Virus record (IMG/VR): IMGVR_UViG_3300010396_000006
Location: 41,648 to 105,647 of that record
Source of the DNA: a virus
Length of the DNA: 64,000 nt
Strand: one strand, 5' to 3'
Shown here: positions 1-64,000 of the stretch, one piece after another
Numbering within the stretch: the first letter of the stretch is position 1
How the letters are laid out: each line of letters opens with the position of its first letter
Translations under genes and position numbers: made by a program
The notes under the pieces: model-generated
The model's database searches: none
What the model was told of the DNA's origin: nothing
Seen by the model: only the letters and a program-made list of their open reading frames with translations

Positions 1-10
1 TCTTCTCAGA

Positions 11-39
11 TTGTCGATTCCAAAATATCTGGCTAGACT
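11..39 (+). promoter_or_regulatory. Predicted promoter upstream of the first gene
   Basis: TTGTCG (11-16) and TAGACT (34-39) are separated by exactly 17 bases. The TAGACT hexamer recurs as the -10 of other predicted promoters in this window (56030 and 59553). The start codon it would serve is at 85. Confidence 0.45.
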
Positions 40-84
40 GCCAGTCGCTTTGAGCCTCTCCATTCTTCACAAAGGGAATTTACT

Positions 85-456
85 GTGGCAGAAAAAATTA
101 CTGTTGATTTCGGTGTGACCGCTCTGAACTTCGATGGGAAGCCATTGGACTTCCCGACCGGAACTCGGAACCCGCAAACCGGTCAGCCCGACGTTGAAAG
201 CAAGACTCTAGCATGGTGGCTGGCCAATAATATTCTCGCTGGGAAAACTGACGGCCCGGCAATGACAATTCTTCCCTGGATGTTCCGCCTCGGGGAAGTG
301 CCGCCAGCACCATTGGAATTGAGCGTTGCCGACTATGATTTGCTCGACAGCATCGTCGATAAATCAGGAACCGCATTGCTGCTCCGTGGACAAGTTCAAA
401 AACTCATGAGTGATGCCCGCGCCGCATCAAAGGCGGCTGAAGCCAAGAAAGATTGA
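85..456 (+). CDS. Small protein of unknown function, upstream of baseplate-like gene
   Basis: This 123-residue protein starts at GTG with AAAGGGA about nine bases upstream. I do not recognise the family. The sequence is soluble, has no membrane segment, and ends in an alanine/lysine-rich helix (residues ~105-123). The next gene starts one base after its stop, so the two are translationally coupled. Because that gene looks like a baseplate or tail-fibre component, a virion-associated role is possible but only inferred from position. Confidence 0.75.
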   Translation: MAEKITVDFGVTALNFDGKPLDFPTGTRNPQTGQPDVESKTLAWWLANNILAGKTDGPAMTILPWMFRLGEVPPAPLELSVADYDLLDSIVDKSGTALLLRGQVQKLMSDARAASKAAEAKKD

Positions 457-457
457 C

Positions 458-1234
458 ATGGCGAACAAGTACCTTCAGGACAACATCCCAAACGGGAATG
501 GCACGCTGACATCAAACGTCTATGACTTCAATGGGAACCTGTTGAATGTGTCAGGACCGTTGTCCTGGGTACAGTTCGGCGACAATCCATCGAATCGGCG
601 GGCGCTCATGACAGACCCCGCAACGGGAACCTGTCGCGTCGTTCAATATCGGAATGGTGGAGAATTTGCGAATTGGAAAGTCGATTTCCCGGCAGTTGAG
701 ACAGCCGGCGTCTACTCTTTACAAGAGTCTCCTACGGCCGCAGAGACGGCTGTCAAAGTCGGGAAAATTCAGGTCCAACCGGTCCTTGCCATCAATACTC
801 AACAGGCGAGAGCGGCATTGAGTCCGTTGACGCTGGGGATTGTTCGCGGCGATTTCTACGCGCAAGCACTTCCCGGAGCGCTTGGAACGATTGTCGGCCG
901 AAGCGGACTCACGCTCACGGCAAAAGAAACGTGGCTCACGCAGCAACCGGGTGATACGGATTCTCAGGCCACGTTCCAGATCACCGAAGCCGGTGGACTG
1001 ATCATTCTCAACGGTTCCACATCTGGAATCCAAAGCAATTGGGCCAGTTTGGTTGTCACAGATGAGCAACAGGGAACAGCAATTCTGACGATGAAAGCGG
1101 ATATGACATCACAACTCGGATTGCTCGATCTAACATGGGATGTGCAGGTTCAAATGCCGAACGGCCCATCATCCCCAATTCTGAATGGCAGAGTCTCATT
1201 GGCGTCTGATGTGACTCAAAAGATCGTTGCCTGA
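458..1234 (+). CDS. Baseplate/tail-associated protein with BppU-like Ig domain
   Basis: This is a 258-residue protein. The start is the ATG one base after the previous stop; a longer in-frame reading from 410 lies inside the upstream gene. Residues ~125-258 follow the pattern of the BppU-N-like phage domain: an RGD-type opening (GIVRGDFYAQ), beta strands with a TLTAKETW strand in the middle, a TWDVQVQMPNG strand near the end, and a closing VTQKIV. Proteins with this fold sit at the distal tail or baseplate of siphoviruses. The first half is unassigned. The neighbours do not form an obvious tail cluster here, so the gene may be the end of a tail operon lying outside the window, or separated from the 46-56 kb tail genes. 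Confidence 0.6.
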   Translation: MANKYLQDNIPNGNGTLTSNVYDFNGNLLNVSGPLSWVQFGDNPSNRRALMTDPATGTCRVVQYRNGGEFANWKVDFPAVETAGVYSLQESPTAAETAVKVGKIQVQPVLAINTQQARAALSPLTLGIVRGDFYAQALPGALGTIVGRSGLTLTAKETWLTQQPGDTDSQATFQITEAGGLIILNGSTSGIQSNWASLVVTDEQQGTAILTMKADMTSQLGLLDLTWDVQVQMPNGPSSPILNGRVSLASDVTQKIVA

Positions 1235-1254
1235 AATTTGCGCCATGAAATAGA

Positions 1255-1292
1255 AAAATCTAGTTGATTTTCCGAAATGATGTCGATAGAGT
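1255..1292 (+). promoter_or_regulatory. Promoter with A/T dyad, P1.3
   Basis: A dyad AAAATC-TAGTT-GATTTT (1255-1271) overlaps a -35 TTGATT (1264-1269), followed by a 17-base spacer and TAGAGT (1287-1292). The same arrangement of -35, 17-base spacer and TAG-type -10 occurs on the minus strand at 37488-37516. Confidence 0.6.
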
Positions 1293-1301
1293 CAGATCAC
1301 G

Positions 1302-1324
1302 CCGCTGATTCAGTAACATCGCGG
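1302..1324 (+). promoter_or_regulatory. 5'-end CAGTAAC stem-loop, copy 1
   Basis: CCGC/GCGG and GAT/ATC pair, with one bulged T, around the loop TCAGTAAC. The stem starts about where transcription from the promoter at 1264-1292 should begin. It is one of five leader hairpins displaying CAGTAAC, and lies 41 bases ahead of the start codon at 1359. Confidence 0.55.
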
Positions 1325-1358
1325 TGAACTTCTGAATCATTCTTGAAAGGAAATCGCC

Positions 1359-1640
1359 ATGTCTTTCGTTCTTAAACTCATTTCTTGGCCATTCAAGATT
1401 GTATTCGGAATCAGTCCGTTCGCGGGAATCGTTGTTTCGATGATATTGGTGGCCTATTTGTCAAAATCCGGCGCGGAGGTTGTGGCAATGCATCGAGAAA
1501 TGGCAGCCGCTGATGCGTGCGCTGAGCGAGAAAAACTCAGAGAAGATGAGAGGCGTCAGCAAGCATTGGACAATTGGCGACGGCGAGAAAACGAGACCCC
1601 CTCTTCTGATGATGGATATTCTGGATTGCATGATCGGTAG
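1359..1640 (+). CDS. Small membrane protein with charged cytoplasmic tail
   Basis: This 93-residue protein has AAAGGA ahead of its ATG. Residues ~5-40 are hydrophobic (one long or two short membrane segments), followed by a strongly charged helical region (residues ~45-80, rich in E, R, K and Q) and a polar tail. No family is recognised. It is the first gene of a transcript with the CAGTAAC leader hairpin. A holin or membrane-anchored regulator would fit the architecture, but nothing in the sequence decides this. Confidence 0.7.
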   Translation: MSFVLKLISWPFKIVFGISPFAGIVVSMILVAYLSKSGAEVVAMHREMAAADACAEREKLREDERRQQALDNWRRRENETPSSDDGYSGLHDR

Positions 1641-1678
1641 TTCACTGTAAGATGAGACATCCTCAAGGAGTCAAGTCA

Positions 1679-2230
1679 GTGGCCGATTCATGGAACAACT
1701 GGGTAACCGAAAACATCCCCTATATCCGAAAGCAGTTGCTTTTAATCTGGGATAAAGCGTGTTTTGTCCAGAAGAAAGAAAGCGAATTGGAAGATCGCTT
1801 GGCCATTGACGAGCAGAAAGAGCAGACCGAGCAGGCGATGTTGCAGGCTCAAATCGACGAACTCAGTAAAAAGGTAGAAATTCTTATGACCGGACAAGCC
1901 GATTTCGCCGCCCAGCAAGCCGCCGTCGACGCGACGATGGATGCCTGTGCCACATTGCTTGGACAGACCGTGACGTTGCTGACTGGATTGGGATCTCTGA
2001 TCATCGGACTGCAAACGACCGTGACCAATCTTCAGTCGCAAGCGACCGAAGGCACGCAAGCGGATGCCGTATTCGAAGCCGCCGCCGTCGATCTCGGAAC
2101 GCACAAAGCAACTCTGCAAACCGCCCTCGACAATGCTCAGGCCGCGCTCAATACCGCCAGTTCGTTCGTTCCGCCGGCCCCACAAACCGATCCGAACGCT
2201 CCCGCAAACCAGAATCAATCGAGTACCTGA
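1679..2230 (+). CDS. Coiled-coil protein, unknown function
   Basis: The 183-residue protein starts at GTG with AAGGAG eight bases upstream; a longer reading from 1652 would ignore that site. Residues ~35-75 and ~110-160 form heptad-like helices rich in E, Q, A and L. The middle has a hydrophobic stretch (QTVTLLTGLGSLIIGL), and the tail is proline/asparagine/glutamine-rich. Such a protein could be a structural spike or fibre stem. A terminator-like hairpin follows at 2284. Confidence 0.7.
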   Translation: MADSWNNWVTENIPYIRKQLLLIWDKACFVQKKESELEDRLAIDEQKEQTEQAMLQAQIDELSKKVEILMTGQADFAAQQAAVDATMDACATLLGQTVTLLTGLGSLIIGLQTTVTNLQSQATEGTQADAVFEAAAVDLGTHKATLQTALDNAQAALNTASSFVPPAPQTDPNAPANQNQSST

Positions 2231-2283
2231 ACGGTGCGCCCGGCCTAGATGCTGGGTGGCTTACTGGCTTCGGATGGCCAAGA

Positions 2284-2322
2284 ATAGCGGGCTGAGAACT
2301 CTCCTCTTCAGCCCGCTATTTT
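2284..2322 (+). terminator. Rho-independent terminator
   Basis: A perfect 12-base-pair stem ATAGCGGGCTGA/TCAGCCCGCTAT closes a 12-base loop and is followed by TTTT. The stem core GCGGGCTGA is reused in the terminator at 41434. Confidence 0.75.
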
Positions 2323-2349
2323 CACATCGGTACATCGAATGGATTCGCC

Positions 2350-2709
2350 ATGAACCCAAAGCGGGAATTGCTTCATCACCTTCATGCTGGCCGCTGTTTG
2401 TGGTGTAACTGCCAGACAAAGCTGGTTCGGCCAAAATGTTTTCACTCGCTTAAGGCGAATGCGTCAACGATCGATCATCTGATCAATAAGCTGGACAGGC
2501 CAGACCCGATGCAAGACGTGATCGTCAATGCCTGCAATCGTTGCAATGAGAGGCGTGGACGAGAGGCTACGCGGACTCAAACGGTTGAACAGCAGAAAGC
2601 ACGGGTCGCGTTAGACAAAGCCCTGTATCAAGCATGGCTGGCTCGCAACGATGTTCGGATGGGAGCCGTTGACACAGATCGGGAAAAACAACAAAGGGCC
2701 ACTGCATGA
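2350..2709 (+). CDS. HNH-type nuclease-like zinc protein
   Basis: This is a 119-residue protein. Two cysteine pairs (CLWCNC near residue 17 and CNRCNERRG near residue 65) bracket an IDHLINK segment. That is the layout of HNH endonucleases with structural zinc knuckles: the H of the first catalytic motif sits in STIDHL, and the asparagine/cysteine pair follows after DVIVNACNRCN. Phage HNH proteins of this size act in DNA packaging or as homing nucleases. Here terminase lies 2 kb downstream, so either role is open. The gene overlaps the next by four bases. Confidence 0.65.
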   Translation: MNPKRELLHHLHAGRCLWCNCQTKLVRPKCFHSLKANASTIDHLINKLDRPDPMQDVIVNACNRCNERRGREATRTQTVEQQKARVALDKALYQAWLARNDVRMGAVDTDREKQQRATA

Positions 2710-3203
2710 CGTTCAAAGTCGGCGATTTGGTTGAATGCATCGATAAAGATGCAATTCACGGCGTTGGGAATCGGTTCAATATTCTCGAAGTCAGTCCGGA
2801 CGGCCTGCACATTCGGATCGACGGAACTGGGCTCTGGTTGAAATCCAGATTCAAGCTTATTGAACCTAGTGAGAAATCCAGAGGGCAGCTTGCATGTGAG
2901 GCATTCGCGGCCCGGCGAAGAATTTCCGGGCATGACTATAGCGGCTGGAACCATCTGGATGTCAGCGAACAAGAGGCATGGGAAGCCGCCGCGATCGCAA
3001 ATCGAGAGATTCCCTCTCAATCGATCACGAAAGAGGAACTGGACGTCGTCGCGGCATTGAAGAGTGCCTACAACGCATACCAGAAGCTTGATCAACGCGA
3101 TGCCGATCAAGACGAGCATTTCCTACAGTCAATGGAAACATCTCTCCGGATCATCACGTTCCGCATCGCCAAACGAGTCAACCCAGAAGTCTGGGGTGAC
3201 TGA
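2706..3203 (+). CDS. SH3/KOW-like domain protein
   Basis: This is a 165-residue protein. Residues 1-52 form a small beta-rich domain opening with FKVGDLVECID, the same signature as the repeats of the large protein at 9930-11678. The middle (GQLACEAFAARRR ... EAWEAAAIA) resembles a short helical motif also seen at the N-terminus of the protein at 42104. The end is helical. The function is unknown; such small barrels commonly bind nucleic acid or peptides. The start overlaps the previous stop by four bases. Confidence 0.7.
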   Translation: MTFKVGDLVECIDKDAIHGVGNRFNILEVSPDGLHIRIDGTGLWLKSRFKLIEPSEKSRGQLACEAFAARRRISGHDYSGWNHLDVSEQEAWEAAAIANREIPSQSITKEELDVVAALKSAYNAYQKLDQRDADQDEHFLQSMETSLRIITFRIAKRVNPEVWGD

Positions 3204-3237
3204 CAAAACCGAACCCCTTAAATCAAAGGGCAATTTT

Positions 3238-3924
3238 ATGACAGAAATCGACGTTAATACTCTGTTCGCAGTTGGGGCCACTGTTCATCCGAAGGAAACC
3301 GGATTTGGATTGATTGCAGGTATACCGTATGGAATCGTGACTGTGACGCCGGAACCGACCGCACCGGGCGGCGCTGTTCTGACGCTCACGGGAATGGAGG
3401 CCGAAAAGCCATATTCACCGCATCTATTCATGGAATACGATCTGTGGCTCGCTGGAACCGAGAAGAAAAAGGCGGCAGACGCAAAACCAAAACTTCCCCC
3501 TATCCAAAAAATCGCGCAAGCGACTGGTTCACAACGATCCGTTGTGTTCGTCAAACTCGATACCGGTGTTTTCAAGGATGACCTATTCCCATCGATCCGA
3601 GCCGCAATTCAGCAGCAACTGATTGGATCATGCCTCGAAGGATGCGTGGTTATTGTCTACTCGCAAGCTGAAATCGCGATCGTCAGCGAGCATGCCGAAT
3701 CTGAGATCAAATCTGAATTCGACGAACCGTGGTATCCAATCTATAAATTCGATGCGCCACAATGGGAACACGTGTGGGTTAGATGCGAAGATGGAACAAC
3801 TCAACTGGCCTATTGCACGGGGGATGATGAGTTCATGACTCTCGAATCGAATATCGCAGCGCCAGATCTGATCAACGAAGTCACTCACTGGTCTAAATTC
3901 ATCAACAAGCAGTTCACGGAATAG
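3238..3924 (+). CDS. Hypothetical protein
   Basis: The 228-residue protein starts at the ATG behind AAAGGG. I do not recognise it. Residues 1-80 look beta-rich with glycine/proline turns, a lysine-rich linker follows (EKKKAADAKPK), and residues 95-228 look alpha/beta with several Trp and acidic residues. It is soluble. It sits in a run of small same-strand genes between the HNH protein and the terminase operon. Confidence 0.7.
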   Translation: MTEIDVNTLFAVGATVHPKETGFGLIAGIPYGIVTVTPEPTAPGGAVLTLTGMEAEKPYSPHLFMEYDLWLAGTEKKKAADAKPKLPPIQKIAQATGSQRSVVFVKLDTGVFKDDLFPSIRAAIQQQLIGSCLEGCVVIVYSQAEIAIVSEHAESEIKSEFDEPWYPIYKFDAPQWEHVWVRCEDGTTQLAYCTGDDEFMTLESNIAAPDLINEVTHWSKFINKQFTE

Positions 3925-3929
3925 ATCCG

Positions 3930-4166
3930 ATGGCCAAAATCGATCTGACCGACTTAGAGCAGATCCGGACGTCATGCCCGGTCTGCCTGGGTCGAGTCCA
4001 GAACTGCAATCACTGCGGCAATACGGGAAGAGTCTCATTCAATTCGGATGCTGAATGGCTTTCGGCACGTCGACGAGTCATCACCGATGAACAGCGGCGA
4101 CAGATGGACATGAGGCTCGGTCAACTGGCCGTTGTCGCCTATCTGACCGACGAACTGTATCAGTGA
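3930..4166 (+). CDS. Small zinc-knuckle protein
   Basis: This 78-residue protein contains CPVCLGRVQNCNHCGNTGRV (residues ~16-35), a DnaJ-like CxxCxG zinc knuckle, followed by a helical region. DnaJ-type knuckles bind zinc and unfolded peptides. In phages, isolated copies are common and mostly uncharacterised. It starts six bases after the previous stop. Confidence 0.7.
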   Translation: MAKIDLTDLEQIRTSCPVCLGRVQNCNHCGNTGRVSFNSDAEWLSARRRVITDEQRRQMDMRLGQLAVVAYLTDELYQ

Positions 4167-4175
4167 GGCTAATTC

Positions 4176-4463
4176 ATGCCGTTTCCTCAAATATCGCATC
4201 TGCAATTCAAAGTGCTGGCCTGCCTGATGAAAGGCGAGATGCACGGAAAGAACATTCGTCAAGCGATCGCGGCTGAAGGAGTGAAGCAGTCTAATCCAGC
4301 GTTCTACCAATTGATGGCCAGAATGGAGAAGGCTGATTACGTATCCAGCAGATATGACCAATCGATACACGATGGTATACCACTGACGGAATGCGTCTAT
4401 CGTATCACCAAAACAGGCCAAAAGACGGCCGAGTCAACCATCGAATTCTACTCCGCCAAGTAG
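4176..4463 (+). CDS. PadR-like winged-helix regulator
   Basis: This 95-residue protein matches the PadR winged-helix pattern: an opening helix LQFKVLACLMKGEMHGKNIRQAI, a recognition-helix region NPAFYQLMARMEKADYV, and a wing ending ECVYRITKTGQKTAES. PadR proteins are dimeric DNA-binding repressors. The C-terminal dimerisation helix is very short here. It lies directly upstream of the terminase promoter and is a candidate regulator of that or other phage promoters; this is inference. Confidence 0.7.
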   Translation: MPFPQISHLQFKVLACLMKGEMHGKNIRQAIAAEGVKQSNPAFYQLMARMEKADYVSSRYDQSIHDGIPLTECVYRITKTGQKTAESTIEFYSAK

Positions 4464-4469
4464 TTAGAC

Positions 4470-4499
4470 TTGACGCAACCCCAAATACCTGAATAGAGT
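4470..4499 (+). promoter_or_regulatory. Terminase operon promoter
   Basis: TTGACG (4470-4475), an 18-base spacer and TAGAGT (4494-4499) lie just after the PadR-like gene. Transcription would start near 4506, immediately before the first of four GAAA mini-hairpins. Confidence 0.55.
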
Positions 4500-4511
4500 C
4501 TGCACATGTCC

Positions 4512-4604
4512 ACCTGAAAAGGTCCGACACAGAACTCCTGAAAAGGACTTCGCCAAAGAACTCCCGAAACGGACTTCAACAGCAAGGGAACTCCAGAAAT
4601 GGAG
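4512..4604 (+). repeat. Array of four GAAA-capped mini-hairpins in the terminase leader
   Basis: Four short inverted repeats each enclose GAAA: ACCT-GAAA-AGGT (4512-4523), TCCT-GAAA-AGGA (4536-4547), TCCC-GAAA-CGGA (4562-4573, one mismatched pair) and CTCCA-GAAA-TGGAG (4591-4604). The outer and closing pairs change in a compensating way between copies. Copies 2 and 3 also share flanks (AGAACTCC upstream, CTTC downstream), so this is a diverged tandem repeat of about 26 bases. The start codon of the next gene (4599) lies in the loop and stem of the last copy. It may be a TerS-binding site (pac/cos iterons) or a translational operator. Confidence 0.6.
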
Positions 4605-5426
4605 GATAAGCTATCGTCTGCGGAGCGAAGGAAGCTCAGAAGGCAGTTAAAGGAACAAGGCGAATCAATACCCGCTGACCTAACGCCTAAGCCCAATCGT
4701 AAAGCCCATCTGGATAAACTCCCCAATACGGAAACAAAGACACCGAAGACGGAGAGTAAACCAAGGGGCCAAGCGAAGCCAAAGCCCAAAGCGAAAGCCA
4801 AGCCCAAGCCAAGAAAGACTGAGACAACACCGGCCGGTAATGAATCAGTCGATCAACAGAACGAGACGGAACAACCCAAGCCAGTCACGGTAGAAGCGGT
4901 CCCCGCTCCCGAGTCTGAAATCTCACCCGAATCTGTGTCGGGGGGATGGGGGGACGGTGGCAAATATGGTCCATCTGGTCTGACGAAAACGCACGAACAG
5001 CGGATGGTTGTCAGTTCATTCAATTGGCAAAACCGCAATCGATTCCCGCTGGAAAAGGCTGTTGACGAAAACCTGAAGATCGTTGATGCGGTTGATGGCA
5101 AGTCGGATGTCTATCAGGAAATCCTGACCACGACTGTCGAGATGATGAGATCGAAGTCGGCGAGGTCAAAGGGCATTGGATTGCGGGCCGGCGTTCAACT
5201 CGTGACGGCCGTGCAAAAAGACGACCATGCCAAGTTGAGGGCTGAACTGCGTCCGATGGTATTCACTCCTCCCTCCCCTGCGCCAGAGATGCCGGCTCCC
5301 GCAGTTCCGGCCCATGTCGACCAAAGCATGAACATCGATAACAGCCATCGCGTCGTGATCTTCAACATTCCGGATAACGGACGAGATCCACAATTGAAGG
5401 CGCAATTGACTGGGGCCGCTCAATGA
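4599..5426 (+). CDS. terS: Probable terminase small subunit
   Basis: This is a 275-residue protein. The assignment rests on position: it overlaps the large terminase by four bases and shares its promoter. Residues ~1-100 are very basic and low in complexity (KPKPKAKAKPKP-type repeats), then acidic/proline-rich. Residues ~140-225 are helical (SFNWQNRNRFPLEKAV ... MMRSKSARSKGIGLRAGVQLV) and may be the oligomerisation or DNA-binding core. A proline-rich linker and a short tail follow. Small terminases are poorly conserved, so homology cannot be claimed. AAGGGA lies ten bases before the ATG, and the start codon is inside the fourth GAAA hairpin. Confidence 0.6.
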   Translation: MEDKLSSAERRKLRRQLKEQGESIPADLTPKPNRKAHLDKLPNTETKTPKTESKPRGQAKPKPKAKAKPKPRKTETTPAGNESVDQQNETEQPKPVTVEAVPAPESEISPESVSGGWGDGGKYGPSGLTKTHEQRMVVSSFNWQNRNRFPLEKAVDENLKIVDAVDGKSDVYQEILTTTVEMMRSKSARSKGIGLRAGVQLVTAVQKDDHAKLRAELRPMVFTPPSPAPEMPAPAVPAHVDQSMNIDNSHRVVIFNIPDNGRDPQLKAQLTGAAQ

Positions 5427-7150
5427 GTTCCGTTCTCGAACAGTACGGACCAAATGCGACGATCGTAGGACCGCAACCGGGTCCCCAGACTCAGGCCATG
5501 CAGAGCGCTGCCGATATCGTGATCATGGGTGGGGCGAACGGAGGGGGCAAATCGCATTGGATTCTGCTCGAAGCAGCGCGTCATGCCCGAGTGCCAGGAT
5601 ATCGAGCTGTCGTGTTCCGGCGTGAATCGACTGATATCACTGACCCCGGCGGACTCCAAGATACGTCGATGACGATCTATCCCCAGCTTGATGGATGGTT
5701 CCGATCCAACAAACTGGATTGGATATTCGATCCGGATGCTCGCATTTCATTCCGAGGACTGCCGCACGCCAAGGATGCTATCTCGTGGGATGGAAAAGAA
5801 CTGGCGTTCATCGGCTTTGATGAATTGCAATTGTTCACCGAATTTCAATTCTGGTATCTGTTCAGCCGCATGAGGTCCAGTTGCGGCGTCAACCCCGTTA
5901 TTCGAGCGACATGCAATCCCGTTCATGAGGAAGATCCGACCGGCGGATGGTTGAAGATCCTGATTGGCTGGTGGCTCAACTGGGAAACCGGGTTTCCAAT
6001 TCCAGAGCGATCCGGGAAAGTGCGATGGTTCGTGCGGTTGAACAATGAACTTCACTGGGGCGATTCCCGCGAAGAACTGATTGAGCGATTCACCGATCCG
6101 GACAGTAAAGAGGAAGGCCCAACCGTCTTTCCGATGTCGATCACGTTCATCCCGTCGAAGTTACGGGACAACCCGATACTGATGAACTCGTCGCCCCAGT
6201 ATCGAGCCAGCTTGATGGCGTTGCCGGACTATCTGAAGAAACAGAAATACGAAGGCAACTGGAACGCGAAACTTCAGGCCGGAACATTCTTCAAGATTGG
6301 TGTGATGGGCCGCAAAGGTCAGATCATTCCGATAGAGGAACTGCCGGCGATCGGCCTACGTTATTGCCGTGCCTGGGATCTGGCATACACGGAAGGGGCT
6401 GGAGACTGGACCGTTGGTGACTTATTGGCGACTGATGGGAAAGGAACATTTTATCTCATTGATCAAGTTCGTGGACAATGGGAATCAAGCAATCGCAATG
6501 ATCGAATGTTGGCAGTCGCCGCTGACGATGAAGAGAAATACGGTCGAGTCAAGATCTGCGTTCCACAAGATCCATCGGCCGGAACTGAAATTTGTGAGCG
6601 ACTGCTGAAAATGTTTGCCGGTTATTGGGTTGTCGGTCGAAGGCCAATCAAGAACAAGGCAGAGCGAGCGTCGGCTTATTCGTCGTCATTCAATGGCGGA
6701 AATGTGAAGTTCGTCAAAGCGCCATGGAATTCCGGATTGCTTCAACGAATGGATTCATTCCCGACGAAAGATATCCCAGATGATGAGATTGACGCATCTG
6801 CGGACGCCTATGAAGAACTCAGAGGCCCATCGCCTGGGGGAGCAATGGCTGATCAAAGTGCCGTTGCCAACCCGACAGAGAAGGAAAACGTCAATCCGTT
6901 CCGCGGGTTGCTGGAAAGCTATGTTCGCGAATTCTGGTCGACCATGTCGAAGAATGAACCAACCTGTCCCGAGTGGAAGGGATCGTTGGCAAGATTCGTT
7001 GATGATGTCGGTGAGCGCCCAAGCGACGATCACAAACTCGCAAGACGCGATCGCAACGAACTATGGGGTCCAGCAAACTTCTACTGGCAACTGGGCGATG
7101 AACCGCCTCCACCGATCAAAAGAGGCTGGGGCAAGGCAATGGCGGATTGA
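5423..7150 (+). CDS. terL: Terminase large subunit
   Basis: This 575-residue protein is the ATP-driven motor that packages phage DNA into the prohead through the portal and cuts it. The ATPase domain shows a Walker A variant GGANGGGKSH (residues ~36-45) and a Walker B AFIGFDEL (~127-134) with the catalytic D-E pair. The RNase H-like nuclease domain begins near residue 315 (RAWDLAYTEGAGDWTVG, first catalytic Asp) and closes with DDEIDASADAYEEL (~453). The last ~110 residues form an extra C-terminal extension. The upstream gene overlaps by four bases. The portal is 7 kb downstream, unusually far. A truncated ATPase paralogue lies at 12208. Confidence 0.95.
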   Translation: MSSVLEQYGPNATIVGPQPGPQTQAMQSAADIVIMGGANGGGKSHWILLEAARHARVPGYRAVVFRRESTDITDPGGLQDTSMTIYPQLDGWFRSNKLDWIFDPDARISFRGLPHAKDAISWDGKELAFIGFDELQLFTEFQFWYLFSRMRSSCGVNPVIRATCNPVHEEDPTGGWLKILIGWWLNWETGFPIPERSGKVRWFVRLNNELHWGDSREELIERFTDPDSKEEGPTVFPMSITFIPSKLRDNPILMNSSPQYRASLMALPDYLKKQKYEGNWNAKLQAGTFFKIGVMGRKGQIIPIEELPAIGLRYCRAWDLAYTEGAGDWTVGDLLATDGKGTFYLIDQVRGQWESSNRNDRMLAVAADDEEKYGRVKICVPQDPSAGTEICERLLKMFAGYWVVGRRPIKNKAERASAYSSSFNGGNVKFVKAPWNSGLLQRMDSFPTKDIPDDEIDASADAYEELRGPSPGGAMADQSAVANPTEKENVNPFRGLLESYVREFWSTMSKNEPTCPEWKGSLARFVDDVGERPSDDHKLARRDRNELWGPANFYWQLGDEPPPPIKRGWGKAMAD

Positions 7151-7210
7151 CAACGAAAATCTTTATGATTACCGTTGACGCCGTTCAGTTTCACCTCAAA
7201 GGGTTGCGGC

Positions 7211-7828
7211 ATGACAGGCGAAGAATACGACTTTGCTGATCGAGCGCTCAGTTTCATGGGCCGTTTGGATGCGTTACAAGCCGCTCAGTCGGAATGGTCT
7301 CAGCGAACATTCGGGTCAGATGAGAAGAGAGGTCCCCGCGGCCCGTTGCTTCATCTCGCCAAGGAGGCCGACGAAGCCGCTCAAGAGGAGGTCGGATCGG
7401 CCAAGCAACTGAAGGAATTCGGAGACGTATTCCTGTTGACCCTTGAGTCATTCCGGCGCGGAAAAAGAACGATCGATGAAGTTCTGGAAGCCGCAATTGC
7501 GAAGCATGCCGAAAACAGGCTTCGCGTATGGAATGTGATCGATGCGGAAGAACCAATCTTCCACAAGAAAGAACCGTCGTTTCGGATCAAGCCACTCGAA
7601 TGGCAGGATTCTCAGTTCGACGTCAATCTTAAAAGAGCCGAAACGATATTTGGATTCTATTGGGTGCAATACAATCCGATGTTTGAAACCGATTTCGCCT
7701 GGGGATTTCATTTCCACGATTTCACCGATGAAGAACAGCACTGTTGCATGTCGTTTGATCAGGGTAAGCAACTCGCCTGGGAGAACTGGCAGGAACGAAT
7801 CAAAAGCGCATTGATCGAGGCCGAGTGA
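7211..7828 (+). CDS. MazG-like dNTP pyrophosphohydrolase (DUF550 type)
   Basis: This is a 205-residue protein. Residues ~10-110 resemble the DUF550 family (dATP/dGTP diphosphohydrolase N-terminal domain): WSQRTFG, GPLLHLAKEADEAAQ, KEFGDVFLLTLESFRRGK and KHAENRLRVW. The E..E and E..D positions of the MazG metal site are present. The family hydrolyses dNTPs to dNMP and pyrophosphate; the phage member MazZ removes dATP in 2-aminoadenine-DNA phages. Residues ~125-205 are an unrelated Trp/His-rich tail. The start at 7211 has AAAGGG eight bases upstream. No purZ-like partner is visible in this window. Confidence 0.75.
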   Translation: MTGEEYDFADRALSFMGRLDALQAAQSEWSQRTFGSDEKRGPRGPLLHLAKEADEAAQEEVGSAKQLKEFGDVFLLTLESFRRGKRTIDEVLEAAIAKHAENRLRVWNVIDAEEPIFHKKEPSFRIKPLEWQDSQFDVNLKRAETIFGFYWVQYNPMFETDFAWGFHFHDFTDEEQHCCMSFDQGKQLAWENWQERIKSALIEAE

Positions 7829-7851
7829 CGGCACTAATGCAGGAGACCGGA

Positions 7852-8124
7852 ATGAGTAAGAAGCTGGACCGAGATCTATACACAGTGATCAAAATCATCA
7901 CGAATTTCTTGCCCGATGATGAATTGGGGCGGAAGATTGAAGGCGAATTGACTGATGTTCTTGAAAACACGAGATGGATTCCTCCAGAACTCCGATGGGA
8001 ATCGTGGGGAGAACTGATGTCCTGCCTAGATCGCAATCTGACAGGAAAATTTGAGACAGAACCTGTTTGGGTTAAAGCGATCCAGTCTGTCTGTAATGAC
8101 ACAAAGTTCATTTTGGAAAGCTAG
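7852..8124 (+). CDS. Hypothetical protein
   Basis: This 90-residue mostly helical, acidic protein has CAGGAG ahead of its ATG. No motif is recognised; WIPPELRWESWGEL in the middle is Trp-rich. It lies between the nucleotide pyrophosphohydrolase and a 28-residue ORF, with the same orientation and tight spacing. Confidence 0.65.
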   Translation: MSKKLDRDLYTVIKIITNFLPDDELGRKIEGELTDVLENTRWIPPELRWESWGELMSCLDRNLTGKFETEPVWVKAIQSVCNDTKFILES

Positions 8125-8127
8125 ACA

Positions 8128-8214
8128 AATGAAGCCGCTACTGAAATGGCTCATTCAGTTATTGGGTAGTTCCAAGTCATGGGATGACGAATGGGATTCA
8201 TCGCTTGTTGACTG
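8128..8214 (+). CDS. Possible 28-residue peptide
   Basis: ATG at 8128 with GGAAAG eight bases upstream opens a 28-codon frame: a short amphipathic/hydrophobic helix (MKPLLKWLIQLLG) followed by an acidic, Trp-containing end. It overlaps the start of the next gene by 31 bases. It could be a real membrane-active micropeptide or a translational coupler; the evidence is only the ribosome site and the composition. Confidence 0.35.
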
Positions 8215-8738
8215 AACAATATCTTGAACTCAAAAGCCGTGTCGCGGCTGAATACAGTTCTGAAATCGAGTGGGCGGCAAATCTCAAGCTGTGCGCCGAC
8301 TCGCTTCGATTCGCCTATGAAACGATCTGGGTCATTCTGAACGCCGGGATGAAGATGCAGGTTGCTCGACAGATCGAATCAAAGATCCTGCCGACACTGG
8401 CCAAAGGCGAATCGGCATCAATGGTATTCGGTCACAAACTGAAATGCCGGGCAATTGATGATGTCTGGAAGAATCGAGTCAAACTGTTCAGCGAGTACCA
8501 ATCGGCAAATGACAAGCTGGAATACCTCGAAACACTGCCGCACATTGGGCCGATCACCAAATTCCATCTGGCTCGAAATCTTGGTTTAGACTTCTGCAAA
8601 CCAGACCGTCACTTAGTTCGTATTGCAGGAGATGAGACGGCGTCAGTAATGTGTCAGCGGCTGGCGGACGCGACTGGCGATCGAATTGGCGTTGTTGATT
8701 GTGTGATCTGGCGAGCCGCAAATCTGGGGTGGGTGTGA
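8184..8738 (+). CDS. HhH-GPD-like DNA glycosylase/endonuclease III-fold protein
   Basis: The 184-residue protein ends in a helix-hairpin-helix block (LPHIGPITKFHLARNLG, residues ~114-130) followed by CKPDRHLVRIAG. This corresponds to the helix-hairpin-helix plus catalytic aspartate (VDTH-like) of the HhH-GPD base-excision family. The lysine used by bifunctional glycosylase/lyases at the GRKT position is not at the expected place, so a monofunctional or divergent enzyme is likely. It is smaller than EndoIII and lacks an iron-sulphur cysteine cluster. A role in phage DNA repair or in attack on modified host DNA would fit. The start at 8184 has no good ribosome site. Confidence 0.65.
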   Translation: MTNGIHRLLTEQYLELKSRVAAEYSSEIEWAANLKLCADSLRFAYETIWVILNAGMKMQVARQIESKILPTLAKGESASMVFGHKLKCRAIDDVWKNRVKLFSEYQSANDKLEYLETLPHIGPITKFHLARNLGLDFCKPDRHLVRIAGDETASVMCQRLADATGDRIGVVDCVIWRAANLGWV

Positions 8739-8739
8739 T

Positions 8740-9165
8740 ATGACAATCTTCGCCGCGCTCATAATCGGTCAGATGATCCAATTCCAATCAGACCGAGGCT
8801 ACGCCGAATGCGTTGGAACAAAGGAACAAGTCGCCTCGTTCTACGTGACTTGGAAATTCTGCTGCGATCCAAATTGCCAAACGACCAACAAAGCTACCTG
8901 GGATAGATGGGATAAGCTGTGGGCCGATAATCTGTCAGAGACAATGCTGTTTCAGAATGACCGAGCGACACGGCTTGGAATCGCCAAGGCGGTCTTCTAT
9001 CGCGGCTTGTGGGTGAGGTTCAGAGTTCGTATTGACCCGTTCGGATCGTTTTGGGTCTACTATTCACCGTGGGTCCATGTCGCGGCCACAATTGGTTTCC
9101 TGTTGGGTGTGATCTGGTGGCTGAAGCGAAGGATGAATCGTCAATGCAAAAGTTCGCCTGCCTGA
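8740..9165 (+). CDS. Membrane protein, unknown function
   Basis: This is a 141-residue protein with a hydrophobic N-terminus (IFAALIIGQMI), a cysteine-containing middle (CCDPNCQTT) and a clear C-terminal membrane segment (residues ~112-130, WVHVAATIGFLLGVIWWL) followed by KRR. This suggests a lumenal or periplasmic middle domain with the C-terminus in the cytoplasm. It starts one base after the previous stop. Confidence 0.7.
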   Translation: MTIFAALIIGQMIQFQSDRGYAECVGTKEQVASFYVTWKFCCDPNCQTTNKATWDRWDKLWADNLSETMLFQNDRATRLGIAKAVFYRGLWVRFRVRIDPFGSFWVYYSPWVHVAATIGFLLGVIWWLKRRMNRQCKSSPA

Positions 9166-9320
9166 AATGCGGCAACGTGCAAGAGATCAACAGCGAGGAA
9201 GAACACTCGGTCCGTTGCATCAAATGCAATCACGAAACAAAAGACGTACGGTCAATGGTGCGGTTGGACAGTTCAAAAGAGTTTCTGAAAAACTGGAAAC
9301 CTGTCGAATATAAGGACTGA
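9144..9320 (+). CDS. Small zinc-ribbon protein
   Basis: This 58-residue protein overlaps the 3' end of the preceding gene. CLKCGN (residues 6-11) and CIKCNHE (~25-31) form a four-cysteine zinc ribbon. AAGGA lies about eleven bases before the ATG. The function is unknown; it is one of many short zinc-ribbon proteins in this genome. Confidence 0.65.
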   Translation: MQKFACLKCGNVQEINSEEEHSVRCIKCNHETKDVRSMVRLDSSKEFLKNWKPVEYKD

Positions 9321-9556
9321 TGATGCCCGTCAATGGACCGCCTCCCAGGGGACAATACTGCGGACCGAGGCCGCTATCGCTGATTCCATATCCCACGTCA
9401 CCGCCCGCGCCGCCAAAGCGGTATGTTCGAAGAGAACCGGAGCAACGCTGCGAACCTCCAGCCGAGAAGCCAGACAATAGCTGGATGATCCTCGCCGGTC
9501 TGTTCGGCCTGCCGTTCTTATTCGGCAGTTGTGAAAATTCCTCAAGCGACGAATGA
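9320..9556 (+). CDS. Proline-rich protein with C-terminal membrane segment
   Basis: The start codon overlaps the previous stop; an alternative ATG is at 9323. Residues 1-50 are proline- and arginine-rich, and residues ~54-70 (SWMILAGLFGLPFLFGS) are hydrophobic enough for a membrane helix or tail anchor. The last residues are acidic. No family is recognised. Confidence 0.6.
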   Translation: MMPVNGPPPRGQYCGPRPLSLIPYPTSPPAPPKRYVRREPEQRCEPPAEKPDNSWMILAGLFGLPFLFGSCENSSSDE

Positions 9557-9764
9557 GGCCAGCTTGAACGAACGGCAATACCCGCTGAATGTTCTCGCCA
9601 TCGCGAAAGACGGTGAACGGTTCTTGTTCTTGTACGATGACGACAGTGTCGAGGAACTGATTCGCGTTCTTGGCCAATACGCCGCTGATACTGAACTCAA
9701 CTTCTCATGGTATGACGCCGCCCTTCTGAGTAAGCGAATTAAAGATCGCCGACCCGCCGATTGA
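9531..9764 (+). CDS. Hypothetical protein
   Basis: This 77-residue protein begins at GTG inside the previous gene; a TTG at 9564 is an alternative start. The core (YPLNVLAIAKDGERFLFLYDDDSVEELIRVLGQYAADTEL, residues ~17-56) looks like a compact alpha/beta fold. It is the last gene before a regulatory region holding a promoter and a structured leader. Similar small proteins occur widely in planctomycete genomes, but I cannot name the family. Confidence 0.6.
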   Translation: MKIPQATNEASLNERQYPLNVLAIAKDGERFLFLYDDDSVEELIRVLGQYAADTELNFSWYDAALLSKRIKDRRPAD

Positions 9765-9780
9765 ATCTGTCAGTCCGCTA

Positions 9781-9809
9781 TTGCAAAAATCAGTAAGATT
9801 TCACAAGAT
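9781..9809 (+). promoter_or_regulatory. Predicted promoter of leader RNA A
   Basis: TTGCAA (9781-9786) and CAAGAT (9804-9809) are 17 bases apart. The spacer is the 15-base dyad AAATCAGTAAGATTT plus two bases. The same 15-mer precedes the -35 of the promoter at 59530, and its inverse precedes that at 21859. The -10 is weak, and the placement leans on the 5' hairpin starting four bases after the implied start site. Confidence 0.4.
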
Positions 9810-9815
9810 GCCAAT

Positions 9816-9912
9816 TAACCGATTGTTGGGCAATCGGACTTGATAGACGCGGCTTGTCTGTGTCGGCCTGTCGTAATACTGCCCAACGGTATTGCGACAG
9901 GCTTTTTCTTTT
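9816..9912 (+). ncRNA. Kissing-loop terminator RNA, copy A
   Basis: A 7-base-pair hairpin CCGATTG/CAATCGG (9819-9837, loop TTGGG) is followed 28 bases later by a 14-pair terminator stem (9866-9879 with 9889-9902, loop TGCCCAACG) and a T-rich run. GTTGGGCA across the first loop is perfectly complementary to TGCCCAAC in the terminator loop. Copies B (56038) and C (37481, minus strand) have the same layout with different sequences. The RNA lies directly upstream of the gene at 9930, so it could also act as that gene's attenuator. Confidence 0.5.
9866..9910 (+). terminator. Rho-independent terminator within leader RNA A
   Basis: The stem GCCTGTCGTAATAC/GTATTGCGACAGGC has 14 pairs with a single wobble, and is followed by TTTTTCTTTT. 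It lies only 20 bases before the start codon at 9930. Confidence 0.8.
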
Positions 9913-9929
9913 GATCAAAGGGCAATCAG

Positions 9930-11678
9930 ATGACAGTCTATGGCAGTGTGTGCGTGAGTGTTCCAACCGGTCCATCGTCAACGAAAAGCTTCTCGTTTGG
10001 GGTCCCAGGCGAGATCGTGGATCGGATGTGTGCAAGACCGGATATTGAATGGGAACCCCAATTCAAGGCGATGGTCAACAAGGCAATCAACGGGCCACCG
10101 ATCGAATCAGACAATAAGGAAGAACTGAAACCGCCATTCGTTTCCGGCCAGAAAGTGATCTGCGTTCTGAACAGCAAAAATCTCGGCGGATTGACTGTCG
10201 GTGAGGAATATACGATCTGGAGATGCTTGAAGGACTCGATGATGTCGAGCGGCTTCAAATGCGAACTCAAGGAAAAGATGGTGGGCCAGATGTATTGTGC
10301 ATCGCTGTTCAAAGCGAAGTCGGAGTCTGGAAAACTGTCAAACGATGAACCACCATTCCAAGTCGGCGATCATGTTGAGATGCTCAAAGAGAGAGATCAA
10401 AAACCAACCGGGGTTGCCAGTCTCGTAGTTACGGGCGTTCGTTCACCGGAGCAGATGGCGGGGCATTGGACGCTTCCAGGCGTCAAGGCAAACGAAGGTG
10501 AGTGGTTTGTGTCGTGCGATCCAAAATGCACTGCATGGGGACCGGCAGGATATTTTCGCAAGGCGTTCTTACCGCCATTCGCAGTCGGTGAGGAAGTGTT
10601 GGCGAATTACAACTTTTGGTCTGACTTGAATACGCTGGCTTCTGCAATCCAGATCCACGAGAACAAGCCATATCGAATTAGAGCAATCCAAAAGGAAGTC
10701 GACTGCAATTCCGGTTGGAAAGTCTGGGTGGAAGGACAGCAAGGCGGTTGCGATGCGTCGAAGTTCAGGAAGATGGATTCAATCGGAGAACAAATACGAA
10801 AGTCGCTCGAAGGAACATATCGCAATGCCCAGGAACTTATTGATTTTGAAGTCGGCCATGAAGCGGCAATTGCGAGAACGAACTATTTCGCATATCACGG
10901 ACCGTTCGAAAGCGGCGATTTGCGATGGGGCCAAGTCAATATTGGCGAAAGACGTCGATGGTTGAACGCCGCGAAAGCTGTCGAAGCAATCGTGAAAGAT
11001 TGTGACGAATTTCGTATCGCCAATTCGATCGAAGAACTGATCCAGCAGAACAGCGGACCGGAAGATCTGAACCTCGAAGCTGGCGTGAACAAACTGGAAC
11101 TGGCGTTGCAGTGGGTGAAAGATCGGATTGTCCACGAAAAGGCGAAGATCGCACCGCAACCGTTCCAAGTCGGAGAAGTAGTTCAGGCTGTTGAAAACGT
11201 GATGAGCGGAAACGGAAAAGGAACTGTCGCCGCTGGTTGTCATATCAAAGTATCGGCCTGCGAACGACGCAACCCTGATATCTGTCCTTCAGGCTGGATC
11301 GTGTATGCCGAAGATTGTGACCACTGGGGCGGATTCGATTCAGCGAAGTTCAAGAAAGATCCGATTGTTAATCCGGTCTCGACAGATCAATGGAAATTGC
11401 CCAATTCAGGGACTGTCAAATTCAGTCCCATCATTAATCCAAAACCAGGACAGATCCCCATCTACAGGGGTGATGGTCAAGTTGAATGGATTGATCTTCC
11501 GAAAGATCAAACAAGATCGATAGCGTGGGAATACAGAGTAACTCCATGTCTGGATGTCATTGATGAAGGATTTGATTCTGGCGTTGTCGACAGATTGAAT
11601 AACAGCGGTGAAATCGGCTGGGAATTTGTAGCGTTCACTCCTATGACAGGACGAGCCGTATTCAAGCGCAGGAAGTGA
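9930..11678 (+). CDS. Multi-repeat SH3/KOW-like protein with C-terminal DUF4177-like domain
   Basis: This 582-residue protein has AAAGGG before its ATG. Four short beta-barrel-like units begin with a near-identical signature: PPFVSGQKVICV (~70), PPFQVGDHVEML (~143), PPFAVGEEVLAN (~215) and QPFQVGEVVQAV (~410). A helical segment (~285-400) separates the third and fourth. The last ~55 residues (AWEYRVTP ... GWEFVAFTP ... AVFKRRK) match the DUF4177 pattern. The same barrel unit occurs singly in the proteins at 2706 and 33720. Repeated SH3/KOW folds usually mediate nucleic-acid or protein contacts; the role here is unknown. Transcription into the gene must pass the terminator at 9866. Confidence 0.7.
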   Translation: MTVYGSVCVSVPTGPSSTKSFSFGVPGEIVDRMCARPDIEWEPQFKAMVNKAINGPPIESDNKEELKPPFVSGQKVICVLNSKNLGGLTVGEEYTIWRCLKDSMMSSGFKCELKEKMVGQMYCASLFKAKSESGKLSNDEPPFQVGDHVEMLKERDQKPTGVASLVVTGVRSPEQMAGHWTLPGVKANEGEWFVSCDPKCTAWGPAGYFRKAFLPPFAVGEEVLANYNFWSDLNTLASAIQIHENKPYRIRAIQKEVDCNSGWKVWVEGQQGGCDASKFRKMDSIGEQIRKSLEGTYRNAQELIDFEVGHEAAIARTNYFAYHGPFESGDLRWGQVNIGERRRWLNAAKAVEAIVKDCDEFRIANSIEELIQQNSGPEDLNLEAGVNKLELALQWVKDRIVHEKAKIAPQPFQVGEVVQAVENVMSGNGKGTVAAGCHIKVSACERRNPDICPSGWIVYAEDCDHWGGFDSAKFKKDPIVNPVSTDQWKLPNSGTVKFSPIINPKPGQIPIYRGDGQVEWIDLPKDQTRSIAWEYRVTPCLDVIDEGFDSGVVDRLNNSGEIGWEFVAFTPMTGRAVFKRRK

Positions 11679-11682
11679 CGCC

Positions 11683-11886
11683 ATGATCGATGTCACCGCA
11701 ATCCAATGTCCAGAGTGCGATCATCTCCCATTGAAGATCATCCATCAGTCGGAAGAACAGATCGTCGCCAAATGTCGCAATTGCGGGAATGACTGGATCA
11801 TCACGGTCAAGACGGTCGTTTTATCGGAGTCGGAAATTGAGGCCGGACAAGATGATGCTGTTGAAATCACAGACATGCCGTTCTGA
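11683..11886 (+). CDS. Small zinc-ribbon protein
   Basis: This 67-residue protein contains CPECD (residues ~9-13) and CRNCGNDW (~31-38), a zinc ribbon with an acidic C-terminal tail. It starts four bases after the previous stop and is probably cotranscribed with it. The role is unknown; the ribbon resembles those of transcription-factor-like phage proteins. Confidence 0.65.
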   Translation: MIDVTAIQCPECDHLPLKIIHQSEEQIVAKCRNCGNDWIITVKTVVLSESEIEAGQDDAVEITDMPF

Positions 11887-11913
11887 GAGGGAGAGTGAAT
11901 CATCTGCGACGAA

Positions 11914-12192
11914 ATGAGTTCCGAAGAACGCTACGCCATGCATGAGGATATGGCGGATAAAATCACCGATGCATGCGCCGAATTGTTCCCCGAAGATGGA
12001 ATGTGTGCTGATGTTTTATTCGCGTTGCTGACGGCTGCGTCATGGGGAGCGTTATTTCTCATTGATATGCCGCCGGATCAAAAACAAAGGTTCGTTAATA
12101 ACGGCGTCGTGCCGGAACTCGTTGCCACCGCTTCATGTGCGATACGAGAACGATTAGAAAAGATGCGTGTTGCTGACAATAGCCGAAACTAA
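11914..12192 (+). CDS. Hypothetical helical protein
   Basis: This 92-residue helical protein has a hydrophobic centre (ADVLFALLTAASWGALFLI, residues ~30-48) that could be a membrane segment or a buried helix. No good ribosome site precedes the ATG at 11914 (GAGGGAG is about 20 bases away), and ATG 11938 is an alternative start. It lies directly upstream of the membrane-anchored terminase-like gene. Confidence 0.6.
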   Translation: MSSEERYAMHEDMADKITDACAELFPEDGMCADVLFALLTAASWGALFLIDMPPDQKQRFVNNGVVPELVATASCAIRERLEKMRVADNSRN

Positions 12193-12207
12193 ATGAGGAG
12201 TGAATTA

Positions 12208-12927
12208 ATGGGAACGCAAGTTTGGAATGTGGCATCGCTGCTCGTCATGACGTCTATGTTCATTGGCTTGGCGACAATGCTCTATCGAGCATTCCGTCAT
12301 CAACCGGACGTGAAGACTCCAGAAGATCCATACGGATTCGGTTGCAAGCCAACGCCGATTCAATTGAGAGTCCTGAAATCAACGGCTGACATCGTGATCT
12401 ATTGCGGGCCTGCTGGATCTGGAAAGAGCATGCTGATGCGAATGGCCGCAATGATGCGAGCCAGGTTGTATCCGTCACAGCCTATCCTCACGTTCTGGTT
12501 TCAGCAGCGAGAAACGTGGGAAATGTTGGACAAGCACATTCCGTCAATTCGCGTGATCGGCCTCAAAGGCATCAATGAGGCTTGTGATCAATTTGCGGGA
12601 GTTGCGGCCCACACGATTTGCATCGACGGGATTGACTGGATCAGGGAAGAGTCGTTCTGGTTTCTGCTGTCGCGGTTGCGATCGAACGATTCGAACGTCA
12701 ATCCGCAAATGTTCTGCTCAATGGATCGTCTTACAGATCCAAAGCCGCTATGGCTCGCAAAGCTGGTGAAGCATTGGGAGGAACCAGCAGACGGAATCGG
12801 CATTCGTGGAAAGCGGAATGGAATCCGTCACTTCCAAAGGATTGACGGCAATTTGCATCTTGTGGATATCACAAAGCATGATGCGTTGCTCAGCAAGCCG
12901 ATCTCGATCGAATACATCCAAGGATGA
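12208..12927 (+). CDS. Membrane-anchored paralogue of the terminase ATPase domain
   Basis: This is a 239-residue protein; the start at 12208 has GAGGAG eight bases upstream, with ATG 12193 as the alternative. Residues ~5-28 form a transmembrane helix. Residues ~50-239 align with the ATPase domain of the large terminase at 5423. PTPIQ...ADIVIYCGPAGSGKSM (Walker A ~67) parallels its ADIVIMGGANGGGKSH, and SFWFLLSRLRS...NVNP parallels FWYLFSRMRS...GVNP. The Walker B position reads ICIDGID where TerL has IGFDELQ, so the catalytic glutamate is replaced by glycine. The nuclease domain is absent. ATP binding seems possible and hydrolysis doubtful. It could be an inhibitor, a membrane docking factor or an exclusion protein; no function is established. 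Confidence 0.75.
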   Translation: MGTQVWNVASLLVMTSMFIGLATMLYRAFRHQPDVKTPEDPYGFGCKPTPIQLRVLKSTADIVIYCGPAGSGKSMLMRMAAMMRARLYPSQPILTFWFQQRETWEMLDKHIPSIRVIGLKGINEACDQFAGVAAHTICIDGIDWIREESFWFLLSRLRSNDSNVNPQMFCSMDRLTDPKPLWLAKLVKHWEEPADGIGIRGKRNGIRHFQRIDGNLHLVDITKHDALLSKPISIEYIQG

Positions 12928-12977
12928 CTAATCAGGGCACGATGCCATCATCAAACCAATAACAGGAGAATCACAAG

Positions 12978-13334
12978 ATGGGATTAGCGAGACGATGGAT
13001 GCGCAAAGTCGAACACAAATTTGCCGATCAATTTCAGGAAGGGGAATTCTTCGACAAACGACAGAAACACGCCAAGCCGCAAGTATTCAACACTCGGATC
13101 TACTTCCAAGATCCAGAATCGGAATGCGTTCAAGTGTCTCGGATCATGGGAACCACGTCTGTTGCTCATCGCCTCAAAGGCCACATGGACCGCAACCCGA
13201 CATGTCGAATCTTGCAGGTGAAGAACACGCCTCATAAACGATGGACAAAGCCAGAACATCCTCTGGTCGCTCGCCGCAAGATGGCAAAGGCCAGAGCTGA
13301 AAGGCTCAAGCGTCAAATCCCGGTCAAGAGATAA
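12978..13334 (+). CDS. Basic hypothetical protein
   Basis: This 118-residue, strongly basic protein has CAGGAG before its ATG. The middle looks like a compact alpha/beta domain (VFNTRIYFQDPESECVQVSRI) and the C-terminus is a lysine/arginine-rich helix (ARRKMAKARAERLKRQ), suggesting nucleic-acid binding. No family is recognised. Confidence 0.65.
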   Translation: MGLARRWMRKVEHKFADQFQEGEFFDKRQKHAKPQVFNTRIYFQDPESECVQVSRIMGTTSVAHRLKGHMDRNPTCRILQVKNTPHKRWTKPEHPLVARRKMAKARAERLKRQIPVKR

Positions 13335-13412
13335 TCGTTACCGGTCCGTGAATGGGTAATTGTGCCGCCAAGTTTTAAATACTCCTACGAATGTTCAAGA
13401 AAGGCTGATTTG

Positions 13413-13889
13413 ATGCCGGAGAATTTGACGATCGAGCAGAAGGCCACTAACAACGACACATTCCGCCACATTGAACGGGTGAGAAATCTGATCAATACTT
13501 GCGTGACGGATCTACTTCGACGGGGAGAAAGACACGATCAAACGAAACTGGAATCACCAGAGGTTGAACTGTTCACAGAATTCACGCCAAAGTTGGCTGA
13601 GTGTACTTACGGAAGCGCCGAGTACGAGGGATTCCGGAAAGCAATGGGGCCGGCGCTCGCTCACCACTATGCGAACAATTCGCACCATCCAGAGCATTGG
13701 AAGAATGGCATTGACGACATGAGCCTGCTGGACATTGTCGAAATGTTGTGTGACTGGAAAGCAGCGAGTGAACGCCATAACGATGGAAACATCCGGAAGT
13801 CGATCACGATCAATGCCGACCGATTCAAGATGTCGCCGCAGTTGGTGAAGATTCTGGAAAACACAGCCGACTTGCTGTTCTCAGATTGA
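13413..13889 (+). CDS. DUF5662-like protein
   Basis: This 158-residue protein starts at the ATG behind AAAGG; an upstream reading from 13362 lacks a site. The pattern HIERVRNLIN ... LLRRGERHDQTKLESPE ... LAHHYANNSHHPEHWKNG ... LDIVEMLCDWKAA is that of the DUF5662 family, an HD-like all-helical phage protein with conserved His/Asp pairs that could bind metal. Its biochemical role is not established. It lies just upstream of groES. Confidence 0.75.
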   Translation: MPENLTIEQKATNNDTFRHIERVRNLINTCVTDLLRRGERHDQTKLESPEVELFTEFTPKLAECTYGSAEYEGFRKAMGPALAHHYANNSHHPEHWKNGIDDMSLLDIVEMLCDWKAASERHNDGNIRKSITINADRFKMSPQLVKILENTADLLFSD

Positions 13890-13947
13890 GACCGCTGGCA
13901 ATGTGCTGACGGCAAACAGACCGTAACTCAAGTTTCAGGAGAAATCA

Positions 13948-14241
13948 GTGAATTCAAGACCATTGGCCGATCAGGTGATCATCAAGCGAGATGACGCCGA
14001 AAAAGTGACTCAGGGAGGAATCCACCTGCCGGATCGAGCGCAGAACGTCCCGCGAAAAGGAACTGTCCTCGCCGCAGGACCTGGGCGACTTCTGGACAAC
14101 GGAACCCGCGGAGAAATGGAACTGAAAGCCGGGGATCGAGTCTATTTCTCAGCTTACGGCGTTCAGGAAGTGGAGATTGACGACGAAAAAGTCATCATCT
14201 GCCGGGAGGCGGATGTGTTAGCGGTGATCGAATCTGAGTGA
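13948..14241 (+). CDS. groES: Phage-encoded GroES co-chaperonin
   Basis: This 97-residue protein is the normal GroES length, starting at GTG with CAGGAG upstream. It begins RPLADQVIIKRDDAEKVTQGGIHLPD, with the mobile-loop GGI/LP motif that docks on GroEL. GTVLAAGPGR and KAGDRVYFSAYG follow, the conserved GroES strands. Phage co-chaperonins such as T4 gp31 replace host GroES to fold the capsid protein. Its position directly upstream of the portal fits a role in head assembly. No GroEL is visible. Confidence 0.92.
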   Translation: MNSRPLADQVIIKRDDAEKVTQGGIHLPDRAQNVPRKGTVLAAGPGRLLDNGTRGEMELKAGDRVYFSAYGVQEVEIDDEKVIICREADVLAVIESE

Positions 14242-14278
14242 TCTGCCGTCGCAAAGCCCTGTCTGATATCGATTTCCA

Positions 14279-14320
14279 AGGCTGAGTTGACTATTTTGTT
14301 GACTCAGCCTCTTTCGTTTT
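14279..14320 (+). terminator. Terminator between groES and the portal gene
   Basis: The stem AGGCTGAGT/ACTCAGCCT (9 pairs, 14-base loop) is followed by a T-rich run. It ends about 20 bases before the portal start codon, with no obvious promoter between them, so it may tune rather than block portal expression. Confidence 0.65.
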
Positions 14321-14341
14321 CAGGCAAGGATGTCACAAATC

Positions 14342-17300
14342 ATGAGCCGACGCCGCAACCGCAACCGTCGCGTTGAGAACTATCGCAAGAATTCGGATCG
14401 GGTTGTTGAGCATCCAAATGTTCCGGCCCCCGAACTGAACGACTCCCAAATCAAGTCGATGGCGTCTCAGATGCGGGCGGCTCTGGCCGGAAGCTTCGGC
14501 GGCGCTCAAGTCACGAATCACCGCGAAGAAGCTCTCCACTATGAGGGCAATAGCTACGTCAATATCGCGGCCATCTGCGCCCAAATGATGATGGTGACGA
14601 TAACAGCCTATGTCGACGGATCGAACCAGCTTCGACAGCAGTCGGTCCGGAAGTCGCTGCGAGGTCTCGTCGGAAGCCGATGGAAGTCTCAATATGGGGT
14701 TGATGAGGCATCGTCGAAGCAACTCGAATCAGACCATTACCTGATGCGATTGCTGTCGAAGCCAAATCCGCACGAACCGGGCAGCATGTTCCGGTATCGG
14801 CAAACTCTTCAACTCAGGCTCACTGGAGGTGCGTTCCTGTGGAACGTCCCAAATATCAACGGCCGGACGTGCGAACGGTACGTCATCCCCACCACATGCC
14901 TGACGCCGGTCTATCCAGACAACACGTTGCCGTACGGTGGTTATCGCGTTCAACCAAACTGTATGCGATGGATTCCACTGGTTGACGATGGATTCGTGAT
15001 CGGGACCCCGGCCCTGATGCGAGTGTTGGGCATGATCATTGATGCCCGAGAAATCCAAAAGGTTGGCTATCCACATCCGATCTGGCTGGATGACTTCCAA
15101 AGCCCGATGTCTGCTGGCGCTCAGTGGGTCGATGCCGAACGATCGATCAACATCGCACGGGCAATGGGCATCAGCCGCGGCATGAATCCGAGCGGTTTCC
15201 TTGAACTATCCAAAGAATACATGGGCATCGAACAAGATGCGCTGAACATCACTCAGCGGAAACTCGATCGACAATATGGCGGCGTCAACAACACGGGCAA
15301 GGTCATTGCCGTGGCTCCCGATACCAAGTTCACCGGATACGATCGAAGCCCGAAAGACATGGAATACCATGAAGGGTACTTGGATCACCGGGAAGCGAAT
15401 CAGTCTCTACACGGCGTTCATCCGATCATCACTGGCGGACAGCCCCCCGGCGCATACGCGGCCTACTACGCCGCCATGCGAGCATTCGACAACAACACGT
15501 TGACTCCCATTTGTGACATGCTGGCGGAATCAGACACGTTCCACATTGCACCGCAATTCGGCGAAGGGATCACGATCGAGATCGAGCCAAAGCCGATCAA
15601 CGATGAGGACGAACTGAATTCACGTCTCCAGGTCGATGGTCAATTGGGGATCATCAAGGTCAATGAAGCGCGAGCATTGCGAGGAATGCCGCCATTGGAC
15701 GGAGCGCAAGGAGAAAAGCTGTGCGGACCGACTTCAAAGGATAAGGTTGGTCAGGATCAAGACAGCGACAATCCATCCAAGCCGAAGAAACCAAAGCAGT
15801 CTGGCGATGCGCCGTCAACTCCCGAGGTCCAAGAAGCCGAACAAGCGGACGTCCCCAAGGCTCCCGAAAATCCCATCGTCGGCAAGAGTGAATCAAAATC
15901 ACTTCAAGCCGCAATGGAAGGGATGAAGGAGGCGGACGAAGACTACATTCAAGAAATAGTTGCCAAGGCGTTGGATTCGCGACTGAAGGCGATGCAACCT
16001 GCCGAGAAGCCAAAGCGGAAGTATTCCTCGACGCAGTTTGATCTGCCTGCCGGTCTCGCCGAAAAAGTGCAGGAGATGGCAGCCCTGATCAATCCGGCCG
16101 ATCTCGCATCGGATGGAATCGAAGAAAATCCGCACGTGACTTGCTTGTACGGGCTGACCGAAGAATCACCCAATGATGTCAAGAAAGCCGTCAAGGGAAT
16201 CTCGGCCGGTCCGATCGTTCTTGAATCGCTGTCGTTGTTCCCGGCTGGTGACAAGCTTGCTCAGCATGGCGGCGAACAGTTCGACGTTTTGAAGATCAGC
16301 ATCGGCGGAAAGTTCATTCACGAGATTCACAATGCGATCGCAGAATCGTGCGAGTATGAAACCGATTATGCCGACTATTCTCCTCACTGTACGATCGCCT
16401 ACTTGAAGCCGGGAAAAGGCCGCAAGTATGTGACGATGAACAATCCAGTGGATGGGATGACGTTCATTCCTGACAAGCTGATCTTCAGTAGCAAAAACCG
16501 AACGGTCTCGGCAATTCGATTGAGCGTTCTGAAATCAGTCGAAGAACAACCATCAGAAGCTCAGATTACTGCCGGCAATTACAAAAAAGATCACATCACA
16601 ATTCAGGGGCTAAGGATCTCAATCGAAAATCCGAAAGGATCTGTTCGAAGTGGTCGTGACGATGATGGCAATGAGTGGTCAACGAAAATGCGGAATGATT
16701 ACGGCTACATCAAAGGAACGAAATCAGATTCCGATGGTGATCACATTGATGTCTTCGTTGGGCCAAATCCAAGTTCAGAATTGGTGTTCGTAATTGATCA
16801 GGTCAATCCGCAAAGCGGGCAACATGACGAACACAAATGCATGTTGGGATTCGATTCGAAAGATCAAGCGAAGTCTGCCTATCTCGAAAACTATTCCAAG
16901 GGTTGGAAAGGCTTCGGCGGCATTACTCCAATGCACATGGATCAATTCAAGGAATGGCTAGACAGCGGAGATTCATCAAAAGGAATCGCGAGAAAATCTC
17001 TCACGGCAGCATTCTCCGAATCAGAAATGAAGGGCCACAATCCAATCAGCGACATCCAAGCCATTGGAAAGAGACTCGCTGAATCCGATTGTGGAATGCC
17101 CGGATACGGTCAGATCTTTATCAAGGAAAACGGATCTGGCCAAGCATGGTATGTCGGTGGCGACGGAGATGAACGAGGATTCGATAAGACTGTCATTCAA
17201 GAACTGAAGAAAGTCACGGGGATTGACGAAGTTCGTTATGAGTCTGAATCGTTCCCGCCCGATGGGGAAGGATGGATTCAGGTCTATCCGAAAGTGTCGA

Positions 17301-20300
17301 AGCGTAAATCTCTCGGCATGTCCGAAGGGATCGGGTCAGATGGAGGATTCGCCGTCGCTTCCGAAGACGAACGATGCCCAAAATGTCCCAAATGCGGATC
17401 ACGGGAAACGCATCATGCTAGAACTGATGGCACAGGGAACGCGATCTGTAGCAATTGCAAATCAATTTTCACTGATCCTGATTATGGAAAACAGAAATCA
17501 GTTTCGTTTCCATCGTCAGAAGTCGTACCGGGCAACAACGGCCATCAATTCCCCAAGAACACATTGATTCTTGGTGGGGATCAAGTTCTGATGCCACCAG
17601 AGTCAGAACTCAAATCCAAATGGATCACGATTCATCCTGGGGGAGACAAAGACGCAACTGGCATTCACATCCTGATTGACGAAGACGGCGAAATCAAAGG
17701 CGGTCCGGCCGAACTGCGAGACAAAGGCATCCGCAAGATGTCTGACTTCGGGAAAGAAGACCTGAAGCCAGTCAAACCAAAAGACAATCACGAGAAGGCC
17801 GCATTCAACGCCAGCAAGCGAGCCGATCAAGCATCCGCCGATGCTAAAGAGTCGGGCGACCTGTTCGACCATATTGCGGCTAAAGAAGCCCACATGCACG
17901 CCGCAGCCCATCACAGCAAAGGCGGCAATGAAGATCAGGCGTCATATCACAGAAAGGCGGCTCAACAGCACGGTTCAGCCGCGACACCAACGGCTCCAGC
18001 GTCAAACGGACAACTGAGCGACGAAAAGATCATCCAGGCAATGAAGCCATCCGTTGATCGCAGCGGCATGGTTGAGGCCGAAGAACTGCGATCGATGCCA
18101 GAATTCGCTGGGATGTCGAAAGAGAAATTCGACCAACGAATGATGGACATGGCCAAAGTTGATCAGCCGGGCGGACCGAAGGTCTCGTTGCACCGATACG
18201 ACCGAGCCGAATCGCTGTCAGCGGACGATAAAAAAAAGATGATCTTCGATCCGGATGCGCCGGCACGATTCGAAGATGGACAAAAGGGAGCGTATTACAA
18301 TGCGGTCTCCATCCGCAAATCGTTGTCAGAAATGAAATCGCATTGGATTACGATCCATCCTCATGGCGATGAGCATGATGGAACGCACGTTTTGATCGAT
18401 GGAGAAGGGAATATCGAAGGCGGTCCCGAAGGACTGGCGAAACGTGGGATTCACAAGCTGTCCGACTTTGGGAAAGGCGGCGAATCAGCAGACAAACCAC
18501 ACGAAACCCGTGAAGAGTGGGCGAAGAGACATTCCGATGCCGCCGATCATTGGTTACATGGAGTGAACAATGATCTGGCAGCCGTGCATCAAGAACACGG
18601 CGACTTGATCACAAAAAAGCACATGACGGACAGCTTTCGAAATCACGTCAATACCGGAAGAATGACCCCAGATCAATATGAGGATCATGTTTCTAAGGGA
18701 ACCATTCTCGGTGGACACGATTACGAACGCGCTCAGCATGTCGAGCAGAAAATCCATGAGATCAAAAATCGTCCGCTAACTGTCCCGGAGCCAGATGGAA
18801 AGCATCCATACGTTGAACCGCCCGCCAAGCCGCCGGAAGAAAAGCCAGAAATCCGACCAGACATCGACGCTCCGATCAGCAAGAAAGACACGCCTCGCGA
18901 AACGGCGGCAAAGCAAAAGAAGATTGACGATGATTATGCGTTTGCTCGCAATTCATCCATCCCGAATGTCGGCGAAGATGTTGCCGATTCGGCTCGTCAC
19001 AAGCGAAATGCTTGGCGTGGATTGGAAGATGCGGAATCCAATGGAACCGCCGAATCAATGGTGACTCGTGATAATCTGCTCAAGGCCGAACCGCACAACT
19101 TGATGTCTCATGCCGGAAAACATCCACTGACATCACTGGCCATGCATTACGCGATGAGATCGTTCCCAGCGAAACCATCCAGCAATCGCGAAGTGGCCAA
19201 TGCCAGCGATCGGAAGGACTATCACGAAGCGTATCAGAGCATCAAAGCAAAAGCCGAGCATCTGGCGGAAACAGAATCCGATCCACGGGCAGCCGCAGAG
19301 AAGCTACGAGAACACGTCGGCAATCATCTGAAGGGATTGAGGGAGCGGAAGATTCCCGGACCCACAATTCCCGTGGCCGATCGATACAACAAGACCGCGA
19401 ACAATTTGGTTGGAATGCACAAGGCGTTACGATTCGCCAGCTACGGCCGACCATCGGCAAATAGCGTTCATGGCAAGATGGAAGAGTTCTCAAAGGCGAT
19501 GGCCGGGAAATATGGACTTCCAGAAAAGTATGAACCTGAAGCGGCCAAGCAATTCGCCTCCCATATTGAGACTCACGCCAAGGACATTATTGACGGGAAA
19601 TCGCTTCCACAGTCATTTGGCATTAAGGGAGAAAAGAAAAACGAATTTAATCCTGCCGATCGATACGTCAAGCATGCTGAACGAGCCGGGGGCAAGGATG
19701 TCAGTCACCAAACCGCAACGGGAGTCTCGGCGGCAAACTCCGTCGTAAACGACTTCGGGATGCGTGGCGTCCAATGGGGTAACAGCGTCACTGACGACGA
19801 ACGCCATCATCACGCTGCCAAGGTTGTCGAAGCGTTGACCGATCTGGCCGATACTCTCGGCATCAAGCCGGCTGATCTCAGTCTCGGCGGAAAGCTGGCC
19901 TTGGCCATTGGCGCTCGCGGTAAGGGAACTGCCTCGGCTCATTACGAACCGCATACCCAGGCCATCAACCTGACGCGGGCCAGCGGAGTCGGTACTCTCG
20001 CCCATGAGTGGGGACACGCCTTTGATCATTCACTGGAGAATTTCGCGAATCGTGCGACGAGTGCGGTCTATCACAGCGAAAACTATCGATCCAGTCCGGC
20101 AATGCAAAAGCTGACATCCGATTTCCGATCATCGGGATTCACGAATCGAATTCATAGTGAGGTTCGTGATATGGTGCGTCAGGGCCTGATGTCGAAAAAG
20201 AAAGCGGAATACTGGCTATCAACCAGAGAACAATTCGCCCGTTGCTTCGAGAGTTATGTTCAACACAAGCTGGCTGACACGAATCAGAAGAATACGTATC

Positions 20301-21037
20301 TTGCTGGTCTGATTTCGGACGGCGGCTTGTGGCCGACCAAGGAAGAAACGGCCAAGATGGCCCCCGCTTTTGACAGTCTGTTCGCTGAATTCCGCAAACA
20401 AAAGTATGGAAGCGAAAATCGGATTGATCAGTCTCGATCGGAAATCAAATCGGCAGTCTTGGATTTGGTTGGTCAATCCGTCTTTAAATCGTCGCGATGG
20501 ATCACAATCCATCCGCACGGTGAAGACGCGAAAGGCGTCCATATCCAGATCAATGACGACGGCGAGATCCTGTCAGGTCCCGCACATCTTCGCGACAAGG
20601 GAATTACCCACATGGGGGATTTCGCGAAGCGGGGAAGCAATCAAGCGGCCGTGGACGAACTGAAGCCTCACGCTCTCGAATTCCTGACCGAGCAACACAA
20701 GCTGAGAGAACATCACAAAGCCGAAGCTCGCAAACTGACTGGCAAGAATGCCGGCAATCTGGCGATGTCGGAAAACAGCTATCACGATCATTCGGATGCT
20801 CATCGATTCGAGACCGCCGCTCGCACATTCGCCCGAGAGAATCCCGATGCTGGATTGAATCCAGATGCTCACGACACGCCGGCCAAAGTCTGGGAGCTAA
20901 TCCGGGAGGGCAAGAAGAAAGCCCCGCTGATCAATTCGAAGGAAGTCCACGAGACAGCCAGAGCCTGGGTGAAGAATCACCGAACGAAGCGTGCGCCGGT
21001 AGGCACATACGAACACGATTCCGATTGGAACTTCTGA
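14342..21037 (+). CDS. Portal protein fused to a giant polyvalent C-terminus
   Basis: This is a 2,231-residue protein; start 14342 has AAGGA ten bases upstream, with ATG 14330 also possible. Residues ~1-480 are an HK97-type portal, the dodecameric DNA channel at the head vertex. Then follow in order: a proline/lysine linker; a 2H phosphodiesterase-like domain with two H-x-T motifs (PHVTCL ~598, PHCTIAYL ~681); an inorganic-pyrophosphatase-like domain as found in polyvalent proteins (~740-880, DGDHIDVFVGP); a zinc ribbon (~1011-1045); and three WITIHP-DGEI-GP repeats (~1093, ~1334, ~2052). A zincin domain resembling LPD1 has LAHEWGHAFDH (~1886) and a downstream REQFARCFESY glutamate. Portals usually have 400-550 residues. 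The extra enzymes are probably packaged with, and perhaps injected from, the capsid; that is inference. Confidence 0.9.
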   Translation: MSRRRNRNRRVENYRKNSDRVVEHPNVPAPELNDSQIKSMASQMRAALAGSFGGAQVTNHREEALHYEGNSYVNIAAICAQMMMVTITAYVDGSNQLRQQSVRKSLRGLVGSRWKSQYGVDEASSKQLESDHYLMRLLSKPNPHEPGSMFRYRQTLQLRLTGGAFLWNVPNINGRTCERYVIPTTCLTPVYPDNTLPYGGYRVQPNCMRWIPLVDDGFVIGTPALMRVLGMIIDAREIQKVGYPHPIWLDDFQSPMSAGAQWVDAERSINIARAMGISRGMNPSGFLELSKEYMGIEQDALNITQRKLDRQYGGVNNTGKVIAVAPDTKFTGYDRSPKDMEYHEGYLDHREANQSLHGVHPIITGGQPPGAYAAYYAAMRAFDNNTLTPICDMLAESDTFHIAPQFGEGITIEIEPKPINDEDELNSRLQVDGQLGIIKVNEARALRGMPPLDGAQGEKLCGPTSKDKVGQDQDSDNPSKPKKPKQSGDAPSTPEVQEAEQADVPKAPENPIVGKSESKSLQAAMEGMKEADEDYIQEIVAKALDSRLKAMQPAEKPKRKYSSTQFDLPAGLAEKVQEMAALINPADLASDGIEENPHVTCLYGLTEESPNDVKKAVKGISAGPIVLESLSLFPAGDKLAQHGGEQFDVLKISIGGKFIHEIHNAIAESCEYETDYADYSPHCTIAYLKPGKGRKYVTMNNPVDGMTFIPDKLIFSSKNRTVSAIRLSVLKSVEEQPSEAQITAGNYKKDHITIQGLRISIENPKGSVRSGRDDDGNEWSTKMRNDYGYIKGTKSDSDGDHIDVFVGPNPSSELVFVIDQVNPQSGQHDEHKCMLGFDSKDQAKSAYLENYSKGWKGFGGITPMHMDQFKEWLDSGDSSKGIARKSLTAAFSESEMKGHNPISDIQAIGKRLAESDCGMPGYGQIFIKENGSGQAWYVGGDGDERGFDKTVIQELKKVTGIDEVRYESESFPPDGEGWIQVYPKVSKRKSLGMSEGIGSDGGFAVASEDERCPKCPKCGSRETHHARTDGTGNAICSNCKSIFTDPDYGKQKSVSFPSSEVVPGNNGHQFPKNTLILGGDQVLMPPESELKSKWITIHPGGDKDATGIHILIDEDGEIKGGPAELRDKGIRKMSDFGKEDLKPVKPKDNHEKAAFNASKRADQASADAKESGDLFDHIAAKEAHMHAAAHHSKGGNEDQASYHRKAAQQHGSAATPTAPASNGQLSDEKIIQAMKPSVDRSGMVEAEELRSMPEFAGMSKEKFDQRMMDMAKVDQPGGPKVSLHRYDRAESLSADDKKKMIFDPDAPARFEDGQKGAYYNAVSIRKSLSEMKSHWITIHPHGDEHDGTHVLIDGEGNIEGGPEGLAKRGIHKLSDFGKGGESADKPHETREEWAKRHSDAADHWLHGVNNDLAAVHQEHGDLITKKHMTDSFRNHVNTGRMTPDQYEDHVSKGTILGGHDYERAQHVEQKIHEIKNRPLTVPEPDGKHPYVEPPAKPPEEKPEIRPDIDAPISKKDTPRETAAKQKKIDDDYAFARNSSIPNVGEDVADSARHKRNAWRGLEDAESNGTAESMVTRDNLLKAEPHNLMSHAGKHPLTSLAMHYAMRSFPAKPSSNREVANASDRKDYHEAYQSIKAKAEHLAETESDPRAAAEKLREHVGNHLKGLRERKIPGPTIPVADRYNKTANNLVGMHKALRFASYGRPSANSVHGKMEEFSKAMAGKYGLPEKYEPEAAKQFASHIETHAKDIIDGKSLPQSFGIKGEKKNEFNPADRYVKHAERAGGKDVSHQTATGVSAANSVVNDFGMRGVQWGNSVTDDERHHHAAKVVEALTDLADTLGIKPADLSLGGKLALAIGARGKGTASAHYEPHTQAINLTRASGVGTLAHEWGHAFDHSLENFANRATSAVYHSENYRSSPAMQKLTSDFRSSGFTNRIHSEVRDMVRQGLMSKKKAEYWLSTREQFARCFESYVQHKLADTNQKNTYLAGLISDGGLWPTKEETAKMAPAFDSLFAEFRKQKYGSENRIDQSRSEIKSAVLDLVGQSVFKSSRWITIHPHGEDAKGVHIQINDDGEILSGPAHLRDKGITHMGDFAKRGSNQAAVDELKPHALEFLTEQHKLREHHKAEARKLTGKNAGNLAMSENSYHDHSDAHRFETAARTFARENPDAGLNPDAHDTPAKVWELIREGKKKAPLINSKEVHETARAWVKNHRTKRAPVGTYEHDSDWNF

Positions 21038-21144
21038 TTCATCAATAGCCAGACAGTTGCGGAATCTCTAAGATTTCTGCGATTGATCTGGTCCCGTTGA
21101 TGGAGCATGAAGATGATTCAACGCATGCAAGAAAGGTTTTCAAA

Positions 21145-21831
21145 ATGGAGATGAATCGACGCTCACTACTCGGAATGATCCTTGGTTCGGCTTGCTCGTT
21201 ATTATTGCCAACTAAGTCGATATCCGCTGGTTTGAAGTCACTGGAAATTCCGGTCGATGCGAACGGCATCCCAATTCACTGTTATGTCTGGAACGTGCCA
21301 AACATCAACGGCCGGACGTGCCAGAGACATATTATTCCTGTCGACGATCTTGCATTGATTAAAGCGAATACGGAGTTGCCTTATAGTGGGTATCGTATCA
21401 GCCAATCCCCCAATCGATGGGCATCCATGCCGCTTTATGGGGAAAGCCCGGTTGAAAATCCATCATTGCGAGTCGCTGGATATATCATTGATGACAGGCA
21501 AGTAGAACGAATCTCTCCATCGAATCCATTTCGGCTGAAGTTGCTTTACCATCATGACGTCGAGGTATGCTTTATTGACGGGTCTGCCGATGACTCGATC
21601 GCCTTCTATCTCGCATGGCAAAGATGCCGCCAAACTCCATCGCAAGAATCGGAGTTGCGAAAACATTTAGCGAATGGCGACGGCATTGCGATTGGCTTTC
21701 GCAAATCAAATTTGATGTCTTTTGTGGCAATCAACCAAGCGGTTATGGACTGCGGTGTCCCATGCTTTGAGACAGACAAAATGACAGAAAGCGAAAATCG
21801 ATGCACGCGGACGTATGCTCACGTCAGCTAG
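21145..21831 (+). CDS. Export-signal protein containing a duplicated portal fragment
   Basis: This is a 228-residue protein; ATG 21145 has GAAAGG eight bases upstream. Residues ~3-28 read NRRSLLGMILGSACSLLL..., a signal peptide with a twin-arginine-like opening and a small-residue end (SISA). Residues ~46-125 are clearly related to portal residues ~165-250: both contain WNVPNINGRTC followed by a R..IP, LPY.GYR, RW and a YIID/MIID segment. The remaining ~100 residues do not resemble the portal. The portal clip and stem are absent, so it cannot form a channel. It may interfere with packaging of competitors or act outside the cytoplasm; no function is established. Confidence 0.7.
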   Translation: MEMNRRSLLGMILGSACSLLLPTKSISAGLKSLEIPVDANGIPIHCYVWNVPNINGRTCQRHIIPVDDLALIKANTELPYSGYRISQSPNRWASMPLYGESPVENPSLRVAGYIIDDRQVERISPSNPFRLKLLYHHDVEVCFIDGSADDSIAFYLAWQRCRQTPSQESELRKHLANGDGIAIGFRKSNLMSFVAINQAVMDCGVPCFETDKMTESENRCTRTYAHVS

Positions 21832-21840
21832 GGAATCGCA

Positions 21841-21888
21841 AAATCTTACTGATTTCAGTTGACATCCTTGCCGATATCTGGATAGCAT
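21841..21888 (+). promoter_or_regulatory. Promoter with A/T dyad, P21.9
   Basis: The dyad AAATCTTACTGATTT (21841-21855) is followed by TTGACA (21859-21864), an 18-base spacer and TAGCAT (21883-21888). The dyad is the exact inverse of the 15-mers at 9787 and 59512. Confidence 0.65.
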
Positions 21889-21901
21889 TCTGAACATGTG
21901 A

Positions 21902-21926
21902 GCGGGTTGAACCAGTAACTCCCCGC
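21902..21926 (+). promoter_or_regulatory. 5'-end CAGTAAC stem-loop, copy 2
   Basis: GCGGG/CCCGC close a 15-base loop containing CAGTAAC (21913-21919), 24 bases after the -10 and 44 bases before the start codon at 21964. This is the least regular of the five stems. Confidence 0.45.
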
Positions 21927-21963
21927 GAAATTCTCTTGTTCCTGCTATCAGAAGGTGCGACGT

Positions 21964-22347
21964 ATGGCAACGAAAAATGGTCCCGAGAATATGTCTGAGT
22001 ACATCCGAGGATTGTTGAAAAGCGATCCAAGTCGAACGATGTCGAATGTGGTCGAGTGTCTGGCCGAAGACTATCCAGGCTACAAGGCCAACAAAGGAAG
22101 CCTGTCGGTCGGCTTTTACACGATGCGAAAGAAGCTCGGTATCACGTCAGGGCGCAAGGCTCGCGGCAAGTCACAACGGAAGCCGATCAAGGTTCATCGA
22201 CCAGTATCCATTCGTGGAGGGACGATAACCGGAGTCCGTCTTTCAATCGATCATCTGGCGTCTGCCGCAAAGTTCGTCGGTGAAGTCGGCGGGTTCAAAG
22301 CCGCGATTGAATCCGTCAAGCAAGTCCAGACGGTTCAGGTTCGCTGA
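21964..22347 (+). CDS. Basic DNA-binding-like protein
   Basis: This 127-residue protein has AAGGTG seven bases before its ATG. Residues ~10-55 (MSEYIRGLLKSDPSRTMSNVVECLAEDYPG ... LSVGFYTMRKKLGI) resemble a winged-helix or helix-turn-helix module. A very basic stretch follows (RKARGKSQRKPIKVHR), then a helical C-terminus. It is the first gene of a unit with the CAGTAAC leader hairpin. A regulatory role is likely but not shown. Confidence 0.65.
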   Translation: MATKNGPENMSEYIRGLLKSDPSRTMSNVVECLAEDYPGYKANKGSLSVGFYTMRKKLGITSGRKARGKSQRKPIKVHRPVSIRGGTITGVRLSIDHLASAAKFVGEVGGFKAAIESVKQVQTVQVR

Positions 22348-22363
22348 TCATTGGTTGGTTGTG

Positions 22364-22390
22364 ATGGAGCAAGGAGGCTCCATTTTCTTT
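22364..22390 (+). terminator. Intercistronic terminator-like hairpin
   Basis: ATGGAGC/GCTCCAT (7 pairs, loop AAGGAG) is followed by TTTCTTTT. It lies about 20 bases before the start codon at 22404. Confidence 0.6.
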
Positions 22391-22403
22391 TGGAGAGATT
22401 CGA

Positions 22404-23069
22404 ATGTCGGATGATCTATTCCGCATCAATCCAAATGCATTCGACGATCCAGCGTTGGCGGCATGGCGTGACGAACTGATCAAAGTCGGGCCGATGCGAG
22501 TCGGGCTGCCAATCAAAACAGAAAGTGAAACCATGCCGAAATATGCATACAGAGCATCCAGCGGTGACTGTGAAATCGGGCATCATGTGACATGCGATCA
22601 GGACAAGGTGATCAGCCATGTCGTAAGCATGGTTCGACATTCGCGTTATCCAGATCGATCAGACGCCATTGAGATTCACAACGATTCTACCGGGGAACAC
22701 ATCTGCATCTTGGCGTTCCACAAATCGCGGGTGATTGCGATCTATCCGAATTGCGTAACGACTTGGGCCAACGGATCAGAGTTATCTCTTAAATTGTTGG
22801 ACGAACCAGTATCAGTCGATGCCAAATTCCACGACAACCGCATTGGGCAAAAGTGCTGGTATTATGTCTATGATTTCAAAGCCAGAGCCGCCGGCCCGTG
22901 GCTTCAAGGGTTCCTTCGCATGTGGGGAACCGACTTCATAGAGTTCGAAAGTGGTACTGGATTGTTTCCGATTGCCGTGATCGAGGATGATGAAACCGGA
23001 AAGTGTTGTTCTGTTCCGGTGGATCAAGTTCATTTCTCAGCAACAAAGCCAGAAAACGAGACGCCATGA
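22404..23069 (+). CDS. Hypothetical protein
   Basis: This 221-residue soluble protein has TTGGAGAG before its ATG. Its charged N-terminal ~45 residues are followed by a beta-rich region with several Trp and Cys residues. No motif is recognised. The stop overlaps the next start (ATGA), so the two are coupled. A terminator-like hairpin sits just upstream of it. Confidence 0.65.
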   Translation: MSDDLFRINPNAFDDPALAAWRDELIKVGPMRVGLPIKTESETMPKYAYRASSGDCEIGHHVTCDQDKVISHVVSMVRHSRYPDRSDAIEIHNDSTGEHICILAFHKSRVIAIYPNCVTTWANGSELSLKLLDEPVSVDAKFHDNRIGQKCWYYVYDFKARAAGPWLQGFLRMWGTDFIEFESGTGLFPIAVIEDDETGKCCSVPVDQVHFSATKPENETP

Positions 23070-23329
23070 ACAAGGAACAGCGGGACGCATTGAAAGAAAA
23101 GATCGAAGAATTCGATGATCGAGAGAGGCGAATCGCGATCATCAAAGAAATCTTTCGACAATGCGAAGGTTCATCGCATTGCATGCACCTCAAGGATATG
23201 ACGGATTTCTTGCGTGAGTGTGCGCCGGAGGAATCGGTCATGTTGGCCGTAGTCGCCTTGCGTCCGATTCTCCAGGCGATCTTGGAACGCGACATCAAGG
23301 CGATTCAGGAACTCCGTCCGGAACTCTGA
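23066..23329 (+). CDS. Small helical acidic protein
   Basis: This 87-residue protein is nearly all helix, with alternating charges (KEKIEEFDDRERRIAIIKEIF) and two cysteines near the middle (CEGSSHC). The start overlaps the previous stop. The function is unknown. Confidence 0.65.
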   Translation: MNKEQRDALKEKIEEFDDRERRIAIIKEIFRQCEGSSHCMHLKDMTDFLRECAPEESVMLAVVALRPILQAILERDIKAIQELRPEL

Positions 23330-23344
23330 AAGGCGGATTGCAGG

Positions 23345-23608
23345 ATGCTCAATCGTTTACTCGCATGGTTCAGGCTGAATGGATCGAAAATCGGAACCTA
23401 TTCTGAGTTTGAAGATTGCTGGCTCGGCTATTATGGAAAGCCGATTTATGAGCCACCGGCCATGATCGAAGCCGCAAAACAGCAGATCATCGACCGAGAC
23501 GGCACAATCAACGAGATTCGCAATCTGTATGGATTGCCGTCATTGATCCAATTTGAAAGGCCTTATTCGTCATGTGGGACCGAGATCGCATCAGACAAGC
23601 CGCAATGA
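23345..23608 (+). CDS. Hypothetical protein
   Basis: This 87-residue protein has an N-terminal amphipathic basic helix (LNRLLAWFRLNG), aromatic residues in the centre, then a helix (AAKQQIIDRDGTINEIRNLYGL). Its 3' end overlaps the next start by 37 bases. No family is recognised. Confidence 0.55.
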   Translation: MLNRLLAWFRLNGSKIGTYSEFEDCWLGYYGKPIYEPPAMIEAAKQQIIDRDGTINEIRNLYGLPSLIQFERPYSSCGTEIASDKPQ

Positions 23609-23769
23609 AGCTCTGTCGCATCCGTGGCCTCAATCCGAACGAAGTGATCCAGGCCGCATGCCCAGAGATTGAGAACGACAAGAACGTCTATATGTGGGAA
23701 TCGGTCGTTGGTGAGATCCGCCGAGCCGTGGAAGTTCAGGAAGCAATCGAGTTCGCGAAAGGCCTGTAA
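23572..23769 (+). CDS. Small helical protein
   Basis: This 65-residue helical protein lies between its overlapping neighbour and the ClpC-like gene. RDRIRQAAMKLCRIRGLNPNEVI at the start is a plausible DNA- or protein-binding helix pair. The start codon is inside the preceding gene. Confidence 0.55.
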   Translation: MWDRDRIRQAAMKLCRIRGLNPNEVIQAACPEIENDKNVYMWESVVGEIRRAVEVQEAIEFAKGL

Positions 23770-23803
23770 CTCAATTGCGTCATCTAAAACAGGAAAGATT
23801 CCA

Positions 23804-24478
23804 ATGTACGAACGATTCACGGATCGGGCCGCGAAAATAATGCAATTGGCCAATCAAGAAGCCCAGCGATTCAATCATGAATACATCGGGACCGAACATA
23901 TTCTGTTGGGACTCGTGAAAGAGGGTTCAGGTGTTGCGTCAAACGTCTTGAGAAATCTGGACATCGACTTACGCAAGATCCGCTTGGAAGTTGAAAAGAT
24001 GGTCGGAAGCGGTCCCGATATGATCACAATGGGAAAGCTGCCTCGGACGCCAGGGGCGAAGCGGGTTGTTGAACTGGCGATCGAGTCCGCGAATGCACTC
24101 GGGACAAATTACGTCGGGACCGAACATCTGTTGCTTGGTCTGATCGGCGAGAGTGAAGGCATTGCGTTCCAAGTGTTGCAGAAACTTGGTGCTACAAATG
24201 ACAAGGTGATTGCCGAGTGGGAATCGCTGATGGGCCAGACAGCGCCCGGCAGATCAACAAAGCCAGTTCGGGAACCACTGGCGTTTGTTTTCGCGAATTA
24301 TCCCCAAGCGTACGTTCCGATATTCGATACGCCGCGGAGCATGCCTCCGGTCATGGAGGAAGTGATCACGATTCTCGGCGTGTCCATGTGGAACGGTCGG
24401 GAATGGGTCTCGCGCTTCGGTGCCAAATGCGACCAGAAGTTGATCAAATGGTGGATACCGTTGTTCAATGTGGTTTGA
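23804..24478 (+). CDS. Stand-alone ClpC N-terminal domain protein
   Basis: This 224-residue protein has GGAAAG before its ATG. Residues 1-~145 are a complete double Clp_N repeat: YERFTDRAAKIMQLANQEA, EYIGTEHILLGLVKEGSGVA, then the second NYVGTEHLLLGLIGESEGIA. It is close to the N-domain of bacterial ClpC, which recruits substrates and adaptors. The AAA+ modules are missing; instead a ~75-residue unrelated tail rich in Pro and Trp follows (APGRSTKPVREPLAFVFANY...). It may have been captured from a host clpC, and could act as a decoy that sequesters ClpC adaptors or as an adaptor itself. The sequence agrees best with my memory of planctomycete ClpC, which suggests the host. Confidence 0.85.
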   Translation: MYERFTDRAAKIMQLANQEAQRFNHEYIGTEHILLGLVKEGSGVASNVLRNLDIDLRKIRLEVEKMVGSGPDMITMGKLPRTPGAKRVVELAIESANALGTNYVGTEHLLLGLIGESEGIAFQVLQKLGATNDKVIAEWESLMGQTAPGRSTKPVREPLAFVFANYPQAYVPIFDTPRSMPPVMEEVITILGVSMWNGREWVSRFGAKCDQKLIKWWIPLFNVV

Positions 24479-24501
24479 TCGTCGCGTCGAAAGGATTGGT
24501 G

Positions 24502-24684
24502 ATGCGCAAATACATCGTATGGAGGCGAAAGAACGATCAGGCCAAATGCACAAAGACCGGGCATGACGTCAAGGCCCTGACGCAATCCGAGGCCGACACG
24601 AAGATGAGGCGAATGCTTCAGAACCTGGGCGAAGTGGCTCAGTTGATCGCAAGACCAGTCGGTGTCGATCCGAACGACAAGTAA
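24502..24684 (+). CDS. Small basic protein
   Basis: This 60-residue protein has AAAGGA six bases before its ATG. It opens RKYIVWRRKNDQAKCTK and continues as a helix. The function is unknown. It follows the ClpC-like gene closely. Confidence 0.55.
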   Translation: MRKYIVWRRKNDQAKCTKTGHDVKALTQSEADTKMRRMLQNLGEVAQLIARPVGVDPNDK

Positions 24685-24695
24685 ATCGGAAAATC

Positions 24696-24956
24696 ATGCA
24701 ACCGATCGAACTCAGAATTGCCGTCGTCCTCGCCGCATGCGATTCGCCATACAGTTATGGCTACATCGACACAAAATGGTATGGGTCAAATCGATTCCGC
24801 CAAGGCATGCGATACTTTTGGAAGTTCACGAATAATGGCTGGCGGTTCATCAGTCGATTTCGAGCCGCTGATTCAATGCAAACACGGAAGCTGCCTGAGT
24901 GGCAAAAGAACTCGCACGATCGGAGGTACGTCAGACTGCCATCGACGTATGGTTAG
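24696..24956 (+). CDS. Hypothetical aromatic-rich protein
   Basis: This 86-residue protein is rich in Tyr, Trp, Phe and Arg (SYGYIDTKWYGSNRFRQGMRYFWKF). The ribosome site is weak. It is the last gene before a terminator (24995) and the next promoter region. Confidence 0.5.
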   Translation: MQPIELRIAVVLAACDSPYSYGYIDTKWYGSNRFRQGMRYFWKFTNNGWRFISRFRAADSMQTRKLPEWQKNSHDRRYVRLPSTYG

Positions 24957-24994
24957 CGACAAGACAACTGTCTCCAGAAAGTGATTCTCCGTGG

Positions 24995-25030
24995 CAGACC
25001 GCTCGACCCACTAGCGAGCGGTCTGTTTCA
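24995..25030 (+). terminator. Rho-independent terminator
   Basis: An 11-pair perfect stem CAGACCGCTCG/CGAGCGGTCTG encloses nine bases and is followed by TTTCATT. It separates the ClpC-like operon from the promoter serving 25200. Confidence 0.75.
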
Positions 25031-25090
25031 TTGGTCGAAAAGAAATTATAGAAATCTTTTTGATTTTCCGATAAAATCGACGCCTCGATC

Positions 25091-25119
25091 TTGAATAGGA
25101 AAATCTTTCTGATTATCAT
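25091..25119 (+). promoter_or_regulatory. Promoter with A/T dyad in spacer, P25.1
   Basis: TTGAAT (25091-25096) and TATCAT (25114-25119) are 17 bases apart, with an AAATC-TTTCT-GATTA dyad in the spacer. A second dyad (AAATC-TTTTT-GATTT) lies 40 bases upstream at 25052. The 15-mer TTTTTGATTTTCCGA at 25057 recurs on the minus strand at 47072-47086. Confidence 0.55.
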
Positions 25120-25137
25120 CGGCCCATCGCAACGCGA

Positions 25138-25157
25138 CTGATGACAGTAACCATCAG
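25138..25157 (+). promoter_or_regulatory. 5'-end CAGTAAC stem-loop, copy 3
   Basis: The perfect 6-pair stem CTGATG/CATCAG encloses ACAGTAAC. It lies 25 bases after the -10 and 48 bases before the start codon at 25200. Confidence 0.6.
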
Positions 25158-25199
25158 AAACGCTGATTCTTGCGAAGAGATCTCTGAAGGAATTCGACT

Positions 25200-25946
25200 A
25201 TGTCTGAATCAACTCTCATTCTGCATCGTGGGGCCAAGATCGTCAGCCGTGAACAAGTGGCCGCTGTGCCTCTGATCGAATCGACCGATACCTATTTTCC
25301 GACGCCACATATCGAAGTCTTGGAAACCGCAGAGCGAACATTGAAGACCGCTGGATTCGAAATCAGCAAAAGCCAGTTGGCCTTGAGTGCTGACGGAGCC
25401 AGATTCTTCGGTACACTGGATCTGCAAAGTTCGATCGTCGAAGGCGTCTCGCTGGCGATAGGCGTTCGCAACTCGATCGACAAGATGTTCCCGATCTCCC
25501 TGACGGCCGGCTCCCGAGTGTTCGTTTGTGACAATCTGGCCTTCAGTTCAGAAATCTATGTGGCCAAGCGTCACACGAAGTTCGGGAAACTGCGATTCGA
25601 CGAAGGGATTGCGAAATCGATGCAATCGCTCGGTCAGTTCAAGCAACTAGAAGCGAAGCGGATCGAGCATTACCAAGCCTGTGAGATGACCGATCATCAG
25701 GCTGAATCATTCCTGTTGCGAGCGTATGAAGCCGAGATCCTGACTCACTTCACGTTGCCAACCGCGATCAAGGAATGGCGCAAGCCGAGTCATGAGGAAT
25801 TCGCCAAGCGAAATGCGTGGTGTGCTTTCAACGCGATCACGGAAAGTCTGAAGGTACGACAGAGCAATCCTCAGAAGTTCGCTGGCCTGACGATGAAGCT
25901 ATACGGGTTGCTTGATTCGACGGTCGGATTCAGTACTGCGATCTAG
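25200..25946 (+). CDS. DUF932 family protein
   Basis: This 248-residue protein has GAAGGA before its ATG. The order of motifs (TDTYFPTPHIEVLETAERTLKTAG, FFGTLDL, SIDKMFPISLTAGSRVFVCDNLAF, then a long helical end with NAWCAFNAITESLK) is that of the DUF932 family, common in phages and plasmids, of unknown activity. It is the leading gene of an operon with the CAGTAAC leader hairpin, implying early or strong expression. Confidence 0.8.
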   Translation: MSESTLILHRGAKIVSREQVAAVPLIESTDTYFPTPHIEVLETAERTLKTAGFEISKSQLALSADGARFFGTLDLQSSIVEGVSLAIGVRNSIDKMFPISLTAGSRVFVCDNLAFSSEIYVAKRHTKFGKLRFDEGIAKSMQSLGQFKQLEAKRIEHYQACEMTDHQAESFLLRAYEAEILTHFTLPTAIKEWRKPSHEEFAKRNAWCAFNAITESLKVRQSNPQKFAGLTMKLYGLLDSTVGFSTAI

Positions 25947-25962
25947 TCGCGGCCTGCTGCTC

Positions 25963-25986
25963 TCCCCGCTCAATTGTGGGCGGGGA
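25963..25986 (+). terminator. GC hairpin after DUF932 gene
   Basis: TCCCCGC/GCGGGGA (7 pairs) encloses ten bases; the following sequence is only weakly T-rich. It may act as a processing or partial-termination hairpin. Confidence 0.4.
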
Positions 25987-26027
25987 CTGTTGTGCGCCGA
26001 AAGACAATCTTGAACGGAGAGAACACA

Positions 26028-26258
26028 ATGCCGCGAATCTACTCATCTGCCAATGATCCGCTCGACTTCTGCAAACGATGCTTTCCAAAAACCGAATCCG
26101 CCGCCGAGAAGAAATACGCTCAAGACGGACCGGGTCCGGACAATCGTGGCAATTGTTTCACCTATGATGCTGATCATCCGCCCTATGAATGCGAAGATTA
26201 CAGGTGCCACAAATGCAACAAGCTTCTGACCGAGGTCGATAATTACACCCAAAGCTGA
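26028..26258 (+). CDS. Small cysteine-rich zinc protein
   Basis: This 76-residue protein has GGAGAG before its ATG. CKRC (residues ~15-18) and, near the end, CEDYRCHKCNKLL provide four or five cysteines in a split zinc site. The middle is glycine/asparagine-rich. The function is unknown. Confidence 0.6.
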   Translation: MPRIYSSANDPLDFCKRCFPKTESAAEKKYAQDGPGPDNRGNCFTYDADHPPYECEDYRCHKCNKLLTEVDNYTQS

Positions 26259-26332
26259 GTGATCCTTGCAAAGCGAATGGTGTCAGTATTGACGAACATG
26301 GAAAGGTTCGTAGGACTGGAGACATCCAAATT

Positions 26333-26554
26333 ATGATCAAACGCATTACGGTACAGGATGAATCGGAACGCTGCGGCTATTGTGGCTCGAAGTGTTCTCA
26401 GGGCGAAATCATGTGGCGAGACGATCAGACTGGCGCTGTCGGTTGCAGTCGTCGTTGTTGCGTGGATGCCGCCGGAGCTAAAACCCAAGTCATCCATCGT
26501 CAGCAATTAATCAGCGGACTCGGCCCAACGTATTCGCTTCTGGTCGGGAATTGA
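26333..26554 (+). CDS. Small zinc-finger protein
   Basis: This 73-residue protein contains CGYCGSKCSQGE (residues ~14-25) and CSRRCC (~38-43), a treble-clef-like cysteine set. No ribosome site stands out and the downstream part is plain. It belongs to the group of short zinc proteins in this region. Confidence 0.55.
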   Translation: MIKRITVQDESERCGYCGSKCSQGEIMWRDDQTGAVGCSRRCCVDAAGAKTQVIHRQQLISGLGPTYSLLVGN

Positions 26555-26586
26555 TATCCTGTTGAGGCATTGAACCATGTCACCGG

Positions 26587-26620
26587 CGGCAGGGGAGTGG
26601 CGAAATATACTCCCCTGCCG
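26587..26620 (+). terminator. Strong 12-pair intercistronic hairpin
   Basis: CGGCAGGGGAGT/ACTCCCCTGCCG pair perfectly around ten bases. No T-run follows, so it may stabilise the downstream mRNA or pause polymerase rather than terminate. Confidence 0.5.
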
Positions 26621-26649
26621 CTCCCGCCTCTCAAAAGGAATTGAACTCG

Positions 26650-26988
26650 ATGAAAGTGATTGAAACACTCACGCTCGAACAGAATCAGCAACTGGCGTTA
26701 ATGCTCAAGATGACGGCTGCTATCTCAACGCGGTTCTCAGAGTTCGAATCGACCGAACAGCAGATGATCGAAACGCTCGTTCTGAGCGGCATCAGTGGTC
26801 TGATCGGCCTTGGTTCAAACACGGAGATTCACAATCAGACCATTCGAAGCGGAGCGTTGTTTCGAATCTATGATGAAGTGATGTCGCTGGTGAAAGAGCG
26901 GATTGAGGCCGCGATCTTCGAGGCGACACCGCTGGACACGTCAACAGAAATATCGACCATTTCATCTTTAGAAACAAGGGCCGGCTAA
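26650..26988 (+). CDS. Helical hypothetical protein, first of a pair
   Basis: This 112-residue helical protein has AAAGGA ten bases before ATG 26650; TTG 26641 is too close to the site. A central hydrophobic stretch (IETLVLSGISGLIGLG) precedes KERIEAAIFEA. The stop overlaps the next start. The next protein has a similar length, helical content and a KERIE motif near its C-terminus, so the two may be diverged duplicates. Confidence 0.6.
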   Translation: MKVIETLTLEQNQQLALMLKMTAAISTRFSEFESTEQQMIETLVLSGISGLIGLGSNTEIHNQTIRSGALFRIYDEVMSLVKERIEAAIFEATPLDTSTEISTISSLETRAG

Positions 26989-27275
26989 TGGGCAGATCTG
27001 CACAGATCATATTGAAGTCAACCCGACGATCGGCATCGGCCGTTATCGGCCTGCTGGATCTTCTGGGAATGTTTTGTCGATCTGAAAAGGAGTTATTGAC
27101 TTCGTCGACAGTCTTGCTGATTTCGGAGATATGCGCATCCCTGGAACTGCCTCTCGAACTCATGAAGGGGAAATTGACCGATCCAGACGTCGTCGATCGT
27201 ATGGCCAACGATATATTTGAATTCGCAAAAGAACGGATTGAGAAAGAGGCCAGACAGGCAACATCCAGCAATTGA
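26988..27275 (+). CDS. Helical hypothetical protein, second of a pair
   Basis: This 95-residue protein starts on the stop of the previous gene. It is helical, with a basic start (STRRSASAVIGLLDLL) and an end (FAKERIEKEARQATSSN) resembling the KERIEAAIFEA segment of its neighbour. The function is unknown. Confidence 0.6.
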   Translation: MGRSAQIILKSTRRSASAVIGLLDLLGMFCRSEKELLTSSTVLLISEICASLELPLELMKGKLTDPDVVDRMANDIFEFAKERIEKEARQATSSN

Positions 27276-27311
27276 TTCGGAACGTGGACAGTTCCGACTG
27301 AGGGTTAATTG

Positions 27312-27608
27312 ATGTGCAACTTCGTCCAGTTTGTTCGGTGGCACAACTGCACTGAATCTGAGTCGCTGGAGCTGTGGCAGCATCTGGGAACGAGGAGATT
27401 TTTGAAGATGATGAAAGATGGTCCTCCAAAGGCTGAAGTGATTGCCGGTGTCTGCCCGAATTGCGGGGAGAAATTCGCTGAGTTGAAAGACGGCAAGATT
27501 CCAACCCACGACTTTCCCCGGCCGTGCCGAGCAGTGTGCCGAGGGTCTAATCAACAGCCGCGGCATCCCGACGACAAGTCGCTGTTGTGGTGCGATGGTG
27601 GCCAATAA
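27312..27608 (+). CDS. Zinc-ribbon protein
   Basis: This 98-residue protein has CPNCGEKF (residues ~47-54) and, further on, RPCRAVCRG and a C-terminal WCDGG, giving a split cysteine set. LELWQHLGTRRFLKMMKDG precedes the ribbon. The function is unknown. Confidence 0.6.
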   Translation: MCNFVQFVRWHNCTESESLELWQHLGTRRFLKMMKDGPPKAEVIAGVCPNCGEKFAELKDGKIPTHDFPRPCRAVCRGSNQQPRHPDDKSLLWCDGGQ

Positions 27609-27679
27609 CTGCGGGTAATGACTGAGTTCTGACGGCTGTTTTGACGGAACATTTCGCATTCTGTGAGGAGGAATGATCG

Positions 27680-27886
27680 GTGAGACAGGTTGTTGACCGA
27701 ATTACCTGCGATGACTGCGGTCGAGTCTACGAATTTGAGGCACTACGTACCGGCACGTCGCCCATCATCGCTCGATTTGATTCTCTCACGGAATGGCTAA
27801 AGCGACTCGGTTGGAATTGCCGGCCAATGGAAAACAGCCGATTTGCGTTTGAAGACAAGTGTCCCGACTGCATCCAGAGAAAGTGA
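27680..27886 (+). CDS. Small zinc-ribbon protein
   Basis: This 68-residue protein starts at GTG (GAGGAGG upstream). CDDCGRVYEF (residues ~10-19) and CPDC (~61-64) form a zinc site around a Trp-containing middle (TEWLKRLGWNC). The pattern resembles the small ribbon proteins found in actinobacterial and planctomycete phages. Confidence 0.6.
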   Translation: MRQVVDRITCDDCGRVYEFEALRTGTSPIIARFDSLTEWLKRLGWNCRPMENSRFAFEDKCPDCIQRK

Positions 27887-27897
27887 ATGGAGGATTG

Positions 27898-28122
27898 ATG
27901 CGTTTTTTGGCGGCATTCTGGGGATCATTTGCAGTCGGTTTTTTGGGCTGCATGGCGTGGCTGTATTTCAGTCTTTTTGACTCATCTGATCCGTCGTGGA
28001 CAGACAGCTTCGGCTTCGGCGTGATTCTGATCTGCCCATTGGCAGGCGTGGCCCTCGGGGTAATTGCGACGGCCGTCGATCTGGTCGCCGTCGTTGCTTC
28101 GAAGTATTCGAGGAGAGGCTAA
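27898..28122 (+). CDS. Two-helix membrane protein, possible holin
   Basis: This 74-residue protein has GGAGG before its ATG. Two membrane helices (residues ~3-26 and ~39-67) flank an acidic loop (DSSDPSWTDS), and the protein ends RRG. The size and topology are those of class II holins, but no endolysin lies nearby, so this is only a possibility. Confidence 0.65.
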   Translation: MRFLAAFWGSFAVGFLGCMAWLYFSLFDSSDPSWTDSFGFGVILICPLAGVALGVIATAVDLVAVVASKYSRRG

Positions 28123-28293
28123 ATGGATGACAAAAGGGTCGTGCGATTACTTGGGTTCTTGATGATTGGTTTGGCGATAGTCGCCGCAGCAACTTGCAGC
28201 AGTGGCGGATTCTCGGGAGGAACGTCCGGGCGGCTGAATAGGACGGCAATTTGGCCCGGCGGATTCGATCCGGGCAAGACGTGTCTTCCGTAA
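28123..28293 (+). CDS. Small exported or membrane peptide
   Basis: This 56-residue frame starts at the ATG immediately after the previous stop. A basic start (DDKRVVRLLG) leads into a hydrophobic helix (FLMIGLAIVAAATC) followed by a glycine/serine-rich tail, like a signal peptide or a lipoprotein with an imperfect lipobox. The tight junction with the membrane protein upstream supports translation. Confidence 0.5.
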   Translation: MDDKRVVRLLGFLMIGLAIVAAATCSSGGFSGGTSGRLNRTAIWPGGFDPGKTCLP

Positions 28294-28440
28294 CGACGCA
28301 ACTAATCAGGTTCTATGAAGGGAGTGCGAACGTCGGCCACTTGGGCGGAATACGTGTGGTGGTGAGGGATCAGTCCATTGAGCACGTCGCGAACTTCAAT
28401 AATCGACCCAGAGACGTGACAGGCCGGAGAGACGGCCAAT

Positions 28441-28470
28441 TTGAATTCATGTCCCGACCTGGGAGGGGAA
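28441..28470 (+). repeat. 30-base direct repeat R1, copy 1 (ribosome-site cassette border)
   Basis: The 30 bases here are identical to 29946-29975. Both copies end in GGGAGGGG and sit just before a start codon (28476 and 29980) of two unrelated genes. Confidence 0.85.
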
Positions 28471-28475
28471 GAGCG

Positions 28476-28724
28476 ATGAGTCTCACGGCGTTGGAAAAAT
28501 GCGATATTCGAAAATCGAACGCGGAGAGGATTCGCACCTTGTGGAGGGCGATGACGCCAGTCCAGGGAGAGCAGCGAGTCATCTACCAATGTGGCGACTG
28601 CAAGAAATTGTTCGGCCGTCGCTTCGTTCCGTATGGCCTTGGCTACGGGCTTACTGTTGGGTCGTGCGTATGCCAGTTGACTGGTCATCGTCCGATGCAT
28701 GAAGTCGCTTCAAAGAATCCGTAG
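28476..28724 (+). CDS. Small zinc-ribbon cassette gene
   Basis: This 82-residue protein has GGGAGGGG upstream. CGDCKKLFGRRF (residues ~45-56) and CVCQLTGH form a cysteine site after a charged helical N-terminus. The gene is bracketed by repeat R1 in front and R2 (28726) behind, and the same pair brackets the unrelated gene at 29980. Confidence 0.6.
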   Translation: MSLTALEKCDIRKSNAERIRTLWRAMTPVQGEQRVIYQCGDCKKLFGRRFVPYGLGYGLTVGSCVCQLTGHRPMHEVASKNP

Positions 28725-28725
28725 A

Positions 28726-28750
28726 CGATAGCTGTTTGGTTCTGCGATCG
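28726..28750 (+). repeat. 25-base direct repeat R2, copy 1
   Basis: The 25 bases here are identical to 30178-30202. They follow the stop codon of the cassette gene at 28476, as copy 2 does for the gene at 29980. Confidence 0.85.
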
Positions 28751-28768
28751 GTTTTAGAGGGTAACTGA

Positions 28769-29212
28769 ATGATCAAATCCATTCCGAATATGCCGAAGCA
28801 AACCACGCCCACGAACTGCTTTTCGGCGTGTCTTGCGTCCGTCCTGGGCTGCTCGATCGAGAATGTTCCGTCAGGTGCCGACGGCGCGTCGTGGGATTGG
28901 GACGCCGTTCAACTGTGGCTTGCTGCCGAATTCGGTCTCCAGTTGCTGGAAGTGACATTCGGCGAAGGCGGGACGATCTATCCGATACCGGTTCGCGTGC
29001 CGTGCATCATTACTGGAAATTCGCCGCGTGAGTGCGTTACCGGTCGGCACGCCGTTGTGGCTGAAGCGATTGGTCTGGATGGATTCTGCGTGATCCACGA
29101 CCCGCACGCGTCTAACGATGGACTGGATGGCGAGCCGACGCATGCGTGTTTCTTCGTTCCGATCAAGGTGACGGACGTATTCATGCACGAGCGAGAAAAT
29201 GTTGAGCGGTAA
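28769..29212 (+). CDS. C39/papain-like cysteine peptidase
   Basis: This 147-residue protein shows a C39-type peptidase outline: TPTNCFSACLASVLG (catalytic Cys at residue ~17 or 21), TGRHAVVAEAI (catalytic His ~92), and FCVIHDPHASND (Asp ~113). The fold of ~130 residues is typical of the peptidase domain that cleaves double-glycine leader peptides or acts as a stand-alone amidase. It has no signal peptide and no transporter domain. The next gene encodes a secreted protein but does not look like a bacteriocin precursor. Its target is unknown. Confidence 0.65.
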   Translation: MIKSIPNMPKQTTPTNCFSACLASVLGCSIENVPSGADGASWDWDAVQLWLAAEFGLQLLEVTFGEGGTIYPIPVRVPCIITGNSPRECVTGRHAVVAEAIGLDGFCVIHDPHASNDGLDGEPTHACFFVPIKVTDVFMHERENVER

Positions 29213-29237
29213 ATTTCGCATTCTGATTGGAGGATTG

Positions 29238-29750
29238 ATGAAAAAGCTGTTGAGTGTTGTTTGTGTTTTTGGATTGTGCTGCGTGGTCTTCGGTGAAGGC
29301 GTTGGCCGCACAATCGAGGAAGACATGGGGCTTCCGCCGTTGCCAAAAGCAGGGAAGGCCACTGAGCAGGAAGCATTGAATTATCGCCGCTGGGAAATTG
29401 TCGAAGTCAATGGCAAAGATCGATACAAAGCGAAATGGCTGGAGAAAAAATTAGACGACATTCGACCATATCTCGAATCGAATACCGGCGGTGTGTACGT
29501 CGACATCGAACATGGGACTACTGGACTGCACAACGTCTCAGCGATTCTGGTCCAATACGACAAATTCAAGGACCATCGAAACTTGGCCGTGTTCAACAAA
29601 TCCAAAAATATCGCTCTGCTGGCGTTCGACAGGTGGAACACGTGCTGTTTGGGCATCGCCTCTCCCGACGCTGACGAAATTATTCGACGGCACGGATTTA
29701 AATGCTCGGCGTTAGACGTGGCTCGAATGCTGAGGCTGATGGAGGAATGA
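29238..29750 (+). CDS. Secreted protein of unknown function
   Basis: This 170-residue protein has GGAGG before its ATG. KKLLSVVCVFGLCCVVFG at the N-terminus is a classical signal peptide (cleavage near residue 20). The mature part is alpha/beta (VYVDIEHGTTGLHNVSAILVQY ... NLAVFNKSKNIALLAFDRW) and ends in a helix. The gene overlaps the end of the peptidase gene only in a longer, unsupported reading. Export suggests a role in the cell envelope, such as exclusion or lysis. Confidence 0.65.
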   Translation: MKKLLSVVCVFGLCCVVFGEGVGRTIEEDMGLPPLPKAGKATEQEALNYRRWEIVEVNGKDRYKAKWLEKKLDDIRPYLESNTGGVYVDIEHGTTGLHNVSAILVQYDKFKDHRNLAVFNKSKNIALLAFDRWNTCCLGIASPDADEIIRRHGFKCSALDVARMLRLMEE

Positions 29751-29772
29751 CGGAACTAATCAGGCACCCGCT

Positions 29773-29949
29773 ATGGAAAACGAAATTCGCCGATGCGACT
29801 ACTGTGGAGCGCCAATCGACCCTATTGATTGGTGTTATGGGTGTATGCGCGGCGAGAAGTGCCACAAGCGTCGTCGCAAAAGGAAAGACGCCAGGCATTG
29901 CAGCAGCGAATGCCAGAGGGCCGACCATCGCGACAAACGTAAGTCTTGA
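29773..29949 (+). CDS. Small zinc-finger protein
   Basis: This 58-residue basic protein carries CDYCG (residues 8-12), CYGCMRGEKCH (~22-32) and CSSECQ (~45-50), six or seven cysteines in a treble-clef arrangement with a KRRRKRKDAR linker. It probably binds nucleic acid. It ends two bases after repeat R1 copy 2 begins. Confidence 0.65.
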   Translation: MENEIRRCDYCGAPIDPIDWCYGCMRGEKCHKRRRKRKDARHCSSECQRADHRDKRKS

Positions 29950-29975
29950 ATTCATGTCCCGACCTGGGAGGGGAA
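29946..29975 (+). repeat. 30-base direct repeat R1, copy 2
   Basis: The bases are identical to 28441-28470. This copy overlaps the stop of the preceding zinc-finger gene and supplies the GGGAGGGG ribosome site of the gene at 29980. Confidence 0.85.
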
Positions 29976-29979
29976 ATCG

Positions 29980-30183
29980 ATGCCAGAGAAGCCAACATTC
30001 ATGACGGCCGATGAATATGACGCCATCGTTCAGGCGGATGGAGCGACATGCGCATGCTACGAGGGATTCAGCCGGATGATGGCAGTTTGGCGCTACGAGA
30101 ATCCCGACGACGATCGAAGCGACTACGAGATTTTAGAATCGCCGGAGTTTCAGAAATGGAACACGCCGGCTGAAACGCGATAG
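29980..30183 (+). CDS. Small cassette protein
   Basis: This 67-residue acidic protein (MTADEYDAIVQADGATCACYEGFSRMMAVW...) has one C-A-C pair and no recognised domain. It sits between R1 (29946) and R2 (30178), exactly as the unrelated gene at 28476 does. Confidence 0.6.
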   Translation: MPEKPTFMTADEYDAIVQADGATCACYEGFSRMMAVWRYENPDDDRSDYEILESPEFQKWNTPAETR

Positions 30184-30202
30184 CTGTTTGGTTCTGCGAT
30201 CG
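30178..30202 (+). repeat. 25-base direct repeat R2, copy 2
   Basis: The bases are identical to 28726-28750. The first bases contain the stop codon of the gene at 29980. Confidence 0.85.
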
Positions 30203-30243
30203 ATACTTAATGGAACACAACCGCATTCTATTCGGAGATGACG

Positions 30244-30684
30244 ATGCGAGGTCTTTTGTTCTTCATGCGTTCTGAAAAGGTCGATCACCAGTATCGCAAT
30301 CAGAACGAGGCAAAGCTGGCCAAAACACTGAATGAAGCGAGGGCAACCTTGGCTAATTTGGTCAATACCTACATCGGCCGATTGTATGAGTTCCGGACGC
30401 CGGAAGATGTTTGGATTGATGTCGATCCTGACGTCGAAAATGGAAAGCGGCTCGGTCTCGTGTCGAAACATGGTGAAGGCCATCAACTCATTATCCGCGA
30501 TGGTGAGGACGATCATGGATTGCACGAACTGGATCATCACGAATTGACGGAACTGTTCGAGCGATTGCCAGAACTCAAACGGGAAGTCATCAAGGCATCG
30601 ATTGATCACCTGGGCGAGATCCAATCGGCAATCGCATTCTTTCGTGAGAATGTTCTTGGCGTTGCTTCTGACGAGGAAGAGTGA
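30244..30684 (+). CDS. Hypothetical acidic protein
   Basis: This 146-residue protein starts at ATG 30244, six bases after GGAG. It is helical, with a beta-like middle (EDVWIDVDPDVENGKRLGLVSKHGEGHQLII) and a His/Glu-rich segment (DDHGLHELDHHELTEL). No family is recognised. The next gene starts directly after its stop. Confidence 0.65.
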   Translation: MRGLLFFMRSEKVDHQYRNQNEAKLAKTLNEARATLANLVNTYIGRLYEFRTPEDVWIDVDPDVENGKRLGLVSKHGEGHQLIIRDGEDDHGLHELDHHELTELFERLPELKREVIKASIDHLGEIQSAIAFFRENVLGVASDEEE

Positions 30685-30987
30685 ATGTCGCCTGAAGAAC
30701 AAGAATCAGTCAGGGCAGAAGAAAAACGTCACTACGAACTCGGCGTGATGTTCCTGTTTGATATTGCCGACACCATCGACATAGAAAAGCCAAGCACCGT
30801 CGATGCCGAATTTGGATTGTTCAATACCGTGGCGATGCTGATGATTCGATTAAACCAGCATCTTGACGGGCCGACAAAAGACCGCATGCGTGATGACGGT
30901 TCAATCCAAAAGATGGTCTCTGCTGGGGCTATGGCGATGATGGACGAATTCAAGCGAATCCGCGAGGAAGATCTGAGAAAGAACTGA
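30685..30987 (+). CDS. Helical hypothetical protein
   Basis: This 100-residue all-helical acidic protein starts on the base after the previous stop and is clearly in the same operon. FNTVAMLMIRLNQHL is amphipathic. The function is unknown. Confidence 0.65.
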   Translation: MSPEEQESVRAEEKRHYELGVMFLFDIADTIDIEKPSTVDAEFGLFNTVAMLMIRLNQHLDGPTKDRMRDDGSIQKMVSAGAMAMMDEFKRIREEDLRKN

Positions 30988-30990
30988 ATT

Positions 30991-31197
30991 ATGATTATCA
31001 GTTTTTATGAGATGCAATTGTTCTGTGATGCACAAAATCATGTGAATCCAAAAGGTCCGTCGCAGAGTTCATTCACTGGAACAACAGTAGAGTCAGCCAA
31101 GCAGCATGCTGCCAGATGCGGGTGGACAATCAAAAATTATCGCAAGAGAGAAGTTTGCCTATGTCCGAAGTGTGGTCCAAAGGCCAAGATCAAATGA
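30991..31197 (+). CDS. Small protein with C-terminal cysteine pair
   Basis: This 68-residue protein ends CLCPKCGPKAKIK, preceded by a segment in which serine and threonine are common (SSFTGTTVESAKQHAARCGW). It may carry half of a zinc site. The stop is close to the start of the next gene. Confidence 0.55.
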   Translation: MIISFYEMQLFCDAQNHVNPKGPSQSSFTGTTVESAKQHAARCGWTIKNYRKREVCLCPKCGPKAKIK

Positions 31198-31208
31198 AAG
31201 GCGGTCCA

Positions 31209-31547
31209 ATGTCTGAACAAGACGAAATGAAACAGTTGCTTCATGACATCGGTTGCCGTTGCCGTCATCCGAATTCAAGTCAGGAATGGTACATTCTGGA
31301 CGGCATTTCGATTGATTTCTACCTGTTGTTTGACACGTCACTGGACGATGAAGAACCAAAGCCGGGAACTTGCGACGTCTTTCTACTCGAAACCGGGGAT
31401 GTTCCGGGGTCGCATGATTGCCGAATTGCCGCTGATTTAATTCCGAAACAGATCATCGCGTTGCTGCGATTAATGAATCTGCCGTTGCTGAAAGAACGAG
31501 TCAGAGACGTGCTGGAAGTCAGGGCCGCGATCTACGGTCTGGTGTGA
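31209..31547 (+). CDS. Hypothetical protein
   Basis: This 112-residue protein starts at ATG 31209 with AAAGGCGG six bases upstream. GCRCRHPNSSQEWYILDGISIDFYLLFD suggests a small alpha/beta domain; the end is a helix. It is the last small gene before the MuF-like head gene. Confidence 0.6.
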   Translation: MSEQDEMKQLLHDIGCRCRHPNSSQEWYILDGISIDFYLLFDTSLDDEEPKPGTCDVFLLETGDVPGSHDCRIAADLIPKQIIALLRLMNLPLLKERVRDVLEVRAAIYGLV

Positions 31548-31601
31548 TTCCGATTCCAAGGCCAAATCAGACCTGTTAGATTCCGGCCAAAGGAATCAAT
31601 C

Positions 31602-33095
31602 ATGGAACTGCCCAATCGGGACGATTTGGAAGCGAGATTCGCGAAACGGTTCGGCAAGGTCGCCAGAAGGCACATGAGGCAATTCAGGAAGTTGCTCGGC
31701 AATCCACCAGATCTACGAAACGTCCCCGAAGATTTCTACGAACAGATGCAACGGGAAGTCGATAACGAGCTGTATGCGATCCTGTTGCTGATCTTCGACG
31801 AATCGGCCCTGTATCACGGCTGGAGTGGCACAGCAGCGAACCTCGCAGCCTATGGGTGGGCGCACAAGCGAGCGATCGACTTCTCAAAGTATTGGGTTGA
31901 TTCATCTCGATCGATCCTACAAACCGGATTCGACAAGCTGAATGAATCAGAGCCAGTTCAGGAACGGACGGTTGAGGAAGCCAGGGAAGCCGCACGGCCG
32001 AAAGTCGATGAAGGCGTTAAACTGCCGACCAAGGAAGAAATCAGTAAACTCGTCGATAAGGTATTCGGGCCGCATCGCATTGCCGTGGTGGCTGTCGACG
32101 AGACAACGCGGGCGCAACATGCCGGGGCAGAATCGGCGGTTGACGCGACAGTCGGACTATCGACGGATGATCTGTGGCGAGTTCAGGAATCATCCCCAGG
32201 TGTTCCGGATGAAAAAGTTTGTCCATTGTGCCGATCCGTGAATCGAGTGAAGCGGAAAGATTGGCCGTGGCGACTCAGCGAAGGTCCGCCCTGTCATCCA
32301 AACGACCGTTGCTATGTGGAATATGTCAATGTGCCAGTCAAGGAAGCCGTTGGCCGAATGTTGGAAGATTCCGATTACAAAAGCCTATCACTTCATCGCG
32401 AATCATTCGATCTCAACGCATGGTATCGAACAGCCGCAAACGCTCCCGAGTGGCGGGCACACTGCCGAAAGAATGAAATCGAGATCGACGATCTGACAGC
32501 GTTCAAATCGTTCAATCCGAACGAGCCAAGGGCAAAGGATGGCAGGTGGATGTCAGGGGGATCAGATCATGACCCATCCGCAAATGATAAGTATGTCCTG
32601 AGGAGAACATCTAACCCTGACGCAGATCTCAAGCGAGGATGGTCAGCATGGGGCGGAATCTACACTGATTCGCCGCTCGACAATCCGGAAGTCGATAACA
32701 AAATGGCGGAAGAAGGGAAAGACGTCTACGACATAATCAACGCCATCGGTGACGACAATACGCACGAAACAGAAGAAGGCTGGGAGATCAACGACACTCC
32801 AGAGGCAAAACAAGCCGTCGCTGAATGGATTGATGAAGAACTGGGATTGGATATGCGCAAAGATCCAACAAGCGGCAAGTGGGCTCTATTTCATCACCAT
32901 GGCCTTTCGTCGTACGAATTGGAATCAACCCATCCTGACGCCGCCGTTAATGAGGGTCGAAGGAAAGTCACTAGCGGAGAGCATGACTTCCTCACAGGTG
33001 GCCACACTGGAATCGATCCAGTTGCGTATCACCACGTTGGCGATGACAAGTATGTGTTTCGCGTTCGAGATACTGGCATTCAAAGGGATTCTTAA
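31602..33095 (+). CDS. MuF-like minor head protein with C-terminal extension
   Basis: This 497-residue protein has AAAGGA before its ATG. Residues ~10-200 form a long helical domain. CPLCRSVNRV (~207) and GPPCHPNDRCYVEYV (~228-242) match the cysteine/histidine signature of phage Mu F and SPP1 gp7 head morphogenesis proteins, which sit inside the head near the portal and are ejected with DNA. Residue ~305 on begins NEPRAKDGRWMSGG, the usual linker before cargo domains in MuF proteins; the following ~180 acidic residues are unassigned. The gene is 10 kb from the portal and 5 kb from the capsid, an unusual separation. Confidence 0.8.
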   Translation: MELPNRDDLEARFAKRFGKVARRHMRQFRKLLGNPPDLRNVPEDFYEQMQREVDNELYAILLLIFDESALYHGWSGTAANLAAYGWAHKRAIDFSKYWVDSSRSILQTGFDKLNESEPVQERTVEEAREAARPKVDEGVKLPTKEEISKLVDKVFGPHRIAVVAVDETTRAQHAGAESAVDATVGLSTDDLWRVQESSPGVPDEKVCPLCRSVNRVKRKDWPWRLSEGPPCHPNDRCYVEYVNVPVKEAVGRMLEDSDYKSLSLHRESFDLNAWYRTAANAPEWRAHCRKNEIEIDDLTAFKSFNPNEPRAKDGRWMSGGSDHDPSANDKYVLRRTSNPDADLKRGWSAWGGIYTDSPLDNPEVDNKMAEEGKDVYDIINAIGDDNTHETEEGWEINDTPEAKQAVAEWIDEELGLDMRKDPTSGKWALFHHHGLSSYELESTHPDAAVNEGRRKVTSGEHDFLTGGHTGIDPVAYHHVGDDKYVFRVRDTGIQRDS

Positions 33096-33107
33096 AAAGG
33101 AAGATCA

Positions 33108-33359
33108 ATGATCAAGTCAGTGTTTGCGGGAGAAAACGAAGAGACCGGAGAAATTATCAATGGATGAGCAATTGAGATTAGAGAAGGGGTGCTACTTGCT
33201 GATTCTGAAAAGAAAAAACGCGCCCTGAGATTCGAAACAAAAATTCAAGCAGACGCGGCTATCTCGGCACTGGCTGAACACGGTATTTTTACTTTTGACG
33301 ACATTCAGTCTGTATTGAGAGAAGATGTTGTCTCGATATGCCGGAATGCAACCGCATGA
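33108..33359 (+). pseudogene. Small ORF interrupted by an in-frame TGA
   Basis: From ATG 33108 (AAGGAAGATC upstream) the frame reads 19 codons (ending TGEIING), meets TGA at 33165, then stays open for 63 codons (AIEIREGVLLADSEKKKRALRF...) to a TGA at 33357. The second part has no good start, so the whole looks like one ~83-residue gene broken by a nonsense change or read through. Other genes here use TGA as a normal stop. Confidence 0.5.
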
Positions 33360-33577
33360 CAATCCTCAACCAAATCTATCCGCATCTCAAGATCCACAAC
33401 CAAACAAGACCGGGCACGTCAGTATCCTATGGGGCCGCAAGATCCCTGGAATTCTGCCTACAGGAACGAGAACGCCAAGCCGAGCGCCAGCGGCAATTCC
33501 GCGACGTGTTCTCAAGAGCATTCCCCGGATGCAATCTGCTGGCCGTTGATGAACTGATGGAAAAGCTTGACTTTTGA
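33356..33577 (+). CDS. Hypothetical protein
   Basis: ATG 33356 overlaps the preceding stop (ATGA); ATG 33338 is an alternative. The 73-residue protein is basic and helical (SLEFCLQERERQAERQRQFRDVFSRAF). The function is unknown. Confidence 0.5.
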   Translation: MTILNQIYPHLKIHNQTRPGTSVSYGAARSLEFCLQERERQAERQRQFRDVFSRAFPGCNLLAVDELMEKLDF

Positions 33578-33600
33578 GCAGGCCGAATCGGGATTTACAG

Positions 33601-33647
33601 AAATCTTATAGATTTCCGTTGACAGAATGCCGATCCAAGATTAGGAT
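33601..33647 (+). promoter_or_regulatory. Promoter with A/T dyad, P33.6
   Basis: The dyad AAATC-TTATA-GATTT (33601-33615) is followed by a perfect TTGACA (33619-33624), a 17-base spacer and TAGGAT (33642-33647). Confidence 0.7.
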
Positions 33648-33661
33648 CAGGCCATCGCGAC

Positions 33662-33683
33662 TCAGTTGACAGTAACCAACTGA
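33662..33683 (+). promoter_or_regulatory. 5'-end CAGTAAC stem-loop, copy 4
   Basis: The perfect 7-pair stem TCAGTTG/CAACTGA encloses ACAGTAAC. It is 22 bases after the -10 and ~40 bases before the start codon at 33720. Confidence 0.6.
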
Positions 33684-33719
33684 CGGAATCGCCTCTTAAA
33701 AACAACGGAGATCTGAATC

Positions 33720-33914
33720 ATGATCACGACTCAAGCCGAGCCAAAATTCTGCGTTGGTGACGAAGTGAAGCTTCCTAACGGTCAAGTCTGTCCAGTCGCC
33801 GAAATCGAATTTGATTCGGTTCTCGGATTCCGATACTGCGTGGTTCTGTTCGGGACCGATGACGAACCGGACGAACGAGATTGGTACGGCGAAAAGCGTT
33901 TGAAGCTCGCTTGA
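33720..33914 (+). CDS. Small SH3-like protein
   Basis: This 64-residue protein has GGAG before its ATG. KFCVGDEVKLPNGQVCPVAEIEFD is the same barrel signature as the repeats at 9930-11678, here as a single domain ending EKRLKLA. It is the first gene of a promoter unit with the CAGTAAC hairpin. Confidence 0.65.
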   Translation: MITTQAEPKFCVGDEVKLPNGQVCPVAEIEFDSVLGFRYCVVLFGTDDEPDERDWYGEKRLKLA

Positions 33915-33945
33915 TTCGATTAATCTCACTCACAAAGGTCAATGA

Positions 33946-34206
33946 ATGCTCCCCGAAGAAATGGAATTCCACCGCAACTATCCGTTCATGCTGGTCGACA
34001 GGATGTGTCCAGGCGTGATCGTCGATCGATGCCGGTCATTCTCAGAAGCGACTGGACTGGTGAAGTCAATGGGCGCTCATGTGGTCAGTCTCAACGGATG
34101 CGTCGTGACGTTTGAAAATGTCGCCGCTGTTCGGAGTTCGTTCATCTCGAAGCCACACAAGGATCAATCATGCCGCGGATCTCACTCGTCAAATATCGTG
34201 AACTGA
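33946..34206 (+). CDS. Hypothetical protein
   Basis: This 86-residue protein has AAAGG eight bases before its ATG. The N-terminal two thirds look like a small alpha/beta domain (GVIVDRCRSFSEATGLVKSMGAHVVSLNGCVVTFE). Its last residues overlap the next gene by 37 bases. Confidence 0.55.
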   Translation: MLPEEMEFHRNYPFMLVDRMCPGVIVDRCRSFSEATGLVKSMGAHVVSLNGCVVTFENVAAVRSSFISKPHKDQSCRGSHSSNIVN

Positions 34207-34460
34207 TTGAAGACTGTTGGGCGAAAAGGCGTGAGCTGACGAATGCCGTCTCGTCTCATGATCAGCGGGTCGCATGGATGTGGTGTCGAGATGCGACCGA
34301 TGCCCTGAAGTCAGCCAGAACGGCGTTTCCCGCGGAACGAGATTCACGCCGGGCCGCGTTTGTGATCTCGACCAATGAGATTCTACTGGCTCGCAAGAAA
34401 GCGGAATTCGACGCCGTAGATGTGCTGATTACAAAACTGGCATTTGGAAAAGGTCCGTGA
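34170..34460 (+). CDS. Helical hypothetical protein
   Basis: This 96-residue basic, helical protein is rich in Arg and Ala (AWMWCRDATDALKSARTAFPAERDSRRAAF). It starts within the preceding gene and ends one base before the next start. The function is unknown. Confidence 0.55.
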   Translation: MPRISLVKYRELIEDCWAKRRELTNAVSSHDQRVAWMWCRDATDALKSARTAFPAERDSRRAAFVISTNEILLARKKAEFDAVDVLITKLAFGKGP

Positions 34461-34461
34461 A

Positions 34462-34884
34462 ATGGCTGTACTGATTCAGAAATGGCAAGCGGCGGACGGC
34501 TCCGAGTGGAACACTCTCCAAGCGGCGGAAGGCCGGGAACGATTGTTGAGTGAAATCAACATCGCCATGTCGATACTGAGGATTGTCAAAGTCGAACGCG
34601 GCAAGTTCTATCAGCATGATCTGCCGCTCGTGAGATTGGCTCGCCGGCGTCTGGTGGAAATCATCAAGCGTGAACGATTGCAGCATTGGCCAGAGCATCA
34701 AGCAAGAGACGCCGATGAGTTCCATCCCAACGGAGGACTCGGGCGAATTCTTGATGATCCAGGAGATCCTCTTGCGTCAGCGTGGGGACGATTCGGCAGC
34801 ATTGACTTCGAAACAGGCCGTCAATACGACCAGCCGTACACTGCAATGCACCCCGAAGAAATGGCAAAGGCTGAACCGCAATGA
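34462..34884 (+). CDS. Hypothetical protein
   Basis: This 140-residue protein starts at ATG 34462 next to the preceding stop. The first 80 residues are helical and basic; the rest is acidic, with Gly/Asp turns. It overlaps the following HTH gene by four bases. Confidence 0.6.
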   Translation: MAVLIQKWQAADGSEWNTLQAAEGRERLLSEINIAMSILRIVKVERGKFYQHDLPLVRLARRRLVEIIKRERLQHWPEHQARDADEFHPNGGLGRILDDPGDPLASAWGRFGSIDFETGRQYDQPYTAMHPEEMAKAEPQ

Positions 34885-35102
34885 ACACTCTCACCGTCAA
34901 AGAAGTGGCCAAACTCTGCCGAGTGACCAATCAGACGATCAAGCGATGGTTTGAGAAAGGGAAGCTCGAAGGATTCCGAAATCAAGAGGAGCAAATCCGA
35001 TTCTGGATTTCGGACGTCAAGATCTTTATCCGTGAAAAAGGACTGCGATACCCGAAGCGGTTCGAACCATCAGGCTTTGATTGCATTGAACTCGGTTGCT
35101 GA
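34881..35102 (+). CDS. Excisionase/MerR-like helix-turn-helix protein
   Basis: This 73-residue protein reads TLTVKEVAKLCRVTNQTIKRWFEKGKLEGFRNQ..., the HTH_17 pattern of excisionases and BldC-like regulators: a MerR-type helix-turn-helix followed by a wing (QIRFWISDVKIFIREKG). Such proteins bend DNA at attachment sites or regulate transcription. No integrase is seen in the window, so an excisionase role is not supported directly. It is coupled to the genes on both sides. Confidence 0.75.
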   Translation: MNTLTVKEVAKLCRVTNQTIKRWFEKGKLEGFRNQEEQIRFWISDVKIFIREKGLRYPKRFEPSGFDCIELGC

Positions 35103-35113
35103 AGGAACTCATC

Positions 35114-35515
35114 GTGCAGAAGTGGGAATACAAAGTCGAAGTTGTTACCGGAGAGGCGGACTCGGTCGACTACTTGAACTCACGAAGCAACGACGGCTGG
35201 CAGCTTATTCAGATGCAATTTCCGCAAGTCGGAGCTACGGCTTTGTGTTTCTACATGCGGGAAAAGAAAGAATCGACAAAGCCGGCTGAATGGCTCGACA
35301 AGCCCGATTCTTACGGTCTCTGGTTGTTCGCGGGAAAGAAACCAATGATCGGTTACTACGATGGATTGCCGTTCGAAGTCTCTTCTGACGGAGGCAATCT
35401 GCCGAAGATGATTGCTCGCGATCTGTGTGCCCGTGGCGACTACCGGCCGATCACCGCATTCGTTGGCAAGTGGAAAAAGATGGCCTATGAAAAACCTCCC
35501 GAGGATCAATCATGA
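35114..35515 (+). CDS. DUF4177-like protein
   Basis: This 133-residue protein starts at GTG 35114 behind AAGGA. QKWEYKVEVV ... DYLNSRSNDGWQLIQMQF ... ALCFYMREK follows the DUF4177 pattern, also found at the end of the protein at 9930. The remaining half contains Trp/Gly-rich segments (GLWLFAGKKPMIGYYDG). The function is unknown. It overlaps the exonuclease gene by four bases. Confidence 0.65.
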   Translation: MQKWEYKVEVVTGEADSVDYLNSRSNDGWQLIQMQFPQVGATALCFYMREKKESTKPAEWLDKPDSYGLWLFAGKKPMIGYYDGLPFEVSSDGGNLPKMIARDLCARGDYRPITAFVGKWKKMAYEKPPEDQS

Positions 35516-36073
35516 ACTTCATCATCGTGGATACTGAAACTTCGGATCTTCCCCTACAGGGCTCCTCCATCAGCCGTCGACAACTGGCCGCGAATCGTAA
35601 CGATCGCATGGCACATTCACGCTGGCGATTGGGATGTCTCGCACTATCACGTCATCAAACCAGACGGCTGGCGATCGACTCTCAAAGCTCTGGACATTCA
35701 CAAGATCACCCATGAGGAAGCCGAGGTAAAAGGCGAACCTATCAGGGACGTCCTGACGTCCCTTGCGGCGGACGTTGCAAAAGCTGATCGAGTGATCTGC
35801 CACAACACGGAATTCGATCTGAAAGTCATTTGGGCCGAACTGATCCGCGTCCAGATGCCAGACATCTTCAAGGACAAGCAATTTCTTTGCACGATGAAGT
35901 CGACAACGAACTACTGCCGCATCCCAGGACCTTACGGCAACAAATGGCCAAAGCTGGAGGAACTGTACTTCAAGTTGTTCGGTGAGAAGTTTGAAGGTCA
36001 CAACTCGTCTGGAGATGTTGCCGCGACGTTGAAGTGCTATCTGAAGTTGATCGAACTAGGGCTCATCCAATGA
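35512..36073 (+). CDS. DnaQ-like 3'-5' exonuclease with internal +1 frameshift
   Basis: The start MNFIIVDTETSDLP (exonuclease motif I, D-x-E) is in one frame. After CCCC at 35551-35554 the protein continues in the +1 frame: YRAPPSAVDNWPRIVTIAWH..., then CHNTEFD (motif II) and HNSSGDVAA (motif III, DEDDh type), ending at 36073. In intact relatives a run similar to APVTDLDNWPRLVQ follows the GLP segment directly, so the shift must occur at or next to the CCCC run. Either one C is extra (mutation or sequencing error) or the ribosome slips +1 on CCC-C. The joined protein would have about 186 residues and could act in replication or recombination. Confidence 0.7.
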
Positions 36074-36318
36074 GATGCGACGAATGCCGATTTTGGAAGA
36101 GAATTGAATTAGGGGACGAACCGGCTGCTGACGGAGAAAGCGGGGAGTGTCGCATTAATCCGCCAAAAATCATTGGCGTGATTTCTATCGCTGCCAATAG
36201 GCAATCGTCTGAACAAGCGGGGATTCCTGTTGAGATTGACGACTTCTGCGTTAACAAGGGACGATTTCCTAGAACTTACAACGATTGCTGGTGTGGGAAA
36301 TTTGAGGCGATTCGATGA
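36070..36318 (+). CDS. Cysteine-rich phage protein (CxxCxFW type)
   Basis: This 82-residue protein overlaps the exonuclease stop by four bases. RCDECRFWK at the start, GECRINPPK in the middle and YNDCWCGKFE at the end form a common phage pattern thought to bind zinc. The activity is unknown. Confidence 0.7.
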   Translation: MRCDECRFWKRIELGDEPAADGESGECRINPPKIIGVISIAANRQSSEQAGIPVEIDDFCVNKGRFPRTYNDCWCGKFEAIR

Positions 36319-36470
36319 TCGATCAAGAAAACCTCGACATGGCCATCAAGGTAATGGATTGGGCGGTAATCGCGTTGCTGACATTATTGGTGATCCTGGG
36401 CGCATTCGTGATCTGGAATTTTGATTGTTGGTACAGAAATGAAAAAACAAACGAAAAAAGAAAGTCCTGA
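36315..36470 (+). CDS. Small single-helix membrane protein
   Basis: ATG 36315 overlaps the previous stop. The 51 codons encode a short polar start, one membrane helix (residues ~13-33, MDWAVIALLTLLVILGAFVI) and a basic tail (RNEKTNEKRK). The overlap and composition support translation. A holin-accessory or regulatory role is possible. Confidence 0.55.
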   Translation: MIDQENLDMAIKVMDWAVIALLTLLVILGAFVIWNFDCWYRNEKTNEKRKS

Positions 36471-36699
36471 ATTTCCGCGTCCAGAACTGTACGCATTCCG
36501 TGAGGAACACGGCGGCGTCCTGTGTGAGCGACTTGAGAATGGATGCTGGGTTATCTGGGGCGGTCAACCCAGTCGATTCGGTACTAATCGCCAGGCGTGG
36601 GACGGCCACGGATTTGAATGGACAACTCGACCGGCGGAATTCACAACGATGGAATTGGCTTGGCACGAATTCATTCAGAAGATCCAAGGAAAACACTGA
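36439..36699 (+). CDS. Hypothetical protein
   Basis: This 86-residue protein starts at ATG 36439 inside the preceding small gene. A lysine-rich start leads to a compact Trp-rich domain (GVLCERLENGCWVIWGGQPSRFG ... FEWTTRPAEFTTMELAWHEF). No family is recognised. Confidence 0.55.
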   Translation: MKKQTKKESPEFPRPELYAFREEHGGVLCERLENGCWVIWGGQPSRFGTNRQAWDGHGFEWTTRPAEFTTMELAWHEFIQKIQGKH

Positions 36700-36711
36700 G
36701 CGAGATCCAAA

Positions 36712-37263
36712 ATGCGACCGAAACACTTCTACCATGTTTCGAGCCAATGGCTCGGCAACGAGTTCCAGCCAATCCTACGAACGCCAAGCGACATGGCGAA
36801 GAAAGAACCGCCGACACCCAGGCTCTGCGTCTGTCCGACAATCGCGGCCTGTTTCGCGGCCAGACTGATGGCCAGTCATCGAACAGCATACGTCTACAAA
36901 ACCGCCAAGCCTTATCGCGGCATCGCTCCCAGGTCAGTCTGGGACCAGATCATTACTGGCGAAAAGTGGCTCATCCCTCCCGTCAAACTGATCCACGTGG
37001 CGAACATCAATGCGCTAACGGTCGACAAGATTCAGTCAGCCGTGATCTATTACCACAAGATCACAAAGCAGAATTCTGGGCATCTGGTGAGATTGGCGCA
37101 GTACGCTCGCGCCAACGAGATAATCGGCGGTCCCGAGTGGGAAGAACGGCTGATCAATCGGTGGCTACGTCGGTTTGACATTTTCGATCCAGAGCGATTC
37201 TTGATCATGAAAGCGATGGAATATCGTCGCAAATCGATTCTCGCAGACCTGCGATTGTTTTGA
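36712..37263 (+). CDS. Hypothetical protein with ART-like sequence features
   Basis: The 183-residue protein opens KHFYHVSSQWLGNEFQPILRTP, then PRLCVCPTIAACFAARL, AYVYKTAKPYRGI and VWDQIITGEKWLIPPVKL. Short Y-H/R and S/T-type patches of this kind occur in RES/ADP-ribosyltransferase-like folds and in a group of phage proteins of unknown role, so a nucleotide-related function is possible but not established. The C-terminal third is basic and helical. It is the last gene before a 380-base gene-free region. Confidence 0.6.
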   Translation: MRPKHFYHVSSQWLGNEFQPILRTPSDMAKKEPPTPRLCVCPTIAACFAARLMASHRTAYVYKTAKPYRGIAPRSVWDQIITGEKWLIPPVKLIHVANINALTVDKIQSAVIYYHKITKQNSGHLVRLAQYARANEIIGGPEWEERLINRWLRRFDIFDPERFLIMKAMEYRRKSILADLRLF

Positions 37264-37389
37264 AAAGTCATCGCCGAAAATCGGTTCATAAACCGGTGAT
37301 GACTATTAAATGCCTGCCGTGCCATTGCCGGTCGGAACTTTCCGTACCAGTCCGGTCCTTGACTCGCCCGGACACGCCTGCCGTGCCAC

Positions 37390-37481
37390 GAAAAAGACCC
37401 GCCTCCAACCGGTGACAGCGGTCGAAAGCGGGCCAAACGAACATCAAATTAAAACCAATTGCAGGCTGTCACCACTGCGTT
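37390..37481 (-). ncRNA. Kissing-loop terminator RNA, copy C
   Basis: Read on the minus strand, a short 5' hairpin GCAG/CTGC (37478-37461) carries GTGACAG in its loop. After ~30 bases comes a terminator (outer stem GCCCGC/GCGGGT, inner stem ACCG/CGGT, loop CTGTCAC) followed by CTTTTTC. The loops are perfectly complementary over GGTGACAGC/GCTGTCACC. A well-formed promoter lies just upstream. No minus-strand gene follows, which argues for a free-standing RNA rather than a leader. Confidence 0.55.
37391..37433 (-). terminator. Minus-strand terminator of RNA copy C
   Basis: The minus-strand stem GCCCGC/GCGGGT with an inner ACCG/CGGT helix is followed by CTTTTTC (plus-strand A-run at 37391-37395). 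Confidence 0.6.
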
Positions 37482-37487
37482 GCGAGC

Positions 37488-37516
37488 ATCCTAGACAGAT
37501 GATTTAGGAAAATCAA
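37488..37516 (-). promoter_or_regulatory. Minus-strand promoter of RNA copy C
   Basis: On the minus strand CTAGTTGATTTTCC repeats the sequence at 1260-1273. TTGATT, a 17-base spacer and TAGGAT are all present at the same spacing as in the plus-strand promoter at 1264-1292. Confidence 0.65.
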
Positions 37517-37646
37517 CTAGAAAAAACTATAAGCGAATAGAAAAGCCAGTCTTCGCATTGAAAACAGCTTGCTGTTGATTCCTCAACCAGAATAAGCCAA
37601 ACTGGTTACGTTCTACTCCCAAGTAATCGCCCGTGCGAGGAACGCC

Positions 37647-37898
37647 ATGTTGGTCAAGGAAGACACAAGCCGTCAGGCCAAGCGCCTGCAACGAATCCGG
37701 TGGCGTCGACTGCCGGAAGCTCCCATCTGTCCAAAATGCTCTGTCGCCTGTCTTCAAGGGTCGACACAAAAACGAGCTGACGGCATCACGATTCAGTATC
37801 GATACTGTCCTAAGTGTCGCTATTCGATGCCGACTGAAGTTGATCCGCTCGTTCTGATGACGAGACGCGATCGACGCAAAAAAGTTTCGTTACAGTAA
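37647..37898 (+). CDS. Basic zinc-ribbon protein
   Basis: This 83-residue protein has GAGG before its ATG. CPKCSVACLQG (residues ~28-38) and YCPKCRYSMP (~53-62) form a zinc ribbon flanked by strongly basic ends (RQAKRLQRIRWRR and RRDRRKK). It probably contacts nucleic acid. It immediately precedes the protease/capsid island. Confidence 0.65.
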   Translation: MLVKEDTSRQAKRLQRIRWRRLPEAPICPKCSVACLQGSTQKRADGITIQYRYCPKCRYSMPTEVDPLVLMTRRDRRKKVSLQ

Positions 37899-37954
37899 GA
37901 ATCGATTCGCTTCGATATTCTCAGAACTCTGCCGTGATTCTCTAATCGTCCGGC

Positions 37955-39379
37955 ATGAGCAGTCTTGCACCAAACCTTATCGACTCGCTGAATGCATTTG
38001 ATGAGTACCGAGGTGCAGGACGGTTCTACAGACTGAAGTCCAGCGACGGTCAAGATGCTCTCGCCCTAGACAGAGTTCTTACGAGATCTTCGATTGACCC
38101 GACCCGGATGTATGTTCAAGCCGTTGTTAGCAACACAAATCCCGACGATGTCGGCGATATCCTGCAACCAAGAGGGTTTGATCTCAGTCGCTACGAATTG
38201 AATCCAGTTTGGCTTTGGGAACACGGATTAGATCCGGCCATCCCGTTGCCAATCGCCAGCGCGGAAGGGCCTGACGGTCGACTTGATTTGCAGATCAGCG
38301 AAACGGAAGTCACAGCCGGTTCCTACTTCTCGCAAAGCTACCCTGCCGCAGTCCAGATTTTTCAACTGATCGATGAAGGAATTATCCGGTCCGTCAGCGT
38401 TAGGGAAAAGCCTCTCGTCACTCCTCGACAAGTTTTGAAGTCAGGTCAGTGGGTCAACATCGTTGATCGGTGTTTACTCGAAGAGATCAGTTGGTGCCGT
38501 ATGGGCGTCAACATGACGGCTGTTCGCAAATGCCTTGATCGAAACAGACTCGACGGTCGGCCAATTCTCGAACCAATTTTCAAATCCTTGTCCGCTTGTG
38601 TGCCGCGTCAATCGAAACCCGGAATCGGATGGAAGTCAAAAATGCGAATGCCAAACGACATGGATGACGACGGCGAAACAAAAGATGTGACCGCAGCGGA
38701 GCAAGCCAAATTGTCAGCCAAAAAATCAGCCGACGCGGATGGCAAGGAAAAAGACGCCGAAACGAAGCCTGCTGATGAAGTCGCGACGGGCGATGCAGAC
38801 GGACCAACGCCGGAACCTGAAAGCATGGACCCAAGCCAGCGCCCACTCGGCAGCCAGATCCTGAAGTCGATGCATCAAGGCATCAAGGACGTTTGTAAAG
38901 CGGCGGAATCCTGCACCGGACCCATGCTCGAACATGAAGGCGTCAAGAAAGACGCGACCGACATGTGCGGCGAATTGCGGTCTCATCTGAAATCGCTCGA
39001 AGGTTCGCACGCCAAACACTATCCGAAAATGAAATCCGACCTGAAGTCGGACGACATGGATGATGAAGGCGGTGACGATGAAGGCGGCGATGACTCCGCG
39101 ATGAAGTCGTTCTTGGCTCTGTCGGTCTCGCATCAACGATCCGTGGGCGGCGTCACATATCGCCTCAAATCACTGCTGTCCGAGGCCAACATCACTCCAG
39201 ACCAAAAGCGAATCATCAACAGCGATGTCAAGTTCCTTGAACGTCTGGAATCAGAATCAGAATCGCTGCACAAATCACAATTGAAATCCAAGTCCGCCAA
39301 TTCGGAACCTGAATTGACTGCCGAGCAGTTGAAGGAAGCCGAAGAACTGATGGCGAAACTCAGTCCCGCAAAATCTTAA
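37955..39379 (+). CDS. HK97-type prohead protease fused to scaffold-like domain
   Basis: This is a 474-residue protein. Residues ~45-195 follow the HK97 prohead protease pattern (AVVSNTNPDDVGDILQPRGFDLSRY..., WLWEHGLDPAIPLPIA with the catalytic His, RSVSVREKP with the catalytic Ser, SWCRMGVNMTA). Residues ~225-474 are acidic and helical with lysine-rich patches, like an internal scaffold. The fusion resembles phages in which the protease carries the scaffold and removes it after capsid assembly. The capsid gene follows by 82 bases. No strong ribosome site precedes the ATG. Confidence 0.85.
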   Translation: MSSLAPNLIDSLNAFDEYRGAGRFYRLKSSDGQDALALDRVLTRSSIDPTRMYVQAVVSNTNPDDVGDILQPRGFDLSRYELNPVWLWEHGLDPAIPLPIASAEGPDGRLDLQISETEVTAGSYFSQSYPAAVQIFQLIDEGIIRSVSVREKPLVTPRQVLKSGQWVNIVDRCLLEEISWCRMGVNMTAVRKCLDRNRLDGRPILEPIFKSLSACVPRQSKPGIGWKSKMRMPNDMDDDGETKDVTAAEQAKLSAKKSADADGKEKDAETKPADEVATGDADGPTPEPESMDPSQRPLGSQILKSMHQGIKDVCKAAESCTGPMLEHEGVKKDATDMCGELRSHLKSLEGSHAKHYPKMKSDLKSDDMDDEGGDDEGGDDSAMKSFLALSVSHQRSVGGVTYRLKSLLSEANITPDQKRIINSDVKFLERLESESESLHKSQLKSKSANSEPELTAEQLKEAEELMAKLSPAKS

Positions 39380-39461
39380 GTCGAGCGTTTTGTTTTTGAT
39401 TGTGGCCGAATGGCCAGGATGGTTTCAGTAAGCCCACGATCCCCAGGAAGGTTGATTCAAC

Positions 39462-40835
39462 ATGCCCGCTCCCACATCTGCCGAACTTCTCGAAATGAGC
39501 AAAACCGCAATTCAGCGAGCTGAAAAGGCTGAATCGGCGTTGAAGTCGTTGCAAGACAAAGTCGAAGCGACTCCGTCCATTCATGCCCACGGTTCGCGCG
39601 ACAATGGCGCTGAAGGCTGGTGGGAAGAAGCCGGTGCGGATTCACCGGAACTGACGATGCTTTCCGGCTATCAAGGCCGTGTTCCGCAGGCGAGTCCGTC
39701 TCGTGGTTCCATGAAAAAGTCGATGTCGATTCTGAAATCGATCGGCTATCGCCCGGCCGGCCGTCAGGTCAGCACATTCAAATCGATCTCCGACTGGATT
39801 CGCCAGGGGATGCAAAAGGACGGCGAAGGGACCGCCAAGTTCCGCGACAACATGTATGCCCACATGAAGGAATACGATTCCCAAATGAAGGCATTGGGAA
39901 TGTCGGAAGGCATCGCGTCTGACGGCGGATTCGGTGTGATTCCCGAATTCAACCTGAAGATTCACGAGCATCTTTACAGCAACAACATCCTTTCCCGCAC
40001 GGACGGCTATACCGTCACCGGGAACAACATGGCGTTTCTGGCGAATGCCGAAACCAGCCGCGTCACCGGCAGTCGAGCCGGGGGTATCCAAGGCAATTGG
40101 GTGGGTGAAGGTGGAACTTATTTGCCATCCAAGCCAACCGTCCGTCAGATCAATCTGCGTTTGCAGAAACTGCAAGTGCTGGTCTATCTGACCGACGAAT
40201 TGATCAATGACAATTCCATCGCGCTCGAACAATACGTGATGCGGAAGGCGTCCGAGGAATTCGCTTGGCTGATTGCTGATGCCATCTTCAACGGCAATAA
40301 CGTCGGCAAACCGCTGGGAATCCAGAATGCCCTGTCGCTGCTGGCAATCGCCAAGGAAAGCGGTCAGGCCGATACGACCATCGTCGCTCAGAACATCATC
40401 AAGATGCAGAATCGGCTGTTCGCACCATACATGCAGAATGCATCGTGGTTCGTGAACCAAGACACGATTCAGCAGTTGATGCAACTCACCTTGGCAACCG
40501 GAACCTATTCCGGCCAACTGGTCTACCAACCGCCAACCGGGCTGGCTGGTCTGCCATACGGTACGCTCGGCGGTCGACCCGTCGAACCGATCGAATTCGC
40601 CAAAACGCTGGGGACTCAAGGCGATATCACGCTGGCCGATCTCAGCCAAGTGTTGTCGATCAGCAAAGGCGGAATCGAACAGGCCACGTCAATGCACGTC
40701 GCGTTCTTGACCGACGAAATGGCGTTGCGGTTCACGATGCGTATGAACGCGATGCCGTGGGAAAACAGCCCGATCACCCCAGCCAACGGAACGAACACCC
40801 AATCGTCATTCGTCACCTTGGCTAGCCGTCCATAG
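39462..40835 (+). CDS. HK97-fold major capsid protein
   Basis: This 457-residue protein has AGGAAGG before its ATG. Residues ~1-110 form a coiled-coil/disordered delta-like region, probably removed by the upstream protease. The rest follows the HK97 capsid pattern: SEGIASDGGFGVIPEF, a beta-rich segment LRLQKLQVLVYLTDELINDNS, the long spine helix EQYVMRKASEEFAWLIADAIFNG, and a closing domain with ASMHVAFLTDEMALRFTMR-like strands (ATSMHVAFLTDEMALRF) and AMPWENSPI. It is the main head subunit and a likely client of the phage GroES. Confidence 0.92.
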   Translation: MPAPTSAELLEMSKTAIQRAEKAESALKSLQDKVEATPSIHAHGSRDNGAEGWWEEAGADSPELTMLSGYQGRVPQASPSRGSMKKSMSILKSIGYRPAGRQVSTFKSISDWIRQGMQKDGEGTAKFRDNMYAHMKEYDSQMKALGMSEGIASDGGFGVIPEFNLKIHEHLYSNNILSRTDGYTVTGNNMAFLANAETSRVTGSRAGGIQGNWVGEGGTYLPSKPTVRQINLRLQKLQVLVYLTDELINDNSIALEQYVMRKASEEFAWLIADAIFNGNNVGKPLGIQNALSLLAIAKESGQADTTIVAQNIIKMQNRLFAPYMQNASWFVNQDTIQQLMQLTLATGTYSGQLVYQPPTGLAGLPYGTLGGRPVEPIEFAKTLGTQGDITLADLSQVLSISKGGIEQATSMHVAFLTDEMALRFTMRMNAMPWENSPITPANGTNTQSSFVTLASRP

Positions 40836-40898
40836 TTCTTTTGGTTGTGGAAGAATCTCAGTCTCAGTCGGCGGTTTAACCGCAACGGAAAGAAAACC

Positions 40899-41408
40899 AT
40901 GATTGCAGCCCAGAACGCCGAATTCCTCGAATACAACGATATCGTTCCGGCATTCGTGCCGATCGATATGGAAACGGGGGCGAACAACGGCCAGTGGATC
41001 AATATGAAGTTCATCGAGCGTCTGGTCTGCGTCCTGTTCAAGGCGGCTGGCACGGCGAGCGACGATCCGGTCTTCACGCTGAAGCAGGCCCTGACGAGTT
41101 CGGGCGGAACTCCCAAGGCGCTGAACTTCACGCGAATCCGACAAAAGATTGGTGCGATCGCATCGACCAATCAATGGACGATCATCACCCAGGCCGCTGC
41201 CGGGACGTATACGCCAACGTCCGCGGCGAGTCAGGCAGTGATTGCCGTTGAAGTCGGTGCACACATGCTGGACGTCAACAACAATTACAACTACGTGCAA
41301 ATGTCGATTCCTGACACGGGTTCGGCAGGCGCTCAATTGGGTTGCGGTTTCTATATCGCTGCCGGCCTCAAGTACGCTCAGTCAATCTGTCCGAACCTGC
41401 TGGCTTAA
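40899..41408 (+). CDS. Head decoration-like protein
   Basis: This 169-residue, beta-rich protein follows the capsid gene. It contains ENGANNGQW-like metal-free loops (METGANNGQWINMKF), VFTLKQALTSSGGTPKALNF, and a hydrophobic end. The position directly after the capsid suggests a decoration or head-stabilising protein; no family is recognised. Confidence 0.65.
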   Translation: MIAAQNAEFLEYNDIVPAFVPIDMETGANNGQWINMKFIERLVCVLFKAAGTASDDPVFTLKQALTSSGGTPKALNFTRIRQKIGAIASTNQWTIITQAAAGTYTPTSAASQAVIAVEVGAHMLDVNNNYNYVQMSIPDTGSAGAQLGCGFYIAAGLKYAQSICPNLLA

Positions 41409-41433
41409 TCGTCAGTTGGCTAGTTGAAAATAC

Positions 41434-41466
41434 GCGGGCTGATTGGTTTCAGCCCGCTTCTCTCTT
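41434..41466 (+). terminator. Terminator after the decoration-like gene
   Basis: GCGGGCTGA/TCAGCCCGC (9 pairs, loop TTGGTT) is followed by a pyrimidine-rich run. It could reduce transcription from the abundant capsid genes into the connector genes. Confidence 0.7.
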
Positions 41467-41490
41467 GCTCGAATTTGCGAAGGTTCCATT

Positions 41491-42039
41491 ATGGCCGAGA
41501 ACGAAACCGCAGTTGTCGACAGCGATGAATCACCAAGGGGTAAAGGCAAGAAGCCGTCCAAGGGCAAGACCATTAGTCACGCTCGCGACATCTTCACGGC
41601 CACCATCGCTCATCACGGCGGCACGACGAGTCCCGAAGGCTTGGCGATGCAATGCTTCGTCTACGCGGCGGCGTTCGAGAAGGCGGAAGGGCAGTTTCAA
41701 AACGACACGCTGATTCTGCCACCAAAAATCGACGTCTTCGACATTGCCCATGCGCCCAATCTGCCGGAAACCCATCCGACCAATATGGTGTCCCAAAAAT
41801 ACGGCAAGATCGAAGACATCTTGGAAACGATGGACGATCTGTCGAAGCTGGATCGGACCGACTGGGGCAAGGCGTCATCGGACACCGTTCTGTATCCGAA
41901 GCGGAAATGGACGCGGCCGATGATCAACCAAGCCGAACAATTGTTTCCCGGCGTGTTGACGCGGGCCGAACGATTGAAAAAGGCTCAACAGGAAGTCGAC
42001 GAACAAGCCGCGGAAACCAAAGCCGCGGCCTCGAACTGA
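41491..42039 (+). CDS. Hypothetical head-region protein
   Basis: This 182-residue protein starts at ATG 41491. It opens with an acidic/lysine-rich segment, has a helical core (AKTISHARDIFTATIAHHGG-like, residues ~25-70) and ends with Ala/Glu-rich helix. Its place between decoration protein and connector suggests virion assembly; the role is unknown. Confidence 0.65.
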   Translation: MAENETAVVDSDESPRGKGKKPSKGKTISHARDIFTATIAHHGGTTSPEGLAMQCFVYAAAFEKAEGQFQNDTLILPPKIDVFDIAHAPNLPETHPTNMVSQKYGKIEDILETMDDLSKLDRTDWGKASSDTVLYPKRKWTRPMINQAEQLFPGVLTRAERLKKAQQEVDEQAAETKAAASN

Positions 42040-42103
42040 TCGGTTGATTCCGGTCTGATGGCGTTGAATTGACCAAGAGGAAATCCTGCAAAGCGAGTTG
42101 ATC

Positions 42104-42646
42104 ATGGTTGAAGTGAAATCCGAGGCCGATGCGGTTGTCGTTCCGCCTCCAAAGTCACTCGGTCAAATCGCCTATGAGGCATGGTGTGCCGTTCACGACG
42201 GCGCTCAGATGAGTCAGTTCGGGCATCCCGCTTGGTCGGTCACAGACGACAATGGGATTGTGAGAAACAACCCCGCGTTGCCGTCAATTGTGCGTTTGTC
42301 ATGGGAAGCCGCTGCGATCGCTGTGCAGGATGCGGAAAAGCCGACAACGACTCTTCAAGACGTCTCGCCTCATCAAGCGGTTGTGTCCGTCAGCGAAGAC
42401 CTGAAGGCCAAAGCGGACGCCTTGAAAGTGGCGATGAAAGCCACAATCGAAGTTCCGGAAGTCCCCGTGACGATCGAGCCATCTAAGCCGGCAGATCATC
42501 AGGCCGTTGTTACGGCGAGCGAAGATCTGAAGTCCAGCGCCGACGCAATGAAGGCCGCGGCTGAATCGGCTCCGTCCGAAACGCCGCCGGCTGAAAAACC
42601 CGCGGTGTCCGCTCCGTCCCGTCCGGGTGCGTCAACGCTCAATTGA
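42104..42646 (+). CDS. Hypothetical protein with internal repeats
   Basis: This 180-residue protein starts at ATG 42104. Residues ~15-75 (SLGQIAYEAW ... WEAAAIAV) resemble a short motif also in the protein at 2706. Two repeats follow (HQAVVSVSEDLKAKADALK ~90 and HQAVVTASEDLKSSADAMK ~133) joined by proline-rich linkers. The role is unknown; it lies in the head-tail connector cluster. Confidence 0.65.
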   Translation: MVEVKSEADAVVVPPPKSLGQIAYEAWCAVHDGAQMSQFGHPAWSVTDDNGIVRNNPALPSIVRLSWEAAAIAVQDAEKPTTTLQDVSPHQAVVSVSEDLKAKADALKVAMKATIEVPEVPVTIEPSKPADHQAVVTASEDLKSSADAMKAAAESAPSETPPAEKPAVSAPSRPGASTLN

Positions 42647-42664
42647 GGGAGGATCTGAACTCCT

Positions 42665-43318
42665 ATGAGCTTGACGACCGTTGACTACGTGAAGGGTCTG
42701 GCTGGTCCGACTCTGAACGCGACTGACACGCAACTTGAATCGTTGATCGCCGGCACGTCGGCGCACATCGAACAGGTATTGCACCGCACGATCTGGAAAA
42801 AGACCTACACCGAATATCTGACGGGTGACAATAGTTCGGTTCTGCAACTTTCGAACTGGCCAGTCATTTCCGTATCCCGCGTCAATTTTGATGACGATGG
42901 GAACTTCGGACAAACGGCAGGATCATTCGATCCGTCGAAAGATCTGGTTGCCGGATCAGACTATTGCATCCTGGCCGGCGAAAGGGGCATTGGCTCGACT
43001 GGCCAATTGAAGCGAATCAACTTCGTCTGGCAGAACAACCATGTCTGGTCGCCGGGAAAAGTGGCGATGCAACCGAGTCCGCCTCGGGGCAACATTCTGG
43101 TGATTTATACGGCAGGATTTGCGCCAGTTCCGATGGATATTCAGTATGCCGCGGCAATGGCCATCATTCGAGCAGTGGCCGGGATTCCAACAGGCGGGGC
43201 ATTCCAATCGGCATCGTATGAGGATGGCTCGGTCTCAATGATCAATCCAAACGATTTGACTTCGCTGATCGGTTCAGTGGAACGAATTATTGCTGGTCGA
43301 AAAGTTCCCGTAGTGTGA
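42665..43318 (+). CDS. Head-tail connector (gp6-like adaptor)
   Basis: This 217-residue protein has GGAGG before its ATG. It begins TTVDYVKGLAG..., then TQLESLIAGTSAHIEQVLHRTIWKKTYTEYLTGDN, the typical pattern of HK97 gp6-type adaptors, with later strands ILVIYTAGFAPVP and the helix MDIQYAAAMAIIRAVAG. These proteins form a ring under the portal to which stopper and tail attach. Confidence 0.85.
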   Translation: MSLTTVDYVKGLAGPTLNATDTQLESLIAGTSAHIEQVLHRTIWKKTYTEYLTGDNSSVLQLSNWPVISVSRVNFDDDGNFGQTAGSFDPSKDLVAGSDYCILAGERGIGSTGQLKRINFVWQNNHVWSPGKVAMQPSPPRGNILVIYTAGFAPVPMDIQYAAAMAIIRAVAGIPTGGAFQSASYEDGSVSMINPNDLTSLIGSVERIIAGRKVPVV

Positions 43319-43343
43319 ATGGTGAAACTTGTTCACAAGAGCG

Positions 43344-43691
43344 ATGGCAACGGCGATTCGAGGTCTGGTGATCCCAGAACGGGGACCCGCCACGATCACG
43401 ATGAACCCGAACAATTCGTCAATCACAGTCACGGTAACAGTTGAGGGTTGCTGGATTAAACCGATCAAGAGCGGATTGCAACGTTATGGTCAAATGAATG
43501 TCCAGGCCGATCAGACATTGGTCAAAGTTCCGGCGGAAGGATTGAACCCAACGGGTGCGACAAACTATCAGATTCGAACCGGCGATCTCATTGTCTTCAA
43601 CGGACAAACCTACAACGTGACCGCGGCGGGGACGACAGTCAAAACGGTTCTGACTGTTTGGGAATGCGTCTGCAAATTGGTGATCCAATAA
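43344..43691 (+). CDS. Probable head-tail stopper/head closure protein
   Basis: This is a 115-residue beta-rich protein (GPATITMNPNNSSITVTVTVEG ... VFNGQTYNVTAAGTTVK). Its position after the adaptor and its YQIRTGDLIVFNGQTYNV segment match small stopper proteins. Start 43344 is a choice among several; TTG 43329 is also in frame. The stop overlaps the next start. Confidence 0.65.
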   Translation: MATAIRGLVIPERGPATITMNPNNSSITVTVTVEGCWIKPIKSGLQRYGQMNVQADQTLVKVPAEGLNPTGATNYQIRTGDLIVFNGQTYNVTAAGTTVKTVLTVWECVCKLVIQ

Positions 43692-44140
43692 TGTTCAAAT
43701 CAATCGCATTACCAATGGTCCGAGGGGGCCGCATCAAGTGCATGACCCCCGACGAAATCAAAAGTTTCGCGGAAGTGTCGCAATCGATTCAGGACAAAGA
43801 AGGTGTCTCGAAAAAAGAAGCGGATGCGATGGCCGCGGCGGCTGGTCGGCGAGATCTCGGTCAAGCGGAAATGACCCGCCGAAGCGAGGAAGGCCGCAAG
43901 GAAAGCGAATCCAAATCGGCTGTCACAACGCAAGAACTCGAAGATACCGGCGGATTGGTTGTCGGTTCCGAATTGGACATGGCCATTCAAGATCTGTCCG
44001 ACGTGATGTCCGGTCTGTCGACTGTTGATATGGATGACGTGATGAAGTTCATCCAATCGGAGATTCCCAAGCGAGCGACGTTTAAGGCCAATTCTGTCAA
44101 AAAATCGGCTGACACCGATGTTCAAAATCTGGATGAGTAA
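43691..44140 (+). CDS. Hypothetical head-tail region protein
   Basis: This 149-residue protein starts on the previous stop. It is helical, with alternating charges (EEGRKESESKSAVTTQELE) and a GG turn (EDTGGLVVGSELDMAIQDLSDVMSGL). It may be a neck or scaffold component by position only. Confidence 0.65.
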   Translation: MFKSIALPMVRGGRIKCMTPDEIKSFAEVSQSIQDKEGVSKKEADAMAAAAGRRDLGQAEMTRRSEEGRKESESKSAVTTQELEDTGGLVVGSELDMAIQDLSDVMSGLSTVDMDDVMKFIQSEIPKRATFKANSVKKSADTDVQNLDE

Positions 44141-44148
44141 ACCTGATC

Positions 44149-44640
44149 ATGGCCGGGATTTCCAATCATTTTGATACGATGACTTTCATCAAGTCCATCG
44201 TGGATGGTCTGGAATTGCCGGGCATCATGGGTTCGTTGATTCAGGAAATTCCTGAATACCAAGACGCACAAATCGCACCGCTGACGTTGCCGTTTATCTC
44301 GATTGCGCCGTGGGGAACTGAGGATCTGAATTCCGATCCGAAAACGCCAGTTGATAAGGATTCCGTTTTCTATCCGACAACCGTGATCATCTTCGGAAAA
44401 GTCGTGACAGGTGACGGATTCCTAGCAGCATTCGAACAACGGCTTGGTTGGCGACAATGCATCCGTCGCAACCTGAATAACCGTCGCATTCCGGGATTGA
44501 CGCAAAACTGGAATCTGGTCGTCAAACCGGGCAATATCGTCGCTCCTGGGATTCGTTACGACAGGGTAGCATTCATGTCATCCATGATCGTTCAAGCGAA
44601 GTTCCAAGAACCGAGGGAGACGCCGTGGGGAACTCCTTAG
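44149..44640 (+). CDS. Probable tail completion/terminator protein
   Basis: This 163-residue protein lies in the position of the tail terminator in siphovirus clusters. It has an N-terminal helix (FDTMTFIKSIVDGLELPGIM), a beta core (APLTLPFISIAPWG ... TTVIIFGKVV) and a C-terminal strand region. Homology is not certain. It overlaps the next start by 16 bases. Confidence 0.55.
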   Translation: MAGISNHFDTMTFIKSIVDGLELPGIMGSLIQEIPEYQDAQIAPLTLPFISIAPWGTEDLNSDPKTPVDKDSVFYPTTVIIFGKVVTGDGFLAAFEQRLGWRQCIRRNLNNRRIPGLTQNWNLVVKPGNIVAPGIRYDRVAFMSSMIVQAKFQEPRETPWGTP

Positions 44641-45149
44641 ACGATCTGGAATCAATGGTTGGCAGGGTCCAGACGGCTTTAGAACAGGCTGATTATTCCA
44701 GCGAGATGAAAGGGACCGCCGACTATTTGCGAGTGATTCATGCTGAATACTTCGCCGACGAAACGGGACCGAGCGGTGAAAAATGGACGCCGTGGTATTT
44801 TAAGCGTCCGGGAGCATCGGCGGATCACAAGACTCTGGACGATACGGGCCGGTTGAAAGAGTCTGTGATTGGAACCAGTAGCGAACACATTGAAGACATT
44901 TCGGCAAAATCATTGATCTGGGGAACATCGGTCCCTTACGCATGGCAGCATGAGATTGGCGGCAAGTTCACTGTTGAGGAATTCCTGATCGGCAAAAGAG
45001 GGCAAACGAAGCATCCTGGCGACACTATCAATTTGCCAAAACGTGAGTTTATTGGTATTAATACGGATCATGTGGATGCGATTGTTGGCACAATAGCTGA
45101 CGCGGCGCAGGCAGTCGTTTTAGATGCGATTGATGGGAAGGGACTCTGA
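44625..45149 (+). CDS. HK97 gp10/phage virion morphogenesis-like protein
   Basis: This 174-residue protein starts at GTG 44625 inside the preceding gene. GPSGEKWTPWYFKR, TLDDTGRLKESVIGTSSEH and LIWGTSVPYAWQHEIGGKF followed by LPKREFIGI are the hallmarks of the virion morphogenesis / tail completion family (P2 gpS, Mu gpG-like). These proteins join head and tail or finish tails. Confidence 0.85.
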   Translation: MGNSLDDLESMVGRVQTALEQADYSSEMKGTADYLRVIHAEYFADETGPSGEKWTPWYFKRPGASADHKTLDDTGRLKESVIGTSSEHIEDISAKSLIWGTSVPYAWQHEIGGKFTVEEFLIGKRGQTKHPGDTINLPKREFIGINTDHVDAIVGTIADAAQAVVLDAIDGKGL

Positions 45150-45151
45150 TC

Positions 45152-45781
45152 ATGCATATCGACGCCTGCCATGTTGTGGCCAAGTGGAATCCAGATGGCG
45201 TCGAGGGGTTTACGCTCATGGCAACCCGCTGGGTTGGCCATTCTGATCCCGTCGAACAGGCTGCCGAAGGAACGCCATCGGTCACAAAGGGGCCGTTCTA
45301 TTCACATCAGGAAGCGATTGACTACGCGAAGTCGTGGAAGGACGCCGAGAAGCCGCCGCCGATTCCGCCTCACCAGCCACTGGAAATCAACGGTTGTTCT
45401 GTGACCGCAGAAGTCTGCGAAACCGCTCCCGATGGCTATCAGTCGAGCGTCAGCCGCGAAATCACCGAGACAGGCGAAGTTCCAGCCGGATCACCCGAGG
45501 GGACGCCATCGCCGGTGACAATAAGGAAGATCACGCAAGGGCCATTTGATTCGGCAGAGGCTGCGGTTGCCTATGCTCATTCATGGGAAGATCCGGAGCA
45601 TCCACCTGCGATGCCGGTGAAGTCATCGAGTGAACCGCCAAAACAAGAATCCAAGCCTGATGGCGATACGAAACCGATCAAGCCGCCGCATACCGAATCA
45701 GACGATGGGAAGTCGGCCGATCAACCGGATACCGGTGAGCAGGCCGAAGTCACGACAACGGGCGAAAAAGCCGCTCAGTAA
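45152..45781 (+). CDS. Hypothetical protein with duplicated domain
   Basis: This is a 209-residue protein. Two related units, GCSVTAEVC/ACHVVAKWN ... GPFYSHQEAIDYAKSWKDAEKPP (residues ~5-72) and ... GPFDSAEAAVAYAHSWEDPEHPP (~82-155), indicate an internal duplication. A disordered, acidic/lysine/proline-rich tail follows. It lies between the tail completion and tail tube genes; a tail-associated role is inferred. Confidence 0.7.
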   Translation: MHIDACHVVAKWNPDGVEGFTLMATRWVGHSDPVEQAAEGTPSVTKGPFYSHQEAIDYAKSWKDAEKPPPIPPHQPLEINGCSVTAEVCETAPDGYQSSVSREITETGEVPAGSPEGTPSPVTIRKITQGPFDSAEAAVAYAHSWEDPEHPPAMPVKSSSEPPKQESKPDGDTKPIKPPHTESDDGKSADQPDTGEQAEVTTTGEKAAQ

Positions 45782-45849
45782 TTGATTGGCAACAAAACGG
45801 ATTTTGAATCGCCGCACAGATGATGCGGCATTGTTAGGGAGTCTCGGCC

Positions 45850-46707
45850 ATGACCGAATCAATGGGCTATGCATGTGGCGTGAGCGTCGGATCGAATCCG
45901 ATCGCGTTCCTGTCTCACAGCATCAAAGAAACTCGTCCCGTCATCAATGATGAAAGTCTACGCGGAACTCGCACGCGACCCAGTGAACGACTCCGGCAGG
46001 GAAATATCTCGGTTGCCGGCGCACTGAAGTTGCAACCGACTCCCGTTGAACTGGGAGAGATTCTGAAGTTCCTGTTGAACTCAGCATCGGCATTGACGCT
46101 GACAGATGCAATGCAGGACGTGACGGTCGTCACCAATACGCCAGCCGCAACAGCAACATTTCTCGGCCGATTCACGAAAGGCACGTTCAGTTGCGCTCCG
46201 GGTGAGAAGCTGGATCTGGATCTCGATTTCATTGGCAAGACCTGCACCATGACAGGCGGAGCCGCCGCCAGTGCGACAGATCTGACGACGGCCGGTTATG
46301 TGATGTACGATCTCGGCAGTGGCGTCACGATTGACGGCGTGGCCTATGCAATCGATCGATTCGCGTTGTCAATCGACAACAAGATCAAACCGACTTACAT
46401 GATGGGTCAGACTGCCACGGATCTGGAACCGACAGACCGAGTCATCATGTTGAGTATTGAAACGAAATACACGGCAACTGAAGCCGGCCTCTTGACGCTC
46501 AACCAGACGGGTCCGACCATCGGAGCGCCGATCACGGCTTCGCTCGCATTCACCAACGGTTCGAATTCGATCACGTTCACGTTCGGAGCCTTGGCCGCAA
46601 CCAGCGAGACGGTTATCGTTCCAGGCCGCGATCACCTACGTCAGCCGTTGAACTATCAGGCTTATGGAATTTCGACCACAAAAGAAATGATCACAACCAA
46701 CGCTTAA
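45850..46707 (+). CDS. Major tail tube protein
   Basis: This 285-residue protein sits where the tube gene is expected, before the chaperones and tape measure. It opens ESMGYACGVSVGSNPIAFLSHSIKETRP, continues GNISVAGALKLQPTPVELGEILKFLLNS and has a second beta-sandwich-like half (PTDRVIMLSIETKYTATEAGL). This is the two-domain arrangement of siphovirus tube proteins of ~280 residues. It stacks as rings to form the tail tube. Confidence 0.8.
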   Translation: MTESMGYACGVSVGSNPIAFLSHSIKETRPVINDESLRGTRTRPSERLRQGNISVAGALKLQPTPVELGEILKFLLNSASALTLTDAMQDVTVVTNTPAATATFLGRFTKGTFSCAPGEKLDLDLDFIGKTCTMTGGAAASATDLTTAGYVMYDLGSGVTIDGVAYAIDRFALSIDNKIKPTYMMGQTATDLEPTDRVIMLSIETKYTATEAGLLTLNQTGPTIGAPITASLAFTNGSNSITFTFGALAATSETVIVPGRDHLRQPLNYQAYGISTTKEMITTNA

Positions 46708-46765
46708 TCCCGGTCCCAACGGACAAGACGCCGCTGCGGACTCCTCAATGTGGATTGAACCGACG

Positions 46766-47029
46766 CTATTTCGATTGGCGTCCATCGAAATCGTCATCGT
46801 CGACAATTTCGACACCGGATTCCGGCACATATGCCGTGACGGTCCCGTTACCCAGGGCATGCACCAAATCGCGGTAGCTGTCGGCCAAACGAACCAGATG
46901 CATGGCAAGAAGACGTTCGATCGGCGTTGATGACTCGCTGGCGACGATTTTATTGAGTTCGACGCAAAAGTCTGGTGGTAAACCAGTTGCATCGGCTTCA
47001 AGATGAAACTTGTGGAATTTCATTCCCAT
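46766..47029 (-). CDS. Minus-strand gene inside the tail cluster
   Basis: This 87-residue minus-strand protein lies in the only gap of the tail operon. Its ATG (47029) has AAAAGGG seven bases upstream on that strand. It has a helical core (DFCVELNKIVASESSTPIERLLAMHLVRLADSYRDL) and ends in an acidic stretch (VEIVDDDDFDG). No plus-strand frame of quality covers this interval. A promoter-like sequence with the phage A/T element lies at 47055-47086 on the minus strand. The function is unknown; it may regulate late or tail genes. Confidence 0.7.
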   Translation of the reverse strand: MGMKFHKFHLEADATGLPPDFCVELNKIVASESSTPIERLLAMHLVRLADSYRDLVHALGNGTVTAYVPESGVEIVDDDDFDGRQSK

Positions 47030-47054
47030 AGATTGGCCCTTTTGTGTGAGTGGC

Positions 47055-47086
47055 AACATTCATTGTAGTGTTCGGAAAATCAAAAA
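47055..47086 (-). promoter_or_regulatory. Minus-strand promoter-like element for the gene at 46766
   Basis: TTTTTGATTTTCCGA on the minus strand (47086-47072) is identical to the plus-strand 15-mer at 25057. TTGATT with a 17-base spacer leads to AATGTT; TACAAT (47067-47062) is an alternative -10. Confidence 0.4.
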
Positions 47087-47101
47087 GAAAGAAAAATTGA
47101 G

Positions 47102-47539
47102 ATGGCGACTTACATCGAAGACGGGTTTACGCGGAATGATGGATATTTGGCGGCAGCCCCAAAGGAGAAAAACGGCGAGATTCTCTATGACGCCGTTCGG
47201 TTCTCTTACCGTCCATGCACACGACTGGAACTGCTGAAACACGATGCCGCAATGGCCGTGGCATTGGCGGACCAGTACACAAACACCGAGGCGAGAGAAA
47301 AGGCCGACAAGATTTCTTGTCAGTTGATTATCAGCAAGCTGGTTTCGTGGGACATCAAAAATAGCAAAGGCGTCGTCCCCATTACCGAGCATTCCCTGCA
47401 TCGGATTAACGAACTGGTTTTCCAAGCGATCGACAGTATCATCCGCGGCCGACAGGTCAGCGACCCGATTCCCGGTGAAGAGAAAAAGCCATCCGATGAG
47501 GCGCAGCTAAAAAACTCCGATACGGTCTCGAACTCCTGA
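47102..47539 (+). CDS. Tail assembly chaperone G-like protein
   Basis: This 145-residue protein sits between tube and tape measure and is the unshifted product of the chaperone pair. It is mostly helical (RLELLKHDAAMAVALADQYTNTEAREKADKISCQLIISKLVSWD). Such proteins coat the tape measure during tail assembly. Near its end the slippery A-AAA-AAC (47509-47515) lets part of the ribosomes enter the -1 frame. Confidence 0.8.
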   Translation: MATYIEDGFTRNDGYLAAAPKEKNGEILYDAVRFSYRPCTRLELLKHDAAMAVALADQYTNTEAREKADKISCQLIISKLVSWDIKNSKGVVPITEHSLHRINELVFQAIDSIIRGRQVSDPIPGEEKKPSDEAQLKNSDTVSNS

Positions 47540-47913
47540 TTCTGAATCAGAAAGTCGCAGACCGAGATTGTGGTGTTTGTCAGAAATGGCAGTTTGACGA
47601 AAAGACGGGATTGCGGACAAAAAATCTCAAAGGCGATCCAGAACTCCGTCACTTTGGTTGCCCGCCGCCATGTCGAACGAGAATCGGTTGTGCGAAAGGA
47701 ACTCCCGAAAATCCAAAATCATTGAGTGAGGAAAATCAGATTTGTTTCCAGCACTTCAAGGAGTGCAAAGTAACCGGTCACTGGCCGGATGACGCGGTTG
47801 TCAGACGAAACGCGGCTGTGATTCAGGAAGTGATCGACGACTGCGAAAAATTCCAGTTGGTGTCATTCCGTAAACGGATGATTGAAATTGGTGAGGCTTT
47901 GATTCATGCCTGA
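47102..47913 (+). CDS. Tail assembly chaperone GT-like frameshift product
   Basis: A -1 slip at A-AAA-AAC (47509-47515, 0-frame codons AAA-AAC) joins the G frame to a -1 frame that is open from 47500 to 47913. The fusion has ~270 residues. The extension (LRYGLELLILNQKVADRDCGVCQKW...) is cysteine-rich, with CGVC, CPPPC and C..H/C patterns that could bind zinc, and ends eight bases into the tape measure gene. The heptamer, the direction of shift and the position before the tape measure agree with the classical lambda G/GT system. The extension has no convincing start of its own. Confidence 0.8.
47509..47515 (+). promoter_or_regulatory. -1 ribosomal frameshift heptamer
   Basis: A-AAA-AAC occupies 47509-47515, in phase with the upstream frame (CTA AAA AAC). 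It lies about 25 bases before the 0-frame stop and leads into the -1 frame that stays open to 47913. Confidence 0.8.
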
Positions 47914-50161
47914 CGACGTCACTAAAGAAGTGTCCATTAAGGTTTCTGTTGTCGATGGCAACATGAAGCTTGGACCGATCGATACGACCGCGGCGATGGC
48001 ATCCATCAAATCGGTTAGTGATGCGTACGCTGCTGCATTGAATCAGACGTCATCATTTAGCGGAACGGGATCATTCTCGGTTGGTGCGCCCGGTTCATCC
48101 GGGGCGATGTCTGGAAGTATGTTCCATACGGCTCGTGTCCGTCGTGGCAACATGGCCGGCTCGACAATGGCTCAGCAAATTGCCCAGCAGGCGATGGAAG
48201 CCGGCGGCGCTCAGAATGATCTTGATGATTATTTCGCGTCTCAGGGAGCCATCTATCCGACGGCGGCAGAGAAAAAGAAGCGGATGGCCGCGGCGGTAGA
48301 AGCCCAGAAGCAACGAGACGCTTCTCACAAAGCCTACGTGGACGCCGAAAAGAAGGCACGGGCCGACAAGGAAAAAGAGCAACAGTCCACAATGGATCAG
48401 TTCGTGGCTCGGGCTGTCCAGCAAACCAATAAGGAGAAAAAAGCCAATCTCGCCAAGATGAAGGGCGGTTCAGGAGCAGATACGACTGGCGATATCGAAC
48501 GGCAGGCAGCAGCGTTCGGACATGCGGCGACTTCGGCTCTGTACTTCGCCAAAGGATTGGCGTTAGTTGCCACTTCGTCCGATGAAGAAACCGCGTCCAT
48601 GATTAAGACCGTGGTGGCCATTCAAGGCTACATGGACATGGCTCGTGGAGCAACTTCACTCGCTACCCAATTGGCCGCGGCACACAAAGCATCAGCCGCG
48701 GCATCTGCTGCTGGTTCTGCATCTGGAGCCGGGGGCGCGGCTGGTGGAGCATTGGCCGGAATCGGGACCGTTGCGTCTGCTGGATTCCTTGCCGCCGCAG
48801 CAGCCATCGGAACGGCAATAGCGGCATTGGTGGCGTGGCGGACGTATGTGATTGAGACGCGGCGTGTTACCGAATCTTATTACGACATGCTGATCGGGAA
48901 GTCGACAGCGGCGGCTGAGGCAACTTCTCGTGGTTCGTCGATTCAATCAAGACATCTGGCGCGGATGACTGCGATCAACGAACTGATCTCCAGTTCGGGG
49001 CAAGAGGCTCGCCGGAGCCTGACGAACATCAGCGGACGCGAAGCCACTGAATCCGGGGCGAGAGCCTATGAACACGACATGAATCTGTCGCCTGAATTGA
49101 AACATCTGCATCGTCAGCGTCTGGAAAACTCTCAGCGATTCTCCGAGACGCAAGGGGCATTGTCAGACCGGCTGACGACGCTGCGAGGTCGGCGAGGAGA
49201 TATTGAAAAAGGATTGGCGGCAGAAGCCGAGAACCGTCAGCGAATGGCGGCATCGCGAGCCAAGGAACAGGAAGCGATGCGGAGACAGCAAAGCAGTCTT
49301 CTGCAAAACGCTGGCGCATCCTATCCAACAGTCGGGTATCGCGGCATTACATCGGCCGTCCGTGGGTTCTTCCGTGGCGATCCTAATCTCGGCATGGGCG
49401 AATTGATCAATGGTCGGATGACTTTGACGACGGCCCAACGTGAAAAACACGCCGAATTGGATGCCAAGATTAAAGGCAGTCAGGCGGCGGGAGCATCCGA
49501 GCAAGACGAGAGTGCTCGCAAGACCGTCGAACTTTCAAAAGAGCGGCTTCAGAACGAACAGGAAACACTTCGAGTTCTGGCCGAGCAAAACAAGTCGGTC
49601 CGCGAATATCAGAACGAGACTCACAAGATCGTTCAACAAGTGAAGGAAAAACAAAAGTCATTCGAAATCGGGGCCGGCTCCGAAAACTTCGGTTCTCAAA
49701 ATCGTAAGCTGATGATTCAGGAAAAACACGATCGAATCGTTGCCCGGAAAGCTAAGAATAAACGTGAAGGGCGAGACGAATGGGAGGGCGTCGAAGAGTT
49801 CACCCAAGAAGAAATTCAATTGACCGGTCACGATGACGCTGCGTCCATCAGCACGGAGGCCCAGGCACAGCGGACGGCTCGAAAGAGCGGTCGCCGTAGC
49901 AGGGCACAAGACGAAGATCATCTTGCTATCGCAGAAGCGGAACAAGCCAAAGCGGACGCATTGCCGACGCAACCGGGGAAGGCTGCCATTGGCAAAAGCG
50001 GCGATGACATCAGAAAGATGGGCGAGGAATTGGCACAGGCCGCAAAAGATGCTCTCAACCTCGAAGAATACACAAACACCGTCAAGCAGAAGTTCGACGA
50101 ATTAAAAGAGGAAATCCAACATTACATCGTGCAGATCCAGACGTGGAGTCCCCAGCTTTGA
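47906..50161 (+). CDS. Tape measure protein
   Basis: The 751-residue protein sets tail length and may help DNA entry. It has an N-terminal helical region with glycine/serine-rich patches, a hydrophobic segment (residues ~275-310, GGALAGIGTVASAGFLAAAAAIG then TAIAALVAW) typical of tape measures, and a long coiled coil (~400-640). At about 0.15 nm per residue it would give a tail near 110 nm, a rule-of-thumb estimate. It overlaps the frameshift product by eight bases. Confidence 0.85.
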   Translation: MPDDVTKEVSIKVSVVDGNMKLGPIDTTAAMASIKSVSDAYAAALNQTSSFSGTGSFSVGAPGSSGAMSGSMFHTARVRRGNMAGSTMAQQIAQQAMEAGGAQNDLDDYFASQGAIYPTAAEKKKRMAAAVEAQKQRDASHKAYVDAEKKARADKEKEQQSTMDQFVARAVQQTNKEKKANLAKMKGGSGADTTGDIERQAAAFGHAATSALYFAKGLALVATSSDEETASMIKTVVAIQGYMDMARGATSLATQLAAAHKASAAASAAGSASGAGGAAGGALAGIGTVASAGFLAAAAAIGTAIAALVAWRTYVIETRRVTESYYDMLIGKSTAAAEATSRGSSIQSRHLARMTAINELISSSGQEARRSLTNISGREATESGARAYEHDMNLSPELKHLHRQRLENSQRFSETQGALSDRLTTLRGRRGDIEKGLAAEAENRQRMAASRAKEQEAMRRQQSSLLQNAGASYPTVGYRGITSAVRGFFRGDPNLGMGELINGRMTLTTAQREKHAELDAKIKGSQAAGASEQDESARKTVELSKERLQNEQETLRVLAEQNKSVREYQNETHKIVQQVKEKQKSFEIGAGSENFGSQNRKLMIQEKHDRIVARKAKNKREGRDEWEGVEEFTQEEIQLTGHDDAASISTEAQAQRTARKSGRRSRAQDEDHLAIAEAEQAKADALPTQPGKAAIGKSGDDIRKMGEELAQAAKDALNLEEYTNTVKQKFDELKEEIQHYIVQIQTWSPQL

Positions 50162-50176
50162 CGGATCAAAGACGCT

Positions 50177-50938
50177 ATGGCAGCTAGTACGCAATTTTTC
50201 TACGGTGACTTCTTGCATCAGGACAAATCCACGAACTTCAACGGGATTCAGCGGAATCTCGTATTGGGGCCGAACGGACGCGCCTATCTGATGCAAGAGA
50301 CGTGGAATGTCTTGGCTCGCTGGATTGATTTGCAAGGCGGTGGGGCTGACGAACTCCAAGGTTATCTGGGTGAGATGCGACAAGCCTATTCGCGGAATGG
50401 GCAACCTTGCGGATTCGCCGGCACGAACTGGCTTATGGACCCCGCTAGATCAGTTGGGGGACCAGTCGTTCTTGGTCAGCCAGGTCATTCGATGCTACGC
50501 GGCGTCGACGGTATCAACTATCTCGAAGTCACCGTTGCGATTCAGAATACAACGCTATTCCAAGATTCCTATCCGGGAGCATCGCCAGGAACTTTGACGT
50601 CCTTTGAGGAAACAACCTCGTTTACAGACAATGCCGGACTGCCGATCTTCGTTGAGCGAATTCCGCAGAATGGTCTGCCGATACTGCAACAGGTCTCGAC
50701 CAATTCATGGTACTTCGGAACGCAAGCCGGATCGGCGACATCGACAGTAACTTGGCCATCACCTGCGGCGGCTTTATTTCCAGGGGCGGCGAGAACTTCA
50801 GGGAATGCTGCTCAGGGCGTCACCTACAAGAGTCCAAAAATGATCCGTGGCGTGCCAGTCGAATATACGACGACTTGGAAGTACGAATACATTTCCGCAA
50901 CACCGTTCCTCAGCCAACTGCCAAATACTCAAGGATAA
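50177..50938 (+). CDS. Tail protein downstream of tape measure
   Basis: This 253-residue, beta-rich protein occupies the distal-tail position. It starts STQFFYGDFLHQDKSTNFNG and has many Gly/Pro/aromatic turns, with no obvious enzyme motif. A distal tail (Dit) or tail-tip role is likely from order alone. Confidence 0.65.
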   Translation: MAASTQFFYGDFLHQDKSTNFNGIQRNLVLGPNGRAYLMQETWNVLARWIDLQGGGADELQGYLGEMRQAYSRNGQPCGFAGTNWLMDPARSVGGPVVLGQPGHSMLRGVDGINYLEVTVAIQNTTLFQDSYPGASPGTLTSFEETTSFTDNAGLPIFVERIPQNGLPILQQVSTNSWYFGTQAGSATSTVTWPSPAAALFPGAARTSGNAAQGVTYKSPKMIRGVPVEYTTTWKYEYISATPFLSQLPNTQG

Positions 50939-50941
50939 GCG

Positions 50942-52198
50942 ATGACAGTCAAACGATGGCTCGGCGCTGCAAATGCGGTCAATGATCTCTGGACAATCTC
51001 CCTGTCAGGGACCGTGATCAGCCAGACGTATACTCTGACGATCAACGGCAAATCACTGGCCTATGCCGCCAGCGGGACCGATACCGTCAATTCGATTTTG
51101 ACGGCGATTGTGGCCGCATGGAATTCACTGACGGCTCCGGTTCCACCGCCGGAGTTTCAGGAACTGACCGCAACGGCATTCCCGGTCGCCGGGCCATTCA
51201 CCACAATTCAACTCAAAGGTGACGTGGCAGGCAATCCGACATTGCCGTCTGTGGCCACCAGCGGCGGCGCAACATTCTCGATTGCCAACACGACTCCGGC
51301 CACGGGTCCCAATGACTTCGCGAATGCGCAAAACTGGTCTGGCGGTGTCGCTCCAGTCAATGGCGATACGCTGGTCTTTGATAATGGTTCAGTGGCTTGT
51401 CTGTTCAATCTGTCGACGACATTGACTGGCATCACGGTGATTGTGAATCCAGGATTCACCGGCACGATTGGACTGCCACTGATCAACACCAATTCACCGA
51501 CGAGCTATGCCGAATATCGTACGACGTCGCTCACGCTGGTTGGCGGCACAGCGACAATCAACGGTCCCGCATTGCAACGGTTCAATATTGCCTTTGGGGC
51601 CAATACGTCGACGGTTCGTATCATGGGAACCGGAAGCCGTCTGGACCGTTACACTCCGGTTGTGTTGATCACTGGCGGCAATGGTTCCAGTGAACTCGAT
51701 ATGACCAAGGGTGATGCGGGGTTGGCGTTCTATCTCGGCACAACCGCAAACTTCCCGACAATCAAGACCGGATTTCTCAACAACGCGACAACCGATGTCA
51801 GCTTGATCTGCGGGCCGGGGACAACGCTAGGAACGATCAGTCAAAACGGTGGCAACATCACATTCCAAAGCGCGGCGACAACAGCCAATCTTGGACAAGC
51901 CGGCGGCTCGATGACGATTCAAGACGGATCGGCAACAACTCTCAATGCCTTGAACGGCACGGTCTACCAAAACACGACTGGCACAATTGGAACGGCCAAT
52001 CTCTACAACTCCGCAACGCTGAACTGCGACGGGGACCCGCGTAGCAAAGCGATCACGACGCTGAATGTCTTCTCGTCATCGGTGACGGTGATCGACAATC
52101 AGAGAACGGTCAACAGCGGCACGATCACGGCTGTCATGGACAACCTGACCGGCTTCAACATTCAACATGGCGGTTCAACTTCTCTCGTCATCACGTAA
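50942..52198 (+). CDS. Tail-tip protein with beta-helix-like repeats
   Basis: This 418-residue protein opens with an Ig-like domain (TYTLTINGKSLAYAASGTDTVNSILTAIVAAW, residues ~27-58). From ~125 on (NWSGGVAPVNGDTLVFDNGS) it consists of short strands separated by Gly/Asn/Thr turns, as in right-handed beta-helix or adhesin proteins. It begins three bases after the previous stop. A receptor-binding or tip role is plausible. Confidence 0.65.
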   Translation: MTVKRWLGAANAVNDLWTISLSGTVISQTYTLTINGKSLAYAASGTDTVNSILTAIVAAWNSLTAPVPPPEFQELTATAFPVAGPFTTIQLKGDVAGNPTLPSVATSGGATFSIANTTPATGPNDFANAQNWSGGVAPVNGDTLVFDNGSVACLFNLSTTLTGITVIVNPGFTGTIGLPLINTNSPTSYAEYRTTSLTLVGGTATINGPALQRFNIAFGANTSTVRIMGTGSRLDRYTPVVLITGGNGSSELDMTKGDAGLAFYLGTTANFPTIKTGFLNNATTDVSLICGPGTTLGTISQNGGNITFQSAATTANLGQAGGSMTIQDGSATTLNALNGTVYQNTTGTIGTANLYNSATLNCDGDPRSKAITTLNVFSSSVTVIDNQRTVNSGTITAVMDNLTGFNIQHGGSTSLVIT

Positions 52199-52204
52199 TG
52201 AACT

Positions 52205-54013
52205 ATGACAACAATTAACTTTGGCGCATGGGAATATCCCGGTATCCAAGTGTATGACTCCGTTCGATTCACGGACGTCAGCGGGATCTCGCCATCGGTT
52301 TGCGTCGTGCGAGTCTTTCCGCAATACGGCTGGCCTGATCGCATTGGTGACATGGTTTTCACCTACAACGCGAATCAGATCGTGATTCCCGGATGCACAA
52401 TCGACAATGCCTCGTTCCAGCGAAACAGCGGCGGAAAAATTGTCAGCGTCCGCATTCTGGACTCACGCTGGCGATGGGCCTACGGTCAAATCACGTTGCG
52501 AGCCAATGTCCGACTGCCGAATAACTTCGTTGATCCATTGCATGAGAAGACGCCACAAGAGATCGCGACACTCTGTTTCATTGCGATGGGGGAAACAAGT
52601 TTCGACGTCTCGGCATTGCCATCGGATGCCCGGCCCGATATCGACTGGGAATCGGAAAATCCCGCTCAGTGTCTGGCACAGATGTGCGATGACCTGGGCT
52701 GTCGGATTGTGCCGCGCAGGTCTGATGCAACCTGGGTGATCTGCCAGACGGGCGTCGGAAATCCCTTACCGGATAATCTTCCGTATCAAGACGGCGGCGA
52801 TGGCATCGACCCGAAAGAGATTCCTGATTTTCTCCAGATTGTGACGGCTCCCGTGAACTATCAGGTCGCTTTGCCGATGGAACCGATCGGTCGTGACTTA
52901 GATCAATCGTGGCTTCCGGCGCAGGAACTTAGCTACTGTCCGAATCCAGATAATACCTATGACGTGGCTTACGGGTATGGGTTGGAACCGTCGACGATGT
53001 GCAACCTCAGCAATACGCGGGTTTTGCAAGCGGACGGAACGGCTGTTAGCGCCCGCGAAATCGCCCGTACCTATCTCTATCGCTCGTGGAGGATCAAGAC
53101 GCCGTTTTCGAATGGACAGCGACTCATCCTTGGTTTCCCGACCATGTATATCAACGGATACGATGGTTACGTCTGCCGCAAGCAGATCATCCTGACCGAC
53201 AAGTTAGCTCAGTGCTACACCGATGAACGCGGCGAGATTCATCCCCGGCCGGCCTATATGTTCGGCGAATTTGAATCCCGCGTCTCACCGCAGATCAATT
53301 ATCCGCCGGGAACACGCATCGACTATCAATCACCCAACGTCGACAAGTATCCCGAGGAACGGAGTTCCTTCAATCTGAATGCCGATCCACTGGATACGGA
53401 CCGCTCGATCGTCACGACGTCCAGGCAAATGACGTTCATCACAAAGAACATCGCACAGCCAGATGGCACGACACGAACTCGATATGACTTCGCGAAACTG
53501 TTCTACGTTTGTGCGATCCAGATCCGAGACCCCGACACATGGCAACCGATCCGTTATTTCCGTTTCCGACAGATCAGCGACAGTCCGAATCCTGATCCGA
53601 CCAACGTCGCTACGATCGTCAAGAACGACATTCAGCCGTGGTTCATCAATCTCTACAACCCGGACGGAACATGGTCATCGAATACCAACAACAGCGATGA
53701 CGTGAATAATCAATGCGATTACTACCTTGATCAGATTCAGCAGACGTTCATGACGATCTCAACGCAAACGCGAACCTATATCGGCCTATTCCCGATCGAC
53801 ATGGACGGAGCGATTCAACAGGTGACGTACGAGATCGGCAAGCAAGGCACAAACACGATCGCGTCGAACGGCACGGAACATAATTTCGACATTCCAACGT
53901 ATGCCGAACGGCGACAGCGCGACGGTCGTCACAACATTCAGCAGAAGTTGCGATTGAAGGCCGAAATTGAATCCCGGCGTCAAGCCACGAAAGGCACGTT
54001 CAACACGTTGTAA
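52205..54013 (+). CDS. Tail hub-like protein
   Basis: This 602-residue protein has strands and helices with DIDWESENPAQCLAQMCDDLGCRIVPRRSDATWVI (residues ~140-180). This is the type of helix-strand segment found in gp27/gpD-like hub proteins, where LGC-R-V follows a helix. The remainder is a long beta-rich region ending in a basic helix (RQRDGRHNIQQKLRLKAEIESRRQ). It is the largest distal tail protein and probably forms the hub ring under the tape measure. Confidence 0.6.
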   Translation: MTTINFGAWEYPGIQVYDSVRFTDVSGISPSVCVVRVFPQYGWPDRIGDMVFTYNANQIVIPGCTIDNASFQRNSGGKIVSVRILDSRWRWAYGQITLRANVRLPNNFVDPLHEKTPQEIATLCFIAMGETSFDVSALPSDARPDIDWESENPAQCLAQMCDDLGCRIVPRRSDATWVICQTGVGNPLPDNLPYQDGGDGIDPKEIPDFLQIVTAPVNYQVALPMEPIGRDLDQSWLPAQELSYCPNPDNTYDVAYGYGLEPSTMCNLSNTRVLQADGTAVSAREIARTYLYRSWRIKTPFSNGQRLILGFPTMYINGYDGYVCRKQIILTDKLAQCYTDERGEIHPRPAYMFGEFESRVSPQINYPPGTRIDYQSPNVDKYPEERSSFNLNADPLDTDRSIVTTSRQMTFITKNIAQPDGTTRTRYDFAKLFYVCAIQIRDPDTWQPIRYFRFRQISDSPNPDPTNVATIVKNDIQPWFINLYNPDGTWSSNTNNSDDVNNQCDYYLDQIQQTFMTISTQTRTYIGLFPIDMDGAIQQVTYEIGKQGTNTIASNGTEHNFDIPTYAERRQRDGRHNIQQKLRLKAEIESRRQATKGTFNTL

Positions 54014-54021
54014 ATTGAACT

Positions 54022-54714
54022 ATGAGTGACTTAGCGCCAGTTCGCGGAGTGATGATTCAGAACGATTCGGGGATGAACATTCCACCGAATTCGGTCGTTG
54101 TTGTGACGTTCGTAGAATACACGACTGGAGACGCAAACAACGATCCGGAAGTGATCCATCATGTCACGCAATACAGCGGACAAAGCGGGAATTTTCTCGT
54201 TACGGGCGATACAGACATTCCGGCAGGGGCAACTGGCGGCACATCAGGTGACGCTGAAGAAACTCCGCGTGCGTCGCTATCGAGAGCCTATTCCGACTCA
54301 TTCATCTATGTGGCAATTGACCCCGGTGTCGCGGTTCCTACTGCTGGAGAACAATGGTCCCCAGTTAGTGGGAAATGGTATTTAAGCAGGGGTGGGAGTG
54401 GTTTTAATGCTCAAGGTGGCGCGTTTGGACCATCAGGAAATCAGATCGCAATCTTCAACCGCATTGCGGCGGCATCTCAAGGACAGATATTCCACGGCGA
54501 ATTGACATCAACCTGTTCGGTGGCGACCAATTCCAGGAGTGGTTCTACGACCTGCACCGTCCAGGCATATGTTGGCACGGGTTCAACGACGCTAAGCGGA
54601 ACAGACATCACCGTCACAAATCGCTCCCTGACAATGAATGGATTGCCAGGTGCATATGCATTCTGGACCCAGATTGGCAGCGAGACAGTGCTATTGGGAG
54701 TCGATTGCCCATGA
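54022..54714 (+). CDS. Tail fibre or tip protein
   Basis: This 230-residue Ser/Thr/Gly-rich protein has a beta-sandwich-like outline (VRGVMIQNDSGMNIPPNSVVVVTFVEY at the start, TCTVQAYVGTGSTTLSGTDITVTN towards the end). It overlaps the next gene by four bases. An adhesin or decoration role is inferred from composition and position. Confidence 0.6.
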   Translation: MSDLAPVRGVMIQNDSGMNIPPNSVVVVTFVEYTTGDANNDPEVIHHVTQYSGQSGNFLVTGDTDIPAGATGGTSGDAEETPRASLSRAYSDSFIYVAIDPGVAVPTAGEQWSPVSGKWYLSRGGSGFNAQGGAFGPSGNQIAIFNRIAAASQGQIFHGELTSTCSVATNSRSGSTTCTVQAYVGTGSTTLSGTDITVTNRSLTMNGLPGAYAFWTQIGSETVLLGVDCP

Positions 54715-55721
54715 TGGGATTTGGTCAATGCTGCGGCTCCTGCGGTAGCGGCGGAGGTGTATATAATGTGATGAAGATCGATCCTTCAAACGGCTCGATC
54801 ATTTGGACGTCTTTGGCTGTTGGAACCAGTCCCGGCGCTAAACGGGCCTTCAGGGTGCTACCGCTGACCGGCACTAACGATGTCATGGTCAGTTGCGACG
54901 TCAACGCGATTTGTCGCATGGACAGCACCGGCGCTGAGATTTGGCATTACGACGACCAGTTCTCGGACCCCGCGAGGCGAACATTCTCAGTTGATACATC
55001 GCTAGGCCGAATAATTGGGCTCAATGTTTACCCTGCCAACTTCAGTTTCTCTCAAGGGTTTTACAGCATTGATTTCAGCGGCGTAATCGATTGGAAGATG
55101 AGTTACACCGGATCGGTTGCCATCAATAATGTGATGTCGGTTGTTGCGGCCGGAGGCATCGCGATATTTTGCACAAATGAAACCTTTGGCCAGTATTTCG
55201 GGGTTGCGACCGCAACTATCCCTCAACTGTTCACGAATTCTGTCACCACACTTTATTCTACGCCAACCCCAGGGATATTCGCCTATTGTTGTTTTGATGG
55301 TTCCGGCAACGCAGTCGCCACGAACGCGACAGTCGTTCCATCGACCGGAGTTGGGACGTTTTTTTCTCCAGCAACAAACAATCTAAACATCCAGTCTGGC
55401 GGCGGTAAGTTTAGCGCCAACAGCCCCAACGCGATCTCTGCACCACCCCTTTTTCGCGGCGGATCGTCTCTTCCACTCCTCTCCGGGACGGGTCCGGGCG
55501 CAATTGGCACAAGCACTACAAACCCGACCGTATCCGATACGTGCTGCGATTCGGCGCAATATTACTTTGTCACGTCGCCGATGGCCGGACTCGGCAATAT
55601 CATCGCACTGGATTCGTCGTTTAATCTCGTCTGGTCCCAAACGTATGGCCCGACAAGCAGCCACAACCCTACCGGTTGCTGTATTTCCGATGACGGATAT
55701 CTCTATGTCTGCGGAAATTAA
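54711..55721 (+). CDS. Beta-propeller-like tail protein
   Basis: This is a 336-residue protein. A cysteine/glycine-rich start (GQCCGSCGSGGG) precedes repeats of the PQQ/quinoprotein type: KIDPSNGSIIWTS, CRMDSTGAEIWHYDD, SIDFSGVIDWKM and ALDSSFNLVWSQTYG, ending DDGYLYVCGN. Each repeat ends in a Trp-containing strand, as in PQQ-like propellers. It is probably a surface-exposed receptor-binding or glycan-binding tail protein. The start overlaps the previous stop. Confidence 0.7.
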   Translation: MMGFGQCCGSCGSGGGVYNVMKIDPSNGSIIWTSLAVGTSPGAKRAFRVLPLTGTNDVMVSCDVNAICRMDSTGAEIWHYDDQFSDPARRTFSVDTSLGRIIGLNVYPANFSFSQGFYSIDFSGVIDWKMSYTGSVAINNVMSVVAAGGIAIFCTNETFGQYFGVATATIPQLFTNSVTTLYSTPTPGIFAYCCFDGSGNAVATNATVVPSTGVGTFFSPATNNLNIQSGGGKFSANSPNAISAPPLFRGGSSLPLLSGTGPGAIGTSTTNPTVSDTCCDSAQYYFVTSPMAGLGNIIALDSSFNLVWSQTYGPTSSHNPTGCCISDDGYLYVCGN

Positions 55722-55917
55722 GCAGCGCATCGATCGCGGACCCTGCGGTCATCGCGGCGAGTCATTCGACTCCGAGGTGTGCGATTTGTGCGGGATCAAG
55801 GGGCAGATTGTCCCGATCTTCTCATGCGATCGATACACGAAATGCGTCCTGAATCGCCATCGCCAGCGACAACTGATCCGCAATTGTTTACTTTGCGATG
55901 ACTTTGAACCAACCTAA
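55705..55917 (+). CDS. Small zinc-binding protein
   Basis: This 70-residue protein begins inside the end of the propeller gene. CGHRGES, CDLCGIKGQIVPIFSCDRYTKCV and NCLLCDDFEPT carry seven cysteines. I recall short proteins of this kind in planctomycete genomes and phages, function unknown. It closes the tail operon. Confidence 0.65.
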   Translation: MSAEIKQRIDRGPCGHRGESFDSEVCDLCGIKGQIVPIFSCDRYTKCVLNRHRQRQLIRNCLLCDDFEPT

Positions 55918-55927
55918 CCATCACCTC

Positions 55928-55950
55928 AATGCTGCCTTTGAGTAGGCAGC
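55928..55950 (+). terminator. Hairpin after the tail operon
   Basis: GCTGCCT/AGGCAGC (7 pairs) encloses TTGAGT. The T-run is missing, so it may end transcripts only partially. Confidence 0.4.
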
Positions 55951-56005
55951 CCAGCAGCCCCGCAATGAGGATTATGGCCAGAAATCACGATTTTCAGAGA
56001 ATTGC

Positions 56006-56035
56006 TTGAAAATTCACACGAAGTCTGTTTAGACT
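56006..56035 (+). promoter_or_regulatory. Promoter of RNA copy B
   Basis: TTGAAA (56006-56011), an 18-base spacer and TAGACT (56030-56035), preceded by an AAATC/GATTT pair at 55982-55993. The start site falls at the first base of the 5' hairpin of RNA B. Confidence 0.6.
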
Positions 56036-56037
56036 CC

Positions 56038-56149
56038 CGTTGCAATCTGGTGCCTCAGACTGCAAAATACCTTTCGAATACCGGGTTCGCCCGTGTTCAA
56101 TAAGCCGTTTCAACCTGAGGCACCGGGTTGTACGGCTTTTTTCTTTTCT
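56038..56149 (+). ncRNA. Kissing-loop terminator RNA, copy B
   Basis: The 5' hairpin pairs TTGCA/TGCAA and TCTG/CAGA (56040-56065) around loop GTGCCT. A small CGGG-TTCG-CCCG hairpin lies in the linker. The terminator (AAGCCGT/ACGGCTT plus inner AACC/GGTT, 56102-56138) shows AGGCAC in its loop and is followed by a long T-run. GGTGCCTCAG (56049-56058) is perfectly complementary to CTGAGGCACC (56115-56124). Copies A and C share this plan with different loop sequences that stay complementary. Confidence 0.6.
56102..56148 (+). terminator. Rho-independent terminator of RNA copy B
   Basis: Outer stem AAGCCGT/ACGGCTT and inner AACC/GGTT are followed by TTTTTTCTTTT. Confidence 0.8.
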
Positions 56150-56169
56150 AGCCATCACAGATCAACCAG

Positions 56170-56445
56170 ATGTCGCGTGCGACGGATCTTGATCGTGACT
56201 CTGTGGAATCGAATCCAGCCAAAGCGATGGGAACTGGGTTCGCGGTAAAACGGGTGCAATCCCCTCCCGTTGGATGGTCGCTCGTTGCATCCAACGAATC
56301 CGCCTGCTGGATGGCCATACGGTCTGATGCGGAAAAGTTCACAGTGAATCCCCGCTTCCATCCATCTTTATTGATTGGAGGGGAGGGGGAGGAACTGTGG
56401 AGACAACTGGACGTCCACCGATCGCTGCGGAATAGTTTGTGGTAG
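56170..56445 (+). CDS. Doubtful 91-residue ORF
   Basis: An ATG frame of 91 codons follows RNA B, without a clear ribosome site. The translation has a possible small domain (GWSLVASNESACWMAIRSDAEKF ... GEELWRQLDVHRSLRNSLW). The DNA also contains a perfect 9-pair hairpin CGTTGGATG/CATCCAACG near 56269-56297. This stretch could therefore be coding or a second structured RNA; neither is secure. Confidence 0.35.
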   Translation: MSRATDLDRDSVESNPAKAMGTGFAVKRVQSPPVGWSLVASNESACWMAIRSDAEKFTVNPRFHPSLLIGGEGEELWRQLDVHRSLRNSLW

Positions 56446-56514
56446 TCTTTTCTCCGAATCTTTCTTCTCTTCAAAGAAGATCAATGATTCCAGTTTGATT
56501 AGGGAAACAACCAG

Positions 56515-56991
56515 ATGGCAATTGAGATTACAGAACAATGGTTGATGGACAATCGAACCGAACGTGGGGCATGGACTCGGGCGCAACTGAAAATCATTGG
56601 CGTTGGATGGCCACCAACGAACGGCTGGAAAAAGCGTGTCATCGGAACATTGATCAGCGACATTGAGGCAAAAGCATTTCGAGATTCACGGGCGATTACT
56701 GGAACGAGTCGCGAACGTCGGAGAACGTGGAGATCACTTCAGTCGACATTGCCAACGGAGCCTGAAGTAAAGCCGAACATTCCGGGTTCTGAAAACATCC
56801 AAGCCAAAAAGACACGAGTCAGTCTGGCCGTTAAAGAACTCCGGTTGGCGCTCGCTGACCTGGGGTCTCCGGATATGAAATTGATCGACGATATGTTGAT
56901 GGCCGTTTTAAGATGGTTAGTCAGTCAAAGACCGACGACTGTTGGCAGGCCAGAGATTTCCATCAATTCACATTCGGAGCAGAGAAAATGA
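56515..56991 (+). CDS. Hypothetical DNA-binding-like protein
   Basis: This 158-residue protein has AGGGAAAC before its ATG. Residues ~5-55 (ITEQWLMDNRTERGAWTRAQLKIIGVGWPPTNGWKKRVIGTLIS) match a motif I have seen attached to HNH/homing-type and other phage DNA-related proteins. A basic stretch (SRERRRTWRS) follows, then a helical C-terminus. It overlaps the next gene by four bases. Confidence 0.6.
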   Translation: MAIEITEQWLMDNRTERGAWTRAQLKIIGVGWPPTNGWKKRVIGTLISDIEAKAFRDSRAITGTSRERRRTWRSLQSTLPTEPEVKPNIPGSENIQAKKTRVSLAVKELRLALADLGSPDMKLIDDMLMAVLRWLVSQRPTTVGRPEISINSHSEQRK

Positions 56992-57221
56992 GCCAATCCG
57001 AAGATCTCGGCGAAACGGTGATTCCATTCGGCAGACACAAGGGCCAGAAGATGTCGGCAATTCAGCGTGACTATCTGGAGTTCATCGTTGAGAATAAATA
57101 TGGACCGCCTCACTGGCTGAAAAAGATTGCGGCGTTTCTGTGGCCGGAAGAAACTGCAAAGTCAGGTCGCAGTCAATCCGAGCGAGACATGGACCGCGAA
57201 TTCAAAGGGATCATCGGATGA
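56988..57221 (+). CDS. DUF3820-like protein
   Basis: This 77-residue protein contains IPFGRHKGQKMSAIQRDYLEFIVE, the F-G-K-x-K-G ... YL-W/F-hallmark of the DUF3820 family, often found beside exonuclease or DNA-processing proteins in phages. The C-terminus is basic. It overlaps the genes on both sides. Confidence 0.65.
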   Translation: MSQSEDLGETVIPFGRHKGQKMSAIQRDYLEFIVENKYGPPHWLKKIAAFLWPEETAKSGRSQSERDMDREFKGIIG

Positions 57222-57448
57222 GAAAATGGAAAACGTGGATCAGGAAACTGCTCAGAAAGCGCCGCCGGCCATTCGCCAAAGGTGATTTCGTTTGGCATCG
57301 CGAATTGGGCCACGGCGGCAGAGTTCAGAGCGCCCTATTGGACGAGGGCAATTGGTACTATTGCGTGGAAATACGATGTCATCCGAGATCAATCCTGGGA
57401 GCCGGTTCGAAAATCGTTGACGAGTGGCGAGACTCGGAGATCCTTTAA
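57218..57448 (+). CDS. Small basic SH3-like protein
   Basis: The 76-residue protein starts on the previous stop. Its first 20 residues are a basic, Trp-containing helix (RKWKTWIRKLLRKRRR). A barrel-like segment follows (FAKGDFVWHRELGHGGRVQSALLDEGNWYYCVEI), similar in style to the other SH3-like units here. It probably contacts nucleic acid or membranes. Confidence 0.6.
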   Translation: MRKWKTWIRKLLRKRRRPFAKGDFVWHRELGHGGRVQSALLDEGNWYYCVEIRCHPRSILGAGSKIVDEWRDSEIL

Positions 57449-57468
57449 AAGCATCAAGGACATTTCGG

Positions 57469-57858
57469 ATGACACAAGACCTATCAACAGCCGTTCAGAC
57501 AGAAATCAAGGCAATCGACAGCGAGAAATTCTTTCAAGCCATCAGGCTGAAAGATTACGTCTGCGTTCAAAACATCGCTGGCGACATCATGATGGTTGTG
57601 TCGAGGGAAGAGTTCCGATTTCAAGGCTGCGACGTCGTAGCGTTTTCTCTGTCGCCTGAACTATTGTTGTCAGTGGGGCCGATGCGAATTCAGTGCAGTT
57701 CGATAGAAACCGCCCGGCAAGTTGCTTCGGAGATCTGGCGACAACTTCAATTCGCGAATGGGACCCATCCATCGCAAACCGTGTATCGAACCGATCGAGG
57801 GAAAGAATTCTCGTTTGATCAACTTCGCCAAACTGGACTGGCTTCGATTCTGTATTGA
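57469..57858 (+). CDS. Hypothetical protein
   Basis: This 129-residue protein starts at ATG 57469 behind AAGGA. An alpha/beta outline is suggested by DYVCVQNIAGDIMMVVSREEF and LLLSVGPMRIQCSSIETARQVASEIWRQLQF. No family is recognised. It lies directly upstream of the tRNA gene. Confidence 0.6.
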   Translation: MTQDLSTAVQTEIKAIDSEKFFQAIRLKDYVCVQNIAGDIMMVVSREEFRFQGCDVVAFSLSPELLLSVGPMRIQCSSIETARQVASEIWRQLQFANGTHPSQTVYRTDRGKEFSFDQLRQTGLASILY

Positions 57859-57863
57859 AAAAT

Positions 57864-57935
57864 GCGAGAGTAGCTCAATGGTAGAGCAGGCAACTCATAA
57901 TTGTTTTGTTGGAGGTTCGAATCCTCCCTCTCGCA
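57864..57935 (+). tRNA. tRNA with anticodon CAT (Met or lysidine-type Ile)
   Basis: The 72-base cloverleaf has acceptor GCGAGAG/CTCTCGC, D arm GCTC/GAGC with AATGGTA loop, anticodon stem GGCAA/TTGTT with loop CTCATAA, and T arm GGAGG/CCTCC with TTCGAAT. The discriminator base is A and CCA is not encoded. CAT could read AUG (elongator Met) or, if modified to lysidine, AUA. No initiator features (three G-C pairs in the anticodon stem) are present. Confidence 0.95.
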
Positions 57936-57943
57936 ATCGACTC

Positions 57944-58013
57944 GGGAAGTCTCGTTGCTCGTCAGTGCATCGAGTTTGATCCATGTTGGTTCAATTGGCG
58001 AGACTTCCCTTTT
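57944..58013 (+). terminator. Long-loop terminator-like inverted repeat after the tRNA
   Basis: The 11-base arms GGGAAGTCTCG and CGAGACTTCCC pair perfectly over a 44-base loop and are followed by TTTT. It could terminate the tRNA transcript or mark an insertion border. Confidence 0.6.
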
Positions 58014-58032
58014 GAAATAGAAAGCTGATTCG

Positions 58033-58245
58033 ATGAACTACTTGATCGGCGATGTTGTCACATGGCTTGAGAATCCGCATCCCGGCCTTGCGGGAGGAAG
58101 CAACATAGAATTCTCGGGGCGAGTGATCGGACTGGATCGTGAAAATCTCATGCTATCAGTCTGGCCATCCGAAGACTGTTCAATCATTGATCGAGACGTC
58201 GTCGTGTTCTTGAAATGGGTCGGCGATCACTTTGAGAGATTCTGA
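58033..58245 (+). CDS. Small beta-rich protein
   Basis: This 70-residue protein is SH3-like in composition (YLIGDVVTWLENPHPGLAGG ... FSGRVIGLDRENLMLSVW). GAAAGC lies before the ATG. The function is unknown. Confidence 0.6.
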   Translation: MNYLIGDVVTWLENPHPGLAGGSNIEFSGRVIGLDRENLMLSVWPSEDCSIIDRDVVVFLKWVGDHFERF

Positions 58246-58314
58246 CCGTTTTTGTGTCCCTTGTTTCCCTTTCTTGTCTCCCTTGTTGGAAAATCCAAGA
58301 AAAAGGCTTGCAAT

Positions 58315-58518
58315 ATGCCGGATAAATGGCCAGACAAACCAGACGGTCCCGGATGGTTCTGGGTGGGAAGTTCACCCGCGACTCAACCGGTTATCGTTCG
58401 AGTGTTCGAGACATCTCGGGGCCTGATGTTCAATGACACGGCTCATGGCGGTGGACACGTTCAAGATCTGTCGTGCGCCAGATGGAAGCGAATTCCACAA
58501 GAGGAATTTCAAGAATGA
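58315..58518 (+). CDS. Hypothetical protein
   Basis: This 67-residue protein starts at ATG 58315 with AAAGG eight bases upstream. PDKPDGPGWFWVGSSPATQPVIVRVFE suggests a small beta domain. Its stop overlaps the next start. Confidence 0.55.
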   Translation: MPDKWPDKPDGPGWFWVGSSPATQPVIVRVFETSRGLMFNDTAHGGGHVQDLSCARWKRIPQEEFQE

Positions 58519-58832
58519 CTGAAGATCAAGATCAAGAACACGAATTCGAAATGGTAATGCCATTCTGGATTGATACGGATGCCTATTCTCAACGAGATCG
58601 AGAGATGTTCACCGCGGGCGTTGAGTTCGAACAGGTTCGTCAACATTTCAGCAATCCGTCATTCACTGGAACAACGATCCTGAGAGAAAACGAGTCTCGG
58701 ATTCGGATGATGGCCGGGCACCTCGGCAGAGCGGTCAAGATCAGTCCATGCGAACCGGAGCATGATCCAGATGGAACATGGTCATACCTAGAAGTAGCGC
58801 CTGATCTGCAAGAAGGAAAATCAGATGATTGA
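58515..58832 (+). CDS. Acidic hypothetical protein
   Basis: This 105-residue acidic protein begins on the previous stop. It is rich in Asp/Glu at the start (EDQDQEHEFEMVMPF), has an aromatic helix in the middle and ends acidic. The middle (DREMFTAGVEFEQVRQHF) resembles a short phage motif of unknown role. It overlaps the next gene by eight bases. Confidence 0.6.
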   Translation: MTEDQDQEHEFEMVMPFWIDTDAYSQRDREMFTAGVEFEQVRQHFSNPSFTGTTILRENESRIRMMAGHLGRAVKISPCEPEHDPDGTWSYLEVAPDLQEGKSDD

Positions 58833-59031
58833 AATCGGGTTCGTGTTGTTGCTTGTCATCGTCTGCGGAATCGTCTGGCTCAAGTTCCGCAAACATCCTC
58901 CAATGTCATTGGAAGATCAGATTGAAGAAGCGATGGTCTTAGGGTGCTGGCGCACCGGCAAGACGCTCATTGGCAATCTGAATGATCGCGGAGAACTCAA
59001 GATCACTGTCATTGAGGATGACGAATCGTGA
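58825..59031 (+). CDS. Small membrane protein
   Basis: This 68-residue protein has an N-terminal membrane helix (residues ~2-20, IEIGFVLLLVIVCGIVWL) followed by KFRK and a small soluble part (GCWRTGKTLIGNLNDRGELKITVI). The N-terminus is therefore predicted outside, the rest inside. The function is unknown. Confidence 0.6.
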   Translation: MIEIGFVLLLVIVCGIVWLKFRKHPPMSLEDQIEEAMVLGCWRTGKTLIGNLNDRGELKITVIEDDES

Positions 59032-59210
59032 CGATCCAAGAAGTTCTTGACGAGATCGAAAAACAAAAACGGACCTATCGGCAATCGATGGCCAATAAGT
59101 CCGCTGATGAGCAAGAATATTTCAGGTGTTCCTGCGATGCTCTATTGAGAATTGAGAACTGGATCACGGAACAACTGAGAGTCGAGAAGCTTCTGGAATC
59201 GTTGCCGTGA
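59028..59210 (+). CDS. Small helical protein
   Basis: This 60-residue protein starts at GTG 59028 on the previous stop. It forms a charged helix (TIQEVLDEIEKQKRTYRQS) with two cysteines in the centre and ends next to the convergent minus-strand gene. Confidence 0.55.
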   Translation: MTIQEVLDEIEKQKRTYRQSMANKSADEQEYFRCSCDALLRIENWITEQLRVEKLLESLP

Positions 59211-59393
59211 TCACTTACCGTCGTTGATCTGTGCCGACAGTACGTCGTGTTTCTCTTTCCATCGGTCGGCATTCGCCTGGGCAACGGCCGCATCCGCTTT
59301 CGCCTGATCCGCTCCAATCTTCGCAATCGTGATATTGACGCTGTGATGAACGACTCCCGCCACGACAACGCCAATCAAAATCCCTGTCAACAT
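59211..59393 (-). CDS. Minus-strand membrane/coiled-coil protein
   Basis: The 60-residue protein is encoded on the minus strand, with GGGAGG seven bases before its ATG. A single membrane helix (LTGILIGVVVAGVVHHSVNI) is followed by a coiled coil rich in Ala, Gln and Lys (AKADAAVAQANADRWKEKHD). This is the outline of an inner-membrane spanin, though the usual length is greater and no outer partner is seen. It is one of two minus-strand protein genes in the window. Confidence 0.7.
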   Translation of the reverse strand: MLTGILIGVVVAGVVHHSVNITIAKIGADQAKADAAVAQANADRWKEKHDVLSAQINDGK

Positions 59394-59511
59394 GAAAACC
59401 TCCCATTCGCTTGAGTGAAAACTGAAAGCCCGGCAAGATTCTACGCCAGCCGATGGACGCCTGCGAACTGAAATCGACGTCAGAATCCGGCATCCCGAAA
59501 GAAATTTACGA

Positions 59512-59558
59512 AAATCAGTAAGATTTCAGTAGACAGAATCAAAAACTGTCGATAGACT
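59512..59558 (+). promoter_or_regulatory. Promoter with A/T dyad, P59.5
   Basis: AAATCAGTAAGATTT (59512-59526) is followed by TAGACA (59530-59535), a 17-base spacer and TAGACT (59553-59558). The region is divergent: the minus-strand gene at 59211 starts 120 bases upstream. Confidence 0.65.
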
Positions 59559-59571
59559 CTGAATCAGTTCG

Positions 59572-59591
59572 CGGTTGTCAGTAACCAGCCG
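59572..59591 (+). promoter_or_regulatory. 5'-end CAGTAAC stem-loop, copy 5
   Basis: CGGTTG/CAGCCG (6 pairs with one wobble) encloses TCAGTAAC. It lies 20 bases after the -10 and ~50 bases before the start codon at 59643. Confidence 0.6.
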
Positions 59592-59642
59592 TGTGACAAA
59601 TCTGACCGCCTGAGAGTAGGCCATAAACTGGAGTCGTGAATC

Positions 59643-59831
59643 ATGTCGACAACCGTTTCTTCCGAACAAGCCACGGTCGAAGTTTCATTTCCGAAATTGG
59701 GGTGGATTCGATTTTCTGCCGGAGATGGGATGTATAACCGCTGCGACCTGATGATCAAGAGAGCGGCGTTCATTTGGAAATGCGTTAAGAAACACGGCAA
59801 CTATGTGATCGTCCCCAGCAAGTGGGAATGA
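59643..59831 (+). CDS. Small hypothetical protein
   Basis: This 62-residue protein is the first gene after a CAGTAAC leader. It has a beta-like core (ATVEVSFPKLGWIRFSAGDGMY) and a basic end (KCVKKHGNYVIVPSKWE). GGAGTCGTGAATC precedes the ATG. The function is unknown. Confidence 0.6.
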   Translation: MSTTVSSEQATVEVSFPKLGWIRFSAGDGMYNRCDLMIKRAAFIWKCVKKHGNYVIVPSKWE

Positions 59832-59874
59832 ATCCGAGTCGTCAGTTTCTATTCAACACCAAAGGAATCAATCC

Positions 59875-60600
59875 ATGTGCGCCACTGAAAAGATGGTTGT
59901 CGTTCACAAGTGGGAAGACAAAGGCGTCGGCAAGGCCCCCTTCCGTCTGGTTGGCTTCATCTCGATGCCTAATCTCGAATCATTTGGGACGAATGTCGAA
60001 GGCTACAACAATGCGATGATCGAAGCATGGCATGTCGCCAGATCGCACGGTGTTCGACTCGGTTCTTGCGACGTCTGCGGAACAGGGATTCACAATCATT
60101 ATGTGATCCAAGAGGCTGGCGGCAAGCGATTCGTTGTCGGCTGCGATTGCGTGGCGAAGACCGACGATTCCAAACTGATCACCGCTGTTGAAAATGACAG
60201 GCGAGTTCGCGATCGAGCCAAACGACGGGCTGCCAGTGAGGTCAAGTATGCCGCTGAACGTCAACGACGAATTGATGCCGAACAGACCGAACGGTCCGCG
60301 AACGGCGGCAAGACTCTGCGAGAAATCGATGAAGAATCACGACAGGCCGCATTGATCGTTGCTCGCGAAAAGTATCAGAAAGAAAACTGGTGGCTGATTC
60401 ATATCATCCAAGGCATGTCGGGCGAGTTCATTCAATCGATGACCGATAAGCTCTGTGAAGGTCCAATAAGTGGCCTGTCTGACCGATGCGTCTCGATCCT
60501 GCGAGATATCTACGGCAAAGCCCACGGACGATCGAACAGCAAGAAATACGATGCCGCTGTGGAAGTCTTCAATTCTTATCTGCCGGAGTCCGTGGAATGA
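59875..60600 (+). CDS. Zinc-finger phage protein
   Basis: This 241-residue protein shows CDVCGTGIHNHYVIQEAGGKRFVVGCDCVAKT (residues ~64-95, here split for length: CDVCGTGIHNHY then GKRFVVGCDCVAKT), a zinc-finger block found in many phage and plasmid proteins of unknown activity. A long charged helix (~100-145) and a helical end follow. The last 31 coding bases (60554-60584) are repeated at 61206. Confidence 0.65.
   Translation: MCATEKMVVVHKWEDKGVGKAPFRLVGFISMPNLESFGTNVEGYNNAMIEAWHVARSHGVRLGSCDVCGTGIHNHYVIQEAGGKRFVVGCDCVAKTDDSKLITAVENDRRVRDRAKRRAASEVKYAAERQRRIDAEQTERSANGGKTLREIDEESRQAALIVAREKYQKENWWLIHIIQGMSGEFIQSMTDKLCEGPISGLSDRCVSILRDIYGKAHGRSNSKKYDAAVEVFNSYLPESVE
60554..60584 (+). repeat. 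31-base direct repeat R3, copy 1
   Basis: These 31 bases, within the 3' end of the gene at 59875, are identical to 61206-61236. The two copies bracket the gene at 60597. Confidence 0.85.
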
Positions 60601-61202
60601 AAACCAAAGCGACTCATACCGGAACCTGTCAAATCTGTGGACGAACGCAAAAGCTTCCCAGTGGAATGTTGTCGCTGCACGGCTATACGAAGGAATGGGG
60701 ATTCTTTTCCGGCACATGTTCCGGATCGTCTCACCTGCCGTTTGAACAGTCGATCTCATTGATTGCCGATGCCATCGAAAAGGCGTCGAAGCAACTTAGT
60801 GATCTGTCGGCCGAAAGTCTCGCTTGGAAGAACGGGAAACAACTCGATGGGAATCTGGCATGGAAGCATGTTTACGTCTCTCGCAATCGATTCGAGAGAG
60901 GTCAATACGTTTGGCAGCATGTTCAAGTAATCTCGGAACAGTTTAAACCGATTTCGTTCTCCGGTAATCCAGTGACGCTTTACAGCTATGCGGAAATTGA
61001 CGCGGACGGTAAACCCGGCAAGCCGGAGCGGTTCTATCCGAGCGGAGTGGTGGAATCGATCGATGCTGTACGGCGGCAACTCAATTCCCAATATGCGGAG
61101 CAACATCTCGACAAGCGAGTCGCGGGTCTTGATCGATACGTAAAATGGCAGCAAATGAGAATCAAAGACTGGAAACCGTCTGAACTGAAGCCAGTTGAAT
61201 GA
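60597..61202 (+). CDS. Cysteine-containing phage protein (HGYTxxWGFFxG type)
   Basis: This 201-residue protein starts on the previous stop. TGTCQICGRTQKLPSG (residues ~7-22) is followed by LSLHGYTKEWGFFSGTCSGSSHLPFEQS, a combination I recall in phage proteins of unknown activity. A helical middle and a basic C-terminus follow (RYVKWQQMRIKDWKP). It is flanked by R3 on both sides, implying insertion or exchange as a unit. Confidence 0.65.
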   Translation: MKTKATHTGTCQICGRTQKLPSGMLSLHGYTKEWGFFSGTCSGSSHLPFEQSISLIADAIEKASKQLSDLSAESLAWKNGKQLDGNLAWKHVYVSRNRFERGQYVWQHVQVISEQFKPISFSGNPVTLYSYAEIDADGKPGKPERFYPSGVVESIDAVRRQLNSQYAEQHLDKRVAGLDRYVKWQQMRIKDWKPSELKPVE

Positions 61203-61205
61203 CAT

Positions 61206-61236
61206 CCGCTGTGGAAGTCTTCAATTCTTATCTGCC
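61206..61236 (+). repeat. 31-base direct repeat R3, copy 2
   Basis: The bases are identical to 60554-60584. This copy is a fragment of the gene end at 59875 left after the inserted gene. Confidence 0.85.
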
Positions 61237-61253
61237 AACCGAGGAAGAATGAT
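61236..61253 (+). repeat. 18-base repeat R4, copy 1 (ribosome site)
   Basis: The 18 bases, including GAGGAAG and the start region, are identical to 62354-62371. Confidence 0.75.
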
Positions 61254-61581
61254 GACACCGGAAGACATTATGAGAACGGTTGATGAAGTCGAAAGGCGAT
61301 GGCGAAGCCGTACCCCGGCAAGATCGGTTCTTGATGCCAATGCGTCATATCGGGTGGCGATGTCTGAGACGATTCAATGGGGAAATCAAAACGGAATCAA
61401 AGTCGACAGGATGGACATCAATCTACAAGTCGAGATGACGAAGATGTTTTTTCGATTGCGTCGGGAATTCCCAAATGAGGTATGGGATCACTTGAACGCG
61501 GCGACAAGGACATTGTGTAAGCGACATGGAATTCCAATCCCAAGAAAATCAAATCGAGGCCCACATGCGAATCATCAATGA
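61249..61581 (+). CDS. Hypothetical helical protein
   Basis: This 110-residue protein starts behind GAGGAAG (repeat R4). It is helical and basic (TVDEVERRWRSRTPARSVLDANASYRVAM). It overlaps the next gene by 17 bases. The function is unknown. Confidence 0.6.
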   Translation: MMTPEDIMRTVDEVERRWRSRTPARSVLDANASYRVAMSETIQWGNQNGIKVDRMDINLQVEMTKMFFRLRREFPNEVWDHLNAATRTLCKRHGIPIPRKSNRGPHANHQ

Positions 61582-62131
61582 AACGAAGTGGAAGACGGAA
61601 CATCTGCGAGAATTCGTCCGGCGCATCGTCCCGAATGAACTCGACCCCGAAAAGCGAAAGGGTGTCGTGATCCGGTTCGTGAACGCCAGAAACCGCGGCG
61701 TCTCAGGTTGGGCCTACCGTAACAGCCGAAGATGCCGGATCATTGTTCCAAAGCCGGGGAGCAAGATTGAACATCTCAAAGAAGCCTTGGCCAAGGTCAT
61801 CGCCCACGAACTGGCTCATCTTCAGGGCCGACCCGGTGGACGTTCCAGTGAACTTAACATGCGAGGATCAGACCGCTACGGCTATCGCGGCGATTACGTG
61901 ACGTATTACGCATGGGCGAAGGAACTGCCGCTAGAACCGCAAGAGGAACAACACAAAGCGAAGCCGGCGACAGACGACAAGTACGCTGTGGAAATCGCTC
62001 GGATGGAGAAGCTGATGTCTGGTTGGGAACGTCGCAAGAAGCGAGCAGAAACCGCGATCAAGAAATATGCTCGCAAGATCAAATATCGACAGGGCCGATT
62101 GGCGGCGTGTCGATCAACGAAGGCGGAATAA
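61565..62131 (+). CDS. SprT-like zinc metalloprotease
   Basis: This 188-residue protein has GAGG before its ATG. KVIAHELAHLQGR (residues ~78-90) is a zincin H-E-x-x-H motif in the context of SprT/Wss1-like or phage metalloproteases; HLQGRPG extends it. The preceding part is beta-rich (GVVIRFVNARNRGVSGWAYRNSRRCRIIVPKPG) and the C-terminal ~70 residues form a basic coiled coil (EIARMEKLMSGWERRKKRAETAIKKYARK). Targets could include DNA-bound proteins, but this is inference. Confidence 0.7.
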   Translation: MRIINETKWKTEHLREFVRRIVPNELDPEKRKGVVIRFVNARNRGVSGWAYRNSRRCRIIVPKPGSKIEHLKEALAKVIAHELAHLQGRPGGRSSELNMRGSDRYGYRGDYVTYYAWAKELPLEPQEEQHKAKPATDDKYAVEIARMEKLMSGWERRKKRAETAIKKYARKIKYRQGRLAACRSTKAE

Positions 62132-62370
62132 TGAATCCGAACAATGGGAATCGTGGCGGCTGTTATCGGACAATCCGGCAACAGTCGCCGCTGATGTAAG
62201 TCGTCTCGTCCTGTCTGTGCGGCGCGTCGAGATATACCGGCTACATTCCCAAATGCCGAAAGCTGATCCTGTCTTGTGGCCATGTCGCCTATCAGAAGGC
62301 CAGCGTTCCAGTTCAAAAACGAGTGCGGTGTCGAGACTGCCTCAATAAGAAATCAACCGAGGAAGAATGA
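62131..62370 (+). pseudogene. Small zinc-finger ORF interrupted by an in-frame TAA
   Basis: From ATG 62131 (overlapping the previous stop) the frame has 22 codons, a TAA at 62197, then stays open to 62370: VVSSCLCGASRYTGYIPKCRKLI..., SCGHVAYQKAS..., RCRDCLNKK. The second part is a good zinc-finger protein with no start codon, so the gene seems broken or its start has been lost. Confidence 0.5.
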
Positions 62371-62371
62371 T
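62354..62371 (+). repeat. 18-base repeat R4, copy 2
   Basis: The bases are identical to 61236-61253. They again supply the ribosome site of the next gene. Confidence 0.75.
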
Positions 62372-62372
62372 C

Positions 62373-62681
62373 ATGCCGAAAAAAGAAACAGCCGAGGCAA
62401 AGCACACAGCCGGCCCGTGGTTCTTCAAGGAAGGGAATCGCGAAAATCATGCGATGTCAACAATCGTCCTACAGAAAGACATGGATTTCCAAATCGGATT
62501 CGCCATCTGCGAATCAAGGAACGCGAGCCAGCGAGCCGAAGACATCGCCAATGCCCGACTGATGGCGGCGTCACCTGATCTACTCAAAGCCTGTCAAGAA
62601 GTGATGCCAGCCCTGCAACGGGCGAAGTTGAGTGTTCTGGCCTGTTTAGTTCAGGACGCCATCGACAAGGCGACGAAATAG
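62373..62681 (+). CDS. Phage protein of the TAGPW/ANARLMAASPDLL type
   Basis: This 102-residue protein carries AKHTAGPWFFKEG at the start and EDIANARLMAASPDLLKACQEV later. Both motifs define a very common phage family of unknown function. GAGGAAG lies upstream; ATG 62367 is an alternative start. Confidence 0.75.
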   Translation: MPKKETAEAKHTAGPWFFKEGNRENHAMSTIVLQKDMDFQIGFAICESRNASQRAEDIANARLMAASPDLLKACQEVMPALQRAKLSVLACLVQDAIDKATK

Positions 62682-62693
62682 GAATCTCAGATC

Positions 62694-64000
62694 GTGTCAG
62701 AAATCACAATCGTCGAAACGACAGCCAAAACCGAGCGCATTCCAAATCCCGATGATCTCGATCAGATCAAACTCGGCGATTGGTATTGGTTCAAGCCGGA
62801 TGGAGACGACGAAACAGAATCCCTTTGGTGCGTGACGCATGTGGGCAGCAACTTCGCGGAGATCTCTAATCCTGACACTGAGTACAACAGCACATGGAGG
62901 GTCCACGTCAATGAATGGGACGCCAGATGCCGATATGAACCCAATCCCCAAAAGTGGTTCGACTTGTGGTCTGACGAAGAGAAGAAAGCGATTCGCCGCA
63001 TCAATCAAGAGATCCAAGACATCTGCACTCGCCTGGGCGTCAGTCCCGACAACAAACGAATCACAGGCTCTGTGAGTGGCAGCAATCTCTCGTTGATCAG
63101 TTCAGCATCGAATGCCGACGAATACAAAAATGCTCTGATCAAGGCAAAGGAAAAAGAGCTGCCCGCTCTGTTCGAAGAAATCAAGGAACACAGTTCACAG
63201 TTGAAACGCTGGCTCAAGGCGTCATCCATGTCGCTCCTGGCGCAATGCGGTGACATGCAAGAGACGATCGGCATCGTGAATGATCGAATCTTCATGGTTT
63301 CGGTCTATGCCGGCCTCGTCGAGAATGTGGAACTCGTGCGGGAAGGTAAGCCAGCCGAACACGACGAAAAGTTGAGGCTAATGCAAGGCAAGCTGTTCAT
63401 GGATGAGGAGTGCTTGCTGAACTACTCACATGGCGGCATGGAATTCAAGGATGTTTCCGAGTTCGATGCGTGGCTCGCAAAGCCGGGAAACTGTGATCGC
63501 ATCCTGCCATTCCCACGATGCATGGTGGCCTTCCAAGTTCGACGGTTCAAGAAACATCGTGAGAGTGACGGGACACTCGCAACCGCTTGGATCAATTTTC
63601 AATTCGAGCAAGAAGACAAACTGACATTTCTCTACATCCGCAACGGCCAACGTCTCTATCGTCTGAATACGGAACTGGAATTTGGCGATGAACTATTCGC
63701 CGATCAAAACGAGTTCGTTTTCGAACAGGTGATGGTCAACGATTACGATAGTGATCATCCGACGATGACCGTTCGGGAATATGAGGATCGAGTCGCGGAA
63801 CACAATCAGAAGGTGAAAGCCCACAAGGCAGAATTGGCGCTGTACCGCAAAAGGCATGCGGAGTTCAAGCGATGGAAAAAAGAAAATCCGAAAACGGATG
63901 AGAACAAATCGGGATTTGAGTTCAAGTTTCGAATGCAGATGGAACCGTATTTTTATGGTGATTTCGATCCAGAAAGATGGTCGCTGCTGAATGACTCGAA
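62694..64000 (+). CDS. Large hypothetical protein, cut by window end
   Basis: From GTG 62694 the frame is open through the window end, at least 435 residues. The first ~100 residues form a Trp-rich barrel-like domain (KLGDWYWFKPDGDDETESLWCVTHVGSN). The next part is helical with ALIKAKEKELPALFEEIKEH, then an alpha/beta region and a coiled coil (HNQKVKAHKAELALYRKRHAEFKRWK) near the edge. The family is not recognised. The size makes it a major product of this transcription unit. Confidence 0.7.
   Translation, partial: MSEITIVETTAKTERIPNPDDLDQIKLGDWYWFKPDGDDETESLWCVTHVGSNFAEISNPDTEYNSTWRVHVNEWDARCRYEPNPQKWFDLWSDEEKKAIRRINQEIQDICTRLGVSPDNKRITGSVSGSNLSLISSASNADEYKNALIKAKEKELPALFEEIKEHSSQLKRWLKASSMSLLAQCGDMQETIGIVNDRIFMVSVYAGLVENVELVREGKPAEHDEKLRLMQGKLFMDEECLLNYSHGGMEFKDVSEFDAWLAKPGNCDRILPFPRCMVAFQVRRFKKHRESDGTLATAWINFQFEQEDKLTFLYIRNGQRLYRLNTELEFGDELFADQNEFVFEQVMVNDYDSDHPTMTVREYEDRVAEHNQKVKAHKAELALYRKRHAEFKRWKKENPKTDENKSGFEFKFRMQMEPYFYGDFDPERWSLLNDS

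What the first reader, a model, noticed from the sequence alone, without database searches (positions are those of the whole stretch)
12208..12927. Membrane-anchored, probably ATPase-dead duplicate of the terminase motor domain
The protein has an N-terminal membrane helix fused to a domain clearly related to the ATPase of the phage's own TerL (same Walker A context, FW..LSR.RS and NVNP/GVNP segments). The Walker B D-E pair has become D-G and the nuclease is missing. A membrane-bound terminase mimic could block packaging of competing phages, tether proheads, or regulate its own TerL.
Basis: partly seen in the sequence, partly recalled or inferred. Interest (0 to 1): 0.8.

Follow-up and report, generated by a model that had tools for sequence, protein, structure and literature searches.

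The report
Membrane-anchored, inactive copy of packaging motor
A bacterial virus carries, besides its normal DNA-packaging motor, a second, shortened copy of the motor's engine domain that is fixed to the cell membrane, seems able to hold ATP but not to burn it, and still carries the contact that normally reaches into the neighbouring motor subunit, so it may steer, block or mimic packaging motors.

Summary
Gene 12208-12927 (239 aa) has one N-terminal membrane helix and a domain homologous to the TerL ATPase (phrog_979, E=1e-15; own TerL 28% over 205 aa, E=5e-14). It ends where the TerL ATPase ends; the nuclease is absent. Compared with 61 related TerLs it keeps Walker A and the Walker B Asp but has lost the catalytic Glu (G141), the TxNP motif and other invariant residues. 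New here: it keeps the SRxR pair (R156/R158), 15 residues after the Glu position, where phage D6E TerL has its essential trans-acting arginine finger. So it looks like a subunit that cannot fire but could still contact a neighbour. No ortholog was found in IMG/VR, GTDB contigs or GenBank phages; a syntenic sister phage lacks it. ATPase-only TerL paralogues are not unprecedented: phrog_15848 lies beside TerL in Nankokuvirus, without membrane helix and with the Glu. The same genome holds a second partial copy of a packaging protein: a portal fragment behind a signal-like leader. Function is inferred: most likely it engages TerL-type motors at the membrane. Own regulation, inhibition of rivals, immune decoy or an unrelated new role remain open.

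The parts
12208..12927 (+). Gene of the membrane-anchored, nuclease-less TerL-ATPase paralogue (239 aa)
12196..12200 (+). Ribosome-binding site AGGAG, 7 nt before ATG 12208
   Evidence: sequence
12229..12297 (+). N-terminal membrane helix (residues 8-30), followed by YRAFRH, which suggests that the ATPase domain is cytoplasmic
   Evidence: topology inferred
12406..12429 (+). Walker A GPAGSGKS (residues 67-74), intact
12613..12630 (+). Walker B TICIDG (residues 136-141): Asp kept, catalytic Glu replaced by Gly
12670..12684 (+). SRLRS (residues 155-159): R156 at Glu position +15 in the alpha3-beta4 loop, the place of the D6E trans-arginine finger R158
12715..12729 (+). CSMDR (residues 170-174) in place of the TerL ATCNP motif
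5423..7150 (+). The phage's own full-length TerL (phrog_979; ATPase plus RNaseH-like nuclease)
14330..21037 (+). Portal domain in a 2235-residue open frame
21145..21831 (+). Partial portal copy (42% over 88 residues) behind a signal-like leader; possible companion, link to the TerL paralogue not shown

Best explanation
It is a TerL-derived pseudo-ATPase on the cell membrane. Shown by sequence: TerL ATPase homology, a hydrophobic N-terminal helix, an intact nucleotide-binding loop, loss of the catalytic Glu, of the TxNP motif and of the nuclease, and retention of the SRxR pair. Inferred: it binds ATP without hydrolysing it, faces the cytoplasm, and meets TerL-type subunits through the ring interface as a non-firing partner that could present the arginine finger to a neighbour but cannot itself drive DNA. 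It would thereby tether or restrain packaging motors at the membrane, either the phage's own (timing or place of packaging) or those of competing phages.
For: TerL homology. Of the columns invariant in 61 TerLs it keeps those of the nucleotide pocket (Q, P-loop G and K, Walker B D) and R156/R158, and loses the Glu and NP. In D6E TerL the corresponding E143 (cis) and R158 (trans, Glu +15) are each essential for ATP hydrolysis and the isolated ATPase domain forms pentamers (PMC5727402); the +15 spacing is the same here and in three other proteins measured. An independent ATPase-only paralogue, phrog_15848, also keeps Walker A and SRLR and changes the TxNP motif, and is under purifying selection, dN about 0.14 against dS 0.93. 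Gene position between TerL and portal. Dead subunits impair T4, phi29 and lambda motors to different degrees (PMC8589836). T4 begins prohead assembly at the inner membrane (PMC9958956).
Against: No interaction was tested. R156/R158 may be kept for folding only. Other residues invariant in TerL, some perhaps at the ring interface, are lost, and 23 residues between Walker A and Walker B are deleted. The C-terminal arm proposed to bind the portal is absent. No ortholog is known, so selection on this gene cannot be measured.
Confidence: 0.38

Rival explanations
1. Neofunctionalised membrane NTP-binding protein: the TerL ATPase fold was co-opted for an unrelated job (for example exclusion, lysis timing or signalling) and no longer meets terminases.
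For: Only 37 of 107 conserved TerL columns remain and 16 are gaps; very long branch; it lies in a stretch of small cargo-like genes between TerL and portal.
Against: The retained residues include both the nucleotide pocket and the SRxR pair; phrog_15848 shows the same choice of retained parts.
Confidence: 0.25
2. Immune decoy: a membrane-held mimic of TerL, perhaps together with the portal fragment 21145-21831, that occupies host sensors which recognise TerL or portal, such as Avs proteins, without activating them.
For: The only two substantial internal paralogue pairs of the genome copy TerL and portal, and both copies carry hydrophobic leaders; Avs1-4 recognise TerL, portal or another phage protein (PMC12931631).
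Against: No host or sensor is known; fragments might activate rather than block a sensor; the portal leader looks like a signal sequence, which would export the fragment; no such decoy was found in the papers searched.
Confidence: 0.13
3. Decaying remnant of an exchanged or duplicated TerL gene without function.
For: The syntenic sister phage has a TerL of another type (phrog_38 ATPase, nuclease 38% identical), so terminases were exchanged in this lineage; many catalytic residues are lost.
Against: A 239-codon open frame with ribosome-binding site, intact Walker A, ordered predicted fold and an added membrane helix after extreme divergence.
Confidence: 0.12

Closest known systems
phrog_979 terminase large subunits, including this phage's own TerL
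   Same: Homologous ATPase domain, Walker A, Walker B Asp, SRxR, order of strands
   Different: TerLs are soluble, have the catalytic Glu, the TxNP motif and a nuclease domain; this protein has a membrane helix and none of the other three
phrog_15848, ATPase-only TerL paralogue of Nankokuvirus (CHA_P10165 of phage CHA_P1; KPP10, Ab03)
   Same: Second TerL-like gene in a phage with an intact TerL, no nuclease, Walker A and SRLR kept, TxNP motif changed, close to TerL
   Different: No membrane helix, Walker B Glu kept, different residues overall (25% identity, E=5e-5); conserved across a genus, whereas the window gene is a singleton
Phage D6E and P74-26 TerL ATPase domains (solved structures)
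   Same: Predicted fold matches at Z about 12; D6E finger position (Glu +15) kept
   Different: Catalytically active packaging motors without membrane anchor

Membership tests
TerL ATPase domain (homology) | Significant sequence match to TerL families | tested here: met
   phrog_979 E=1.3e-15; own TerL E=5e-14
TerL ATPase domain (homology) | TerL-type ATPase fold | tested here: inconclusive
   AF2 model matches TerL domains at Z about 12, but a helicase-like protein ties at 12.8
Functional TerL | Catalytic Glu after the Walker B Asp | tested here: not met
   G141; Glu in 98% of 61 TerLs
Functional TerL | TxNP motif | tested here: not met
   CSMDR; N and P invariant in 61 TerLs
Functional TerL | C-terminal nuclease domain | tested here: not met
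   protein ends at the end of the ATPase core
phrog_15848 ATPase-only paralogue | Match to the family profile | tested here: not met
   no phrog_15848 match at E up to 1; pairwise 25%, E=5e-5
Single-pass membrane protein | One strongly hydrophobic N-terminal helix | tested here: met
   hydropathy 1.87 over 19 residues; AF2 helix 8-30; location in the cell not tested
Anti-immune decoy | Binds and blocks a TerL- or portal-sensing defence protein | not testable with these tools
   none

The most novel reading that the evidence does not exclude
The phage makes membrane-targeted, inactive pieces of two packaging proteins, the TerL engine and the portal, as protein decoys or blockers, either to evade host sensors that recognise these proteins or to stop packaging by rival phages.
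Probability: 0.15. Interest if true: 0.85.

Novelty: new variant of a known kind. Interest (0 to 1): 0.55.

Why it matters
TerL packaging motors are taken as rings of identical subunits. A natural TerL-like protein that lacks the firing Glu but keeps the finger that serves a neighbour would make the question of how subunits trigger each other directly testable, and would suggest that phages use dead motor parts as regulators, weapons or decoys. That ATPase-only TerL paralogues also exist in cultivated Pseudomonas phages gives a laboratory system for the general question.

Tried and rejected
Ortholog searches with the protein and with alignments in IMG/VR, GTDB contigs, GenBank phages and 785 genomes of two phyla gave only full-length TerLs or unrelated proteins (a 261-residue hit, L119, runs off its contig end). 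These pattern-based scans can miss distant orthologs; metagenome contigs could not be searched. Among about 80 TerL-bearing viral loci and ten whole records no second truncated copy turned up, with limited flanks. Capsid and portal searches gave one sister phage and one distant capsid match. Structure alone does not separate TerL from SF1/SF2-like folds; KaiC leads the Foldseek list but at rmsd above 11. A split-TerL artefact is rejected because the phage has an intact TerL. The tree joins the protein to its own TerL (99/88), but its branch is about 10 changes per column, so long-branch attraction is possible; rare shared residues are 8 against 7 for the next TerLs. Paper searches found no description of such a TerL paralogue, but the library lacks many journals.

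Full report
What is there. The window is the last 64 kb of a 105.6-kb virus record whose two ends share a 123-bp direct repeat, so the genome is probably complete. Gene 12208-12927 lies between TerL (5423-7150) and portal (14330-21037), all on the + strand. It starts 7 nt after AGGAG and has a coding-like codon pattern. The protein has 239 residues: a membrane helix (8-30), a linker of low model confidence, and an ATPase-like domain (about 43-239).

Homology. PHROGs gives TerL family phrog_979 at E=1.3e-15; BLASTP to the phage's own TerL gives E=5e-14, 28% over 205 residues. The AF2 model (pLDDT 83.7, pTM 0.75) matches TerL ATPase domains at Z about 12 (P74-26, Sf6, D6E), with one helicase-like protein, SLFN11, scoring equally. 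Sequence, not fold alone, makes the assignment.

What is kept and lost. In an alignment with 61 TerL ATPases, 107 columns are at least 80% conserved. The own TerL keeps 82; this protein keeps 37 and has gaps in 16. Kept (its own numbering): Q52, A60-D61-I62, the P-loop G67/G72/K73, G131, Walker B D140, F150, R156, R158, G196, R207. Lost (own-TerL numbering): the catalytic E134 (here G141), N165-P166 of the TxNP motif (here CSMDR), R66, G76, W183, R196, G198 and D249-N250 at the domain end. From the Walker A Lys to the Walker B Asp there are 67 residues instead of 90; this region holds tunnel-lining residues in D6E TerL, so DNA contacts are probably lost too (inference).

The finger. D6E TerL needs E143 in cis and R158 in trans for ATP hydrolysis; R158 sits in the loop that corresponds to alpha3-beta4, 15 residues after the Glu, and the isolated ATPase domain forms pentamers (PMC5727402). 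The own TerL (E134/R149), the TerL of phage CHA_P1 and the CHA_P1 paralogue have the same spacing. The window protein has Gly at the Glu site and Arg 15 residues on, in the alpha3-beta4 loop of the model. So the residue that serves its own ATP is gone while the residue that would serve a neighbour's ATP is kept. This is the main new observation; that the Arg works as a finger in this TerL family is inferred from D6E.

Precedent. The search of viral structures led to V5JWI7 of Pseudomonas phage CHA_P1; by length and position I identify it with CHA_P10165: 272 residues, phrog_15848, lying just before TerL when the map is closed. It is an ATPase-only TerL paralogue (28% to its own TerL, E=4e-22), present in KPP10-like phages that also have a full TerL, with dN about 0.14 and dS 0.93 between two members. 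It keeps Walker A, DE and SRLR, has TFSHGD where TerL has TCNPD, and has no membrane helix. It is not shown to be an ortholog of the window protein, but it shows that such paralogues are kept by selection. The papers read on these phages do not discuss it.

Distribution and origin. No ortholog was found. A syntenic sister phage (IMGVR_UViG_3300044797_000094; capsid 71% over 363 residues, portal 45% over 691) lacks it and has a TerL with a different ATPase type and a 38% identical nuclease. The own TerL is the nearest relative by BLAST score and by rare shared residues, but narrowly, and phmmer ranks some other TerLs slightly higher. An old in-lineage duplication and a separate acquisition are both possible.

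A second case. Comparing all ORFs of the genome with each other gave only two substantial paralogue pairs: this protein with TerL, and ORF 21097-21831 (likely start 21145) with the portal (42% over 88 residues, 1e-16). The portal fragment follows MEMNRRSLLGMILGSACSLLLPTKSISA, which looks like a signal sequence. Twelve of 124 + strand ORFs have hydrophobic N-termini, so both copies having one would be expected by chance about once in 100; suggestive, noticed after the fact, not proof. TerL and portal are proteins recognised by Avs1-4 (PMC12931631), hence the decoy rival.

Mechanism. Most likely: a membrane-anchored, ATP-holding, non-firing TerL-like subunit that engages TerL-type rings. Dead subunits impair motors to differing degrees: T4 tolerates them with loss of performance, phi29 at most one, lambda none (PMC8589836), so a poison-subunit role is plausible but depends on the phage. 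T4 begins prohead assembly at the inner membrane (PMC9958956), so tethering the phage's own packaging there is also plausible. None of this is shown.

Verdict. It is a new variant of a known but uncharacterised kind, made more interesting by the retained finger site and by the companion portal fragment.

Noticed in passing
21145-21831 (+): Partial copy of the phage's own portal (42% over 88 residues) behind a Tat-like or Sec-like leader; its C-terminal half matches no PHROG or Pfam family.
   Followed up: partly
3930-4166 (+), and 14330-21037 residues 990-1012: Short stretches resembling the phage's own major capsid protein: RQMDMRLGQLAVVAYLTDEL at the end of a 78-aa CxxC protein, and KSLGMSEGIGSDGGFAV inside the portal open frame.
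   Followed up: partly
5423-7150, and L101:676-2208: Syntenic sister phages carry TerLs with different ATPase types (phrog_979 here, phrog_38 there) and similar nuclease domains.
   Followed up: partly
5423-7150, residues about 514-556: The TerL C-terminus has an HNH-like extension (phrog_3377, E=1e-4); a similar stretch is a separate 125-aa ORF in the sister phage (L104:3482-3859).
   Followed up: no
14330-21037 (+): 2235-residue open frame joins portal, 2'-5' RNA ligase-like, inorganic pyrophosphatase-like and LPD1 domains, with repeats of the type KSxWITIHPxG.
   Followed up: no
13948-14241 and 23669-24478 (+): Phage-encoded GroES and a stand-alone Clp N-terminal domain protein, possible hooks on host chaperone and protease systems.
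   Followed up: no
8184-8738 (+): Strong PADLOC match to OGG (8-oxoguanine glycosylase-like), E=8.5e-37.
   Followed up: no
L126:4001-4816: In phage Ab03 the phrog_15848 paralogue is annotated only as the short ORF55, although the full frame is open.
   Followed up: partly

What the first reader, a model, noticed from the sequence alone, without database searches (positions are those of the whole stretch)
56038..56149. Short phage RNA whose 5' loop is complementary to its own terminator loop (copy B)
A promoter with TAGACT leads directly into a two-step hairpin with loop GTGCCT. About 60 bases later a strong terminator exposes AGGCAC; the complementarity extends to 10 bases. Two further loci (9816 plus, 37481 minus) have the same plan, length (~92-112 nt) and position behind a phage-type promoter, but different loop sequences, each complementary within its own RNA. 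Three independent compensated pairs argue for a conserved kissing-loop structure. I know of no RNA family with this architecture.
Basis: partly seen in the sequence, partly recalled or inferred. Interest (0 to 1): 0.88.

Follow-up and report, generated by a model that had tools for sequence, protein, structure and literature searches.

The report
Phage small RNAs with kissing ends
Two related phages carry five short RNA units, each starting with a hairpin whose loop is exactly complementary to the loop of that RNA's own terminator, with different loop letters in every copy, so the pairing itself seems to be what is kept; what the RNAs do is still unknown.

Summary
Copy B (window 56030-56142) has a sigma70-like promoter (TTGAAA-18-TAGACT), a 5' hairpin and an intrinsic terminator, with a perfect 10-nt complement between the two loops. 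Copies A (9819+) and C (37478-) have the same plan, with 8 and 9 nt. A descriptor scan found two more copies (9 and 7 nt) in the only near relative I could find, a 76-kb phage. Cognate loops match over 7-10 nt; non-cognate loops match over at most 5. The promoter was not used in the search, yet all five copies have one 4-9 nt before the hairpin (about 1% of random positions do). With the promoter added, the descriptor finds exactly these five in the two phages. It finds three weak, unconvincing hits in 1.78 Mb of other DNA. No Rfam family matches. A loop-loop (kissing) RNA design kept by compensatory change is therefore well supported. Caveats: in B and its counterpart D the predicted minimum is a longer helix that swallows both hairpins; the family is known from two phages only; no transcript has been seen. 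Function is inferred: an end-closed small RNA made by early termination. Four of the five copies stand just before an open frame, so a terminator-leader role is nearly as likely.

The parts
56006..56035 (+). Copy B promoter: TTGAAA-18-TAGACT
   Evidence: 9 of 12 consensus positions
56040..56065 (+). Copy B hairpin P1 at the expected 5' end; loop GTGCCT; pairing stretch GGTGCCTCAG 56049-56058
56082..56093 (+). Copy B small middle hairpin P2, CGGG-TTCG-CCCG (counterparts CGGA-TTTATT-TCCG in D and CGGA-TTCA-TCCG in E)
   Evidence: read from sequence; weak on its own
56102..56142 (+). Copy B terminator P3 with T6 tail; loop stretch CTGAGGCACC 56115-56124 pairs with P1 loop
9781..9809 (+). Copy A promoter (weak), TTGCAA-17-CAAGAT, spacer holds the phage dyad AAATCAGTAAGATTT (9787-9801)
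9819..9837 (+). Copy A hairpin P1, CCGATTG-TTGGG-CAATCGG; pairing stretch GTTGGGCA 9825-9832
9865..9907 (+). Copy A terminator P3 and T tail; loop stretch TGCCCAAC 9880-9887; 582-codon frame starts at 9930
37488..37516 (-). Copy C promoter: TTGATT-17-TAGGAT
37461..37478 (-). Copy C hairpin P1, GCAG-TGGTGACAGC-CTGC; pairing stretch GGTGACAGC
37391..37434 (-). Copy C terminator P3 and T5 tail; loop stretch GCTGTCACC

Best explanation
Each copy is a short phage transcription unit giving a non-coding RNA of roughly 90-105 nt. A sigma70-type promoter starts the RNA within a few bases of hairpin P1; after a 26-37 nt linker, transcription stops at terminator hairpin P3. The loops of P1 and P3 pair by about 6-7 or more Watson-Crick pairs and tie the 5' end to the 3' end. 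Shown by sequence: promoter, P1, terminator and the exact, copy-specific complementarity. Inferred: the RNA is made, the pairing forms within one molecule, and it closes the RNA so that both ends resist decay and the linker is displayed as the working part. In copies B and D the contact can grow from a kiss into a long helix, so these may switch between two shapes. Four copies lie about 25-55 nt before an open frame and may also act as terminated leaders. The end-closed small RNA is my first choice, with termination control in cis a close second.
For: Five copies in two phages with five different loop pairs: 8, 10, 9, 9 and 7 perfect complementary nt; non-cognate pairs 5 at most; of 120 permutations only the true pairing reaches the observed sum. 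A promoter 4-9 nt before P1 in 5 of 5 copies, not used in the search, against about 1% of random positions. The joint descriptor finds exactly these five in G000 and G001. Three of the few strong terminators in G000 and two of those in G001 carry the design. P1 and P3 stems are unrelated in A, C and E while the loops still match, so selection on the loops is more likely than a recent inverted duplication. B and D lie at the same place past the tail genes with the loop letters changed. A's promoter carries the phage's own dyad. Copy C has no gene behind it on its strand, which favours a stand-alone RNA.
Against: No transcript data. Energy models without kissing terms favour a long-range helix in B (-47.4 against -39.3 kcal/mol) and D (-38.3 against -28.2). 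Only two phages, and little sequence homology between most copies, so common descent is not shown. Copies A, B, D and E sit close before open frames, which a leader reading explains better than a stand-alone RNA. RNAfold closes one further weak pair inside the P1 loops of A, B and E, so these loops must open slightly to kiss.
Confidence: 0.45

Rival explanations
1. A terminator leader (attenuator): the transcript normally stops at P3, and pairing of the P1 loop with the P3 loop, or in B and D the long helix, sets how often RNA polymerase reads through into the gene behind it. The short RNA may also act back in trans, as in IsrK.
For: Frames begin 26 nt (A, with AAAGGG before the ATG), about 54 nt (E, with AGGAAGGA before the ATG) and a comparable distance (B, D) after the T tail. 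In A there is no room for another promoter before the 582-codon frame. In B and D two mutually exclusive shapes exist. P1 forms before P3 is made, so it can act in time (inference).
Against: Copy C runs against all neighbouring genes and has none behind it. In A, C and E the terminator stem is not out-competed by the long helix. B's frame has no clear ribosome site and D's is 46 codons. Any short intergenic unit in a compact phage lies near the next gene.
Confidence: 0.32
2. The two loops pair between molecules rather than within one, giving dimers or rings of the RNA, somewhat like the packaging RNA of phi29.
For: Each RNA has two mutually complementary loops, different per locus, which would keep the rings separate.
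Against: The linker of 26-37 nt is long enough for an intramolecular contact (my estimate). The phage has an ordinary large terminase and three such RNAs, so a packaging role like phi29's is not expected. One loop lies on a terminator, unlike pRNA.
Confidence: 0.08
3. No RNA-level meaning: the complement is a DNA inverted repeat (paired protein sites around a promoter) or the trace of an inverted duplication of a hairpin, which automatically gives complementary loops.
For: In B and D the complement runs on into the stems with wobbles, as an old inverted duplication would leave.
Against: Five unrelated sequences cannot be sites for one protein. In A, C and E the stems do not match while the loops do.
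Confidence: 0.08
4. Chance matches picked out by eye and by a descriptor.
For: A looser version of the scan gives a few matches per genome in shuffled sequence.
Against: 0.05 expected against 5 observed once the independent promoter is asked for; nothing convincing in 1.78 Mb of other phage DNA.
Confidence: 0.04

Closest known systems
IsrK RNA of Salmonella prophage Gifsy-1 (PMC4825925)
   Same: Phage promoter, short RNA ending at an intrinsic terminator in front of an open frame, part of the transcripts reading through; the short RNA acts on its own longer transcript.
   Different: No loop-loop contact between a 5' hairpin and the terminator is described in the passages I read; one locus, not several; no sequence relation was found or specifically tested.
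P4 CI RNA / seqA-seqC and c4 antisense RNA (Rfam RF01695)
   Same: Phage RNA in which complementary stretches of the same leader pair and control termination or translation.
   Different: No Rfam match. There the CI RNA is processed out of the leader; here the unit has its own promoter and terminator and the complement lies in the terminator loop.
HK022 put RNA (PMC9378689)
   Same: An element of the nascent phage RNA that acts on transcription termination.
   Different: Put suppresses pausing and termination as nascent RNA by itself; it is not defined by pairing with a terminator loop.
phi29 packaging RNA and other kissing-loop RNAs (purine and guanidine-II riboswitches)
   Same: Contact made by Watson-Crick pairing of two hairpin loops (from general knowledge).
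   Different: Different order of helices, no terminator loop involved; the conserved loop letters of guanidine-II are absent here.

Membership tests
c4 antisense RNA (RF01695) or any Rfam 15 family | Covariance-model match at gathering score | tested here: not met
   Only a tRNA in the window; nothing better than E 7 at copy B; only a tRNA in the parts of G001 holding D and E
IsrK / P4-type terminated leader RNA | Own promoter and intrinsic terminator in front of an open frame | tested here: inconclusive
   Met for A, E; weak frames for B, D; not met for C
IsrK / P4-type terminated leader RNA | Read-through transcript regulated by the short RNA | not testable with these tools
   needs transcript data
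phi29 packaging RNA | phi29-type packaging motor, no large terminase | tested here: not met
   Large terminase, phrog_979, E 1.5e-121 at window 5423-7150
Kissing-loop RNA (structural class, not a family) | Two hairpin loops with full Watson-Crick complementarity kept by compensatory change | tested here: met
   Five copies, 7-10 nt, non-cognate at most 5
Kissing-loop RNA (structural class, not a family) | Loop-loop contact in the folded molecule | not testable with these tools
   needs chemical probing; energy model prefers an extended helix for B and D
HK022 put RNA | Acts on RNA polymerase to suppress downstream termination | not testable with these tools
   needs in vitro transcription

The most novel reading that the evidence does not exclude
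A new phage RNA class in which a 5' hairpin reads the loop of its own terminator: the kiss forms while the terminator is being made and decides between release and read-through, each copy having its own private loop code so that several such switches work in one genome without crosstalk.
Probability: 0.25. Interest if true: 0.82.

Novelty: new variant of a known kind. Interest (0 to 1): 0.6.

Why it matters
Sequence-based RNA discovery cannot see a family whose only constant is that two loops fit each other. If real, this is a structured RNA family with almost no conserved letters, used several times per genome with separate codes, and tied physically to transcription termination. It can be tested with in vitro transcription of short templates and loop swaps, and it suggests a search rule (promoter, 5' hairpin, loop complementary to terminator loop) that can be run over all phage genomes.

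Tried and rejected
No close DNA relatives of B in 50,697 phage records. Eight protein-based scans of viral contigs gave one near relative with the loci covered (G001). Relatives L101-L104 are short fragments of the structural region that end before the B/D position. Eighty loci sharing only a different gene showed no excess of long loop matches. Single hits were looked at and dropped: the L022 hairpin appears to lie within a coding frame; L114 has a 4-nt terminator loop and no clear promoter. Search for trans targets of the five RNAs in their own genomes: longest complements no better than shuffles; a 14-nt match of E lies in what looks like coding sequence. A covariance model was not built: it cannot hold a kissing contact and the copies share too little sequence. 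Literature searches for such an architecture returned nothing matching.

Full report
What was checked. The window is positions 41648-105647 of a 105,647-base virus record. GGTGCCTCAG and CTGAGGCACC are complementary over 10 nt. Copies A (9819, plus) and C (37478, minus) have the same order of parts, with 8 and 9 complementary nt.

More copies. A phage that shares the head and tail genes (G001, 76,387 bases; capsid protein 63-71% identical) was fetched whole and scanned for two hairpins with complementary loops, the second followed by a T run. Two strong hits came out. D at 56351 has loops AATCCAG and CTGGATT in P1 and P3, seven against seven nt with all paired, and nine with the neighbouring positions. 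E at 65453 has CTGAAGG and CCTTCAG. B and D both lie just past the tail gene cluster, so they may be positional counterparts in which the loop letters have changed together.

Is it chance? Comparing all P1 apices with all P3 apices gives 8, 10, 9, 9 and 7 on the diagonal and at most 5 elsewhere; only the true pairing among 120 permutations reaches the observed sum. This matrix was computed on copies chosen for complementarity, so the independent test is the promoter. The scan did not use it, yet all five have a sigma70-like promoter (7-9 of 12 positions) ending 4-9 nt before P1; random positions reach that in about 0.9%. Two weaker hits in G000 have none, and 0 of 5 hits in 1.36 Mb of more distant phage DNA have one. 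Shuffled G000 and G001 together give 0.9 hits, 0.05 with a promoter. With looser stems and a required promoter, exactly A-E are found in G000 and G001, one weak hit in G003, and three hits in 1.78 Mb of other DNA, two of which are one place seen twice; the same loose rule gives 1.3 hits in shuffled G000 plus G001.

Anatomy. P1 begins 4-9 nt after the -10 box, that is at or near the expected first base. A linker of 26-37 nt follows; in B, D and E it holds a small hairpin of the form CGGR-N4-6-YCCG. P3 is a terminator with a T tail; stems are -15 to -27 kcal/mol. Strong terminators are rare in these phages, and several of the best ones carry this design.

Kiss or long helix. In A, C and E the separate hairpins are favoured by about 5-18 kcal/mol over a fold forced to pair the loops as a long-range helix. 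In B the complement continues, with wobbles, from the loop into the 5' arm of P1 and the 3' arm of P3, and the long helix is favoured (-47.4 against -39.3). D is similar (-38.3 against -28.2). The energy model has no term for kissing, so these numbers do not decide what the molecule does, but for the very copy given the kissing form is not the computed minimum. The feature common to all five is the loop-loop complement. Because the stems of P1 and P3 are unrelated in A, C and E, a simple inverted duplication does not explain it.

Setting. A lies 26 nt before a 582-codon frame with a good ribosome site and no room for another promoter. E lies about 54 nt before a frame with AGGAAGGA before its ATG. 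B and D stand before a 91-codon and a 46-codon frame of doubtful status; D lies between two glycosyltransferase-like genes. C runs against its neighbours with no gene behind it. So both a stand-alone RNA and a terminator leader remain possible. A's promoter carries a perfect copy of the dyad AAATC-N5-GATTT, which occurs perfectly at seven other places in this phage, all upstream of another kind of hairpin leader; this ties A to the phage's own control circuit.

Known things. Rfam 15 has no match. Searches of the paper library found no description of this architecture, within the limits of that library. The nearest working analogues are the phage RNAs that are both small RNA and terminated leader: IsrK, where part of the transcripts read through the terminator and the short RNA acts on the longer one (PMC4825925), and P4 CI RNA, which pairs with stretches of its own leader to cause termination (described in the same paper). 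HK022 put RNA (PMC9378689, abstract only) shows that a nascent phage RNA element alone can act on termination.

Verdict. The structural observation is sound and strengthened. The function is open; I put 0.45 on an end-closed small RNA and 0.32 on a leader switch, and the two may coexist.

Noticed in passing
window 1290-1340, 21895-21945, 25125-25175, 33650-33700, 59560-59610 (plus three at record positions 1359, 13669, 20075, outside the window): A second RNA-like element: eight 5'-leader hairpins with an invariant CAGTAAC in the loop and differing but self-complementary stems, most behind a promoter and shortly before a gene start. Not found in such a setting in G001. Looks like a binding site for a phage regulator; worth its own study.
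   Followed up: partly
window 1256, 9787, 21841, 25052, 33601, 59512 and record 13602, 20032: Perfect dyad AAATC-N5-GATTT at eight sites in G000, at or upstream of the -35 region; seven lie upstream of the CAGTAAC leaders, the eighth is RNA A. None perfect in G001. Probable operator or activator site of a phage regulon.
   Followed up: partly
window 14330-21037: One 2235-codon frame that joins a portal protein domain at its N-terminal side (residues about 120-580) to polyvalent-protein-like segments.
   Followed up: no
window 59105-59068, minus strand: Another strong terminator whose loop CATCGATT holds the self-complementary ATCGAT, which could pair between two molecules.
   Followed up: no
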